In this document: one piece after another, positions 1 to 39,767 of the stretch
Layout of the letters: each line of letters opens with the position of its first letter
How positions within the stretch are numbered: position 1 is the stretch's first letter
IMG/VR virus record: IMGVR_UViG_3300048837_001147
Span: 1 to 39,767 of that record
Strand: one strand, 5' to 3'
Origin: a virus
Length of the DNA stretch: 39,767 bases
The notes under the pieces: model-generated
Told to the model about the DNA's origin: nothing
Seen by the model: the letters and a program-made list of their open reading frames with translations, nothing else
Database searches by the model: none
Translations under genes and position numbers: made by a program

Positions 1-127
1 TAGCCCAACGGAGACCCTCCGGCAAGAGGGTCTCCCTCACTCCCTTTCTTATTCAAGTATACATGAAAACACACTGGTTCACACGTCTAACCCGCTTCAT
101 CGGCGCGCCAATTGCCTACCTGCACGA
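1..127. repeat. Terminal direct repeat, copy 1 (circular-contig overlap)
   Basis: Bases 1-127 are identical to 39641-39767. The length equals the largest k-mer commonly used by de Bruijn assemblers, so the simplest reading is that the contig is circular and the overlap is an assembly artefact, not a phage terminal repeat. One copy should be removed; genes near the ends then join across the junction. Confidence 0.9.
10..35 (+). terminator. Hairpin terminator after the 35-aa membrane ORF
   Basis: GGAGACCCTC (10-19) pairs perfectly with GAGGGTCTCC (26-35) around a CGGCAA loop. The downstream tract is pyrimidine-rich (CTCACTCCCTTTCTT) and not a clean T-run, so termination may be partial, with readthrough into the HExxH gene. 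The same element is present at 39650-39675. Confidence 0.65.
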
Positions 128-452
128 AGGGCTGCATGTTTTCGCGGCGCGGATCTTTCGCGTTCCCTATCGCCGCGGCTTCGACTATGTGGATGTCACC
201 GTTCCGCCGAAACGTTGGCAAATGCTGGTCATTCTTCTGGCACCCGCAGCGGTGGGAGCGATATTCTTGGCCGCCTCATCGGTGGGTTGGTGGTGGAGCG
301 CTCAGGTTGTCGAGCTTTCGACCCGAGCGCATTTGGCTTGGTCATGTGCGGTTTGGGTGAGCTTTTGGTGGGTCGCTATGTGCTGGTACGATTTCCAAGC
401 GGCTGCCAGCATCCTGCGCTCTCGGACTTACCCGGAGATTCATCATGGATAA
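63..452 (+). CDS. Small membrane protein with HExxH zinc-protease motif
   Basis: The protein is 129 aa. Residues 21-25 read HEGLH, the zinc-binding and catalytic HExxH motif, within a hydrophobic helix. Further membrane segments lie at about 52-73 and 85-108. The pattern of HExxH in the first helix followed by a 'PPKRWQMLVILLAP' helix recalls the small zincin-like membrane peptidases of the DUF3267/M50 type, although a third zinc ligand is not obvious. It is the second gene after the 39458 promoter and its stop codon overlaps the start of the HTH gene (ATGGATAA). There is no clear Shine-Dalgarno sequence. A site-2-protease-like role in lysogeny signalling or in altering the host membrane is speculative. 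The motif is clear; the function is not. Confidence 0.7.
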   Translation: MKTHWFTRLTRFIGAPIAYLHEGLHVFAARIFRVPYRRGFDYVDVTVPPKRWQMLVILLAPAAVGAIFLAASSVGWWWSAQVVELSTRAHLAWSCAVWVSFWWVAMCWYDFQAAASILRSRTYPEIHHG

Positions 453-699
453 CTTTGTCTTGACTTCAGAAGCAGCCGAAGTCTTGGGCGTGTCTAGGCG
501 GCGCGTCCAGGCACTCATCACTAGCGGCCAACTGCCCGCCCAGAAGGTCGGGCGCGACTGGCTCATCGCCCGCGCCGACCTAGAGACATTCGCCCAGCAG
601 CCGCGGCCGGTGGGCTATCCCAAGGGGCGACCGCGCACCACTGAGGGCGAGGATGCGAGCCAGGACGACGCCGAGCGCGGCAAATGCGGTGCTGCTTAG
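445..699 (+). CDS. Excisionase-like HTH_17 DNA-binding protein
   Basis: The protein is 84 aa. Residues 5-50 match the MerR/excisionase-type winged helix (LTSEAAEVLGVSRRRVQALITSGQLPAQKVGRDWLI pattern): a helix-turn-helix, then a GxLPAxKxGRxWxI wing. A basic, low-complexity tail (GYPKGRPRT) follows. It overlaps the HExxH gene by 8 nt and converges on the serine integrase gene, with only the CRISPR-repeat-like unit and a terminator between. This position suggests a recombination directionality factor or a regulator of integration. RDFs of large serine integrases are not a conserved family, so this is inference; the DNA-binding fold is well supported. Confidence 0.8.
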   Translation: MDNFVLTSEAAEVLGVSRRRVQALITSGQLPAQKVGRDWLIARADLETFAQQPRPVGYPKGRPRTTEGEDASQDDAERGKCGAA

Positions 700-711
700 G
701 ACCTCATGCTT

Positions 712-740
712 TTGACAAGATCCAACGAACACACCAAAAC
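712..740 (+). promoter_or_regulatory. Possible promoter facing the CRISPR-repeat-like unit
   Basis: A perfect TTGACA (712-717) is followed, after 17 nt, by CAAAAC (735-740), a poor -10 box with 3 of 6 matches. If used, transcription would start near 747, almost exactly at the 5' end of the repeat-like unit. The weak -10 keeps confidence low. Confidence 0.3.
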
Positions 741-745
741 TGGTG

Positions 746-773
746 GTCGCGCTCCTGGCGCGTGGATTGAAAT
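746..773 (+). ncRNA. Solitary CRISPR-repeat-like unit (type I-C-like)
   Basis: This 28-nt unit begins GTCGC, ends CGTGGATTGAAAT and contains a short palindrome (CGCGC...GCGCG) with a TCCTG loop. Type I-C CRISPR repeats are about 32 nt, begin GTCGC, end GCGTGGATTGAAAY and form the same kind of hairpin; this unit looks like one with a loop shortened by about 4 nt. I see no second copy and no cas gene in the window, so it is not an array. Single repeat units in phage genomes are known to act as RNA anti-CRISPRs that mimic crRNA. Alternatives are a serine-integrase attP site lying by chance in this gap, or a relic of recombination with a host array. Whether it is transcribed is unknown. Confidence 0.55.
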
Positions 774-793
774 GATCATCCTAAGTATGTAGC

Positions 794-822
794 AAAACTC
801 CCGGCCAACTTACAGCCGGGAG
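794..822 (-). terminator. Rho-independent terminator of the integrase gene
   Basis: CTCCCGGC (798-805) pairs perfectly with GCCGGGAG (815-822) across a 9-nt loop. On the minus strand the stem is followed by TTTT (plus-strand AAAA, 794-797). It lies 8 nt beyond the integrase stop. On the plus strand the same hairpin could form the 3' end of an RNA from the repeat-like unit, but no U-run follows it there. Confidence 0.75.
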
Positions 823-829
823 TCTGACG

Positions 830-2485
830 CTATTTCCGCCGCACCACCCGCTTTTTGCGCTCGAGCTGGGCCGTGACGATGAGGCTGAAACTACGTCTAT
901 GAGCAAGTGCCCCCACAGAGGCCGGGGATATAAGCGTTATTTCCTCCGGGGGGCCAGACGCGGGCGGGAACCAATACTCGATCATGGTCGTCACTCGGTC
1001 GCCGACGCGCTCGACCACGATCCGCCGGACTAAGCCGCGCAGCGCATGGCGCACCTCCTCCAGATCGCCATCGGCCAGGATCGAGCGCAGGCGCGCCGCC
1101 ACCGCGCCGATCTCCGCCCCGCTCATCGGTTGTAAGGTCGCGGCGGCCTCCGCATCCAGACGCGCCAGATCGGATAAGAGCTGCCCTTCATCGGCCTCCA
1201 GCTCGGCCAGCTTGGCCAAGAGCGCCCGGCTGCGCCCATCCTCGGCCAGAGTCTCGGTGATGTTGGCTATACGACGCCTGACCCCGGCTAGGGTCGCCCG
1301 CAGGCCCAGGGCCTGCTGCGTCAGCTCCCCTTGTCGCTCGACCTCAGTCTCCAGGGCGATGGTCTGCTGGAGCGCCAGGTTGTCCGGCTCGAGCACACTG
1401 GCGGCCAGGGTGCGCAGAAGCATCGCCTCGAGCCACAACTTCGGCAGCGCCTCAGCGTCGCAGTCCCGCCGCCGCCGCTGGCCGCTGCACACATAACGCT
1501 CATAGCGGTAGACGTAGCCATCCGGGCGCGTCGCCCGCTCGGTCGAGCCGGAGAGCGGCGCGCCGCAGCGGGCGCAGTAGAGCAGCCCGGAGAGAATGTA
1601 TGGACTGGCCGCCCGGCGCGGGTGCTGGGGGTTATCCCCGGCCAAGTGGCGCCGTCCGGCCCGCGCCGCCAGGATCGCCTGGGCCTGATCCCAGACCTCG
1701 GGACTCACCACCGGCTCGCAGTAATCCTCGATCACCAGGTCGCCGTACTCCAGCACCCCCTTGTAGAGCGGATTGCGAAAGAAGGTGGCGAAGGAGTTGA
1801 CCGAATTGTAGAGCCGGGTGGTGCGCAGAATTTCGGCCAGCGGCGCTCCGGCCAAGAGCAGCTCGAACGCCTGGCGCACCTGCTCGGTCAGCGCCGGATC
1901 GGGCGCCCAGCGGTTGACGATCCGGGGCCGTCCGTCTCGGTGGGTGCTGATTTCGACCGGCTCGCGGCGGAAGCCCCGCGGCGGCGTGCCGGGCAGTGCG
2001 CCGTAGCGCTCCACCAGCACCCGCAGGCCGCTCTTGATGTCCGCAGATAGATCGACCAGGAACTGCTCGTTTTTCCAGTCCAAGAGCGCCTCGTAGACCC
2101 GCCCCATCGAGCCTTCGGGTACGTCGTCGTTGAGCGAGTGGAAGAGATAACCGCGCCGCCGAATGTCGGCCCTGAAAAACTGGCTGTCGTCAATTTCCCT
2201 GGCGAAGCGCTGATAATTCCAGACGACCAGGCCCACCTCGGGGGCGTCGCCCGAGCGAAAGTAGTGCATCATCGCCTGGAACTGGACGCGGGCCACGACC
2301 GATGAGCCGGGCCGCGCTTCGTCCTTGAAGACGCGCCCGGCCACCAGGCCGCTTTCAGCGCACCAGCGGCGGAACTCCCCTTCTTGGCGCGGCACGGATA
2401 ACTCTTGTTTGTCGCCGCCCGAGTCGCGCAGATAGGCCGCCACCAGCGCGCCGGGGGGAAATGGATTGCGCGCGTTACGCGTCAT
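830..2485 (-). CDS. Large serine recombinase (phage integrase)
   Basis: The protein is 551 aa, the usual length of large serine integrases. The N-terminal resolvase domain (about 14-150) contains YLRDSGGDKQELSVPRQ, with the likely nucleophile Ser22. The recombinase domain starts near GTPPRGFRRE (about 165-270). A zinc ribbon follows, from the GLLYCARCGAPL stretch to a second pair of cysteines in YVCSGQ and RDCDAE. Then come a long coiled coil (about 360-440) and a C-terminal domain. Such enzymes integrate phage DNA by attP x attB recombination and need a directionality factor for excision. It is the last gene of a minus-strand group and overlaps the upstream membrane-protein gene by 11 nt. 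attP is usually next to the gene, so the 700-829 gap is the first place to look. Confidence 0.95.
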   Translation of the reverse strand: MTRNARNPFPPGALVAAYLRDSGGDKQELSVPRQEGEFRRWCAESGLVAGRVFKDEARPGSSVVARVQFQAMMHYFRSGDAPEVGLVVWNYQRFAREIDDSQFFRADIRRRGYLFHSLNDDVPEGSMGRVYEALLDWKNEQFLVDLSADIKSGLRVLVERYGALPGTPPRGFRREPVEISTHRDGRPRIVNRWAPDPALTEQVRQAFELLLAGAPLAEILRTTRLYNSVNSFATFFRNPLYKGVLEYGDLVIEDYCEPVVSPEVWDQAQAILAARAGRRHLAGDNPQHPRRAASPYILSGLLYCARCGAPLSGSTERATRPDGYVYRYERYVCSGQRRRRDCDAEALPKLWLEAMLLRTLAASVLEPDNLALQQTIALETEVERQGELTQQALGLRATLAGVRRRIANITETLAEDGRSRALLAKLAELEADEGQLLSDLARLDAEAAATLQPMSGAEIGAVAARLRSILADGDLEEVRHALRGLVRRIVVERVGDRVTTMIEYWFPPASGPPEEITLISPASVGALAHRRSFSLIVTAQLERKKRVVRRK

Positions 2486-2741
2486 AGAGGTCTCTCCGAG
2501 CGGGCAGCACGATGTCCGTTAGCCCCAACAGTGCGCTGGCCGCTAGCCCCCAGCCGAAGGCCGAGAGCATCGAGGTCGGATGCAGCGGCAGCCACCCGAG
2601 CGCCAGGAGCGAGAGCAGCCCGGCTCGCAGGCCGAAGACTATCGGCGCAGGCAGCGGCGGGAGCAGCCGCCCTACTCGGCGGCGCAGCAGAAACACGATC
2701 AGCCAACGGCGTTCTTCTGGGGTCATTGTCTCAATATTCAT
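2475..2741 (-). CDS. Small membrane protein upstream of the integrase
   Basis: The protein is 88 aa starting at ATG 2741; a second ATG three codons upstream (2750) is also possible. A short polar N-terminus (MNIETMTPEERR) is followed by hydrophobic segments at about 12-20, 32-53 and 59-75. No family is recognised. Its 3' end overlaps the integrase start by 11 nt, which suggests translational coupling, and a terminator of the preceding operon lies just upstream. It may be a lysogenic-conversion or superinfection-exclusion factor, but nothing in the sequence proves this. Confidence 0.6.
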   Translation of the reverse strand: MNIETMTPEERRWLIVFLLRRRVGRLLPPLPAPIVFGLRAGLLSLLALGWLPLHPTSMLSAFGWGLAASALLGLTDIVLPARRDLYDA

Positions 2742-2768
2742 AGCTCGCATGTTCTACCGCATCCCGAG

Positions 2769-2800
2769 AAAAAACGCCGGTGCTGCCAAGCCTCCCGGCG
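2769..2800 (-). terminator. Rho-independent terminator of the zinc-ribbon gene
   Basis: On the minus strand CGCCGG (2800-2795) pairs with CCGGCG (2780-2775) and is followed by TTTTTT (plus-strand A-run 2769-2774). It lies 26 nt past the stop of the 231-aa gene and separates that operon from the integrase pair. Confidence 0.75.
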
Positions 2801-2825
2801 TCCATAGCCTAAGCCAACCGTTATT

Positions 2826-3521
2826 TTAACTCGCCGCCAATCTCTTTTCAGGGAGTTCGCCGCCCAGCCCCACAATCTTGCGCCGAATGGCTTCCAAGTC
2901 TCCCTGCTGGGTGCGATCATCATATTCATCATGCGTAAGGAAATAATACGCCTCATAGTATTGATCTAGGGCTTTCTTCTTCTGGCCTTTTAGCTCCGCC
3001 TTCTGGGCCGTGTCCATGTAGATCAACAATTGAACATCGTGCATCCGCTTACTGGCGTCGGCCTCCAAACGGCGCAGAGCGGTAGGGTCTTCCGTCTTTT
3101 TGGCGAACTCCCGCACGCGCAGAATGAACTTCGAAAAAGGGCTGATCTTGCCCGTCGTGGTTGTCGCCAGGGTGGACTTTTCCCCGACCAGTCTGTACTC
3201 ATCCGCCATCATCTGGTAAATGATTCCGTCGCGCTCTTGGCGCAGCTTCTGGATAAATTCGGAGGGTAAGTGATTGAGCGGGAGAGGTATGCCCTTCTGC
3301 TCATAGGGGAGCAGCGCCACCGCCTGCTCGATGATGAAGTCGTAGCGGGAAAGCTGGGTATCTGCCTTCTTGGATTTGGTGATGATGTCCATCGAATCCG
3401 AGATTAGCCGCACCCTTTGCTGTACGTCCATCGCGATCACGGGGTGACATCGGTTGCAGACCCCTAGCTGGGTCAGGCCCATGAACATGCCCGACCTTCC
3501 GCACCACTGACAACTCGCCAT
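2826..3521 (-). CDS. Zinc-ribbon protein of unknown function
   Basis: The protein is 231 aa. The first 26 residues form a treble-clef or ribbon-like zinc site (CQWCGRSG ... GVCNRCH). The rest is predominantly helical and charged, with a TPR-like end (KGQKKKALDQYYEAYYFL). The start is supported by AAGGAGA six bases upstream. It stands apart in the lysogeny region, followed by its own terminator. The coding style is less G+C-rich than in the structural genes, which fits an accessory (moron) gene. I do not recognise the family; a role in host-state sensing or defence would be a guess. Confidence 0.75.
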   Translation of the reverse strand: MASCQWCGRSGMFMGLTQLGVCNRCHPVIAMDVQQRVRLISDSMDIITKSKKADTQLSRYDFIIEQAVALLPYEQKGIPLPLNHLPSEFIQKLRQERDGIIYQMMADEYRLVGEKSTLATTTTGKISPFSKFILRVREFAKKTEDPTALRRLEADASKRMHDVQLLIYMDTAQKAELKGQKKKALDQYYEAYYFLTHDEYDDRTQQGDLEAIRRKIVGLGGELPEKRLAAS

Positions 3522-3583
3522 AACACTCTCCTTCGCTGGTTAGGTTTCTTCCGCTGGACGGCCCTCTTCAGGGGGTAGCTCCG

Positions 3584-3991
3584 TCAATAGGTGATGATGC
3601 CGACCGCCTCGAGAGGCAAGTTCGTAAAGTGCTTCACGTTTTTCGTAACAATGTCTATGCCATAATACTCGGCGGTCGCCGCGATTAAGAGGTCAGGCAC
3701 GCCTGCCGCCGGGATCAAGTGCTTTAGCGCCCCGGCGCGCCGGGCTATGGTTACATTGAGATGATAGCGGCGGAATTTCGCCAGCAGAATTTTGTGCTGC
3801 TTTGCATCGCGATTATTCTTGACCCCAGCCCACAGCTCAAAATCGGTGAGGATCGAAATGCCTGCTCCGCTTGGCCCGCGCACCACCTCATCCACCAACT
3901 GCTTTACCGCCTGGTCGCCTCGGTAGTAACTAATTAACACGCAGCTATCGAACAGGTAGGTTTTCGTCGGGTCCAAAGAAGTCGGGGCCAT
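3584..3991 (-). CDS. vapC: PIN-domain toxin (VapC-type ribonuclease)
   Basis: The protein is 135 aa from ATG 3991. The start is chosen because AAGGA lies five bases upstream and the PIN fold begins directly after (TYLFDSCVLISYYRG). The acidic residues expected of PIN nucleases are present: Asp in LFDSCVLI, Glu in TDFELWAG, Asp in GVPDLLIAATA, and the C-terminal TKNVKHF motif. VapC enzymes cleave tRNA or rRNA and are neutralised by a cognate antitoxin. The upstream gene overlaps by 47 nt and is the probable antitoxin. In a prophage such a pair commonly stabilises the element or blocks other phages. Confidence 0.88.
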   Translation of the reverse strand: MAPTSLDPTKTYLFDSCVLISYYRGDQAVKQLVDEVVRGPSGAGISILTDFELWAGVKNNRDAKQHKILLAKFRRYHLNVTIARRAGALKHLIPAAGVPDLLIAATAEYYGIDIVTKNVKHFTNLPLEAVGIITY

Positions 3992-4367
3992 ACAGTTCCT
4001 TGAGACGTTCATCCCAGCCAGAGCGAAGATTGTCCAGCCAATCATCGTCAATGTCGTCGCGCTCGGCCCAGGAGCCGAACAGCGCGGCGGCGGCTTCGGC
4101 CAGTTCCTCATCGGTCATGGCGACAATTTCAGGATCGTCTTCGTACAACACACGGGGAATGATAACCATCGCAACCTCAGGTTTGCCAGAAGCAAAAACC
4201 GTAGTCCGGATAGCAATTTTATCATCCTCCTGTGTCGTTACCGAGAACGCCGTGCGGCTTGTGCTGGCAGAAACCACATCTTTGATAGGGAAGGCTGTGA
4301 TAGTTCCCACCATCCAAGCATAATCGCTGGCTGATGAATTGATCGTCACCCCACTGGTTGCGGCCAT
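3945..4367 (-). CDS. Probable antitoxin of the PIN toxin, with an extra N-terminal region
   Basis: The protein is 140 aa. The C-terminal part (from about residue 82, 'AMTDEELAEAAAALFGSW' to 'GWDERLKELYG') resembles small acidic antitoxins encoded directly upstream of PIN toxins. The first 80 residues are beta-rich and not typical of VapB; they may be an added sensory domain or a fused small protein. An internal ATG before TDEEL could give a 57-aa antitoxin-only form. It overlaps the toxin by 47 nt and the DUF3467 gene by 22 nt, so the three genes form one operon. AGGTGGTGAT lies just upstream of the start. Confidence 0.65.
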   Translation of the reverse strand: MAATSGVTINSSASDYAWMVGTITAFPIKDVVSASTSRTAFSVTTQEDDKIAIRTTVFASGKPEVAMVIIPRVLYEDDPEIVAMTDEELAEAAAALFGSWAERDDIDDDWLDNLRSGWDERLKELYGPDFFGPDENLPVR

Positions 4368-4723
4368 ATCACCACCTGATCGTCTGGGCTGGGCGGCCTT
4401 TGCAACGGTAGTACAACCCCGTTATCCATCTCATAACTAACCACCGTGTTGGCTATGGCGCTGGCAAGTCCTTTCGCTATGGCCTGTGGGCAGATCACTC
4501 GCTGAACGAATTTCGCTGCCAGGGGCGGACTTTTTTGCGTATCTGGAGCCAGGTAGTAGAAGTCTAGAAACAACTCAGAATTGGTTAAAGAAACCTGGAC
4601 ATAATTGGCATAAAAGTCGGGACGTTGCTCATCCCGGTTACTTGAATTGATTAGGTCTTGAATCCTGACATCTATCTCGGAAGATGTCTGCTGCCTATTG
4701 GGCTGCTGCTTCTTCTGGGTCAT
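4346..4723 (-). CDS. DUF3467-like protein
   Basis: The protein is 125 aa from ATG 4723, preferred over ATG 4732 because AGGAG is eight bases upstream of the former but only three from the latter. After a polar N-terminus, the segment 'DFYANYVQVSLTNSELFLDFYYL' and the later 'VQRVICPQAIAKGLASAIANTVVSYE' match the layout of DUF3467 (NxxxV...S..EF.LDF...R.I..P..AK.L...L...I..YE). The family is small, soluble and of unknown function. As first gene of the toxin-antitoxin operon it may help regulate it. Confidence 0.65.
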   Translation of the reverse strand: MTQKKQQPNRQQTSSEIDVRIQDLINSSNRDEQRPDFYANYVQVSLTNSELFLDFYYLAPDTQKSPPLAAKFVQRVICPQAIAKGLASAIANTVVSYEMDNGVVLPLQRPPSPDDQVVIWPQPVG

Positions 4724-4858
4724 GTCATACACTCCTATTGCAAATCAATCCTGGATTGTCAGCGGTATGGATTGGGTTTGGCCGCCGGCAGTGATCGTCA
4801 AAGTTGCCTGGCCAGGGGTGATGTTGGCTTGCAGTTCCCTTTCTCCTCGGTTGCCCCC

Positions 4859-5260
4859 CTACCCTTCCGCCGGACGTCCGCGGCGGCGCTTGGCGGCGGC
4901 CTGCTCTTGCTGCTCCCGCTCGCGCTGGGCGCGCTGGTCGCGCAGCACTTGGAGCATGGCGATGGCCGCCTCTTGGTCGTCTGGGTGGGCCGTGTCGAAC
5001 AGCCACTGCACCAGGTCGCGCTTCTCGCTCTTCTCTGGCTCTAGTTCAAGCAAACCCGCGGCGCGATAAACCACTTCGACCGGGTAATCATAGGCTCTGG
5101 CAATGGCGATACACGCGTCCAGCCCTGGATTCCGCGCCCCGGTCACCAAACGGGACACAGTCGAGGTTTTAAGCCCACTCTTGCGCGCTAAGTCGGCTTG
5201 TACCCACCCTCGCTTGTCGTTCTCTGCGTTGAGCCAATCGCCAAAAAGTATTGCTGCCAT
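4859..5260 (-). CDS. Cro/CI-type HTH repressor
   Basis: The protein is 133 aa from ATG 5260; an ATG at 5275 would add five hydrophobic residues (MICLL). An XRE-type helix-turn-helix spans about 10-65 (WVQADLARKSGLKTSTVSRLVTGARNP). A charged helical tail (REREQQEQAAAKRRRGRPAEG) probably supports oligomerisation. The N-terminus before the HTH (ILFGDWLNAENDKRGW) is typical of phage and host repressors of this kind. It faces away from the early operon across a region with operator-like repeats, as expected of the lysogeny repressor. There is no Shine-Dalgarno sequence before 5260, and a TATGAT box (5276-5271, minus) would start transcription only a few bases upstream, so the mRNA may be leaderless, as for lambda cI from PRM. 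Confidence 0.88.
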   Translation of the reverse strand: MAAILFGDWLNAENDKRGWVQADLARKSGLKTSTVSRLVTGARNPGLDACIAIARAYDYPVEVVYRAAGLLELEPEKSEKRDLVQWLFDTAHPDDQEAAIAMLQVLRDQRAQREREQQEQAAAKRRRGRPAEG

Positions 5261-5287
5261 GAGTAAGCAAATCATAGCACCTCGGCA

Positions 5288-5373
5288 ACTACCTATGGGC
5301 AGTATGCTATTGACAATAGGCTGTATTGATGCTATACTACCTTCAGGCAGTAAGTTTACTACCTATAGTCACC
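5288..5373. promoter_or_regulatory. Operator region: three ACTACCT-type sites
   Basis: Two 17-bp sites share ACTACCT-N3-GGCAGTA: ACTACCTATGGGCAGTA (5288-5304) and ACTACCTTCAGGCAGTA (5336-5352). Each is an imperfect dyad (ACTACC versus GGCAGT). A third, partial copy starts ACTACCTATAGTC at 5358. They flank or overlap the early promoter, the second covering part of its -10 box. A separate palindrome, CTATTGACAATAG (5307-5319), overlaps the -35 box. They are the likely binding sites of the repressor and perhaps of the RHH protein. Confidence 0.65.
5310..5338 (+). promoter_or_regulatory. Early rightward promoter
   Basis: TTGACA (5310-5315), a 17-nt spacer and TATACT (5333-5338) make a strong sigma70 promoter. 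Transcription would start near 5345 and drive the early operon beginning with the RHH gene at 5384. It lies amid the operator sites. Confidence 0.85.
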
Positions 5374-5383
5374 AGGAGGTTAC

Positions 5384-5590
5384 ATGACCGACAACCCTAA
5401 CCGAGTACTCAATATGACCTACAGTGTCAGGCTTGAGCATATCGCTCAGGTGAGTGACCTCGCCGAGCGGTTGAACACCTCAAAGAGTGAGATCGTTCGT
5501 AAGGCCATCGAAGCTTACTACCTACGACAAGAGGAAGCTTCCGACACCAGCCCCGAATCCACCCCCGCCCCGACCCCGGAGGAAGCATGA
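5384..5590 (+). CDS. Ribbon-helix-helix (CopG/MetJ-like) regulator
   Basis: The protein is 68 aa. The strand 'MTYSVRLEHIAQ' followed by two helices ('VSDLAERLNTSKSEIVRKAIEAYYLRQE') is the RHH fold. The proline-rich acidic tail is probably disordered. A strong AGGAGG precedes the start. As first gene after the early promoter it is placed like a Cro-type early regulator and may bind the repeats at 5288-5373. Its stop overlaps the next start. Confidence 0.85.
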   Translation: MTDNPNRVLNMTYSVRLEHIAQVSDLAERLNTSKSEIVRKAIEAYYLRQEEASDTSPESTPAPTPEEA

Positions 5591-5835
5591 GCCAAAAAAC
5601 CATCTTCGTCCCACGTCCGCCAAGCCCGATTCAGGATAACGCAATCGAGGATCTTCTCTGCGCCATCATCGACGGCGACCCCGACGGCAATTACGACAGC
5701 CCCACCCGCGTCCCGGGTGGCTGGGAGATCAACCAACTGACCGATCCTGGCAAATACGACATGATCGCCCCCGCTCTCGGCACCGTCAAGGAAATGATGA
5801 GCGTTATCAGCCAAATCAAGAACAAGCGCGCTTAA
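5587..5835 (+). CDS. Hypothetical early protein
   Basis: The protein is 82 aa, starting in an ATGA overlap with the RHH gene. It is acidic in the centre (AIEDLLCAIIDGDPDGNYD) with a basic end, and no motif is recognised. Translational coupling with the RHH gene supports its reality. Confidence 0.7.
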   Translation: MSQKTIFVPRPPSPIQDNAIEDLLCAIIDGDPDGNYDSPTRVPGGWEINQLTDPGKYDMIAPALGTVKEMMSVISQIKNKRA

Positions 5836-5841
5836 CGCAAA

Positions 5842-5872
5842 CCCGCCGCGACTGCGGACACAGCGCGGCGGG
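5842..5872 (+). terminator. GC-rich hairpin between early genes
   Basis: CCCGCCGCG (5842-5850) pairs perfectly with CGCGGCGGG (5864-5872) over a 13-nt loop. Only scattered T residues follow, so it may attenuate or protect mRNA rather than terminate. It lies in the 64-nt gap before the 5900 gene. Confidence 0.5.
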
Positions 5873-5899
5873 CTGGTTCTCCCACACAAGGAGTACTCG

Positions 5900-6232
5900 A
5901 TGTCTGATTATACCCCACAAATTCTCGGTTTCACCTCCCCGCCCGAAGTTGTCGAGCGCAAACCCAAGACCGGCACGGGCCGGCGCGGCCCTGGGCGCTT
6001 CTACCTCCACGGCGGCGAGCGCTCGATCTTCGTCCGCCGCGTCATCGCCAGCATCCCCGCGGGTCAGGCCGTCGTCCTCCAGTTCGACAGCCTCGATGAC
6101 CTGGAACTCTTCCGCCTGATGTTCCACAACGTCGATCGCGGGCGCACGGCGCACTACCTGCCGATGGCCACCAAGCGGCTCGAAGGCCTGCGCCTCAAGG
6201 TCTGGCGCCGCGAAGAGGTGTGCGATGACTGA
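5900..6232 (+). CDS. Hypothetical early protein
   Basis: The protein is 110 aa. It begins after AAGGAG with good spacing. The N-terminus is basic and Gly/Arg-rich (KPKTGTGRRGPGRFYLHGG), and the C-terminal half is alpha/beta (VVLQFDSLDDLELFRLMFHN). No family is recognised. It is the first of a run of short coupled genes leading to recT. Confidence 0.7.
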   Translation: MSDYTPQILGFTSPPEVVERKPKTGTGRRGPGRFYLHGGERSIFVRRVIASIPAGQAVVLQFDSLDDLELFRLMFHNVDRGRTAHYLPMATKRLEGLRLKVWRREEVCDD

Positions 6233-6359
6233 TCCCGCCTCCTGGTTTCTCCAGCAGGACTTCGCCGCGGCGGTGTACATCCTCGTCTTTGGCGTCGCCA
6301 TGCTCGTCGGCGTTGTCTTCTTCGACTGGCTCCTCACCAAGATCGGAGGTCGCCGATGA
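6225..6359 (+). CDS. Single-pass membrane peptide
   Basis: The protein is 44 aa, too short for usual gene callers. One hydrophobic helix (AAAVYILVFGVAMLVGVVFF) ends with DWLLTKIGGRR. It overlaps the genes on both sides (start at 6225 inside the previous ORF, stop sharing ATGA with 6356), which supports it as a coupled real gene. Function unknown. Confidence 0.6.
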   Translation: MTDPASWFLQQDFAAAVYILVFGVAMLVGVVFFDWLLTKIGGRR

Positions 6360-6586
6360 GCGACCAGCCCGAGCAGACCCCGCGCCCCCGCCGCAAGGGG
6401 GGCCGCAAGCCGATCCAATTCGAGAGCCACGTCACGCTCGTTCCCGTCCCGCTGACGCCCGAGGCCACCCCGGCCTACAACGAGGCCTGGCGCATCCTGG
6501 GCAAGATGGCCTGGGACATCGTGCGCCAGATCCGCGCCGAGAAGGCCGCCGCAGCCGCAGCAGAACAAGAGGTGTCGCATGACTAG
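6356..6586 (+). CDS. Hypothetical early protein
   Basis: The protein is 76 aa. It has a basic N-terminus (RPRRKGGRKPIQF), a short beta segment and an amphipathic Ala/Glu-rich C-terminal helix. It is coupled to its neighbours by ATGA on the 5' side and by an 8-nt overlap on the 3' side. No family is recognised. Confidence 0.65.
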   Translation: MSDQPEQTPRPRRKGGRKPIQFESHVTLVPVPLTPEATPAYNEAWRILGKMAWDIVRQIRAEKAAAAAAEQEVSHD

Positions 6587-6851
6587 CAGTGAGATCATCC
6601 GTCGTGTCCTTGATGCCATCAACCTGGCCGAGATCACCAACAGCCCTTACGAGTACATGGAGGCCCGCCGCCTTCTCGCCAACGACCTGCCCACGGCCAT
6701 CGCCGCCGAAACTACTCTCTACCCTCAGCATACCCCCGAAGTCGCTATCTGTCAGAACTTGACCCCCGGCGTGAGCGTCTCTCCGGCGTACGAAATGAGC
6801 TTCCTGCCGGACGGAACCGTTCAGGTCGTCCGCTTGGGAGGTGAGTCGTGA
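6579..6851 (+). CDS. Hypothetical early protein
   Basis: The protein is 90 aa. It is helical at the N-terminus (SEIIRRVLDAINLAEI ... EARRLLANDLP) and beta-rich at the C-terminus (YEMSFLPDGTVQVVRLGG). It overlaps both neighbours, and no family is recognised. Confidence 0.65.
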   Translation: MTSSEIIRRVLDAINLAEITNSPYEYMEARRLLANDLPTAIAAETTLYPQHTPEVAICQNLTPGVSVSPAYEMSFLPDGTVQVVRLGGES

Positions 6852-6958
6852 CCCGCCGGATGCTGCACGTAACCCTCGCCTGCCTCGGCCTTGCCTGCAT
6901 CATCCTGGTGCTGGTTGGGATGACCATCGCCCTCAGTCTCGGACTGGTGCTGCCATGA
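6848..6958 (+). CDS. Membrane peptide
   Basis: The protein is 36 aa with a GTG start in a GTGA overlap and an ATGA overlap at its end. After MTRRMLHV it is almost entirely hydrophobic. The tight coupling on both sides supports it, although it is very short. Confidence 0.5.
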   Translation: MTRRMLHVTLACLGLACIILVLVGMTIALSLGLVLP

Positions 6959-7272
6959 CCGCTACCCTCACCCTCGCGGGCATCTTGGCCGTCGTCCTGA
7001 TCGCCTGGCTGTGGCGCGAGTTTGCCAACCAAGACCGCCGCATGAGCGGCATCGAGGCGCGGCTGACGGCTGCCGAACAGGAGGCCGCCCGGCGCGCCGC
7101 CCTGCTCGCCCAGGCCGACCTGCGCCGCCCGCGCAACCGCAACTGCGTTAATGATGCCGTCGAGAGCGCCGCGCTCCAACTCATCGAGACCCGCATGGGC
7201 CTGGACGCCGAAAGCGCCCGCGTTGAGACCGCCCTCGCCTACCTGCGAGCGATCCGCTCGCCCCAGAAGTAG
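6955..7272 (+). CDS. Membrane-anchored coiled-coil protein
   Basis: The protein is 105 aa from the ATGA at 6955. A hydrophobic helix (about 3-20) is followed by a coiled coil (DRRMSGIEARLTAAEQEAARRAA...). The topology is like that of spanin or assembly-anchor proteins, but in the early region its job is unknown. A longer in-frame start at 6841 is less likely because it would overlap two genes. Confidence 0.65.
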   Translation: MTATLTLAGILAVVLIAWLWREFANQDRRMSGIEARLTAAEQEAARRAALLAQADLRRPRNRNCVNDAVESAALQLIETRMGLDAESARVETALAYLRAIRSPQK

Positions 7273-7276
7273 AGCC

Positions 7277-7459
7277 ATGACTGAGCCGAACCTCATTCAG
7301 CAGTTCCTAGCCGCCATGCGCGGCAATCGCATCGACACCCGCCCGCTCTATCGCTGCCCCTGGTGCCAGTGGTCGGGGACGGAACCCAGCCAAGATCAAG
7401 ACGGCACGCGCCGCTGCCCGTGCTGCGCCACCATTGTTCACGAGGAGACCCATGCCTAA
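7277..7459 (+). CDS. Small zinc-ribbon protein
   Basis: The protein is 60 aa. Two CxxC pairs (YRCPWCQW and RRCPCCAT) 19-20 residues apart form a zinc ribbon. It overlaps the start of recT by 8 nt. Such proteins often accompany phage recombination modules. Confidence 0.7.
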   Translation: MTEPNLIQQFLAAMRGNRIDTRPLYRCPWCQWSGTEPSQDQDGTRRCPCCATIVHEETHA

Positions 7460-8279
7460 TCAACTTGCACTCCGTGATGAAATGCCGCTGGCCGACCTCG
7501 GCCAGATGTTGGCCCGCTCCGGTTTCTTTCAGGACACCAAAGACGCTGCCCAAGCGGTGGTCAAGGTGTTGGCCGGGCGCGAACTGGGCTTTGGGCCGGT
7601 CGCGTCGATGACCGGCATCTACATCGTCAAAGGCCGCGTCAGCCTCTCCGCCAACCTGCTCGCCGCCGCCATCAAACGCAGCGGACGCTACGATTACCGC
7701 GTCCTGCGCAACGACGGCCAGGTCTGCGAGGTGGTGTTCTACGAGCTGCTCGGCGGCAAGCGCGAGGAGATCGGGCGCTCCGCCTTTTCGCTCGAGGACG
7801 CTCGCAAGGCCGGGTTGGGCGGTGACAACTGGACGAAATTTCCGCGCAACATGCTGTTTGCGCGGAGCATATCAAACGGCGCCAAGTGGTTCTGCGCCGA
7901 CGTGTTCGGCGGGCCGGTCTACACCCCTGACGAGCTGGGCGCGCTGGTGGACGGCGAGACCGGCGAGGTGATCGACGGCGAGATCGTCCCGCCTGCCCAG
8001 CCCACGCCCCCAACCAACGGCAAGCCCCGCCAGCTCACCAACTCCGAGCGCTTGGCCGCCTCCGAGCGCGAGCAGACCACCGTCCCCCGCCCGCCCGCCG
8101 AAGCCCCGCCCGATCAGGCCGCCTGGGCAAAGTACGACGCCCTGGTCAGCCGCGCTGAGGACTTGCACCTCGATGTCCTCGACCTGACCGTCTCGGGGAC
8201 AGAGGTCACCCTGGGCCAACTGCGCCAGAGCTACGAGGCGATCAACGCCCGCATCAACAGCGTCCCGCGGGCCGAATAG
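7452..8279 (+). CDS. recT: RecT-family single-strand annealing protein
   Basis: The protein is 275 aa from ATG 7452. The first 165 residues match RecT-type annealing proteins: 'DAAQAVVKVLAGRELGFGP', 'GIYIVKGRVSLSANLLAAAIKRSGRYDY', and the ending 'WTKFPRNMLFARSISNGAKWFCADVFGGPVYTPDELG'. A proline-rich linker and a helical C-terminal segment follow. RecT anneals complementary single strands in phage recombination and replication restart. A separate RecE-like exonuclease was not recognised; the small nuclease at 14480 is a possible partner. Confidence 0.85.
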   Translation: MPNQLALRDEMPLADLGQMLARSGFFQDTKDAAQAVVKVLAGRELGFGPVASMTGIYIVKGRVSLSANLLAAAIKRSGRYDYRVLRNDGQVCEVVFYELLGGKREEIGRSAFSLEDARKAGLGGDNWTKFPRNMLFARSISNGAKWFCADVFGGPVYTPDELGALVDGETGEVIDGEIVPPAQPTPPTNGKPRQLTNSERLAASEREQTTVPRPPAEAPPDQAAWAKYDALVSRAEDLHLDVLDLTVSGTEVTLGQLRQSYEAINARINSVPRAE

Positions 8280-8286
8280 TCCTGAT

Positions 8287-8342
8287 TGGCCCGGCAGCCC
8301 CCACCGCGGCGTACACCCAGGGGGATTGGGGCCGCCGGGCCA
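8287..8342 (+). promoter_or_regulatory. Large GC-rich hairpin in an intergenic leader
   Basis: TGGCCCGGC (8287-8295) pairs perfectly with GCCGGGCCA (8334-8342). Inside, a C5 run (8298-8302) can pair with GGGGG (8320-8324) or GGGG (8328-8331), giving two alternative inner stems. No T-run follows. It fills most of the 83-nt gap before the 8363 gene and may be an mRNA-stabilising or attenuating element. Confidence 0.5.
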
Positions 8343-8362
8343 CCTCTCTAGGAGACACGATC

Positions 8363-8800
8363 ATGCTTACAAGCCCTGAACAGTTGACCACCATCGCCGC
8401 CAACCTCGGGCGGCTCTATACCGACCGGGTGGCCCTCGGCATCGCCATCAGCCAGCTAGAGCGCGACGCCGAGGCCCGCCGTGTCCAGCTCGCCCCACCC
8501 GACGGCTGGCCGGGCAAGAACGCCGAGGCCCGCGACCTGGCCGAACGCCTGGCCTACGCCCAAGACGCCGCGCTGGAGACGCTCTCCCATGAGCTGCTGA
8601 CCAAGCGCAACAACCTGGCCGTGATCGAGGGCCAGATCGCCGCAATGGAGGCCGAGCGCCGGGCGCTCGAGTGGCAGGTGCGCGCCCGTATGATCGACGC
8701 CCTCGCTACCCAGCACACCGCACCGCCCCGCGGCGACGCCCTGATCGAAGCCGCCTTCGACACCCGCGCCGACCAGCAGCTCTTCGAGGCCCCATTTTGA
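8363..8800 (+). CDS. Coiled-coil early protein
   Basis: The protein is 145 aa, almost wholly helical, with long heptad segments (LAVIEGQIAAMEAERRALEWQVRARM). AGGAG precedes the start. In this position such proteins often belong to the replication module. No family is recognised. Confidence 0.7.
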   Translation: MLTSPEQLTTIAANLGRLYTDRVALGIAISQLERDAEARRVQLAPPDGWPGKNAEARDLAERLAYAQDAALETLSHELLTKRNNLAVIEGQIAAMEAERRALEWQVRARMIDALATQHTAPPRGDALIEAAFDTRADQQLFEAPF

Positions 8801-8892
8801 GCGGCCAGATGATCTGCCTCGGCGGCTTGCTGATCTGGGCGTGGCTGATGCTCCTGGTACTCGCAGGCTCCATAGCGGATTGGCTCGAGTGA
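8797..8892 (+). CDS. Membrane peptide
   Basis: The protein is 31 aa from a TTG at 8797 that overlaps the previous stop (TTGA); ATG 8809 would give 27 aa. One hydrophobic helix (GGLLIWAWLMLLVLAGSIADW). The helicase gene begins 2 nt after its stop, which suggests coupling. Confidence 0.45.
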   Translation: MSGQMICLGGLLIWAWLMLLVLAGSIADWLE

Positions 8893-8893
8893 T

Positions 8894-10894
8894 GTGGATA
8901 CAGCCTCCCCACTTGTGGATTTTGTCGAGGGCCTGCGCTCTCGGCTCAAGGCGGCGACGCCGCAGTACGACTGGCAGCCGAGCGTCCCAGAGCCGACTGG
9001 CTTCGACCGCCGCCTGCTGCCATGCCCGCCGCCCGACCTGCCCACCCCTACCGGCTCGATCCTAGAGGCCCGCGCTATGATCCGCTCTGCCATCCGCGAC
9101 TACCTCGCCGAGCCAGCCCCGGCCCACATCCTGCTGATCCGCACCACCCCCGGCACCGGCAAGACTACTGCCGCGGTCGAGGTCGCCGACGAGCTGGCCG
9201 CGGCTGGCCGCCGGGTCGCCTACGCCGGACCGCGCCATGATCTCTACCCGGACGTGGTCGCCAAGTCTACCGACCCGGCCCACTGGTACGAGTGGCTGCC
9301 GCGCCAAGCCGCCAACGATGAGACAGGACGCGTCCAAACCTGCAACTACACTGAGCAGATGAACGCCTGGCTCGCCCGCGGCTACGATGCGGTCAGGTTC
9401 TGCGAGGGAGTGTGCGGCTGGGACTATTTCAACCAGGGCTGCGTCTACACTGCCCAGAAGCGCCGCCCGGAGCGCGCCCTCTATGTGCAGCACCAGCACA
9501 TCACCCTGGGCCATCCCCTGCCCTTCGACGTGGTGATCGGAGACGAGTCGCCCATTAGCGCCTTCCTGCACGAGTGGGAGATACCGGCGCGCTGGGTGCT
9601 GCCGCCAGGGATGGACCCGACCGAGCCGCTGACCGAAATCCTGGCGCACCTCGCCCAAGTGGTCGGCCTGACCGAGAAGGCCCTCATGGGGCCGCCGCTC
9701 TTGGAACTGCTCGCGCCGGCAGCGGAGATCGTGGACGCCTGCGAGCGCTTCGAGCTGCCCATCGGCGTCCTGGTGGCCGGCGACCGCATCCACCGACCAG
9801 AAGAAGCCAGCGAGCGGCCCTACTTCCACCTGCCCGAGCTGGTGGCGCTCTTGGGCCGCGAGGCCCGCGCCGCCGCCGAGGGGCGTCCCTGCCCCAGCCG
9901 CATCATCGCCAGCCCCGGCAAGCTGACCCTACTGCTGCGCCGCCGCCCTGACCCGGCCAAGCTGCCGCCCCACATCATCTGGCTCGACGGCACGGGCCAG
10001 CCGCGCATCTACCAGGAGCTGTTCCAGCGGCCCGTTGAGGTGGTGGACATCGCCCCGCCGATGCAGGGGCGCATCTTCCAGGTGGTGGATCGCTCCAATG
10101 GCAAGGCGTCCCTGACTGTCGAGCGCGACCCTGGCTCTAAGCGCCGCGTCCAGCAGGCCGAGCGAATGGTGGAGCGGATCGTCTCCGAGCATGGCTACCA
10201 GCGTCCGGTGGTCATCACTTACAAGGGTCTGGCGGAGCAGGACGCCCTATTTGGCGAGATCGAACGGGCGCACTTCTACGCCGCCCGCGGCACCAACGCC
10301 TACGAGACCGCCGACGCGATCTTTATCCTGGGCGCGCCCCAACCCGCCACCTACGACGTGGTGAAGCTCGCCAAGATGGTGTTCTTCGAGCGCGAGGCTG
10401 CCTTTCGGGTCGAGTGGGTCACGCAGCCGCGTCCCTACGCCTACGTCGCCCCCGACGGACTGGGGCGCACTTACCCGACCTCCGGCTTCTGGCATGATGC
10501 CGATCTCCAAGTGCTGCTTGAGGCGCTGCGGGAGGATGAGATCATTCAGGCCGCCCACCGCGGCCGTCCCATCAATCAGCCGGTGGACATCTGGCTCTTG
10601 ACCAACGTCCCGGTATGGGGACTGCCGCCGACCGAGCTGCTCACCATGCGTGACGTGCTGGGGGCGCCCGAGGGCGTCGATGTGTTCCGCTGGGCCGAGG
10701 TGCAGGCGCTGATCGACAGCCAGGACACGATCACCAGCGCGGACATCATTGCCCTGGGCTTCAACCAACAGACGGCGCGGCGCTACCTTGACATCATCAC
10801 CGCCCTTCCCGGCTGGGAATCGGGCGCAGTCAGAACCGGACGCGCCGGGCCGCCGACCCGCGCCGCCAATCGAATTAACGCGACTGACGCTTAA
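8894..10894 (+). CDS. XPD/DinG-like helicase with four-cysteine (Fe-S type) insertion
   Basis: The protein is 666 aa from GTG 8894. Walker A is TTPGTGKTT (84-92) and Walker B/DExx is FDVVIGDES (211-219). Between them lie Cys150, Cys170, Cys174 and Cys183, the same place where XPD, DinG and relatives carry a 4Fe-4S cluster. After the ATPase core, 'VVITYKGLAEQD' and 'HFYAARGTNAYETADAIFILGAPQP' resemble helicase motifs IV-V. The C-terminus has a winged-helix-like segment (DTITSADIIALGFNQQTARRYLDIITALPGW). A DNA or R-loop unwinding role in phage replication is likely. Its last codons lie inside the first copy of the 10873-10955 repeat. Confidence 0.75.
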   Translation: MDTASPLVDFVEGLRSRLKAATPQYDWQPSVPEPTGFDRRLLPCPPPDLPTPTGSILEARAMIRSAIRDYLAEPAPAHILLIRTTPGTGKTTAAVEVADELAAAGRRVAYAGPRHDLYPDVVAKSTDPAHWYEWLPRQAANDETGRVQTCNYTEQMNAWLARGYDAVRFCEGVCGWDYFNQGCVYTAQKRRPERALYVQHQHITLGHPLPFDVVIGDESPISAFLHEWEIPARWVLPPGMDPTEPLTEILAHLAQVVGLTEKALMGPPLLELLAPAAEIVDACERFELPIGVLVAGDRIHRPEEASERPYFHLPELVALLGREARAAAEGRPCPSRIIASPGKLTLLLRRRPDPAKLPPHIIWLDGTGQPRIYQELFQRPVEVVDIAPPMQGRIFQVVDRSNGKASLTVERDPGSKRRVQQAERMVERIVSEHGYQRPVVITYKGLAEQDALFGEIERAHFYAARGTNAYETADAIFILGAPQPATYDVVKLAKMVFFEREAAFRVEWVTQPRPYAYVAPDGLGRTYPTSGFWHDADLQVLLEALREDEIIQAAHRGRPINQPVDIWLLTNVPVWGLPPTELLTMRDVLGAPEGVDVFRWAEVQALIDSQDTITSADIIALGFNQQTARRYLDIITALPGWESGAVRTGRAGPPTRAANRINATDA

Positions 10895-10955
10895 AAGTAC
10901 TCTTAATACGTCAGTCGCGTTAATTACCCCTGAATTAACACTACTGACGTATTAA
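10873..10955. repeat. Three copies of a 22/23-bp motif, two forming a perfect inverted repeat
   Basis: AATTAACGCGACTGACG (10873-10889) is followed after 19 nt by its exact reverse complement (10909-10925). A third copy in direct orientation, AATTAACACTACTGACG, begins at 10933. Extended, each copy reads AATTAAC-NNN-ACTGACG-YNTTAA. The sites occupy the 74-nt gap between the two helicase genes plus the end of the first. They look like iterons or operator sites; the flanks are A+T-rich, which would suit an origin or a promoter. Confidence 0.8.
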
Positions 10956-10968
10956 AGGGAAGAGAGCC

Positions 10969-13530
10969 ATGACCTTCAGCTTACGCCCCTACCAAACCGA
11001 AGCGATCCAAAGCGTGCGCGCCGACTGGGACGCCGGGTACACCGACGTGCTGGGAACCGCAGCGACGGGTCTGGGCAAGACGGCCATCTTCTGCGCCCTG
11101 CTCCAGCAGGTGATGACGCCGGGCAAGCGGGCGCTGGTGCTGGCTCACCGCCGCGAGCTGGTCAACCAACCCGCCGAGCGCCTGATCAGCTACTACCCCG
11201 AGTGGGCCGGGAAGGTCGGCACGCTCATGGCCGAGCAGCACGAGCCGGATCGCCCGCTGACGGTGGCGACGGTGCAGAGCCTGTCCGCCAGCCCGCGCCG
11301 TCTGGCCGACCTGCTGGCCGCCGGCCCGATTGATTACCTGATCGTTGACGAAGCGCATCACCACACCGACAAGAACACCTACATGGGCGTGACCGAGGCC
11401 CTGCGCGCCGCCAACCCGGCGATGCGCCACCTCGGCGTGACGGCCACGCCCCTGCGCGCCGATGGCGACGGCCTCGGTGGGGTCTACCAAAAAGAGAGCT
11501 TCCACCTCCCCATCGGCTGGGCCGTCAAGAGCGGCTGGCTGGTCAACATCCGCTGGCTGGCAATTGAAACGGCCATCTCGCTGGCAGGCGTCAAGGTGGT
11601 GCGCGGCGAGTTTCAGCGTCGCGGCCTCGCCCAAGTTTACGAGACTGACGCCCTGCTCGGGATCGTGGTCGAGAGCTATCGTCAGTACGCCAGCGACCGC
11701 CAAGCCATCGCCTTCACCGTCACCGTGGACGGGGCGCATCGTCTGGCCGCGGCCTTCCGAGCGGCGGGGGTGCGCGCCGACGCCGCCGACGGCGGCACCG
11801 ACAAGGCCGAGCGCGCCGCCGTTCTCGACCGCTTCGCCCGCGGCGAGACCCAGGTGCTGTGCAACGTCGGCCTGTACACCGAGGGGCTGGACATCCCGGC
11901 GGCCTCCTGCATCCTCATGGCCCGTCCCACCAAATCGGACGGGCTGTACGTGCAGTGCATGGGGCGGGGCGTCAGAACGTATCCCGGAAAGGCGGATTGT
12001 ATTGCTGAGGGACAGCGTGTGCTTACCGATCACGGTCTTGTGGCAATCGAACGGGTAACACGTTCGATGAAAGTTTGGGACGGCGATGAATTTGTCTCGC
12101 ACGCCGGAACCATTTGTCGAGGAGAACAGGAGGTAATAACTTATGCAGGACTTACCGCAACCCCAGACCACAAAGTTTGGACAGAGAATGGCTGGCGACG
12201 CTTCTCCGAGTGCGCCGATAAATCAATCCCAATCGCGGTTACCGGAAGCGGTGGGACAGCTATTCGGACGGCTAATGGTTATCGACGCAACGCCTCAGCA
12301 GAAGAATGGGCGTGCCTACCTAAAAATGCGCTGCACAACTTGCGGGAAAGAGGGACTCTGGTGCCGGACAAGTGTTCGCAGAGGTTTGGCTGGCTGCCGG
12401 AAATGTGGTCGAGCCAACACCCTCGGACGAGAACTTCTGACTGTTCCGAAGTGGCTTTACAAGCGAGCGCAAGCTGCACAGCAGCGGTGTACCAATGCGC
12501 ACGGCCCAGAGTATCCCAATTACGGAGGCAGGGGCATCGAATTCAGATTCGCTTCCCCCAAAGCGATGGCAATCTGGGTCAAGGAAAATCTTGGTCTGCA
12601 TCAGGCGATGCAGATAGACCGCATCAACAACAACGGACATTACGAGCCGGGGAACTTGCGTTATGTGACCAACCAGGTGAATGTGTTCAACAGCCGGAAG
12701 CAGAAAGTCAGCGCGGAGTTTCACGCCTTTCGTATGAAGTACCCGGAAGTGAAATATGCAGATGCAACTCTGCGCAGGCTTCTGCTAGAAGGGATGACAC
12801 CAGAAAAGATTGTGGAAAGGTATCACCAACCATCTTGCAAGCCAAAAGGCGTGTATGGGACATTCTCAACGCCGGACCCAATCATCGCTTCACTGCGGAA
12901 GGACTCTTAGTTTCCAACTGCCTGATCCTCGACTTCGCCCCTGCCGAGAAGCGCAACGTCATCATGGCGGGCGATGTGTTGGGCATCCCGCTGCCCAAAC
13001 GCGACGTGTTTGCCGAGCCGGTGGCGCGGGGCGAAGCCGCCGCCGGGTTTACCTACGACGGCCAGTTCAGCTTCTTGGACGGCTCGCCGGTCGAACTCAT
13101 CAGCCGCCAGCTCAACTACCTGGAGATCAGCCCGTGGTCGTGGTACCGCCGCGACAACTACCTGACCCTGGGGCTGGGCGAAGCGGCGGATGGGGTCGAG
13201 CGGACGCTCGTCATCACCCCGCAGCGCGAGGGCGAGGTCACGCTCTGGGGCGTGTGGCGCGAGGGCCGCGCCCCGCTGCGCTCGACCCGCTTGGCGAGCG
13301 GCGCCTTTGGCGAGATCGAAGCCCGCGCTGAGGAGATCGCTGCCAAGTGGGGCAGCGCCGCCCTGGCCGCCAAGACCCGCTCCTGGCGCGGCCAGGCGCC
13401 GACCGATAAGCAGCTGGCTTTTGCCCGCCGCATCGGGGCGCACCGCGCCGGGATGACCAAAGGCGAGCTGGCCCAATCCATCACCCACACCCTGGCGGTG
13501 CGGGTCGTCCAGCAAGGAGCTGTGGTATGA
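10969..13530 (+). CDS. DEAH-box superfamily 2 helicase containing an intein
   Basis: The precursor is 853 aa and predicted to be 546 aa after splicing. N-extein: Walker A ATGLGKT (32-38), DEAH (127-130), motif III GVTATP (156-161), and motif VI in YVQCMGRGVRTYPGKAD (about 327-343). The intein starts at Cys344 and ends at Asn650; the C-extein resumes with Cys651 (CLILDFAP). Rejoined, 'GKAD-CLILDF' restores the normal sequence of this helicase family, which fixes both boundaries. The C-terminal region (about 651-853) includes a helical segment near TDKQLAFARRIG. The start follows AGGGAAGAG with good spacing. It is encoded between the XPD-like helicase and the primase, so it is probably a replication helicase. 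The intein interrupts the conserved ATP-hydrolysis motif region, so activity should depend on splicing. Confidence 0.92.
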   Translation: MTFSLRPYQTEAIQSVRADWDAGYTDVLGTAATGLGKTAIFCALLQQVMTPGKRALVLAHRRELVNQPAERLISYYPEWAGKVGTLMAEQHEPDRPLTVATVQSLSASPRRLADLLAAGPIDYLIVDEAHHHTDKNTYMGVTEALRAANPAMRHLGVTATPLRADGDGLGGVYQKESFHLPIGWAVKSGWLVNIRWLAIETAISLAGVKVVRGEFQRRGLAQVYETDALLGIVVESYRQYASDRQAIAFTVTVDGAHRLAAAFRAAGVRADAADGGTDKAERAAVLDRFARGETQVLCNVGLYTEGLDIPAASCILMARPTKSDGLYVQCMGRGVRTYPGKADCIAEGQRVLTDHGLVAIERVTRSMKVWDGDEFVSHAGTICRGEQEVITYAGLTATPDHKVWTENGWRRFSECADKSIPIAVTGSGGTAIRTANGYRRNASAEEWACLPKNALHNLRERGTLVPDKCSQRFGWLPEMWSSQHPRTRTSDCSEVALQASASCTAAVYQCARPRVSQLRRQGHRIQIRFPQSDGNLGQGKSWSASGDADRPHQQQRTLRAGELALCDQPGECVQQPEAESQRGVSRLSYEVPGSEICRCNSAQASARRDDTRKDCGKVSPTILQAKRRVWDILNAGPNHRFTAEGLLVSNCLILDFAPAEKRNVIMAGDVLGIPLPKRDVFAEPVARGEAAAGFTYDGQFSFLDGSPVELISRQLNYLEISPWSWYRRDNYLTLGLGEAADGVERTLVITPQREGEVTLWGVWREGRAPLRSTRLASGAFGEIEARAEEIAAKWGSAALAAKTRSWRGQAPTDKQLAFARRIGAHRAGMTKGELAQSITHTLAVRVVQQGAVV
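12128..12134 (+). promoter_or_regulatory. Shine-Dalgarno of the nested HNH gene
   Basis: AGGAGGT (12128-12134) lies eight bases before ATG 12143, one of the best ribosome binding sites in the window. It lies wholly inside the intein's N-terminal splicing region (codons for G-E-Q-E-V-I-T-Y). It indicates that the +1-frame ORF is translated from its own internal start. Confidence 0.85.
12143..12910 (+). CDS. HNH homing-endonuclease-like protein encoded +1 out of frame inside the intein
   Basis: The protein is 255 aa. From about residue 38 it follows the common phage HNH endonuclease layout: 'GQLFGRLMVIDA', a zinc ribbon (CTTCGKEGLWC ... GCRKCGR), then 'RCTNAHGPEYPNYGGRGIEF', and the core 'QIDRINNNGHYEPGNLRYVTNQ'. 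A helical C-terminal DNA-binding-like segment follows (DATLRRLLLEGMTPEKIVERYH). The first 37 residues overlap intein block B, and the last 20 overlap blocks F/G; neither end resembles the HNH family, as expected if the splicing frame constrains them. The conserved core lies exactly where an intein endonuclease domain would sit, but in another frame. It would cut intein-less helicase alleles and so promote homing of the whole element. Stop TAG is at 12908-12910. Confidence 0.88.
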   Translation: MQDLPQPQTTKFGQRMAGDASPSAPINQSQSRLPEAVGQLFGRLMVIDATPQQKNGRAYLKMRCTTCGKEGLWCRTSVRRGLAGCRKCGRANTLGRELLTVPKWLYKRAQAAQQRCTNAHGPEYPNYGGRGIEFRFASPKAMAIWVKENLGLHQAMQIDRINNNGHYEPGNLRYVTNQVNVFNSRKQKVSAEFHAFRMKYPEVKYADATLRRLLLEGMTPEKIVERYHQPSCKPKGVYGTFSTPDPIIASLRKDS

Positions 13531-14483
13531 CGACCGCCTTCGACGCTGACGCCCTCCTCTCCGAGATCATCTACCGCACCCACGCGGTATCCGACCGCCG
13601 CCGCGCCGAGTGGCATATCGCCTGCCCGGTCTGCGGCCACGAGTCAAGCCCACGCTCGCCTCATGCAAGTTTCGGGCGCAAGGGCTTTCACTGCTTTGTG
13701 TGTGGCGCGGGCGGCGGGCTGGTGTGGCTGGCGGGCTTGCTGGGCATCCAGGGCGACCGCCCTGTCCTCCCGGTGCGCCCCCTCCCGGCCCCAGAATCCC
13801 CCAGAACGCCCGTTCGCTGGAAACATGATCTAGGAGCCATGATTGCGCGCTATGAGGCCGCCCCGGGGCTGCTGGCGGCGTGGGCGGCCTACAAGCCGCT
13901 GGCCCCAGGGACGATCCGGGCGCATCGCTTAGGCCTGGGCGTCCTGCCCGCCTCCAAGTGCCGTCACCCCCGCCTGATCGTACCGATCTACCGCGAGGGT
14001 CAGCCGGTGGGCCTGCGCGGGCGCGCCATTGACTGCGACTGCGCCAAGTGGCTGGCCCCGGCCGGGACGGTGATCGCCGACTACCCGCTCTACAACCAGG
14101 AGGCGCTCGGACAGGGCGCGGTCGTATGGATCACCGAGAACCCCATCGATGCATTGATGCTGACCGAGCGTACCCCCTACGTCGGGGTCGCGACCTACTC
14201 GGTCAGCTACTGGCAGGATGCCTGGCTTGCGGCGCTGCACGCCGCCCGGCCCGAGGCGGTGGTGATCGCCTACGACAATGACATCCCTGGCAACGGCGGC
14301 GCGGCGGGGCGGGCGGAGATGGAGCGAGCCTGGCTCCAGACCCACCCGCGCGTGCCCGACCCAGCCGGACCGAAGCTCGCCAATCGGCTGCTCGCGGCGG
14401 GGCTACCTACGGCGCTCTACGACTGGGGGAACGCCGCGCCCAAGAGCGACATTGGCTCGCTGCTGATGGAGGTAATGCCATGA
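13527..14483 (+). CDS. DNA primase (CHC2-type zinc finger plus TOPRIM)
   Basis: The protein is 318 aa with an ATGA overlap with the helicase. The zinc site is Cys33, Cys36, Cys56 and Cys59 (CPVCG ... HCFVCGAGG). The TOPRIM motifs are VVWITENPIDALML (Glu204) and VVIAYDNDIPGNGGA (Asp250, Asp252). It synthesises RNA primers at the phage fork together with the adjacent helicase. It is shorter than bacterial DnaG and lacks a helicase domain, which the neighbouring gene supplies. Confidence 0.9.
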   Translation: MTTAFDADALLSEIIYRTHAVSDRRRAEWHIACPVCGHESSPRSPHASFGRKGFHCFVCGAGGGLVWLAGLLGIQGDRPVLPVRPLPAPESPRTPVRWKHDLGAMIARYEAAPGLLAAWAAYKPLAPGTIRAHRLGLGVLPASKCRHPRLIVPIYREGQPVGLRGRAIDCDCAKWLAPAGTVIADYPLYNQEALGQGAVVWITENPIDALMLTERTPYVGVATYSVSYWQDAWLAALHAARPEAVVIAYDNDIPGNGGAAGRAEMERAWLQTHPRVPDPAGPKLANRLLAAGLPTALYDWGNAAPKSDIGSLLMEVMP

Positions 14484-14791
14484 GGAGCTACGCTAACCGG
14501 GTGGACAGCAATCAGGGCGAGATCGTGGCGGCGCTGCGCAAGGTCGGCGCGGTGGTCATCCCGGTGACTGGCGATGTGCGCATCGGCTTCGACCTCTTGG
14601 CGGCCTGGGGCGGTCGGCTCTACGCGCTGGAAGTCAAGGACGGGAGTAAACCACCCTCGGCGCGGCGGCTCACCCCTGGCGAGCAGGCCCGCGCCCAGGA
14701 GCTTTCCGCGGTGGGCGTGCCGCTGCATGTGGTGGAGACGCCAGAGCAGGCGCTCCAAATCTTGGGGCTGCTGACGAGCGGGGAGCGGTGA
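14480..14791 (+). CDS. VRR-NUC / resolvase-like PD-(D/E)xK nuclease
   Basis: The protein is 103 aa with an ATGA overlap with the primase. It follows the order of small phage nucleases: SNQGEIVAALRKVGA (Glu14), GFDLL (Asp38), YALEVKDG (Glu51-x-Lys53), then 'RRLTPGEQARAQELSAVGVPLHVVETPEQAL'. VRR-NUC domains cut branched DNA, so a Holliday-junction or flap nuclease role in replication and recombination is likely. Confidence 0.82.
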   Translation: MRSYANRVDSNQGEIVAALRKVGAVVIPVTGDVRIGFDLLAAWGGRLYALEVKDGSKPPSARRLTPGEQARAQELSAVGVPLHVVETPEQALQILGLLTSGER

Positions 14792-14854
14792 GACAGCCTA
14801 ACCAACCTGTGGGCATACTGCGGGCAGAGTGCGGGTAAGATTTAGGAGGCAATG

Positions 14855-15031
14855 ATGTTCTATCGCTATTTCAACTGGGAGGCATTCATGCGGCAGGCTC
14901 TCACAACAGCTCTTATGGCCGCGGCCGCTGTGTTTGTCGGCGGGGTAATCTTCGGGTGGCAGTACGCTCTGTTTCTGGCGTTCGTGGTTCTGCTGGCAAT
15001 TTCGCTGATTGAGTATGGGAGGAGTCGATGA
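14855..15031 (+). CDS. Small two-helix membrane protein
   Basis: The protein is 58 aa from ATG 14855, five bases after AGGAGG; ATG 14852 is too close. A polar start (MFYRYFNWEAFMRQ) is followed by two hydrophobic helices and a GRSR end. It overlaps the next start by ATGA. Function unknown. Confidence 0.65.
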   Translation: MFYRYFNWEAFMRQALTTALMAAAAVFVGGVIFGWQYALFLAFVVLLAISLIEYGRSR

Positions 15032-15720
15032 CGAACAAGATCGGCAGTATCCTGGTCACTGCGCTAGGCGTGGTGCTGTTGATATATTCCGCCAGCCGCA
15101 GCCTCGACTTCATCAGCCTCACCCTGCCAGCCGATAAGCAAATCCTCGCCTGGTTTGGTCTGGCTGCGCTCGACGGCGGCTTGGTCGCCTGGCTACTATC
15201 CTACCTCTACGGCTCAAACGGCGGCTGGCAGCGAGCGATTGCCATGCTGATGATCGTGGTGGATTTCCTCGGCGCGGTCGCCATGTTCACGCTCGATACG
15301 CTGTACAATGCTGGCACATCTGGCCTCGTTGCCAGCATGAGCGCCGGAGCGATCCAGTCGGCGGTGCTGGCACTATCTGGCGTCATTGCCATCAACATTG
15401 GAGCCACAGTCGCGCACCACATGCTCGATCCCGAGATGATGCGCCGCCAGGCCGAGGAGACGGCGCGGGCGCTGATCGAGGATCAGGCCATCCAGCTCAT
15501 CCATACCAACAGCCGTCAGCTGGCCGGAGAGATCGCGCCGCAGGTGGCGAGCGCCTGGCGGGATGGCATCGCGCTGGAGTACGGCCACCGGCTGCGTAAG
15601 CCGAAGGCGTTGCCAGCACAAGCGTCTGCGTTGCCAGCACTTGCCGAAGACGACAGCGCATTGCCAGCACAAGCGCCGACCCCAAACCCTACGCGGCGGC
15701 GGCGATCCAAACCGGATTAG
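15028..15720 (+). CDS. Four-helix membrane protein
   Basis: The protein is 230 aa. Hydrophobic helices lie at about 5-22, 38-57, 69-92 and 107-132. A soluble helical domain follows (DPEMMRRQAEETARALIEDQ...), then a repetitive LPAQ/ALPA tail ending in a basic patch (RRRRSKPD). The arrangement resembles DUF2637-like membrane proteins of mobile elements, but identity is not certain. The LPAQ repeats coincide with the TTGCCAGCA DNA motif, so the DNA element may shape this tail. Confidence 0.65.
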   Translation: MTNKIGSILVTALGVVLLIYSASRSLDFISLTLPADKQILAWFGLAALDGGLVAWLLSYLYGSNGGWQRAIAMLMIVVDFLGAVAMFTLDTLYNAGTSGLVASMSAGAIQSAVLALSGVIAINIGATVAHHMLDPEMMRRQAEETARALIEDQAIQLIHTNSRQLAGEIAPQVASAWRDGIALEYGHRLRKPKALPAQASALPALAEDDSALPAQAPTPNPTRRRRSKPD

Positions 15721-15758
15721 CCGTCGAGCCACATTTACTGGCAGCTTTCGCGGACGCG

Positions 15759-15953
15759 GTGCCAGTAACCGAAATGCTGGCACGCACGGGATGGCGCGTC
15801 GAGGTGACGCGAGGTGGACGTTACTGGCAATGGCGCAGAGGATCACGGGACAAAAGGGAGAGCAGCTATGGCGGCAAATTCGAACGGCTCGCAAGCGAAC
15901 GACAAGCGGAGTACCAGCAAAACAAGCAGCGTTACCGCCGCGCAAGGCCTTGA
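15759..15953 (+). CDS. Small basic protein
   Basis: The protein is 64 aa from GTG 15759. The pattern GRYWQWRRGSR...YGGKFERLASERQAEYQQNK is seen in short basic phage proteins that may bind DNA or RNA. The frame stays open upstream with protein-like sequence (EPHLLAAFADAVPV), so a longer form using a rare start within the preceding gene is possible. It overlaps the next gene by 86 nt. Confidence 0.55.
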   Translation: MPVTEMLARTGWRVEVTRGGRYWQWRRGSRDKRESSYGGKFERLASERQAEYQQNKQRYRRARP

Positions 15954-16122
15954 AATCTTGCAAGAGGCGCTTCTGCGTTGCCAGCACGCCGGATTGGACG
16001 TGCGAATTGGTGCTGGCACAAACGGCAACCTGGTGGTGATGCTGGGTGGCGTCGAAGTTCGTGCTGGCAACATCGTGCTGGCAAATGCTGGCAATCTGTC
16101 CGACGAGGCGGCCCGTGAATGA
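15868..16122 (+). CDS. Hypothetical small protein
   Basis: The protein is 84 aa from ATG 15868, preceded by AGGGAGAG. The N-terminus is polar and low-complexity. The core is helix (GLEILQEALLRCQHAGLDV) then strands (RIGAGTNGNLVVMLGGVEVRAGNIVL). Its 3' half carries five of the TGCTGGCA-type motifs. No family is assigned. Confidence 0.65.
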   Translation: MAANSNGSQANDKRSTSKTSSVTAAQGLEILQEALLRCQHAGLDVRIGAGTNGNLVVMLGGVEVRAGNIVLANAGNLSDEAARE

Positions 16123-16336
16123 GGCTGGCGCCCAGGTCTATACTGAGCCGCGCGAGGTCGCCTGCCCCGGCTGCGGTCAGGTGGTCGGCTACGAGGTGGT
16201 GTATGGCGTGCTGTATCTCCGCATCGGGCCGGTGCTGTTAACCCACGCCCAGCTCACCTGCGCCTGCTGCCGCCGCCGCTGGTACTGGAGCAATGACGAG
16301 TGGCGGATGCGGCGCTTGATGCGCAAGCCGACCTAA
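16115..16336 (+). CDS. Zinc-ribbon protein
   Basis: The protein is 73 aa from GTG 16115, overlapping the previous stop. It has cysteine pairs CPGCG and CACC about 47 residues apart, separated by a beta-rich segment, with a basic end (RRRWYWSNDEWRMRRLMRK). Last gene before the late promoter; position and zinc ribbon would suit an antiterminator or late regulator, but this is inference. Confidence 0.65.
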   Translation: MNEAGAQVYTEPREVACPGCGQVVGYEVVYGVLYLRIGPVLLTHAQLTCACCRRRWYWSNDEWRMRRLMRKPT

Positions 16337-16348
16337 CAGGAAAGATTG

Positions 16349-16376
16349 TTGACAGGCGCGCAAACCGTTGTATAAT
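16349..16376 (+). promoter_or_regulatory. Near-consensus promoter at the head of the late genes
   Basis: Perfect TTGACA (16349-16354) and perfect TATAAT (16371-16376) are separated by 16 nt. The expected start is near 16383. This is the strongest sigma70 promoter I found in the window. Confidence 0.9.
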
Positions 16377-16382
16377 CGGGAC

Positions 16383-16464
16383 AGCTAAATACCTACGGCG
16401 AGAAGGCCGGATTTGCCGCCCGACACCCAATCCCTATGGAGGGAGAGTGTGTCGGGCGTTTTTT
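16383..16464 (+). ncRNA. Short leader RNA or sRNA between promoter and terminator
   Basis: Transcription from 16383 would meet a strong terminator after about 80 nt. The RNA has a small hairpin (CGGC 16396-16399 with GCCG 16406-16409) and then the terminator stem. No ORF fits. Either it is a free small RNA, or it is the attenuated leader of the late operon, to be read through by an antitermination factor as in lambda pR'-tR'. Confidence 0.65.
16417..16464 (+). terminator. Strong Rho-independent terminator before the late genes
   Basis: CGCCCGACAC (16417-16426) pairs perfectly with GTGTCGGGCG (16449-16458). Inside, TCCCT (16431-16435) pairs with AGGGA (16440-16444). TTTTTT follows (16459-16464). 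It lies upstream of the holin-like gene, so late transcription must pass it. Confidence 0.92.
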
Positions 16465-16481
16465 GTTTCCTGGAGGTGGCG

Positions 16482-16790
16482 ATGGATAGTGCAATCTATT
16501 CTCTGGCAGGCGTTTTGATCTCGCTGCTGTTTTCGTATGTGCCTAGAGCGCGGGAATGGTTCGACGCCCACAGCGCGACTGAAAAGCGCATTGTGATGCT
16601 AGTCTTCCTGGCCGTGGCGACCGGCGCGATCTATGGTGGCGCGTGTATGGGTCTGGCTCAGACTGTACCTTGCACACGCGAGGGAGCACTTGACTTGCTG
16701 CGTGCTTTCATCGCCGCGGTGGTCGCGAACCAAGCAGCTTATATGCTCTCGCCGCAGACCAAATCGGATGAGCCGGACTGGGCGGTGTAG
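16482..16790 (+). CDS. Holin-like membrane protein
   Basis: The protein is 102 aa from ATG 16482, six bases after GGAGG. It has three hydrophobic segments (about 5-20, 34-55 and 65-87) separated by a charged loop (PRAREWFDAHSATEKR). It sits at the head of the lysis cassette, before the endolysin. Together these support a class I-type holin, which holes the membrane to release or trigger the endolysin. No family match is claimed. Confidence 0.7.
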   Translation: MDSAIYSLAGVLISLLFSYVPRAREWFDAHSATEKRIVMLVFLAVATGAIYGGACMGLAQTVPCTREGALDLLRAFIAAVVANQAAYMLSPQTKSDEPDWAV

Positions 16791-16794
16791 GCGG

Positions 16795-17202
16795 ATGGAG
16801 GTGTCGTCCGCAATCGCGGTGTTGATCGGCGCGCTTTTCGGCGGCGGCGGTATTGCCAGCCTGGTAGCCGTTTTGATCAACCGCGGCAAGGTGAAAGCGG
16901 AAGAGCAGAAGACGGTGGGCGAGGCGTGGGCGGCGCTGGTTGCGCCGATGCAAGCGCAGATCGACGCCTTGCAGCACCGGATCGCCACGCTCGAATGCGA
17001 CCTGGGCAACAGCCGCGATCTGGTCGAGCGTCTGCAAGATCAGGTACACGAGCTGCAAGCCAGCGGCGCCGACAAGGATGAAACTATTGCCGCCCAGGCT
17101 CAACAGCTGCGCGAGCTAGAGGCCGACGTGGCGGCCCTGACCCAGCAGGTGCAAGACCTTGGGCAGAAACCGCGCAAGGCCAGCAAGGGGGCGACCCCGT
17201 GA
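16795..17202 (+). CDS. Membrane-anchored coiled-coil lysis-cassette protein
   Basis: The protein is 135 aa. An N-terminal helix (about 4-23, AIAVLIGALFGGGGIASLVAVLI) is followed by a long coiled coil from residue 30 to the end (QAQIDALQHRIATLECDL ... ELEADVAALTQQVQDL). Lying between holin and endolysin, it could be an i-spanin-like or holin-regulatory protein. It overlaps the endolysin start by ATGA-type coupling (GTGACG). Confidence 0.65.
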   Translation: MEVSSAIAVLIGALFGGGGIASLVAVLINRGKVKAEEQKTVGEAWAALVAPMQAQIDALQHRIATLECDLGNSRDLVERLQDQVHELQASGADKDETIAAQAQQLRELEADVAALTQQVQDLGQKPRKASKGATP

Positions 17203-17906
17203 CGATCGTCCTGCATCCGCCGGTGGCTGCGCCGCTCACCCAACTGTGGGGCGAGCATCCCGAGTGGTACTACCGCTTCGGTTACACCACCGGCCACAAC
17301 GGCGAGGACTACGGCTGTGCGGTCGGCACGCCGATACTACCAGCTGCTCCAGGGCGGGTGATCAAGATCGCTTTCGATCCCAGCGGTTTCGGCCACTACC
17401 TCAAGCTTCAGCACGACGGCTGCCAGACGCTTTACGCTCACCTGAGCCGCGTTGACGTGCGCGTCGGGCAAGAGGTCGGGCCGAGCGACATCCTCGGTCT
17501 GTCGGGCAACACCGGCAACTCGACCGGGCCGCATCTGCACTTTGGCCTGTACCTTGGCGGGCAGGCGGTAAACCCCCGTCCATACATGGCGGCAGTTGAG
17601 GCCACACCCCAACCAGACCCGGAGCCATGCGCCGATACCGAGCATACGCCGCCCACTGTGGGGGAGCGCGGGCAGGTGGTGGTTGACCTGCTCTATCTGC
17701 GCACCGGGCCATCCCGCGAGGCGCAGACAGTCGGCAGCCTGCATCACCCGGCGCTGATCGAGATTGCTGAGACGGCGACCGAAGGGCCGCGCACCTGGGG
17801 CCGGATCACCCGCTCGCTGTGGTGCTGCTTGCGTGAGGGCTGCGTGGTGTACGTGGCCGCCCAGCCGCAGGTCGGCTGTGGGTTCGGGAGCGTATGGACG
17901 GCCTAG
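17199..17906 (+). CDS. M23-family peptidase endolysin with SH3-like domain
   Basis: The protein is 235 aa. The LytM/M23 domain (about 1-130) has the zinc ligands His33 and Asp37 (GHNGEDYG) and His114 in the catalytic HxH (PHLHFG, His112/His114), with His81 in LYAHLS. A proline-rich linker (PQPDPEPCADTEHTPP) leads to an SH3-like cell-wall-binding segment (about 150-230, VVVDLLYLRTGPSREAQTVGSL). M23 enzymes cut peptide cross-bridges in peptidoglycan. No signal peptide is seen, so export would need the holin. Confidence 0.9.
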   Translation: MTIVLHPPVAAPLTQLWGEHPEWYYRFGYTTGHNGEDYGCAVGTPILPAAPGRVIKIAFDPSGFGHYLKLQHDGCQTLYAHLSRVDVRVGQEVGPSDILGLSGNTGNSTGPHLHFGLYLGGQAVNPRPYMAAVEATPQPDPEPCADTEHTPPTVGERGQVVVDLLYLRTGPSREAQTVGSLHHPALIEIAETATEGPRTWGRITRSLWCCLREGCVVYVAAQPQVGCGFGSVWTA

Positions 17907-18445
17907 CGTGGGAGCAGCAGCCGGGTGAACCGGCGCGCTGGTTTGCGCGTTTCACGGCCTACCGGCTGTTGGGGTTTAATCGCTCCCTGATCGACGCGCT
18001 CAATGCTGAAAAGGACGCGAAAGGACGCGAAAGGGCGCAGCGCGCGCCGGGTTCTTGGCGGCGTGCTGCCGTGGCGTGGCAGTGGCAAGCCCGCGCCGAA
18101 GCCTGGGACGCCTCCCTCGCCCAGCAAGCCGAACAGCTCGCCGAGGCCGAGCGCATCCGCGTCCTCTCGAGCGGCTTCGCCCAGACCCATGAGCGGGTGC
18201 GCCTGCTGGGCGACCTCGTCGAGCAGCTGCGCGCCGAGGTTAAAGAACGTTTGTGGGATGAGGCCCGCCTGAACGAGGGTCTCCTGCGCCAACTGCGCGG
18301 CCTGCTCGACGACCTGGCCGCCGAGACCGGCGGGCGCATCAAGCGCGCCGAGGTGTTGGGCGACGGTCTCACCCGTATCGAGGTGGTATATGCAGACGCC
18401 GCAACCGGGGCAGACGCTGCGGGTGACGCTGCCCCGGCTGCATGA
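17894..18445 (+). CDS. terS: Terminase small subunit
   Basis: The protein is 183 aa. The N-terminal half has a helical DNA-binding-like region (ARFTAYRLLGFNRSLIDALNAEK ... PGSWRRAAVAWQWQARAEAWD), typical of TerS-like proteins. Long helices follow (about 75-150), probably for oligomerisation. It overlaps the endolysin by 13 nt and TerL by 56 nt. TerS recognises the packaging site and loads TerL. Confidence 0.78.
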   Translation: MDGLAWEQQPGEPARWFARFTAYRLLGFNRSLIDALNAEKDAKGRERAQRAPGSWRRAAVAWQWQARAEAWDASLAQQAEQLAEAERIRVLSSGFAQTHERVRLLGDLVEQLRAEVKERLWDEARLNEGLLRQLRGLLDDLAAETGGRIKRAEVLGDGLTRIEVVYADAATGADAAGDAAPAA

Positions 18446-19667
18446 CGCCCAGTCTCGGGTAGCGCAAGAAGCAAGGCGGTACAACGTGGTGGACTGTGGG
18501 CGCCGGTTTGGCAAGACGACCTTGGGCATCAACCTGCTGACCGAGCCGCTGCTGGCCGGGCTGCCGGTGGCCTGGTTCAGCCCCACCTACCGCATGATGA
18601 CCGAGGTCTGGCGCGCGGTCAAGCAGATTTTCGCGCCCGTCACCCGCGACAAGTCGGAGCAGGAGTACCGCCTCGAACTGCTCACCGGCGGCACGCTCGA
18701 GCTGTGGAGCCTGACCGATCCCGAGGCCAGCCGTGGGCGCAAGTACGCGCGCACCGTGATCGACGAGGCGGCCAAGGTGCGCCGCCTGGAAGAAGCCTGG
18801 AACGAGGTCATCCGCGCCACCCTGGCCGACCTGCGCGGCGGGGCCTGGTTCCTTTCCACCCCCAAGGGCCTCAACTACTTCTACCGCCTGTTCCGCCTGG
18901 CGGAGACTGAGCCGACCTGGGCGCGCTGGCAGTTCGCCACCGCCGCCAATCCCTACATCCACGGGGAAGAGATCGAGGCCATGCGCCGCGACCTGCCCGA
19001 GCGGGTCTTCCGCCAGGAGATCATGGCCGAGTTCGTCGAGGACGGCGGTTACTTCCAGGGGGTAGACGCCGCCTGCCGCATCACCCAGCCGGATCAGCCC
19101 GAAGCCCACGCCGGGCACGCCCTCTTCCTGGGGGCGGACTGGGCGCTCAGTAATGACTTCACCGTACTGACGGTGGGCTGCCAGACCTGCGGGCGCATTG
19201 TGGACTGGGAGCGCTTCAACCAGATTGAGTTCCGCTATCAGCGCGAGCGCCTGGTCTCGCTGGCGGATCGCTGGCACGTCGAGGGCGTCCTGCCGGAGCG
19301 CAACTCCATTGGCGAGCCGAACATCGAGATGCTGCGCGACCGCCTCCCGATCCTGCGCGGGCCAGATGGCAAGCCGGGGTTCCTGACCACCGCCACCACC
19401 AAACCGGCCTTGATCCAGGCGCTGGCGAACGGGCTGGAACACGACGGCCTGGCCGCGCCGACCGCCTACGCCGAGGAGCTGCGCTCCTTCGAGGTGGAGA
19501 CCGGCGCCGGGGGCTACCCGCGCTTCTCCGCTCCCGATGGGATGCACGACGACTGCGTAATGAGCCTGGCGCTCACCTGGTGGGCGATGACACGAGCCAC
19601 CAGCGGGGCCGCCTGGACACGATGGGCCGCGGCGTCCCTTCCCGCCGCAGAGGATCGCCATGAGTGA
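18390..19667 (+). CDS. terL: Terminase large subunit
   Basis: The protein is 425 aa. ATPase: Walker A CGRRFGKTT (36-44), Walker B RTVIDEA with Asp125 and Glu126, coupling motif FLSTPKG (154-160). RNase H-like nuclease: GADWALSNDF with Asp250, and HDDCVMSLAL with Asp387/Asp388 near the C-terminus. It cuts concatemers and pumps DNA into the prohead through the portal. All key residues are present. Confidence 0.95.
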   Translation: MQTPQPGQTLRVTLPRLHDAQSRVAQEARRYNVVDCGRRFGKTTLGINLLTEPLLAGLPVAWFSPTYRMMTEVWRAVKQIFAPVTRDKSEQEYRLELLTGGTLELWSLTDPEASRGRKYARTVIDEAAKVRRLEEAWNEVIRATLADLRGGAWFLSTPKGLNYFYRLFRLAETEPTWARWQFATAANPYIHGEEIEAMRRDLPERVFRQEIMAEFVEDGGYFQGVDAACRITQPDQPEAHAGHALFLGADWALSNDFTVLTVGCQTCGRIVDWERFNQIEFRYQRERLVSLADRWHVEGVLPERNSIGEPNIEMLRDRLPILRGPDGKPGFLTTATTKPALIQALANGLEHDGLAAPTAYAEELRSFEVETGAGGYPRFSAPDGMHDDCVMSLALTWWAMTRATSGAAWTRWAAASLPAAEDRHE

Positions 19668-21294
19668 AACTGTTAGTGGCAGCGTTAGTGGCAACGTAAC
19701 TGACCTGAGCTGGCACGCCCCGGTGCGCCCGGACGAGCGCCTTACCGAGCGTTTCGGGCCGGGGCGTCCGATCATGCCCACCCAGGCGGAGGAAGCGCCG
19801 CGCCTCTTCCAGTACCGCCCAGGGATCAACCTGGTGAGTATGCCGCGGGCAGGTTTCGGGCTAGTTCCGTTCGCCTCGCTGCGCAACCTGGCCGCCACCT
19901 GCAAAGAGATTCGGCTGAACATCGAACTCATCAAGCGCCAGATCCGCGGCTTGGAGTGGGAGATCACCAGCGATGACCGCAACGCCCCGACCGCCGCCGG
20001 CAAGCTGGCGATCGACAAGGCGACCCGCGCTTTCGAGCGCCCCGACGGCTTCCATGACTTCGACGCCTGGGTCAACGAGCTGTTAGAAGAGCAGCTCACC
20101 ACCGACGCGGTCACGATCTGGCCGGAGATGGACTTGGGCGGGCGGCTCCTGGGGCTGGAAGTCATCGACGGGACAACCATCCGCCCGCTGCTCGATCTGC
20201 GCGGGCGCATCTGCCGCCCCCCGGCCCCGGCCTATATCCAGATGCTGCATGGCATGGCGGCGGGGGCGTGGAGCCGCGACCGACTTATCTACCGCCCGCT
20301 CAACACGGCAGTTCACAGCCCATACGGCACTTCACCCATTGAGTGGATGCTGATGACGGTCAACCTGGCGCTGCGGCGCGAGCTGAATCATGTGGCCGCC
20401 TTCACCGAGGGCAACATTCCCGAGGCCCTGATCGGCGCGCCCGCCAGTTGGACGCAGACCCAGATCGAGACCTGGCAGGGCTACTGGGACGCCCTGGCGG
20501 CGGGCAATACCGCGGTGCTGCGCAAGATGCACTGGGTGCCGCTCGAGTCGGGACGCGGGGCGCTGCCGATCTACGAGTTCCGCAAGGATGACATCTCGTC
20601 CATCGAGCGCGACAAGTGGCTGATGCAGGTGGCCTGCTGGGCGTTCGGCAACAGCCCGGCGGAGTTCGGCCTGACCTCGGGCGACGGCTTGGGCGGCAAG
20701 GGTTTTGGCGAAAGCCAGGAGAACGTCCAGTACCGTTCGATGATCGGGCCGCTGACGCAGTATCTGGCGCGACTGTTCACCGAGGTGCTGCGGGAGCGCC
20801 TGGGCCTGCGCGGCCTGCGCTGGCACTGGAAGGGGCTAGACCCGCAGGAAGATCGCTTGCAGCAGGCCCAGGTGGACGAGATTTACCTGCGCTCGGGGGT
20901 GTACTCGCCCAGCTTTGTGCAGGATCGCCTAGGGGTGGGCGCGGCCTTCCGGCCCGAGCCGGGGAGCGTCAATCCTCTCGCTCAGGCCCCTTCACCCTTT
21001 GGCGGGTTCGGACTGCCCTTCGGTCAGGCGGCTGCTCTTCCCGCCGGTGAGGCGACCCAGGCCGACCTGCGCCGCTGGCTGACCAAGTCGCTCAAAGCGG
21101 TCAAGGCCGGACGCGCCGCGGCGGTAGCCTTCACTAGTCAGGCCATCGACAGCGACTGCATGGCGCAGATCGAGGCCGGGCTGGAGGATGCCCAGAGCGA
21201 GACCGAGGTGCGTCAGGTATTTGCGCGGGCCAGCCGGGAGGCGGCCCATCCCGATTTTTTTCGTCAAGGCCAGGGTTGGGAAAGCTATGGTTGA
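19660..21294 (+). CDS. Portal protein
   Basis: The protein is 544 aa. After a variable N-terminus it follows the portal layout: 'LEWEITSDD' (wing), 'EEQLTTDAVTIWPEMDLGGRLLGLEVIDGTTIRPLLD', 'SRDRLIYRPLN', 'YGTSPIEWMLMTVNLALRRELNHVAAFTEGNIPEALI', and 'ACWAFGNSPAEFGLTSGDGLGGKGFGESQENVQYRSMIGPLTQYLARLFTEVL'. It forms the dodecameric DNA channel. It overlaps TerL by 8 nt. The C-terminal 100 residues are Pro/Ala-rich, then helical. Confidence 0.92.
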   Translation: MSETVSGSVSGNVTDLSWHAPVRPDERLTERFGPGRPIMPTQAEEAPRLFQYRPGINLVSMPRAGFGLVPFASLRNLAATCKEIRLNIELIKRQIRGLEWEITSDDRNAPTAAGKLAIDKATRAFERPDGFHDFDAWVNELLEEQLTTDAVTIWPEMDLGGRLLGLEVIDGTTIRPLLDLRGRICRPPAPAYIQMLHGMAAGAWSRDRLIYRPLNTAVHSPYGTSPIEWMLMTVNLALRRELNHVAAFTEGNIPEALIGAPASWTQTQIETWQGYWDALAAGNTAVLRKMHWVPLESGRGALPIYEFRKDDISSIERDKWLMQVACWAFGNSPAEFGLTSGDGLGGKGFGESQENVQYRSMIGPLTQYLARLFTEVLRERLGLRGLRWHWKGLDPQEDRLQQAQVDEIYLRSGVYSPSFVQDRLGVGAAFRPEPGSVNPLAQAPSPFGGFGLPFGQAAALPAGEATQADLRRWLTKSLKAVKAGRAAAVAFTSQAIDSDCMAQIEAGLEDAQSETEVRQVFARASREAAHPDFFRQGQGWESYG

Positions 21295-21397
21295 TCCGCA
21301 GGAGGCCGAGAAGGATGCCGCCATCCGGGGACTGCGAGCGCAGCTCGCCGCCTACTTCCGCGATCTGCAAGGGCGTGTCTTGGAGGCGCAGGAGTGA
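21287..21397 (+). CDS. Small helical protein between portal and MuF
   Basis: The protein is 36 aa. Its start overlaps the portal stop (ATGGTTGA) and its end overlaps the MuF start (GTGA). It is one charged helix (EAEKDAAIRGLRAQLAAYFRDLQGRVLEAQ). It may be an assembly peptide or a detached N-terminus of the next protein. Confidence 0.55.
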   Translation: MVDPQEAEKDAAIRGLRAQLAAYFRDLQGRVLEAQE

Positions 21398-22398
21398 GCG
21401 GCCTGCCGCCGGAGTTCTGGGATCAGGAGCGGCAGCGCCTGGTGGCGGTGATCGCGCCGCACCTGAGGCGAGCAGCTCTGGCGGGCGTGGGGGCGGTTGA
21501 CTTGGGCGTCAACTTCGAGCTGGCGAACGCCGCCGCGGCGGATTGGGCCGCGCAGTACACCGACGATATTCTGCACACCCTGAACACCACCAGTCAGAAC
21601 CTGGTGGGCGCGGCTCTGGCCGATTGGAGCCGCCAGCCAGGGGCCACGATGGGCGACCTCAAGGCGCGCCTGGCTCCGGCATTCTCGCCCCAGCGCGCCG
21701 ACCTGATCGCCGTGACCGAAGTTACTCGCGCCTACGCCAACGGCAATAAGGCGGCCTTCGCCCAGGCTGGGTTCACCGAGTGGCGCTGGCACACCAACCG
21801 CGACGACCTAGTGTGTCCGATCTGCGGCGGCTTGAACGGCAAGATCGTGAAGATCGGGCAGCCGTTCGGGACGTGGCGGGGTAAGGCGCTTACCGAGCCG
21901 CCCGCTCATCCCGGCTGCCGCTGCTGGGTGACGCCGGTGGGCCGTCCTGCGCCGCCGGTAAATGTCCCCCAGGCGTTGGGGGCAGATGCTGATCGGAAGG
22001 CTGTTCAGCGTGCCCGGAGACACAACGAGCTGGCCCAACTCTCTCGTGGAGAACTGCAAGCACTAGTCGCTAAGGTTCGATTAAGTAACCCTCTTCCTGC
22101 GATCAAACAGCACCTCATAAAGCATGGCAAAAGTCTTGATGTCGCGACAGAGGCTGAGTTACAAGCTTTGTTGGTCGAACACCTCAACAGTCCTAGTCTA
22201 CTGTTCCTCACTAACACGGATCAGAAGGGTATTAAGAGATGGTTCACAATTGACCCTACCAAAGAGCGGGTTGCGATTTATAATGAGGTAGAACAACGGC
22301 ATTACACTTTGTTTCATCCGATCCCATTCGGGAAATATGTTGAAGCTATCGAGCAGTTCGCGGTATCTGTGGATGAGCAAGAATTGCGGCTTAAATAA
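21394..22398 (+). CDS. MuF-type minor head protein with C-terminal toxin-like domain
   Basis: The protein is 334 aa from GTG 21394. Residues 1-185 are a MuF/SPP1 gp7-type domain: 'ADLIAVTEVTRAYANGNKAAFAQAG' and the zinc-binding set Cys141, Cys144, His172, Cys175 and Cys177 (DLVCPICGGLNGK ... HPGCRCW). Residues about 200-334 are an added domain: 'HLIKHGKSLDVATEAELQALLVEHLNSPSLLF', 'KRWFTIDPTKERVAIYNEV', 'YTLFHPI'. This is the size and layout of RelE/BECR-fold nuclease toxins fused to MuF proteins in prophages. Its DNA is visibly less G+C-rich than the MuF part, which suggests separate acquisition. A putative immunity gene follows after 1 nt. MuF proteins are packaged in the head, so the toxin could be delivered with the DNA. 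Confidence 0.82.
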   Translation: MSGLPPEFWDQERQRLVAVIAPHLRRAALAGVGAVDLGVNFELANAAAADWAAQYTDDILHTLNTTSQNLVGAALADWSRQPGATMGDLKARLAPAFSPQRADLIAVTEVTRAYANGNKAAFAQAGFTEWRWHTNRDDLVCPICGGLNGKIVKIGQPFGTWRGKALTEPPAHPGCRCWVTPVGRPAPPVNVPQALGADADRKAVQRARRHNELAQLSRGELQALVAKVRLSNPLPAIKQHLIKHGKSLDVATEAELQALLVEHLNSPSLLFLTNTDQKGIKRWFTIDPTKERVAIYNEVEQRHYTLFHPIPFGKYVEAIEQFAVSVDEQELRLK

Positions 22399-22399
22399 C

Positions 22400-22723
22400 A
22401 TGGCAGACTTACAAGAGAAGATCGAAACCTATCAATTCTGGGTAGATGATCTCGGAGGAGATGATCTCTTTTCCGATGTATTTGGGACGTTGTATCAGCG
22501 CGACGATCTTGCCATTCTCTGGGAAGCGCTCACACCAGCACAACGGATCGAGGTTGAGCAGATTGATGAAGTCTTGATCTCCAAGCATGAACTACTGGCA
22601 GAAGTCTTACCAATGGGCACAGCAGATAACCCAGAACGTCGCGCCAAAGGTTACTGGTGGTGGTTCCTCGACGAAGGCCCGCAGGTGCGCGAGCAAATCG
22701 GGCGGGCGCGGGAAAATGGCTGA
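22400..22723 (+). CDS. Putative immunity protein for the MuF-linked toxin
   Basis: The protein is 107 aa from ATG 22400, directly after the toxin stop (22396-22398). It is acidic (FWVDDLGGDDLFSDVFG...) and mostly helical, the usual character of immunity proteins. Its DNA shares the lower G+C of the toxin domain. There is no good Shine-Dalgarno sequence, so translation is probably coupled to the toxin gene. A longer reading from 22337 would overlap the MuF gene and has no better start. The assignment rests on position and composition; no family was recognised. Confidence 0.6.
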   Translation: MADLQEKIETYQFWVDDLGGDDLFSDVFGTLYQRDDLAILWEALTPAQRIEVEQIDEVLISKHELLAEVLPMGTADNPERRAKGYWWWFLDEGPQVREQIGRARENG

Positions 22724-23210
22724 GGCCGCGCCGCCCCCCGCCGCAACGGAGTTGGCCCTCGAAGAGATGCGCCGGGCTTCCCAGGCATACAGCCAGGCGG
22801 CGGATCAACTGGATCAGAAGTTCAGTACCCTATTTGCAGGCGCGAGCCTCGTCGTTGGCCTATTCGCTGTCTTGCAGCTCACCCTGATCCAGCCGGGGCA
22901 AGTGTGGCTGTATCAGGTGGGCGTGGTCGCTCTCGTGCTGGCGTATGCGACGATGATCGGGGTGGCGCTCCTGGGATTTAACCCCAAGGTCTATCGCACC
23001 GTGGTCAAAGCGGATTGGGAAATTCTCAATCAGGGCTTTTTCACCGCGACCGACCAGGCCGCCATGCTGACCCTGATTAGCAGTTACGTGGAAGAGATCG
23101 GCGTCAGTCGGGAGATCAACCGCCGCAAAGCGACCCAAGTGCGTTGGGCGACCGGGTTGCTGGCGGCGATCATCTCACTGCTGCTGGTACTCAGCCTCCT
23201 GCCGCGATGA
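22716..23210 (+). CDS. Membrane protein resembling Pycsar/SLATT-type effectors
   Basis: The protein is 164 aa from ATG 22716, overlapping the immunity gene by 8 nt (ATGGCTGA). Hydrophobic helices lie at about 43-62 (LFAGASLVVGLFAVLQLTL), 68-90 and 142-162. The pattern of D-Q-K-F-S-T-L-F-A-G before helix 1, a soluble helical loop, then a basic NRRKATQVRW before the last helix, is like small membrane effectors of bacterial defence systems (PycTM/SLATT groups). The link is structural impression only. It could equally be part of the immunity function or a superinfection-exclusion protein. Confidence 0.6.
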   Translation: MAEAAPPPAATELALEEMRRASQAYSQAADQLDQKFSTLFAGASLVVGLFAVLQLTLIQPGQVWLYQVGVVALVLAYATMIGVALLGFNPKVYRTVVKADWEILNQGFFTATDQAAMLTLISSYVEEIGVSREINRRKATQVRWATGLLAAIISLLLVLSLLPR

Positions 23211-23356
23211 ACGCCCCCAAGCCACACCCGACGCCCGCACCCAGTCGGGAAGTGCCATTGCCGCCCCAACCTGGCCCAAGGGTCGTACCACCACCAAAAG
23301 AACCGATCCCGCGCCCAACACCATTGACAGGTGATCCGCTCCATAAAGGGGTATAA
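23207..23356 (+). CDS. Proline-rich small protein
   Basis: The protein is 49 aa starting in the ATGA overlap with the previous stop. Nearly one third is proline (PKPHPTPAPSREVPLPPQPGP...), so it is disordered. The tight junction favours translation, but low complexity means it could be spurious. If it is not real, the gap without a gene runs from 23211 to 23607. Confidence 0.4.
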   Translation: MNAPKPHPTPAPSREVPLPPQPGPRVVPPPKEPIPRPTPLTGDPLHKGV

Positions 23357-23357
23357 T

Positions 23358-23593
23358 CAGCGCAAGCACGCTTAGTTTCCCCCTCGTGGGGGGTGAACCG
23401 CACACAACCGCATAGTTTGCAGGCTGGAAGTCTGCGCTTCCCAGGATAGCCCATAGGTCGAACGAGAGGCCGAGGATCTCGGTATAGGTTCGGCGGCGGC
23501 GAAAAGGGGCAGCGCAGGAGCAAACGCAAGAGGCGAGGCATCGCGGCGTTTGGAAGGCACAGGATAGCCCTGTGTTTTTCAGACGCCGTTTTT
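23358..23593 (+). ncRNA. Candidate structured RNA / untranslated leader in the head operon
   Basis: No plausible gene fits here. Several stems are visible: CCCCC-TCGT-GGGGG (from 23389), GGAAG-N6-CTTCC (23425-23440), CGAAC...GTTCG (from 23459) enclosing CCGAG-GAT-CTCGG, and the long terminator hairpin at the end. CAGGATAGCCC occurs twice (23442-23452 and 23560-23570). A perfect TATAAT (23352-23357) lies just upstream, though TTGACA (23324-23329) is 22 nt from it, too far for a normal promoter. It may be a separate small RNA or a control element for the connector-capsid genes. Confidence 0.45.
23544..23593 (+). terminator. Very long hairpin with T-run
   Basis: Bases 23544-23563 pair with 23569-23588 to give about 20 continuous base pairs, including a few G-T pairs, closed by an ATAGC loop. 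TTTTT (23589-23593) follows. The inner stem CACAGG/CCTGTG is also followed by TTTTT (23575-23579). It lies 15 nt before the next gene, so it would stop or attenuate transcription in the middle of the head operon. Confidence 0.85.
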
Positions 23594-23607
23594 GATTCGG
23601 AGCCGTG

Positions 23608-24237
23608 ATGAGACAGGAATTAGAGATCAAGGGATTTGACGAACTGCTTCAGGCGCTGCGCGATGCGCCCGAGCAGGCGCGTCCCCTGGTTGAAGCCGCC
23701 TTGCAGGACAGCCTGGCCCTGCTGCACGAACGCCTGGCGAGCTACCCCCCGGCGAGCGCGGCCAACCGACCGGGACGCACCCGCATCGTCAAGCGCAGTG
23801 GGCAGGTGCGCGAAGTCCCACAGGGCTACTACGAGCGCGGCCGCGGCTGGTGGTATCCGGTGATGCGCGCCCGCACCTTGGGCGAACGCCTGGGGGTGCG
23901 GCACGGCGCGCTCAGCGCCAATCAGGCCCGACGCCGCTATCAGGGCGGGAAGCCGCTAGGTGAGGTTGCTGGCTACAAGCTGCGCCCAGGCTCCGAACGC
24001 CTGGGGACGAAGTGGACGACCCGCGTCAGCGTGACCGAGTTTGGGGCGGTCGGCGAGATCGGCACCAACGTGAGCTACGCCGATTACGTCCAAGGGCGCA
24101 AGCAGCCCACCCTCTTTGGAATGCGCGGCTGGCAGACGCTCGATCAGGCCCTGGCGGCTAGCCAGGTCGAGATCGAGGCGGCTTTCGCCCAAGCCGCGGC
24201 GCAGTGGGCGGAAGAATTCAACACAGGAGGGGTCTAG
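23608..24237 (+). CDS. Minor head or connector-associated protein (gp10-like)
   Basis: The protein is 209 aa from ATG 23608 (GGAG five bases upstream); GTG 23605 is an alternative. The N-terminus 'ELEIKGFDELLQALRDAPEQARPLVEAALQDSLALL' matches HK97 gp10-type neck proteins, and the middle is extended by a basic segment. It usually acts in head-tail joining. Its place before the protease, rather than after the capsid gene, is less common. Confidence 0.7.
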   Translation: MRQELEIKGFDELLQALRDAPEQARPLVEAALQDSLALLHERLASYPPASAANRPGRTRIVKRSGQVREVPQGYYERGRGWWYPVMRARTLGERLGVRHGALSANQARRRYQGGKPLGEVAGYKLRPGSERLGTKWTTRVSVTEFGAVGEIGTNVSYADYVQGRKQPTLFGMRGWQTLDQALAASQVEIEAAFAQAAAQWAEEFNTGGV

Positions 24238-24240
24238 GGA

Positions 24241-25215
24241 ATGCAGCGTTTTGTGGCCTTTAGCAAGGTAGACCCGAGCGAGCGCTTTGTGTATGGCCGC
24301 GCCACTGACGAAACGCCCGACGTGGACGGCGATGTGGTGGACTACGAAGCCACCCGCCGCGCCGTGGCCGACTGGGCCGAGTGGCGCAACGTGCGTGAGA
24401 TGCACGGCGAGCGCGCCGTGGGCGTGGCCGAGGAGATCGAGCTGGACGACACGGCCAAGGCGCTCGCTATCGGGGTGCGGGTGGTGGATGACGCCGCCTG
24501 GGCCAAGGTCAAGGCCGGGGTCTACAAAGGGTTTTCGATTGGCGGGCAGGTGCGGACGCGCCGGCGCGAGGGCGATTACAGCCGCATCACCGAATATCAG
24601 TTGGCCGAGATTTCGCTGGTAGACCGTCCGGCGAACCCAGCGGCCAAGTTCACCTTAGTCAAGCGAGAGGGAGTACCAATGGACGAAGAAGAACGAGCCG
24701 AAGAAGTGGCGGCGGAAGAACAGGCCGCCGAAGAAGAAGTGGCCAAGGAAGAAACGCCGCTGGATCGGGAGGCTGTGACCGAGATCGTGCGCGTCCAGCT
24801 CATGGGGCTGCTTACCGAGCTGGGCCTGATCGACCCGGAGGGCGGCAAGCCTGAATCCGAGGCGGAACTGGCGCTGGCAGCCAAAGTGACCGAGCTGCGC
24901 AAAGCCCTCCGCAAGTTCGAGACCGAGCAGACCACGACCCTCGCCAAGCGCGCCGGCGACCTCAAGAAGCTGGCGGGCGATCTGGCGCAGGTAGTGGCGG
25001 CGGTCGAGGACTTCGATGAGCGCCTCACCAAGGCCGAGACCTTGGCGGCGGGAGCGGGGCCGGTGCTGCGCGAGCTGGGTAGTCTGGACAGCGGCGCGGG
25101 CCTCACCCAAGCCACCCTGAAAGCGGTCATTGACGAGTCGGACGATCCGCTCACCAAACAGTACCTCGGGCAGAAGCTGGCCGAGATGCAAATTCGGGCC
25201 ATCCACCAACGCTAA
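24241..25215 (+). CDS. Prohead protease fused to scaffold
   Basis: The protein is 324 aa. Residues 1-155 are an XkdF/prohead-protease-like domain (VYGRATDETPDVDGDVVDYEA, 'EMHGERAVGVAEEIELDD', 'KGFSIGGQVRTRRRE', 'ITEYQLAEISLVDRPANPAAKF'), including the His of EMHG and the Ser of KGFSIGG expected in this fold. Residues 160-324 are acidic and coiled-coil (DEEERAEEVAAEEQ ...), a scaffold. It shapes the prohead and is then removed. Confidence 0.85.
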   Translation: MQRFVAFSKVDPSERFVYGRATDETPDVDGDVVDYEATRRAVADWAEWRNVREMHGERAVGVAEEIELDDTAKALAIGVRVVDDAAWAKVKAGVYKGFSIGGQVRTRRREGDYSRITEYQLAEISLVDRPANPAAKFTLVKREGVPMDEEERAEEVAAEEQAAEEEVAKEETPLDREAVTEIVRVQLMGLLTELGLIDPEGGKPESEAELALAAKVTELRKALRKFETEQTTTLAKRAGDLKKLAGDLAQVVAAVEDFDERLTKAETLAAGAGPVLRELGSLDSGAGLTQATLKAVIDESDDPLTKQYLGQKLAEMQIRAIHQR

Positions 25216-25226
25216 GGAGTAGAGAA

Positions 25227-26723
25227 ATGCCTCAACTGATTTCCAACCTATCGGAACTGACCAGCGAGGCGGTGGCGGCTTTCCGCAAGGCGATTGCCCA
25301 GCCGCAGCCCGCCGACAAGCTGGCAAAGTCGATCACCCAGGCTACTGGCCTGACGGCCTACGATTTGCAGGCCCCCGCCAAGCAGCTCTTCCCGGTGCTG
25401 ACGCCGATCCGCAACAAAATCCCGCGCGTCTCCGGGCGCGGCGGCACCGCCACCAACTGGAAGGCTGTCACCGCCATCAACACCGCCTCGCTGCGCGGTT
25501 TCGTCCCCGAAGGCACTCGCAACGGACGTGTGGCGACTTCGGTGGTCGAGCGCAACGCCTCGTACAAGACCTACGGCCTGGAAGACAGCGTAACCTTCGA
25601 AGCCGAGCGCGCCGGCCAGGGCTTTGAGGACATCAAGGCCACCACTGCCCAGCGCCTGCTGTGGGCGACCATGATCGAGGAGGAGCTGCAAGACCTAGGC
25701 GGCAATGCTGGCCTGGCGCTCGGTACGCCCACCGCCCCCACCGTGACCGCGGTCAACGGCGGTGGGACGATTGCTGACGGAACCTACAACGTGATCGTGG
25801 TGGCACTCTCGCTCTTCGGCTTCCTGGCCAGTTCGCTGCCCACTGGGATCGTGGGTGCTGTGTCGGTGTCTACGGCCACCGGCAACGCCTTCAGCTACGG
25901 CGGCGGTTCGTCCAACAAATCCAGCGCCACCTCGACCGGCGAACTCGCCAACGGCGGCGATTTGATCCTGCGAGCCTCTACCCCGGTCGTGCGCGGCGCA
26001 GTGGCCTACGCCTGGTTCGTCGGAGCGGCGGGAAGTGAGCTGCTCCAAGCCATCACCACCATCAACAGCGTCGAGCTGAAGAGCCTGGTGACGACGGGCC
26101 GCCAGAACGCCAGCGCCATCACCGCCGACAACTCGCGCCACACCTACGGCTACGACGGCATCCTGTATCAGGCGTGGGCCGACGGCTCGAATGCCTACAT
26201 CCACAGTCTGGCCACCGGTACGGCCGGCGCGGGGACGCCGCTCTCGACCGACAACGCCGGGGGCATCGTCGAGATCGACGCCATGCTCGAGGCGATGTGG
26301 AGCGGCTACAAGCTCTCGCCGACCACGATCTACGTCAACGCCCAGGAAGCCAAGAACATCACCAAGCTGCTCTTGGGCGGGTCGGGCGTCAACTACAACC
26401 TGAATATGGCCCCCGGCTCCGAGTTCACCGCCGGGGCGATTGTGGCCCGCTATCTCAACAAGTTCTCGATGGGCGGCGGTCAGGTTATCCCGATCCAGAT
26501 TCACCCCTACCTGCCCGCTGGGACGCTGACGGCGCTTACCGAGCAGCTCCCTTACCCCGTGACCAACATCCCGAACGTGATGGAGAAGATCCTGCGTCAG
26601 GACTACTACCAGATCGAGTGGCCGCTGCGTGAGCGCGCCTACGAAACCGGCGTCTACGCCGACGGCGTGCTGGCCCACTACTTCCCGCCCTCGATTGGGA
26701 TCATCTCCAACATCGGCGGTTAG
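25227..26723 (+). CDS. Major capsid protein with inserted domain
   Basis: The protein is 498 aa, preceded by AAGGAGT. The N-arm and core (LFPVLTPIRNKIPRVSGRGGTATNWKAVTAINTASLRGFVPEGTRNG ... SYKTYGLEDSVTFEAERAG) and the C-terminal part (EIDAMLEAMWSGYKLSPTTIYVNAQEAKNI ... YYQIEWPLRERAYETGVYADGVLAHYFP) are HK97-fold. Between about 170 and 300 is a Gly/Ser/Thr-rich beta domain (APTVTAVNGGGTIADGTYNVIVVA ... AYAWFVGAAGSELLQAITT), probably Ig-like and surface-exposed. It could replace a separate decoration protein. Confidence 0.9.
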   Translation: MPQLISNLSELTSEAVAAFRKAIAQPQPADKLAKSITQATGLTAYDLQAPAKQLFPVLTPIRNKIPRVSGRGGTATNWKAVTAINTASLRGFVPEGTRNGRVATSVVERNASYKTYGLEDSVTFEAERAGQGFEDIKATTAQRLLWATMIEEELQDLGGNAGLALGTPTAPTVTAVNGGGTIADGTYNVIVVALSLFGFLASSLPTGIVGAVSVSTATGNAFSYGGGSSNKSSATSTGELANGGDLILRASTPVVRGAVAYAWFVGAAGSELLQAITTINSVELKSLVTTGRQNASAITADNSRHTYGYDGILYQAWADGSNAYIHSLATGTAGAGTPLSTDNAGGIVEIDAMLEAMWSGYKLSPTTIYVNAQEAKNITKLLLGGSGVNYNLNMAPGSEFTAGAIVARYLNKFSMGGGQVIPIQIHPYLPAGTLTALTEQLPYPVTNIPNVMEKILRQDYYQIEWPLRERAYETGVYADGVLAHYFPPSIGIISNIGG

Positions 26724-26748
26724 GAAACCGCTCGGGTAGGACTGCGAG

Positions 26749-26786
26749 CCGGGTGGCTTGGGGATGCCTCTCTGAGCCGCCCGGCC
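26749..26786 (+). terminator. GC-rich hairpin after the capsid gene
   Basis: GCCGGGTGGCT (26749-26759) pairs with AGCCGCCCGGC (26776-26786), 11 bp with one G-T pair. No T-run follows. It probably protects the abundant capsid mRNA or attenuates downstream transcription. Confidence 0.55.
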
Positions 26787-26801
26787 TCCAAGGAGGCTGA
26801 G

Positions 26802-27008
26802 ATGGCAAAGGCAAAAACGAAACTTGATCCGAACCTGCGGCGCTTCGCCGCACCCGGCTTGAGCGTGATCTGTCACGGTCAGGAATGTTACCCGGTGGAC
26901 GCCCGCGGCGAGATCGATCTACCGCGCGGCGCGACCTGGTACGCCGACTTGGTGGCCGCCGGGGAGCTGGTCCCCGTCGAGGACAACCCGGACGACTCCG
27001 AGGCTTAG
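26802..27008 (+). CDS. Hypothetical head protein
   Basis: The protein is 68 aa with AAGGAGG upstream. It is mainly beta (GLSVICHGQECYPVDARGEIDLPRG) with an acidic tail. Short proteins of this kind between capsid and connector genes resemble small head-completion proteins. No firm family. Confidence 0.65.
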   Translation: MAKAKTKLDPNLRRFAAPGLSVICHGQECYPVDARGEIDLPRGATWYADLVAAGELVPVEDNPDDSEA

Positions 27009-27010
27009 GG

Positions 27011-27592
27011 GTGGACTACACCACCCTGGCGCTTGTCAAGGCAGCCATTGGGGCGAGCGAGACGAGCGAAGACGAGACCCTGGCCCGCCTCATCACAGCG
27101 GCCAGCCGCGCCGTAGATCGCTTCTGCGCCGCGCCCGATGACTACTTCCAGCGCGCCGAAGTGCGCGCCGAAGTCGGGCGCGCCCTGGTGGACTCTGCCG
27201 GGCGACTGCGCTTCTGGCCGCGCAAACCCCAAGTGTGGGCGGTGAGCGCCCTGGCCTACCGGGGCTACCCGGCGCAGGGCTGGATCGGTCTGGATACCGG
27301 GCTGATAACCTGGCGCCGCTGCGAAGTGACCGCTTGGGTGGGGATAAGCGGACGTGAGCCGCTCGAAGTCCGCTGCGACTACGACGGCGGCCTGGCGACG
27401 GATGTGACCGGCCTGCCCGCCGATTTGGTGGAGGCGGTCACGGTGCTGGCGGCGCGCTGGTACAACGAGAGCAAGGCTGGGCTGAGCGACGTGATCGGCG
27501 TCTCCGAGCTGGGGACGGTCTTCTTCTCGAAGGCGCTGCCCCAGCGGGTGGTCAAGCTCTTGGAGCCATATCAGCGAAGTGTGCCATGCTGA
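27011..27592 (+). CDS. Head-tail connector (gp6-like)
   Basis: The protein is 193 aa from GTG 27011. The N-terminus 'YTTLALVKAAIGASETSEDETLARLITAASRAVDRFC' matches phage head-tail connector proteins. A beta domain follows, then 'LPADLVEAVTVLAARWYNESKAGLSDVI...VVKLLEPYQR', typical of the C-terminus of these ring proteins. It attaches to the portal. Confidence 0.82.
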   Translation: MDYTTLALVKAAIGASETSEDETLARLITAASRAVDRFCAAPDDYFQRAEVRAEVGRALVDSAGRLRFWPRKPQVWAVSALAYRGYPAQGWIGLDTGLITWRRCEVTAWVGISGREPLEVRCDYDGGLATDVTGLPADLVEAVTVLAARWYNESKAGLSDVIGVSELGTVFFSKALPQRVVKLLEPYQRSVPC

Positions 27593-28056
27593 CGGTGGGG
27601 GCGCTGAAGGAACGCCTGGCGCAGATCGGGCGCACGGTGGTCGGGGTCAAGCGCGCCTATGCCTATGCCCCCAAGAGCCTGGCCGGGAGCGACTTACCGG
27701 CGCTGCTGGTGTTCACCGGCCCAGGCGGAGGCCAACTGGCCGCGTCCGACACCTACCTGGACGAGCGCGGCTACCTGCTGCGCCTGATCGTGCGCCCGGT
27801 ACAGAGCGGGGTGGACGGCGAGGCCGAGCGGGCCTGCGAGCCGTTCTTCGAGCCGTTCCGCACCGCGCTGCTATCCCACGCTGGGCTGGGGTTGGGGCTG
27901 CCGGACGCCGGGCCGCTGCCGGGGGTGCTGGGGGTGCGTTATGACGGCGACAGCGGCACAGCCGTTTTCGTCTACGCCGGGCAGGAATACGTCGGGATCG
28001 AGTTTCGGGTGAGCGTGACGCAGATGGTGGAGGTGAACTATGCCGCGTACGAGTGA
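27586..28056 (+). CDS. Tail-completion / connector protein
   Basis: The protein is 156 aa, overlapping the connector by 7 nt. Alpha/beta with segments 'SDLPALLVFTGPGG' and 'ERGYLLRLIVRPV', and a C-terminal beta stretch (YVGIEFRVSVTQMVEVNYAAYE). Position and size fit a tail terminator or neck protein. The family match is not firm. Confidence 0.65.
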   Translation: MLTVGALKERLAQIGRTVVGVKRAYAYAPKSLAGSDLPALLVFTGPGGGQLAASDTYLDERGYLLRLIVRPVQSGVDGEAERACEPFFEPFRTALLSHAGLGLGLPDAGPLPGVLGVRYDGDSGTAVFVYAGQEYVGIEFRVSVTQMVEVNYAAYE

Positions 28057-28237
28057 ACAGGTGGCCTGCCCAGTGGCGGGCTGCAAGCGTAAACTGACTT
28101 GGGAGGCGGGGACAGCGGGCAAGCTGGTGGCGCGCTGCACCTGCGACCAACATCCGGGGCGGGCGGTGATCGAGACCGATGCGCCGCAGCCAGAGCCAAA
28201 GAAGATGCAAGAGGTGAAGCATGAACACGATGGGTAA
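28040..28237 (+). CDS. Small zinc-ribbon protein
   Basis: The protein is 65 aa, overlapping both neighbours by 17 nt. Cysteines in ACPVAGCKRKL and RCTCDQH form a zinc ribbon; the tail is charged. Placed between neck and tube genes. Function unknown. Confidence 0.65.
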   Translation: MPRTSEQVACPVAGCKRKLTWEAGTAGKLVARCTCDQHPGRAVIETDAPQPEPKKMQEVKHEHDG

Positions 28238-29024
28238 TCAATTGGCGGTGGGGCTGCGCTACGGCGTAGCCTTCGCCTTGAACGCGGCCGGCCGTCCGGC
28301 GGCGACCGGGGCGACGGCCTATACCGGGGTGGAGTTCGTCGGGGCTAAGGCGTTCACCCTGAACGTGCCGGAGCCGCGGCGCATCGCCCATGTGGGCGAC
28401 GACCGGGTGCTGGCGGTGGACTATCTGCCGCCGACCGAGCCGGTGACGGGCGAAATCCGCACCGCCCGCGGCAGCCTGGAACTGGACGCCCTCCTGTCAG
28501 GGGCTAAGGTGGGGGCGCTCGGCGAGGCCAGCTATCTGGCGCGAGCCAGCGACCGCCAGGGCAGCGAGCCGCAGGTGGGGCTGCTGCTCTACCAGCAGTC
28601 GCTGGAGGCCGCCTCGCGCCTGCGCCGCTGGCGCGTGATCGTGATCCCGGCCACCCGCTGCATCCCGATGCCCGCGGGGATGGAGGAGGCCGCCGCCGAG
28701 TTTCGCTACAGCCTGGCGCCCAGCCCGAGCCAGACCCACTTGTGGGGCGCGCCGCTCTCGCTGGCGACTGACGGGGCCACCGAAGCGGCCTATCTGGAGC
28801 TGATGACCGAGGGTAAGCCCAAGCTGGTGGCCTTCAAGGCCGATGGGACGGCGGTGCTGTTCAGCTTCCCGACCGGCGCGCCGGCGCTGGATGTAGGCAA
28901 GATCACCGTCTGGAAGAACGGGACGGTCGTCTCCGCCGGCGTCACCAAGGCCGTCACTGGCCTGACCTTCGCCACCGCCCCGACCAGCGGCGACGAGATC
29001 GTGGCCTTCTACGAGACGGCCTAA
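28221..29024 (+). CDS. Major tail (tube) protein
   Basis: The protein is 267 aa. Mostly beta, with the tube-like N-terminal segment (NQLAVGLRYGVAFALNAAGRP) and an Ig-like C-terminal part (KITVWKNGTVVSAGVTKAVTGLTFATAPTSGDEIVAFYE). Its position directly before the frameshifted chaperone and tape measure identifies it. GAGGTG lies just before the start, and its stop shares bases with the next start. Confidence 0.82.
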   Translation: MNTMGNQLAVGLRYGVAFALNAAGRPAATGATAYTGVEFVGAKAFTLNVPEPRRIAHVGDDRVLAVDYLPPTEPVTGEIRTARGSLELDALLSGAKVGALGEASYLARASDRQGSEPQVGLLLYQQSLEAASRLRRWRVIVIPATRCIPMPAGMEEAAAEFRYSLAPSPSQTHLWGAPLSLATDGATEAAYLELMTEGKPKLVAFKADGTAVLFSFPTGAPALDVGKITVWKNGTVVSAGVTKAVTGLTFATAPTSGDEIVAFYETA

Positions 29025-29416
29025 TGGACGAGCAGACGCTGCGCTATGACGATGGGCGGGTGCAGGCCGAGATCACGGTGGCACAGGCGACAGTGCTGCG
29101 CGGGATGCAGCGCACCCGCCTGATGGCCGAGGGGCAGGAGGCGCTGCGGGCCGCCGCGGCCGAAGACGAGACGCCGCCCGACCTGGATCGGCTGATCCTG
29201 CGCGCCTACACCTACCCCGACCTGCTGGCTGGCTCGGCAGTCGGGCAGATCAGGCTGGCGGGTGAGGCGCTCGCTTGGCCGCCGGACTTCGAGGCGTATC
29301 TGGCGCTCCCGGCAGACCTCGGCGCGGCGTGGGAGCAGGCGGTCTACGCCGCCAATCCCGGTTGGCTGCCGGAGCCGCCCGAAAAAAAAGCCCCGATGCC
29401 CTCTACGGACGCCTAG
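29024..29416 (+). CDS. Tail assembly chaperone, short form (gpG-like)
   Basis: The protein is 130 aa. Helical and acidic (DLDRLILRAYTYPDLLAG ... ALPADLGAAWEQAVYAANPGWLPEP). It lies between the tube and tape-measure genes, as gpG does in lambda. It is made by ribosomes that do not shift at the A-run near its end. Confidence 0.8.
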   Translation: MDEQTLRYDDGRVQAEITVAQATVLRGMQRTRLMAEGQEALRAAAAEDETPPDLDRLILRAYTYPDLLAGSAVGQIRLAGEALAWPPDFEAYLALPADLGAAWEQAVYAANPGWLPEPPEKKAPMPSTDA

Positions 29417-29646
29417 CCGAGTTCTGCGGCGACGACAGCAGCGATGACCTACCTCAAGAGGTGGCGCTCAATGATCTGGAGGCAGCCTGGCCGGTGTGGA
29501 CGCAGTGGGTGGCTACTGAGCGCCGCTTTCTGCCCTGCGCCGGTGGGCTGCTCGATCAACCGGCGGGGCTGATGGCCGACCTGTTCACCTTGGATTGGCT
29601 GTATCGCAAGGTGCAGGCGCAGCGGGCGCGGACGACCACGCCTTGA
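29024..29646 (+). CDS. Tail assembly chaperone, frameshifted long form (gpGT-like)
   Basis: After Lys122 a -1 slip at 29383-29389 would join the short form to the downstream frame (SPDALYGRLAEFCGDDSSDD ... MADLFTLDWLYRKVQ), giving 207 aa. The second frame has no start codon of its own at the junction and has protein-like composition. This is the conserved G/GT arrangement of long-tailed phages, in which the two products load the tape measure in a fixed ratio. Confidence 0.82.
29383..29389 (+). other. Programmed -1 ribosomal frameshift site
   Basis: A AAA AAA, read as GAA-AAA-AAA-GCC in the zero frame (eight A residues at 29382-29389), is a classic slippery heptamer. Slipping back one base reads AGC next and enters the T-like frame ending at 29646. 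Confidence 0.85.
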
Positions 29647-29794
29647 CCACGCCCACGCTCACGCCCAGCACCCACAGCGGCAAGAGGCACAGCGAACTGA
29701 GACATAGACCGTCCGGCATCGTCTGGGGCGAGCAGGCGAACCACAAGAGCGTCACGAGCTGCACCAGTCCGAACAGCAGAAGAACAGTTTCCAT
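29585..29794 (-). CDS. Antisense small membrane protein
   Basis: The protein is 69 aa from ATG 29794. Two hydrophobic helices (METVLLLFGLVQLVTLLWFAC and LCLSSLCLLPLWVLGVSVGVV) are followed by a polar tail. It is the only minus-strand gene I support in the late region and fills the 184-nt gap between the chaperone and tape-measure genes. A TATAAT on the minus strand ends six bases before the ATG, so the transcript would be leaderless. Such isolated genes are usually lysogenic-conversion (moron) genes expressed from the prophage, for example for superinfection exclusion. No family is recognised. Confidence 0.55.
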   Translation of the reverse strand: METVLLLFGLVQLVTLLWFACSPQTMPDGLCLSSLCLLPLWVLGVSVGVVKAWSSAPAAPAPCDTANPR

Positions 29795-29800
29795 GCAGCA

Positions 29801-29806
29801 ATTATA
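29801..29806 (-). promoter_or_regulatory. -10 box for the antisense membrane gene
   Basis: On the minus strand TATAAT lies at 29806-29801. A weak -35 (TTGCTT) is 17 nt upstream. The start of transcription would fall at or next to the ATG at 29794. Confidence 0.5.
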
Positions 29807-29830
29807 GGCGGGCTTTGAGGGCAAAGCAAT

Positions 29831-32146
29831 ATGGCTGACGAACGAGTTTTACGGGCGATTTTACGCTTCGGGCTGGATAAACAGTCGGCTGAACAGGTGA
29901 AAAAGGGAACGCTGGGGATCAAGGATGCCCTGGTCAAGGTGCAGCAGCAGGCCAAGGCGACCCAGGACGAGATGAACCGCGTGCGGGAAAAGGCGGAGCG
30001 TCTCGGCAGCGTCAGCATGAGCATGGCCGGGGTGGGTGGGGCGATCGTCGGCTCTTTGGCGCTGGCGGCCAGTAAGTATGTTGCCTCCGCCGGACAAGCC
30101 GAGAGCAGCTCGCGCCGCTGGCTGGCCGCCACCAAGGACTTAGAGAGCGCCCAGATTAGGGTCGGGCGGGTGGCGGCGGAAGCGATCCTCCCGGCGCTGG
30201 AGACCGCCGCCGAAGTAGCCGAGAAAGCCTCCAAGTTCGTCGAGGATCACCCCGACCTAGTAGCCAACGCCCTGAAAATTGGGACGGTGGTGGCGGGCTT
30301 GGGCGCGGTGGGCCTAGCGGTCAGCCGCGGCATCCGCTTGGTGGCCGACGTCAAAAGCGTGGCCGCGGCGGCGACCGAAATGATCGCGGCCAAGCTGATG
30401 AATTCGGCCGCGGACAAGAACCTTGCCGCGGCGGGTATCATGGGTAAGAGCGGGCTGCTGGGCGCGGTGGGAGGGCTGCTCGGTAAGTCCTTGATCCCTG
30501 GCGCGGCGCGCGCGGTCGGGACGACCATGGCGGCGCGCTTCGCGATGGCCTCGGGGACGACCGCCGCGACCGCGTTCGGCGTGCCGCTGACGGCGGCGGG
30601 CGGCGTGACCGGCGCTTCGCTGGCCGCCGCGCTCACCGGGGGCACGCTCTTGGGCGGGATCGGGCTGGGGCTGGGCGGGAACGAACTCCTGGCACGCTCG
30701 CAGTGGGGCCAACAGCACGGAATACAAACCACCGGCAAATGGGCCACGGTGGGGGCCTATGGCCTCGGTAAGCTCTTCGGCGGTGAGGAGCAGGGGCTGC
30801 GCTGGGCCGAGCAGGTGGCCCGCGCCCTAGGAGAGATCAAAGACCGCGCCGAGGGCGCGGCTCCGGCGCTGGATGAGTTTGCCGACAAACTGAAAAACTC
30901 CGCCAACCACGACAGCGCGGTGCAGGCGTATGCTCAGTATCAGTCCGACATGGCCCACCTGGACGAGCAGCACGAGGCCGAGCGGCGCGACATCTTAGAT
31001 CGCTACGGTCGCCAGCGCGCCGAGCTGGAGCGCCAGTTCGAGGCCGAACGCACCCGCCTGGTGGCCGATGGTCTAGCGCGCCTGGCGCAGATGGACGCCC
31101 AGTACCAGCAGGACAGCGCCCGCCGCGCCCAGGAGTACGCCCAGACGCAAGCCCAGGCCGAGACCGATTACCGCGCTCGCCGGGCCGATCTCGCCAAGGG
31201 GCTGGCGCGTGAGCTGAAGCAGATGGCGCACGACTACGAGCGCCAGCGTCAGGAGCTGGCCCGCTCGCACGCCGAACGCATGGAGGATTTGACCGCCAGC
31301 CGCGACGCCCTGGGGTTGGCGCGTGAGGCGCGGCGCTACCAACAGGAGCAGCAGCAGGCCGCCCAGGACTACGCTGATCAGCGTCAGCAGGCGCGCGAGG
31401 CGCAGCAGCAGCAGCTCGCCGATCTGGCCGCCGATTATGCCGCCCAGCGCCAGGCGGCGCAGGCGCAGTACCAGCAGGCGCAGGCCGACGCCCAAGCACA
31501 GTACGAGGACGAGCGCCAGGCGGCGCAGGACGCCCAAGCCCAGGCGCTGGCCGACCTGGAACAGTCGCACCGCGACGCCAAGCAGGAGAACAGCCGCGCC
31601 CAGGCCGATGCCCTCACCCAGTTGGAGCAGCACTATCGCGCCGAACACACGGCGCGCCAGCAGGCGTTCGAGGATCAGCTCCACCAGTTAGGCCTCTACA
31701 ACGACCGTCAGCTAGAGAAATATCAGGCTTTCTATACCCAGATGGAGCAGGGGCTGGTCAACTTTATGAACCAGGTCGGCAGCTACACTCCTGGTTGGGC
31801 GCCGCTCACGGCCCAGGGCTTCGGCAATACCCCGACGGGCGGAGCGGCGAGTGGGGGACGCGCCAGCGGCGGGTACGCCGGATACGGGCGCTATTGGCTG
31901 GGCGAAGAGGGGCGCGAGTTCGTGCTGTCTGCCGAGTCGACGCGGGCCGCCGAGCGCGCCGTGGGCGGGCTGACCCAGGAGCGCATCCTGGCCGGATTGG
32001 GCGGCGGGCGCGGCCCGGTGGTGCAGGTGTATCAAACCAACTGGCGCTTCGCGGGGGCACTCACCGAAAGCGAGCGTGAGGGCTATCGCCGCATGGCTGC
32101 CGAGGCTGCTGAAACCAGTATCCTGGCGGTATTCCCGGCGAGGTAG
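29831..32146 (+). CDS. Tape measure protein
   Basis: The protein is 771 aa. The N-terminal part is coiled-coil (LVKVQQQAKATQDEMNRVREKAERLGS) with a phage-TMP-like segment. Hydrophobic, Ala/Gly-rich stretches follow (about 145-290, including AVGLAVSRGIRLVADVKSV and GTLLGGIGLGLGG). Residues about 375-640 are an extremely regular Glu/Gln/Ala/Arg coiled coil with repeats such as QQQAAQDYADQRQQ and QAQYQQAQADAQAQYEDER. The C-terminus is Gly-rich (GGAASGGRASGGYAGYGRYWLGEEG), the usual end of tape measures. Length sets tail length, here a fairly short tail. Confidence 0.92.
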   Translation: MADERVLRAILRFGLDKQSAEQVKKGTLGIKDALVKVQQQAKATQDEMNRVREKAERLGSVSMSMAGVGGAIVGSLALAASKYVASAGQAESSSRRWLAATKDLESAQIRVGRVAAEAILPALETAAEVAEKASKFVEDHPDLVANALKIGTVVAGLGAVGLAVSRGIRLVADVKSVAAAATEMIAAKLMNSAADKNLAAAGIMGKSGLLGAVGGLLGKSLIPGAARAVGTTMAARFAMASGTTAATAFGVPLTAAGGVTGASLAAALTGGTLLGGIGLGLGGNELLARSQWGQQHGIQTTGKWATVGAYGLGKLFGGEEQGLRWAEQVARALGEIKDRAEGAAPALDEFADKLKNSANHDSAVQAYAQYQSDMAHLDEQHEAERRDILDRYGRQRAELERQFEAERTRLVADGLARLAQMDAQYQQDSARRAQEYAQTQAQAETDYRARRADLAKGLARELKQMAHDYERQRQELARSHAERMEDLTASRDALGLAREARRYQQEQQQAAQDYADQRQQAREAQQQQLADLAADYAAQRQAAQAQYQQAQADAQAQYEDERQAAQDAQAQALADLEQSHRDAKQENSRAQADALTQLEQHYRAEHTARQQAFEDQLHQLGLYNDRQLEKYQAFYTQMEQGLVNFMNQVGSYTPGWAPLTAQGFGNTPTGGAASGGRASGGYAGYGRYWLGEEGREFVLSAESTRAAERAVGGLTQERILAGLGGGRGPVVQVYQTNWRFAGALTESEREGYRRMAAEAAETSILAVFPAR

Positions 32147-32152
32147 GGCTTC

Positions 32153-32551
32153 ATGGCGCAGTACGGTTATCAGATCGGTTTGACCCTAGAAAACCTGATG
32201 AATGTCGAGGACATGACGCCGCCCATCCCCGCGCCGCGCTCGGTATATCAGGCGTATCGCAGCCGGGTGGAGCTGGGCAGCGGCGGGGTGCGCGGGCTAG
32301 GCTTACCGAGCGTGACCTGGCACTGGGGTTTCCTGACCCTGGCCCAGAAAACGGCTTTGGGCGCATTTTGTGGCGCGTTGGCCGTGAGCCAGAAGGTCTA
32401 CATCCGCACGCTTGAAGCGGGTTTGGCGAGTGAAACCTATGCCACGTTCGAGGCGACCCTAGTCTGGCCGGAGCAGGAAGAACGGGCCGCCGCCGGCCGC
32501 CGCCTTGAGTTCACGTTGGAATTCATTCACCTGAGGCGGATTTACCCATGA
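32153..32551 (+). CDS. Distal tail-type protein
   Basis: The protein is 132 aa, beta-rich (LGLPSVTWHWGFLTLAQKTALGAFCG ... RRLEFTLEFIHLRR). It lies straight after the tape measure and is ATGA-coupled to the tip protein, as for distal tail or minor tail proteins. No firm family. Confidence 0.65.
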   Translation: MAQYGYQIGLTLENLMNVEDMTPPIPAPRSVYQAYRSRVELGSGGVRGLGLPSVTWHWGFLTLAQKTALGAFCGALAVSQKVYIRTLEAGLASETYATFEATLVWPEQEERAAAGRRLEFTLEFIHLRRIYP

Positions 32552-34587
32552 TGGGCCGTGTTCTACCTGCGACTAGCAGTGACCTTGACCAGATTCGATC
32601 AAACGGCCAGTGGGCGCAGCTGCGCCTGTCCATCCACCAGCCCCAGATCGTGCTGCAAGCCCAGGTTTCTGGCGCGCCCAGCAGCCCGGACGGGGTGGCC
32701 CAGATCGGATTTAGCGCCATCAGCGCGGGCGATCCGGCGAACGTCCTGCCAGGGATGACTGTCTGGGTTGGGAGCGCGGCGGGGGATTACGACCTGGGAA
32801 TGTGTCGGGTGCGCAAGGCCCCGGCGGGTGGGGTGCTGCCCATCGGCGAAACCTCGGAGATCGCCTGGGCCAACGGGCAGCACCTGACCGTGATTGACGA
32901 AATTGGGCTGTGGCCCAGGCATCTGCGCGCCAGCGGTGACAAGAATTTCTGGGTGGACTATGACGAGAGTTACACCGACCAGCACCTGCACCCGTCGCCG
33001 GTGGTATGCATGGGGCCGCACCTGGTAGCCGAGCTGCCTAATGATCCTTATCTGGTGAGCGTCCAGCTCTCGGCGGCGCTGTCCTGGTGTTTGGAGGGCG
33101 GGATCGCGGCCTACGCCTGGAGCGCGGCGGACGCCGCGAGTATCACTGGGGCGGCCACCCCCGAGGCGACGATCACCTTCGACACGCCTGGCGCGCATCG
33201 GGTCGCCTGCACCGTCACCGGCACGAACGGCAAAACCGCCACCGGCTATCGCTATGTGTTGGTGTATGACAGTCGCATCCATGCCCACACCGAGATCATC
33301 CTAGAGAGTTGCCAGGGGTCCCTAGAAACAGGTGGGTGGAGCTTTTCGGTCAAGGTTTATGATTGGGCGTCTCGTTTCCTCATCCGAGATCGCGCCCTGT
33401 GTATCCTGTATGCCGACGAGCCGGATGGCTGGCCGTCGCTTCCAGGCGGCTGGGGGCCGAAGCTGATCGCGGTAGGTTGGATCGCCGGGGAAACTATCGA
33501 ATGGGACGCGGCGGGCGATTCGGTGGTGCATTTCTCTGTCCAGGGGCCGCACTGGTGGTTGAACCAGATTGAGGCGTTCCCGTGTGGATTCGAGGACACC
33601 GATCACGCCGATCATGGCGGCGGCGCGCCGGATAACTGGATCGAGTTCCAGGACTTGCGCGTCGATCAAGCTCTCTGGCACTTATTGCACTATCGCTCGA
33701 CCGCGACCGCCTGCATGGATGTTCTGCTGACCGGCGACTCCCGCCAGGCCGCCGCCCTGGAAGCGCCGCTCGGTTCCTTGTGGGCGCAGATCATCCAGAT
33801 CGCGGAGAAGTCGATCCTAGCGCGGCCGTGCTGTGACCGGCTGGGACGCTTGACGGTCGAGATCGACGCCCAGGCCCTGACCTTGGATCAGCGCGCCACG
33901 GTGACCAATGTCATGGAGATCACCCCGGCGGACTGGATGGAGGTCTTGGAGGTGGAGCGCCAGCCGGTCGGAGCCTGCGGGCTGGTGGAACTGCTGGGGG
34001 TGCGCTATAGCAACGGCGCGGCCGCGCCATTCGGGGCGCGCTCGCCCGGCTCGGTATTCCGGCATTTCGGCGCGCCCGAGCGGATAGAAGGTTTGGTGCT
34101 TTCCGGCCAGGCCCAGGCGCTTGAGCTGGCGGGGCTGCTGGCGGGATGGAGGAATAACGAATTTCCGAGCGTCAGCTTGCGGCTTGCGGCCAACAATCGC
34201 CTGATTGACATTGCGCCGCGCCAGAGTGTGACCCTGGCGCTGGGGCCGGGCGATACGATCCGGGGCATTGACCTGTCCGGGCGACGCTTGTTTCCGCGCG
34301 AGTTGAGCTTTCACTATGACACAAAACTAGGGGCGCTGTTGGTCGAAGGGACGTTCGAGCCAGAAGCCTACCCGCTCCATGCGGTCGTAATGAGCTTCCC
34401 TGGATCGCCGGGCGGGACTGAACCCGTACCCGCGCCGCCGGTCGAGCCACCCCCCCCACCGCCGCCAGACGAACCCGACCCGCCCGCCCAGCCGGGCAGC
34501 CTCAACGTCCTGGGGGCCACCTCGGGCGGTGTGTACCATACACTCAACCTAGACCAGCCCGCGCCGACCTGGGTGAAGAAGGGGTAA
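32548..34587 (+). CDS. Tail tip / baseplate hub protein with PKD-like domain
   Basis: The protein is 679 aa. A beta-rich N-terminal region contains 'GMTVWVGSAAGDYDLGMCRVRK'. A PKD/Ig-like domain lies at about 185-245 (YAWSAADAASITGAATPEATITFDTPGAHRVACTVTG). A larger alpha/beta hub region follows to about 600. A polyproline linker (EPPPPPPPDEPDPPAQPGS) leads to 'LGATSGGVYHTLNL', which resembles the opening blade of the next protein's propeller. It is probably a hub or anti-receptor-bearing tip protein. Confidence 0.72.
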   Translation: MMGRVLPATSSDLDQIRSNGQWAQLRLSIHQPQIVLQAQVSGAPSSPDGVAQIGFSAISAGDPANVLPGMTVWVGSAAGDYDLGMCRVRKAPAGGVLPIGETSEIAWANGQHLTVIDEIGLWPRHLRASGDKNFWVDYDESYTDQHLHPSPVVCMGPHLVAELPNDPYLVSVQLSAALSWCLEGGIAAYAWSAADAASITGAATPEATITFDTPGAHRVACTVTGTNGKTATGYRYVLVYDSRIHAHTEIILESCQGSLETGGWSFSVKVYDWASRFLIRDRALCILYADEPDGWPSLPGGWGPKLIAVGWIAGETIEWDAAGDSVVHFSVQGPHWWLNQIEAFPCGFEDTDHADHGGGAPDNWIEFQDLRVDQALWHLLHYRSTATACMDVLLTGDSRQAAALEAPLGSLWAQIIQIAEKSILARPCCDRLGRLTVEIDAQALTLDQRATVTNVMEITPADWMEVLEVERQPVGACGLVELLGVRYSNGAAAPFGARSPGSVFRHFGAPERIEGLVLSGQAQALELAGLLAGWRNNEFPSVSLRLAANNRLIDIAPRQSVTLALGPGDTIRGIDLSGRRLFPRELSFHYDTKLGALLVEGTFEPEAYPLHAVVMSFPGSPGGTEPVPAPPVEPPPPPPPDEPDPPAQPGSLNVLGATSGGVYHTLNLDQPAPTWVKKG

Positions 34588-34590
34588 GCC

Positions 34591-36051
34591 ATGATTACCG
34601 GAACCGTCATCGACGCGCACCATGCAGGCGAACATTTTGTCGTCGCCGCGACCAAGACGACGATCTGGACGACCGCCAATTTCCAGAACGAGACGCCGAC
34701 CTGGACGCAGGGTTACGACATCCTGGCGGATACGGGCTTCGACCATCCGAGCCGTGAGATTTTACGGGTGCTGTGCGCGCCGAGCATCCCTGGCCGGATT
34801 TACGCCCTGGCGACCGAACGGGCGGGAGAAGCGGACGGCTGGACGTGGCTTATCAAAAGCTCGGACGGCGGCGCGACCTGGACAAAGAAGCTGGTCGGGT
34901 TGGAGTTTGGGGTGTATTCGCCGTATTCGGTCGAGACGTTTCATTACTTTCTCGATATTCCAGGCGCGCCGGGTAAGACGTACGGCTTTGGCTGGTCGCA
35001 GGTACATCAGCCGATGGAGGGGGCGGTTATTTTTGCGCTCGCGCATAGTACAACGCATGGATGGTGCAATGGCCCGCACCATATACTCTACCCGCCGCCA
35101 GACGGGATTCTGGACTACTCGGACAATTATGGTTATTTAGATGATGGCATGAACCGGCCCGGCGAACCCACCGAGAGTCAGTTTCTTAATGGAGCGCATC
35201 AAGTCCAGCCTCATCCCAATCACGAGTTTTCGGTTTTTTTCAACACATACCGTCCATTAAGCGAGGAAGTTTTGTCTCCGCATGTGGATGACTATTTGGG
35301 TGCGGGCAATTGGCGGCGCGATGCTGATACGTATATAAAACCGCTAGAACCTGGAGTTACAGATTTGGTTGGTGCTGGGTATGGTGGGGGCGGTTATCCT
35401 CACGACGTGGATTCATTCAGTGTACGTTCATCCCTGACCGTTTTCTGGTACTCCCCCGAGCCGGTATTCTGCGGGGGCCGCGCCTTTGATGTTGGGAAAA
35501 CAAACGGTAATAAGGTCTATGTCGGGGGCAAAGAGAAAATCTATCGCACGGTGGACGGTGGCGAAACCTTTGAAGCCTACATCGAAACCCTCGGAGCCGT
35601 GGACATTGAGTGTCACAAGGCCCAGACTGGCGACGATAACCTGACCCTGTTCGGGACGGACGGGGCGCTGTACCGCACCTGGGGGAGTAATCTCGGGACG
35701 CCCATGCTGTATGGCGATAAGGGCGATCTTACCCCCCTGCGGATTGCGTCCGACCCGGATCAGTCTTTCCCGGTCTTTGTCTTAGAGTCCAAGGGGGGGA
35801 GCCTCTTTGATCTGCGCTGGAGTCTGGCGGGCGCGGCCACCGGCTGGGCGACCTTGGCCTTCGACCTACCCGCCGCCGGGAGCCTGAACCTGATCCGCGC
35901 CCTGGGGGGCGGGTTGCGGGTGCTGTATAAAACCGGTAGTGGCGTGTACGCCTCGGAGGATGCCGGAGTCACCCAGACGCTTAAGAACGGAGACCTGCCC
36001 GGCGCGGGGGGCGTCTGTCGGGTGTTGCAGTTGCGCGAGGGCGGCCTGTGA
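34591..36051 (+). CDS. Beta-propeller tail protein with Asp-box repeats
   Basis: The protein is 486 aa. Asp-box (BNR) motifs are clear: SSDGGATWTKKL (about 91-102), 'RTVDGGETFEAY' (about 321-332) and a degenerate 'SEDAGVTQTL' near the end. These mark a sialidase-like propeller, common in receptor-binding or glycan-binding tail proteins. Only 3 nt separate it from the preceding gene, whose C-terminus looks like a propeller blade, so the two chains probably form one structure. The central part of the gene is less G+C-rich than its ends. Confidence 0.75.
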   Translation: MITGTVIDAHHAGEHFVVAATKTTIWTTANFQNETPTWTQGYDILADTGFDHPSREILRVLCAPSIPGRIYALATERAGEADGWTWLIKSSDGGATWTKKLVGLEFGVYSPYSVETFHYFLDIPGAPGKTYGFGWSQVHQPMEGAVIFALAHSTTHGWCNGPHHILYPPPDGILDYSDNYGYLDDGMNRPGEPTESQFLNGAHQVQPHPNHEFSVFFNTYRPLSEEVLSPHVDDYLGAGNWRRDADTYIKPLEPGVTDLVGAGYGGGGYPHDVDSFSVRSSLTVFWYSPEPVFCGGRAFDVGKTNGNKVYVGGKEKIYRTVDGGETFEAYIETLGAVDIECHKAQTGDDNLTLFGTDGALYRTWGSNLGTPMLYGDKGDLTPLRIASDPDQSFPVFVLESKGGSLFDLRWSLAGAATGWATLAFDLPAAGSLNLIRALGGGLRVLYKTGSGVYASEDAGVTQTLKNGDLPGAGGVCRVLQLREGGL

Positions 36052-37070
36052 AAGCGCGCACTCGCCGCCAGGTCAAGCAGTACCTTGCGCAGTTCCGGGG
36101 CGAAGCGCGCTACCAGGAGGCCGTGCTGGGGGATGGCACGGGCAAAGTTTCGGCAGGGATTGCCAATCACTGCTACGCCCGGATTCGGGGCGTGCCGCTG
36201 GTGGTCTATAACGACCGGACGGGATACATCAATAATCTGCCGGTGGTGGTGGGCTATGACGATCTTGAGCCTAGCCTGCTCCAAGTGCTGACCGTCAAGC
36301 ATTACGCCGGGGTCACTTATCCGGGAAACTTCTCCCTCGCGCCGCACCACGAGACGCATGAGTTTCTCAATCCGAGCGGCGGGCAAGACCCGATCTATTT
36401 CGGGGCGCGCCAATACCTGCCTTTGCGGGTAGGGCATGAAGGCATGGCGATCACTGTCCAGGCGGGGTACGTGCAACTGCCGAACGGGTGGCGCATGGTA
36501 CAGCGCAAGGAGCCGGTCGATCTGACGCCCTACCGGCCAACGACGGGGGCACGTTGGGCGGTGATCGGGTTGACCCTGGCCGGGGAGATTGCCGTAACCG
36601 AAGGGGCGGTGATGACCAGCGTCCTGAACCTGCGGGCGACGGACATCCCGCCGCTGCCGGAAGGACACTACGGCCTGGCGGCAATTCGGCTGTACGCCGG
36701 ACAAACTCGGATCGTCGAAACCGTCTATGGGTCGGACGTGATTGATCTGCGCGACGCGGTGGACTTTTCGAGCGGGGCCGGGCCGGGCGGCGATATGCGC
36801 CGCAGTGTGTATGACCAGGATGATGATGGAGTGGTGGACGCGGCGCAGACCGTGGCCTGGAGCGGGATCACCGGACGGCCCTTGTTGTATTTCAGTGGCA
36901 CACTTTCGGCCCCGCCGACCAGCGCCGAAGTGACCGCGCTAGCCGGAGCCGCCAGTGGGCGCGAGGCGGGGTACAGCGTCCTCCTGCGGGCGTCGGGGTC
37001 GGCGCGCGGCTATCTGGCGGTTTCTGACGGCGCGGCCTGGTGGTTGACGCCGCTCCTCAAGGCGAGGTGA
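36048..37070 (+). CDS. Tail fibre / tip protein
   Basis: The protein is 340 aa from GTG 36048 in a GTGA overlap. Beta-rich with 'VLGDGTGKVSAGIANHCYARIRGVPLVVY' and a C-terminal segment (YDQDDDGVVDAAQTVAWSGITGRP) of the type found before fibre shafts, resembling a calcium-binding DxDxDG loop (DQDDDGVVD). Part of the adhesion apparatus. Confidence 0.7.
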   Translation: MKARTRRQVKQYLAQFRGEARYQEAVLGDGTGKVSAGIANHCYARIRGVPLVVYNDRTGYINNLPVVVGYDDLEPSLLQVLTVKHYAGVTYPGNFSLAPHHETHEFLNPSGGQDPIYFGARQYLPLRVGHEGMAITVQAGYVQLPNGWRMVQRKEPVDLTPYRPTTGARWAVIGLTLAGEIAVTEGAVMTSVLNLRATDIPPLPEGHYGLAAIRLYAGQTRIVETVYGSDVIDLRDAVDFSSGAGPGGDMRRSVYDQDDDGVVDAAQTVAWSGITGRPLLYFSGTLSAPPTSAEVTALAGAASGREAGYSVLLRASGSARGYLAVSDGAAWWLTPLLKAR

Positions 37071-37074
37071 TGGG

Positions 37075-38799
37075 ATGAACGAGGAACATCTAAGCAAGAT
37101 CGTGCAACTGCGCGGCACAAAAGCGCAGATCGCCGCCATGACCGCCGCCGTGACCGAGGCCGCCTGGGGGTATGCCGAGGATACTGGCGAGCTGGGGCTG
37201 TTGACCGGCGGGGTGTGGACTTGGGTAGAAGGGAGCAAGGGGATTCTTTCCCTGTTGGACGCGCCCGGCGATCTCTTGGTAGCGAGCGCGCCGGACACCT
37301 TGGCGCGGCTTCCGGTAGGGGCGGCGGGCCAGGTGCTGGCCGTGGACGCTGGCGCGGCCAACGGTTTGAAATGGGTTGATCTGGACGCGGGGACAAACAT
37401 ATTTTACGCAGGCCGAATCTTGCAGAAGCTGACGGTCGGGGTCGGCGGCGTGGCGAGCCTTGAGATCACCGACATTCCTGCGGGCCTAGACGCGCTTGAG
37501 ATCATTGTCGAGGGACTTACTACACACACCGTCAATGAAGATTGGCTTCTGATGGCTTTCAATGGGGATCTAAGTACCGCCAATTACCGCGATACCCAAA
37601 CTGCATTTGGGGCATGGACGCTCAATAAAGCCGATTCTAACCGCTACCTGGCGGAGTTCGCCACAACCAAAACCATTGGCTCTAGCGCAGTTTTGCACAC
37701 AGTGATTGACAATCCATCTGGATCGCAACAGAAAGTAGCTAACACACGAAGTTACTTTTTGAAGGATGGAACGAACTTCATGTCCACCCAGATTAGCACC
37801 TTTTTATGGCGACAGACTGCTGCCATCACAACAATCAGCATCAAGCCTGCGTCTAATGCGCTCTTCGCCGCCGGTACGAAGCTCACGGTCATTGGCTATG
37901 CCAATCGCACGATTGTGGCCCCAACCGGCAGCGGCACAGATCGCCAGATCGCGATGTGGGATGGGACGGACAACATCGTAGCCACCGGCGCAACGATTGA
38001 CGCCAAAGGCGATCTGCTGGTGGGCGCAGCCGCCGACACGCTGGCGCGCCTGCCGGTGGGGACGACAGGCCAAGTGCTGACGCCCAACCCGGCGGCGGCT
38101 GGCGGTGTGGCGTGGGTCGATCCGGCGCTGACAGGGGCGGGGGTGGCGGGGCAGGTCGGGGTGTGGAGCGGGACGAGCAACATCGCGGGAAGCAATATGC
38201 TGACGTGGGACGGGGCGGTACTGAGTGCGTATAAGTCCGTTAAGCCCGGCGCAGAACTGCACCTCGGATCGTTTGAGGCGGTACCTGGAAGTGCGACACA
38301 GGATGCTGGGGCTTGGATCAACGCCCCTGGTTGGACAGAGGTCGCGTTCACCGGAGGAGCTAGATACACGCGATACGCCTCGGGCAATATTTATTTCACC
38401 CCATCAATTACGGTCTACAGCGGTGTCTACACAACCAGCGGCAACCTGGTCCTGCATGGACGCTCTGATGCCACCGCCGGTGTCGAGAGTACGCTCATGC
38501 CAATCTTGACATGCTTTGGAGCTACGGGACGCGTGAGCATTGGCCCGAACCGACTTAATTCTCCTGGGGCGCGGTTGGGTGTGCGCGGCGATGACATCAA
38601 TCCAATCCAAGAGTGGCTGAAAAGCGACGGAACAATGGTCGCAAAAATTGGGGCAACCGGGGCATTGGGCCTGCGTAAGACGACGGATGTCCCCGCCCTT
38701 GACGCCAACCTCGCCCAAATCTGGTTTGACGATACGACCAGCACGCTCAAACTCAAGCTGCCTAACAGCAACACCATCAAGACGATCACCATGACTTAG
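37075..38799 (+). CDS. Tail fibre protein with repeated linker module
   Basis: The protein is 574 aa. A module reading GDLLVxxAxDTLARLPVGxxGQVL occurs near residues 63-87 and again near 308-332; each is followed by 'W-V-D'. Such modules recur in trimeric phage fibres. The region between (about 100-290) is a beta domain with lower G+C, and the C-terminal part (about 380-574) is another beta domain ending STLKLKLPNSNTIKTITMT. The middle and distal domains are probably the exchangeable host-binding parts. Confidence 0.82.
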   Translation: MNEEHLSKIVQLRGTKAQIAAMTAAVTEAAWGYAEDTGELGLLTGGVWTWVEGSKGILSLLDAPGDLLVASAPDTLARLPVGAAGQVLAVDAGAANGLKWVDLDAGTNIFYAGRILQKLTVGVGGVASLEITDIPAGLDALEIIVEGLTTHTVNEDWLLMAFNGDLSTANYRDTQTAFGAWTLNKADSNRYLAEFATTKTIGSSAVLHTVIDNPSGSQQKVANTRSYFLKDGTNFMSTQISTFLWRQTAAITTISIKPASNALFAAGTKLTVIGYANRTIVAPTGSGTDRQIAMWDGTDNIVATGATIDAKGDLLVGAAADTLARLPVGTTGQVLTPNPAAAGGVAWVDPALTGAGVAGQVGVWSGTSNIAGSNMLTWDGAVLSAYKSVKPGAELHLGSFEAVPGSATQDAGAWINAPGWTEVAFTGGARYTRYASGNIYFTPSITVYSGVYTTSGNLVLHGRSDATAGVESTLMPILTCFGATGRVSIGPNRLNSPGARLGVRGDDINPIQEWLKSDGTMVAKIGATGALGLRKTTDVPALDANLAQIWFDDTTSTLKLKLPNSNTIKTITMT

Positions 38800-38806
38800 G
38801 AGGACT

Positions 38807-39175
38807 ATGACCGTAATCCATCGCGACGATGGCAAATGGGTGCTGGTGTATGGCCCAACAGCTAATGATGAGATGATTTTCAATTCAGAGACGGAGGCTA
38901 GAATGGCTGAACAAAAACAACGATTCGCCCAAGAAGTACGCAATGTCGCAACCCAGATGACCGCGCTCATCGACAAGTGCGAAATGATCGATGGCGTCTG
39001 GAACGCACGGCTCTATGGCCCTGGTGGGGCCAATCAGTTGACCGACGCCGAAGTCGCCCCTCTGGGGATGACCGCGGATCAGGCTTATGGCTTTGTGATT
39101 TTATGCAGTGGCTTGCTGGCGTGGTTCGACGCCGGGCGCAAGGCGACGATCAATAACCTGCGGACGGACGTATGA
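38807..39175 (+). CDS. Hypothetical protein after the fibre
   Basis: The protein is 122 aa, preceded by TAGGAGG. Helical (EARMAEQKQRFAQEVRNVATQMTALIDK) with 'NQLTDAEVAPLGMTADQAYGFVILC'. Similar small helical proteins follow fibre genes in many siphoviruses and may be assembly factors. No family is assigned. Confidence 0.7.
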   Translation: MTVIHRDDGKWVLVYGPTANDEMIFNSETEARMAEQKQRFAQEVRNVATQMTALIDKCEMIDGVWNARLYGPGGANQLTDAEVAPLGMTADQAYGFVILCSGLLAWFDAGRKATINNLRTDV

Positions 39176-39369
39176 GCGACCAGATCCCCCCCGAACTCCT
39201 GGCCCGCTATCAAGCCGAGCAGGAGCGTCAAGCGCGCGTCGCCGCGGCCCAAGCGGAGCTGCAAGAACTTCTCTCTCGGCATGGCTGTCGGCTTGAGCCG
39301 CGGCTGATGATGAGCAACGCGGGGTATCGGTTGGATGTGGCGATTGTGGCGCTAGATGACGCCCGCTAG
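39172..39369 (+). CDS. Hypothetical small protein, last late gene
   Basis: The protein is 65 aa with an ATGA overlap. A helix (PELLARYQAEQERQARVAAAQAELQELLSRHG) is followed by a short beta segment (YRLDVAIVALDD). Ends the rightward late operon; a terminator follows within 30 nt. Confidence 0.7.
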   Translation: MSDQIPPELLARYQAEQERQARVAAAQAELQELLSRHGCRLEPRLMMSNAGYRLDVAIVALDDAR

Positions 39370-39394
39370 ATAATTTCCGCCCTCTTCGAAGCCC

Positions 39395-39430
39395 AGCGCC
39401 CTCCCCGAGACAGAGACAGGGGAGGGCGCT
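39395..39430 (+). terminator. Terminator of the late operon
   Basis: AGCGCCCTCCCC (39395-39406) pairs perfectly with GGGGAGGGCGCT (39419-39430), 12 bp. TTGTGTT follows. It separates the structural genes from the next promoter. Confidence 0.85.
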
Positions 39431-39457
39431 TTGTGTTCCTCAATTCCCGATTGCCCC

Positions 39458-39486
39458 TTGACAAATTATACCACTAGATGTACAAT
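39458..39486 (+). promoter_or_regulatory. Promoter of the accessory operon
   Basis: TTGACA (39458-39463), a 17-nt spacer and TACAAT (39481-39486) form a strong sigma70 promoter isolated from the late operon by a terminator. It should be active independently of late control, perhaps in the prophage. It reads into the 35-aa ORF and on to the HExxH and HTH genes. Confidence 0.85.
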
Positions 39487-39535
39487 ATAGAAAGTTGAGG
39501 GGGCAGGACTTTGACAAGAAAGGAGGTTCGAAAAT

Positions 39536-39643
39536 ATGAAAGGGAATGAGCTGCGAAACAAAGTGGCGCTCGGCTTTTCGGTCTTTCTGCTTCTCTGGCC
39601 GGCCTGCTGCCTAATCGCTTACGCAATCGGGCTAATCAAATAG
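39536..39643 (+). CDS. 35-aa single-pass membrane peptide
   Basis: ATG 39536 follows AAGGAGG with 9 nt spacing, an excellent ribosome binding site. A short charged start (MKGNELRNK) leads to one hydrophobic helix (VALGFSVFLLLWPACCLIAYA). The stop overlaps the start of the 127-bp repeat. First gene of the accessory operon, directly followed by a hairpin terminator. Its size and setting fit a small toxin, a leader peptide or a partner of the membrane metalloprotease-like protein. Confidence 0.65.
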   Translation: MKGNELRNKVALGFSVFLLLWPACCLIAYAIGLIK

Positions 39644-39767
39644 CCCAACGGAGACCCTCCGGCAAGAGGGTCTCCCTCACTCCCTTTCTTATTCAAGTAT
39701 ACATGAAAACACACTGGTTCACACGTCTAACCCGCTTCATCGGCGCGCCAATTGCCTACCTGCACGA
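39641..39767. repeat. Terminal direct repeat, copy 2 (circular-contig overlap)
   Basis: This is an exact copy of bases 1-127. It holds the stop codon of the 35-aa membrane ORF, a hairpin terminator and the first codons of the HExxH protein gene, showing that these lie next to one another on the circle. Confidence 0.9.

Follow-up and report, generated by a model that had tools for sequence, protein, structure and literature searches.

The superfamily-2 helicase gene of a tailed phage is interrupted by an intein whose HNH endonuclease gene is nested out of frame between the two splicing halves. This layout is almost certainly real and conserved, and the full mechanism, in which the intein splices and a separately translated HNH protein acts in homing, is very likely to judge from sequence comparisons and predicted structures. 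By the usual description an intein is a single polypeptide with splicing activity and, often, homing activity as well. In the layout described here, and in many phages, these two roles appear to be divided between two separately selected proteins that are encoded by the same piece of DNA.

The phage and its interrupted helicase gene

The window, i.e. the whole stretch of 39,767 nucleotides that was analysed, is a complete IMG/VR virus record, and its genes for a serine-type integrase, terminase, portal and primase-like protein are those of a tailed phage. The integrase, of the large serine recombinase type (Resolvase, Recombinase and zinc ribbon; 830-2485, minus strand), suggests that the phage is temperate. 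Elsewhere in the window (25227-26723, plus strand) a 498-residue protein matches phrog_13692 (1e-132), a full-length family of unknown function.

The host gene and the intein form a single ORF of 853 codons, of which 546 are left after predicted splicing; the helicase is not broken into two ORFs, and homologues that lack the intein are present in other phages. The coordinates that an earlier note on this DNA had given for Cys1, the terminal Asn, Cys+1, the HNH ORF and the sequence AGGAGGT, with its spacing of eight bases, were all confirmed (Table 1).

Table 1 Features of the interrupted helicase gene.
Feature	Positions	Strand	Evidence
Host gene, superfamily-2 helicase ORF	10969-13530	+	ResIII 4.9e-26, Helicase_C 1.6e-14; phrog_16 1e-80
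Intein, zero frame, 307 aa	11998-12918	+	AlphaFold2 ends pLDDT 94-98; Mtu RecA intein splicing domain Z 16.7; uninterrupted homologues
N-terminal splicing half (Cys1; block B T55-P-D-H58)	11998-12264	+	Residues 1-89 confident in model
Shine-Dalgarno-like AGGAGGT	12128-12134	+	8 bases before nested ATG; overlaps zero-frame codons Gln-Glu-Val
Nested HNH endonuclease gene, +1 frame, 255 aa	12143-12910	+	phrog_374 'HNH endonuclease' 1.8e-27; AlphaFold2 core pLDDT > 90
Zero-frame linker over HNH gene: open, predicted disordered, not conserved	12265-12804	+	pLDDT, pairwise distances
Zinc-ribbon-like Cys pairs of HNH (C64, C67, C85, C88)	12332-12406	+	At least 90% conserved, 29 sequences
HNH core DRINNNGHYEPGNLR (D159-R173)	12617-12661	+	Conservation across 29 sequences
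C-terminal splicing half: block F VWDILNAGPNHRFTAEG, then LLVSN	12805-12918	+	pLDDT 62 at 271-280, then 95-96
Cys+1 of C-extein	12919-12921	+	Same Cys in uninterrupted helicase of phage CRP-902, GKENCLVLDY

In the helicase the intein is inserted immediately N-terminal to the Cys in the motif GK-x-(D/N)-C-L-(I/V)-L-D. From the Cys1 codon at 11998 the zero frame reads CIAEGQRVLTDHGLV... and it ends ...VWDILNAGPNHRFTAEGLLVSN with the Asn codon at 12916-12918, followed by Cys. The element has the features of a class 1 intein, namely Cys1, a block B TxxH, a terminal Asn and a Cys at +1, together with a predicted Hint fold of the splicing halves and a conserved host site that is found uninterrupted elsewhere. 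C1, T55, H58, D288, G293 and N307 are invariant among 29 aligned inteins. The penultimate residue, before Asn307, is Ser306; Ser is also found in two relatives (L033 and L070, loci being given as L numbers) and His in most of the others. A penultimate His is usual in inteins but not required in all, and it was not used as a defining feature. No intein family of Pfam matched the window proteins.

An AlphaFold2 model built from the 29 aligned inteins was confident for residues 1-89 and about 280-307 (block means 80-98). Its best VIA-align match is the splicing domain of the Mtu RecA intein (120 residues, rmsd 2.1), and intein chains stand at the top of the VIA-align list and also dominate the PDB profile matches. 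The two ends of the intein are thus predicted with confidence to form a Hint splicing domain. Between them, the pLDDT is below 50 for nearly all of residues 92-269, a stretch of about 180 residues. The earlier note had seen no recognisable domain in the middle of the zero frame, and none was found in Pfam, the region being predicted to be disordered.

The endonuclease is not in frame with the splicing halves, as it would be in a canonical intein, but in phase +1 to them. Its ORF runs from the ATG at 12143 to a stop ending at 12910 and overlaps both splicing halves. Profile searches of both frames, as the earlier note had proposed, placed helicase domains in the zero frame and an HNH protein of phrog_374 in the +1 frame, in agreement with its reading of that frame. 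Within the HNH core D159, R160, I161, Y167, G170 and N171 are invariant, and R173 is conserved in at least 90% of the 29 sequences. An AlphaFold2 model of the HNH frame of the same DNA has a mean pLDDT of 80. Pfam and NCBIfam gave no match above chance for the HNH protein, its profile matched no PDB sequence and Foldseek found no match at E <= 0.001; the top VIA-align row for the model is a known HNH nuclease, PacI, but at Z 5.1 this is a weak match within the noise range and does not prove the HNH (beta-beta-alpha metal) fold. The phage HNH endonucleases of phrog_374 and freestanding relatives belong by profile to the same HNH family as the nested protein; the freestanding copies keep no second frame open, whereas the nested gene does.

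Related inteins and the phase of the HNH gene

Scans of single window proteins against viral contigs gave no relatives; an alignment of HNH proteins used as the query did find them. In tblastn searches the best matches of the HNH protein lay out of frame inside annotated phage DNA polymerase genes, from Gardnerella phage AB1 and Streptococcus Javan phages, and the alignment of these matches fetched 24 viral and 80 genome loci, in which inteins were marked by a profile of the intein N-half. This gave 66 related inteins with both blocks, forming 31 clusters at 85% nucleotide identity.

In all 66 the HNH gene is out of frame and the zero frame is open, which bears out the main proposal of the earlier note, an intein with an out-of-frame HNH gene that is due neither to chance nor to error. 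The phase is +1 in every HNH-bearing intein except L005, L006 and L106, where it is +2; none is in phase. Since the relatives were fetched through the HNH protein, the set is enriched for HNH carriers and cannot give the share of inteins without this layout. A separate search with the intein N-half returned 191 phage records, 142 of them from Salmonella, and ten more phage regions were fetched and inspected. These yielded further +2 copies (Salmonella SE2 and Ijeoma, Pseudomonas MR14 and Escherichia Pubbukkers) and +1 copies (Shewanella SFCi1, Caulobacter GB2A and APSE-1), which likewise combine an out-of-frame HNH gene with a zero frame free of stops.

Many of the inteins sit in genes for family-A DNA polymerases, next to conserved motifs. 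Two phage records, APSE-1 (P46) and SO-1 (gp39), already annotate an HNH ORF inside the polymerase gene. In three polymerase regions (L041, L062 and L070) an additional intein N-half stands at the end of the upstream ORF, and an intein C-half at the start of the ORF that follows; there seems to be a split intein in these regions besides the nested-HNH intein.

Start of the nested gene

In 18 of the 27 clusters the HNH start chosen is an ATG located 145 nt downstream of the first base of the Cys1 codon; the remaining clusters start at other positions (103, 133, 187). The Tyr codon that precedes position 145 is TAT in 19/28 clusters, against 13.4 expected. The earlier note had taken the AGGAGGT in front of the nested ATG as an argument against chance. 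Its position stands, but in the window it carries no independent weight, the match being no better than expected from the zero-frame amino acids at the codon usage of the exteins (p 0.64). The mean Shine-Dalgarno match of the 27 clusters is 6.0, with 4.7 expected (combined p 0.03), in a test biased towards a signal because the starts were picked by a script for the best Shine-Dalgarno match. As an independent proof the string was rejected in the window, where the zero-frame amino acids explain it, and it is weak overall.

The mechanism that best accounts for these features is as follows. Ribosomes in the helicase frame would make a precursor in which the N and C splicing halves are joined by the low-constraint linker. 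The halves would fold into the Hint domain, the intein would be cut out and the exteins would be joined into a helicase of 546 residues, as the motifs and the predicted fold suggest. The 255-residue HNH protein would be made separately from the +1 frame, by ribosomes that initiate anew at the ATG at 12143; the conservation of this start and of the frame, which is open, argues for it. This protein would then cut intein-free alleles, and their repair would copy the intein in with co-conversion of the flanks, as patterns in the related sequences suggest.

The HNH gene lies between the splicing halves as the endonuclease does in canonical inteins, an arrangement that would also fit programmed frameshifting from the intein N-half, giving an intein-HNH fusion, with some ribosomes returning to make the C-half. 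However, in 11 of the 18 clusters whose start is at +145, among them that of the window, the HNH frame has a stop 6 or 9 nt ahead of the ATG; the HNH gene has its own stop near the intein end, and both +1 and +2 layouts occur. We consider frameshifting very unlikely and favour separate initiation.

Comparison with known systems

The closest published case is the ShiLan element of mycobacteriophage DNA methylases (Arsenault, Gosselin and Gogarten 2025, PMC11855218). As here, an HNH gene lies out of frame in an insert whose host frame is open, and the sporadic distribution of the element was taken as homing. In contrast to the intein described here, whose ends are splicing halves, the ShiLan insert has no splicing domain and is thought to stay in the methylase; it also has a GTG start without a Shine-Dalgarno sequence, whereas most starts here are ATG. 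The same coding trick and the disordered, low-constraint middle of the zero frame would agree with a non-splicing insert of this type in the helicase as well. Against this stand the invariant Cys1, TxxH and Asn followed by Cys, the predicted Hint fold, and the many family-A polymerase hosts in which the insert adjoins conserved motifs; such an insert is thus a most improbable explanation, and a splicing intein is preferred. A separate locus (L076) has an HNH ORF (1636-2280) out of frame within a long open ORF (3-2531) without recognisable intein blocks, and is possibly a ShiLan-like case.

The earlier note was aware of no described intein of this form. A search of published papers, with a minority of the subscription journals among its sources, found none that describes an intein with an out-of-frame endonuclease, a result that does not prove absence; the novelty of the layout is qualified by the out-of-frame HNH in a non-splicing insert published in 2025 (PMC11855218) and by the annotations of APSE-1 and SO-1. 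A preprint on non-canonical actinobacteriophage inteins (Gosselin, Arsenault and Gogarten, bioRxiv 2025, 10.1101/2025.01.02.630785) is cited in PMC11855218 for overlapping reading frames, and to judge from that citation it may contain similar cases. The Felix O1 genome paper excluded inteins on the ground that the HNH genes and the genes next to them were in different frames (PMC3185647); the present layout means that an HNH gene in another frame does not rule out an intein.

Canonical bifunctional inteins, such as PI-SceI and PI-PfuI, likewise have splicing halves with the endonuclease between them in the DNA, a conserved site and homing; in these the endonuclease is part of the intein polypeptide, whereas here another frame would supply it as a protein of its own. 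The fractured genes of Dassa and colleagues (2009, as cited in PMC10448857) are reported to be split inteins whose two halves flank a free-standing endonuclease gene. The endonuclease is thus encoded between the halves and uncoupled from the splicing polypeptide, as here, but the host gene is split, whereas here one continuous ORF is overlapped by the endonuclease gene.

The layout would let the nuclease be made without the host protein, or the reverse. Because it recurs in dozens of lineages it represents a real, little-recognised way to build a selfish gene. Somewhat more probable than not is the broader view that out-of-frame nesting is a lasting design of phage inteins that has arisen repeatedly and independently (+1 and +2), found in polymerases and helicases and in several bacterial phyla, and overlooked because the nuclease was expected in frame; it would free the dose of the nuclease from splicing and offer a route to short inteins, through loss of the HNH gene, and possibly to split inteins.

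Constraint on the two reading frames

For the window HNH ORF, synonymous-codon shuffles predict 9.0 stops in 198 zero-frame codons; none is observed, and the zero frame was open in 0/3000 shuffles. The chance of about 1 in 10,000 that the earlier note had put on this openness is of the right order. The third frame has 10 stops, with 9.5 expected. Across the 31 clusters, shuffles of the HNH core gave 264.6 expected zero-frame stops in sum and none are present, while third-frame stop counts are near expectation. Among 44 HNH loci that had been set aside, a second frame is open across the HNH gene only in L106, which is a nested member, and in L076.

Between L061 and L065 there are 95 changes per 200 residues in the zero frame versus 31 in the HNH protein, and other pairs have 28 vs 9, 32 vs 4 and 113 vs 42 of 200. 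Zero-frame changes exceed HNH changes in most pairs beyond the very closest, in which the changes are few in all and the two counts are similar or sometimes reversed. Over the 28 +1 clusters the mean pairwise amino acid distance is 0.73 for the linker, 0.475 for the HNH protein and 0.43 for the splicing halves. The distances of the splicing halves and of the HNH protein are correlated (Mantel r 0.92, 0/5000 permutations; 0.56 in the polymerase subset). Taken together, the stops, changes and distances by frame indicate that what is kept is the HNH protein on the one hand and a stop-free zero frame on the other, and that the linker residues are nearly free, which answers the call of the earlier note for a comparison of conservation in the two frames: HNH residues are conserved and linker residues drift. 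Selection would keep the HNH protein sequence and, separately, keep the zero frame free of stops, so that the host gene and splicing survive. The locus offers a clear natural example of overlapping genes, of which one lies in a constrained frame and the other in a nearly free one.

Two indels, by sequencing error or decay, in an ordinary in-frame HNH intein would produce the same layout, with the HNH in the usual endonuclease slot. The recurrence of the same phase and start position in many clusters from independent genomes, the lack of any in-phase relative among those found and the missing stops make this extremely unlikely, and sequencing error is ruled out by the relatives with the same layout. 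A single frame through N-block, HNH and C-block, which the earlier note had named as evidence against its reading, is restored in no relative, nor is the zero frame broken in any of the relatives found. The nested intein is also preferred over a group I intron removed at the RNA level, which is suggested by the annotation of Sodalis phage SO-1 (NC_013600, gp38/gp39) and is of negligible probability: splicing blocks are encoded in the zero frame, which has no stop, and Rfam at its gathering score gave no match in the window and no intron match in six related loci.

In that Sodalis record (L006) the nested DNA polymerase/HNH pair (1349-4537 and 2833-3591) is annotated as containing a 'type I self-splicing intron'; it looks like a +2 nested intein, and Rfam found no intron there.

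Mobility, decay and phylogeny

Flank profiles were computed for five intein pairs, of which L055 (Clostridium contig) and L059 (Soehngenia contig) are the clearest. Their inteins are 96.1% identical, while the polymerases have diverged to about 65%. Flank identity is 97% (5') and 90% (3') over the first 60 nt and 67% (5') and 61% (3') at 150-300 nt; farther out the 5' flank is at 62-65% and the 3' flank at 72-84%, the latter climbing back to 84% at its deep end, so there is no single smooth gradient. This conversion-like pattern would match the co-conversion expected from homing, although one pair is no proof. A clear fall on both sides is seen only in this pair; L004/L008 has a high 5' stretch only, and the other three have no such clear gradient. 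Streptococcal phages have polymerases that lack the intein and whose identity over the joined site reaches 95%.

In L003 the HNH frame is interrupted by one TGG to TGA change, with the zero frame intact, and L114, a short intein, has an HNH piece that is truncated and out of frame; by their sequences the two are stages of decay. L113 is a short intein with no HNH match.

The deepest split is common to the splicing-half and HNH trees. The window groups with L033 in the splicing-half tree (97/85) and with L033, L036 and L043 in the HNH tree (96/94). In L033 and L036 the intein lies, as in the window, just before a C-(L/I)-(V/I)-L-D motif, and the context of L043 is similar but more divergent; these insertion contexts point to a likely helicase-borne branch. 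In the splicing-half tree the +2 layouts are all on one side of a branch (81/78), while the HNH tree requires two changes between +1 and +2, which its strong branches do not force.

Two further loci have other arrangements. L031 (3413-4729) keeps the HNH frame and the C-half of the polymerase, the intein N-half was not found there, and the locus looks rearranged. In L121 (Moraxella phage Mcat20) a hypothetical protein (2147-3079) has an intein-like N-half and a C-block with no HNH match, apparently a short intein in another gene.
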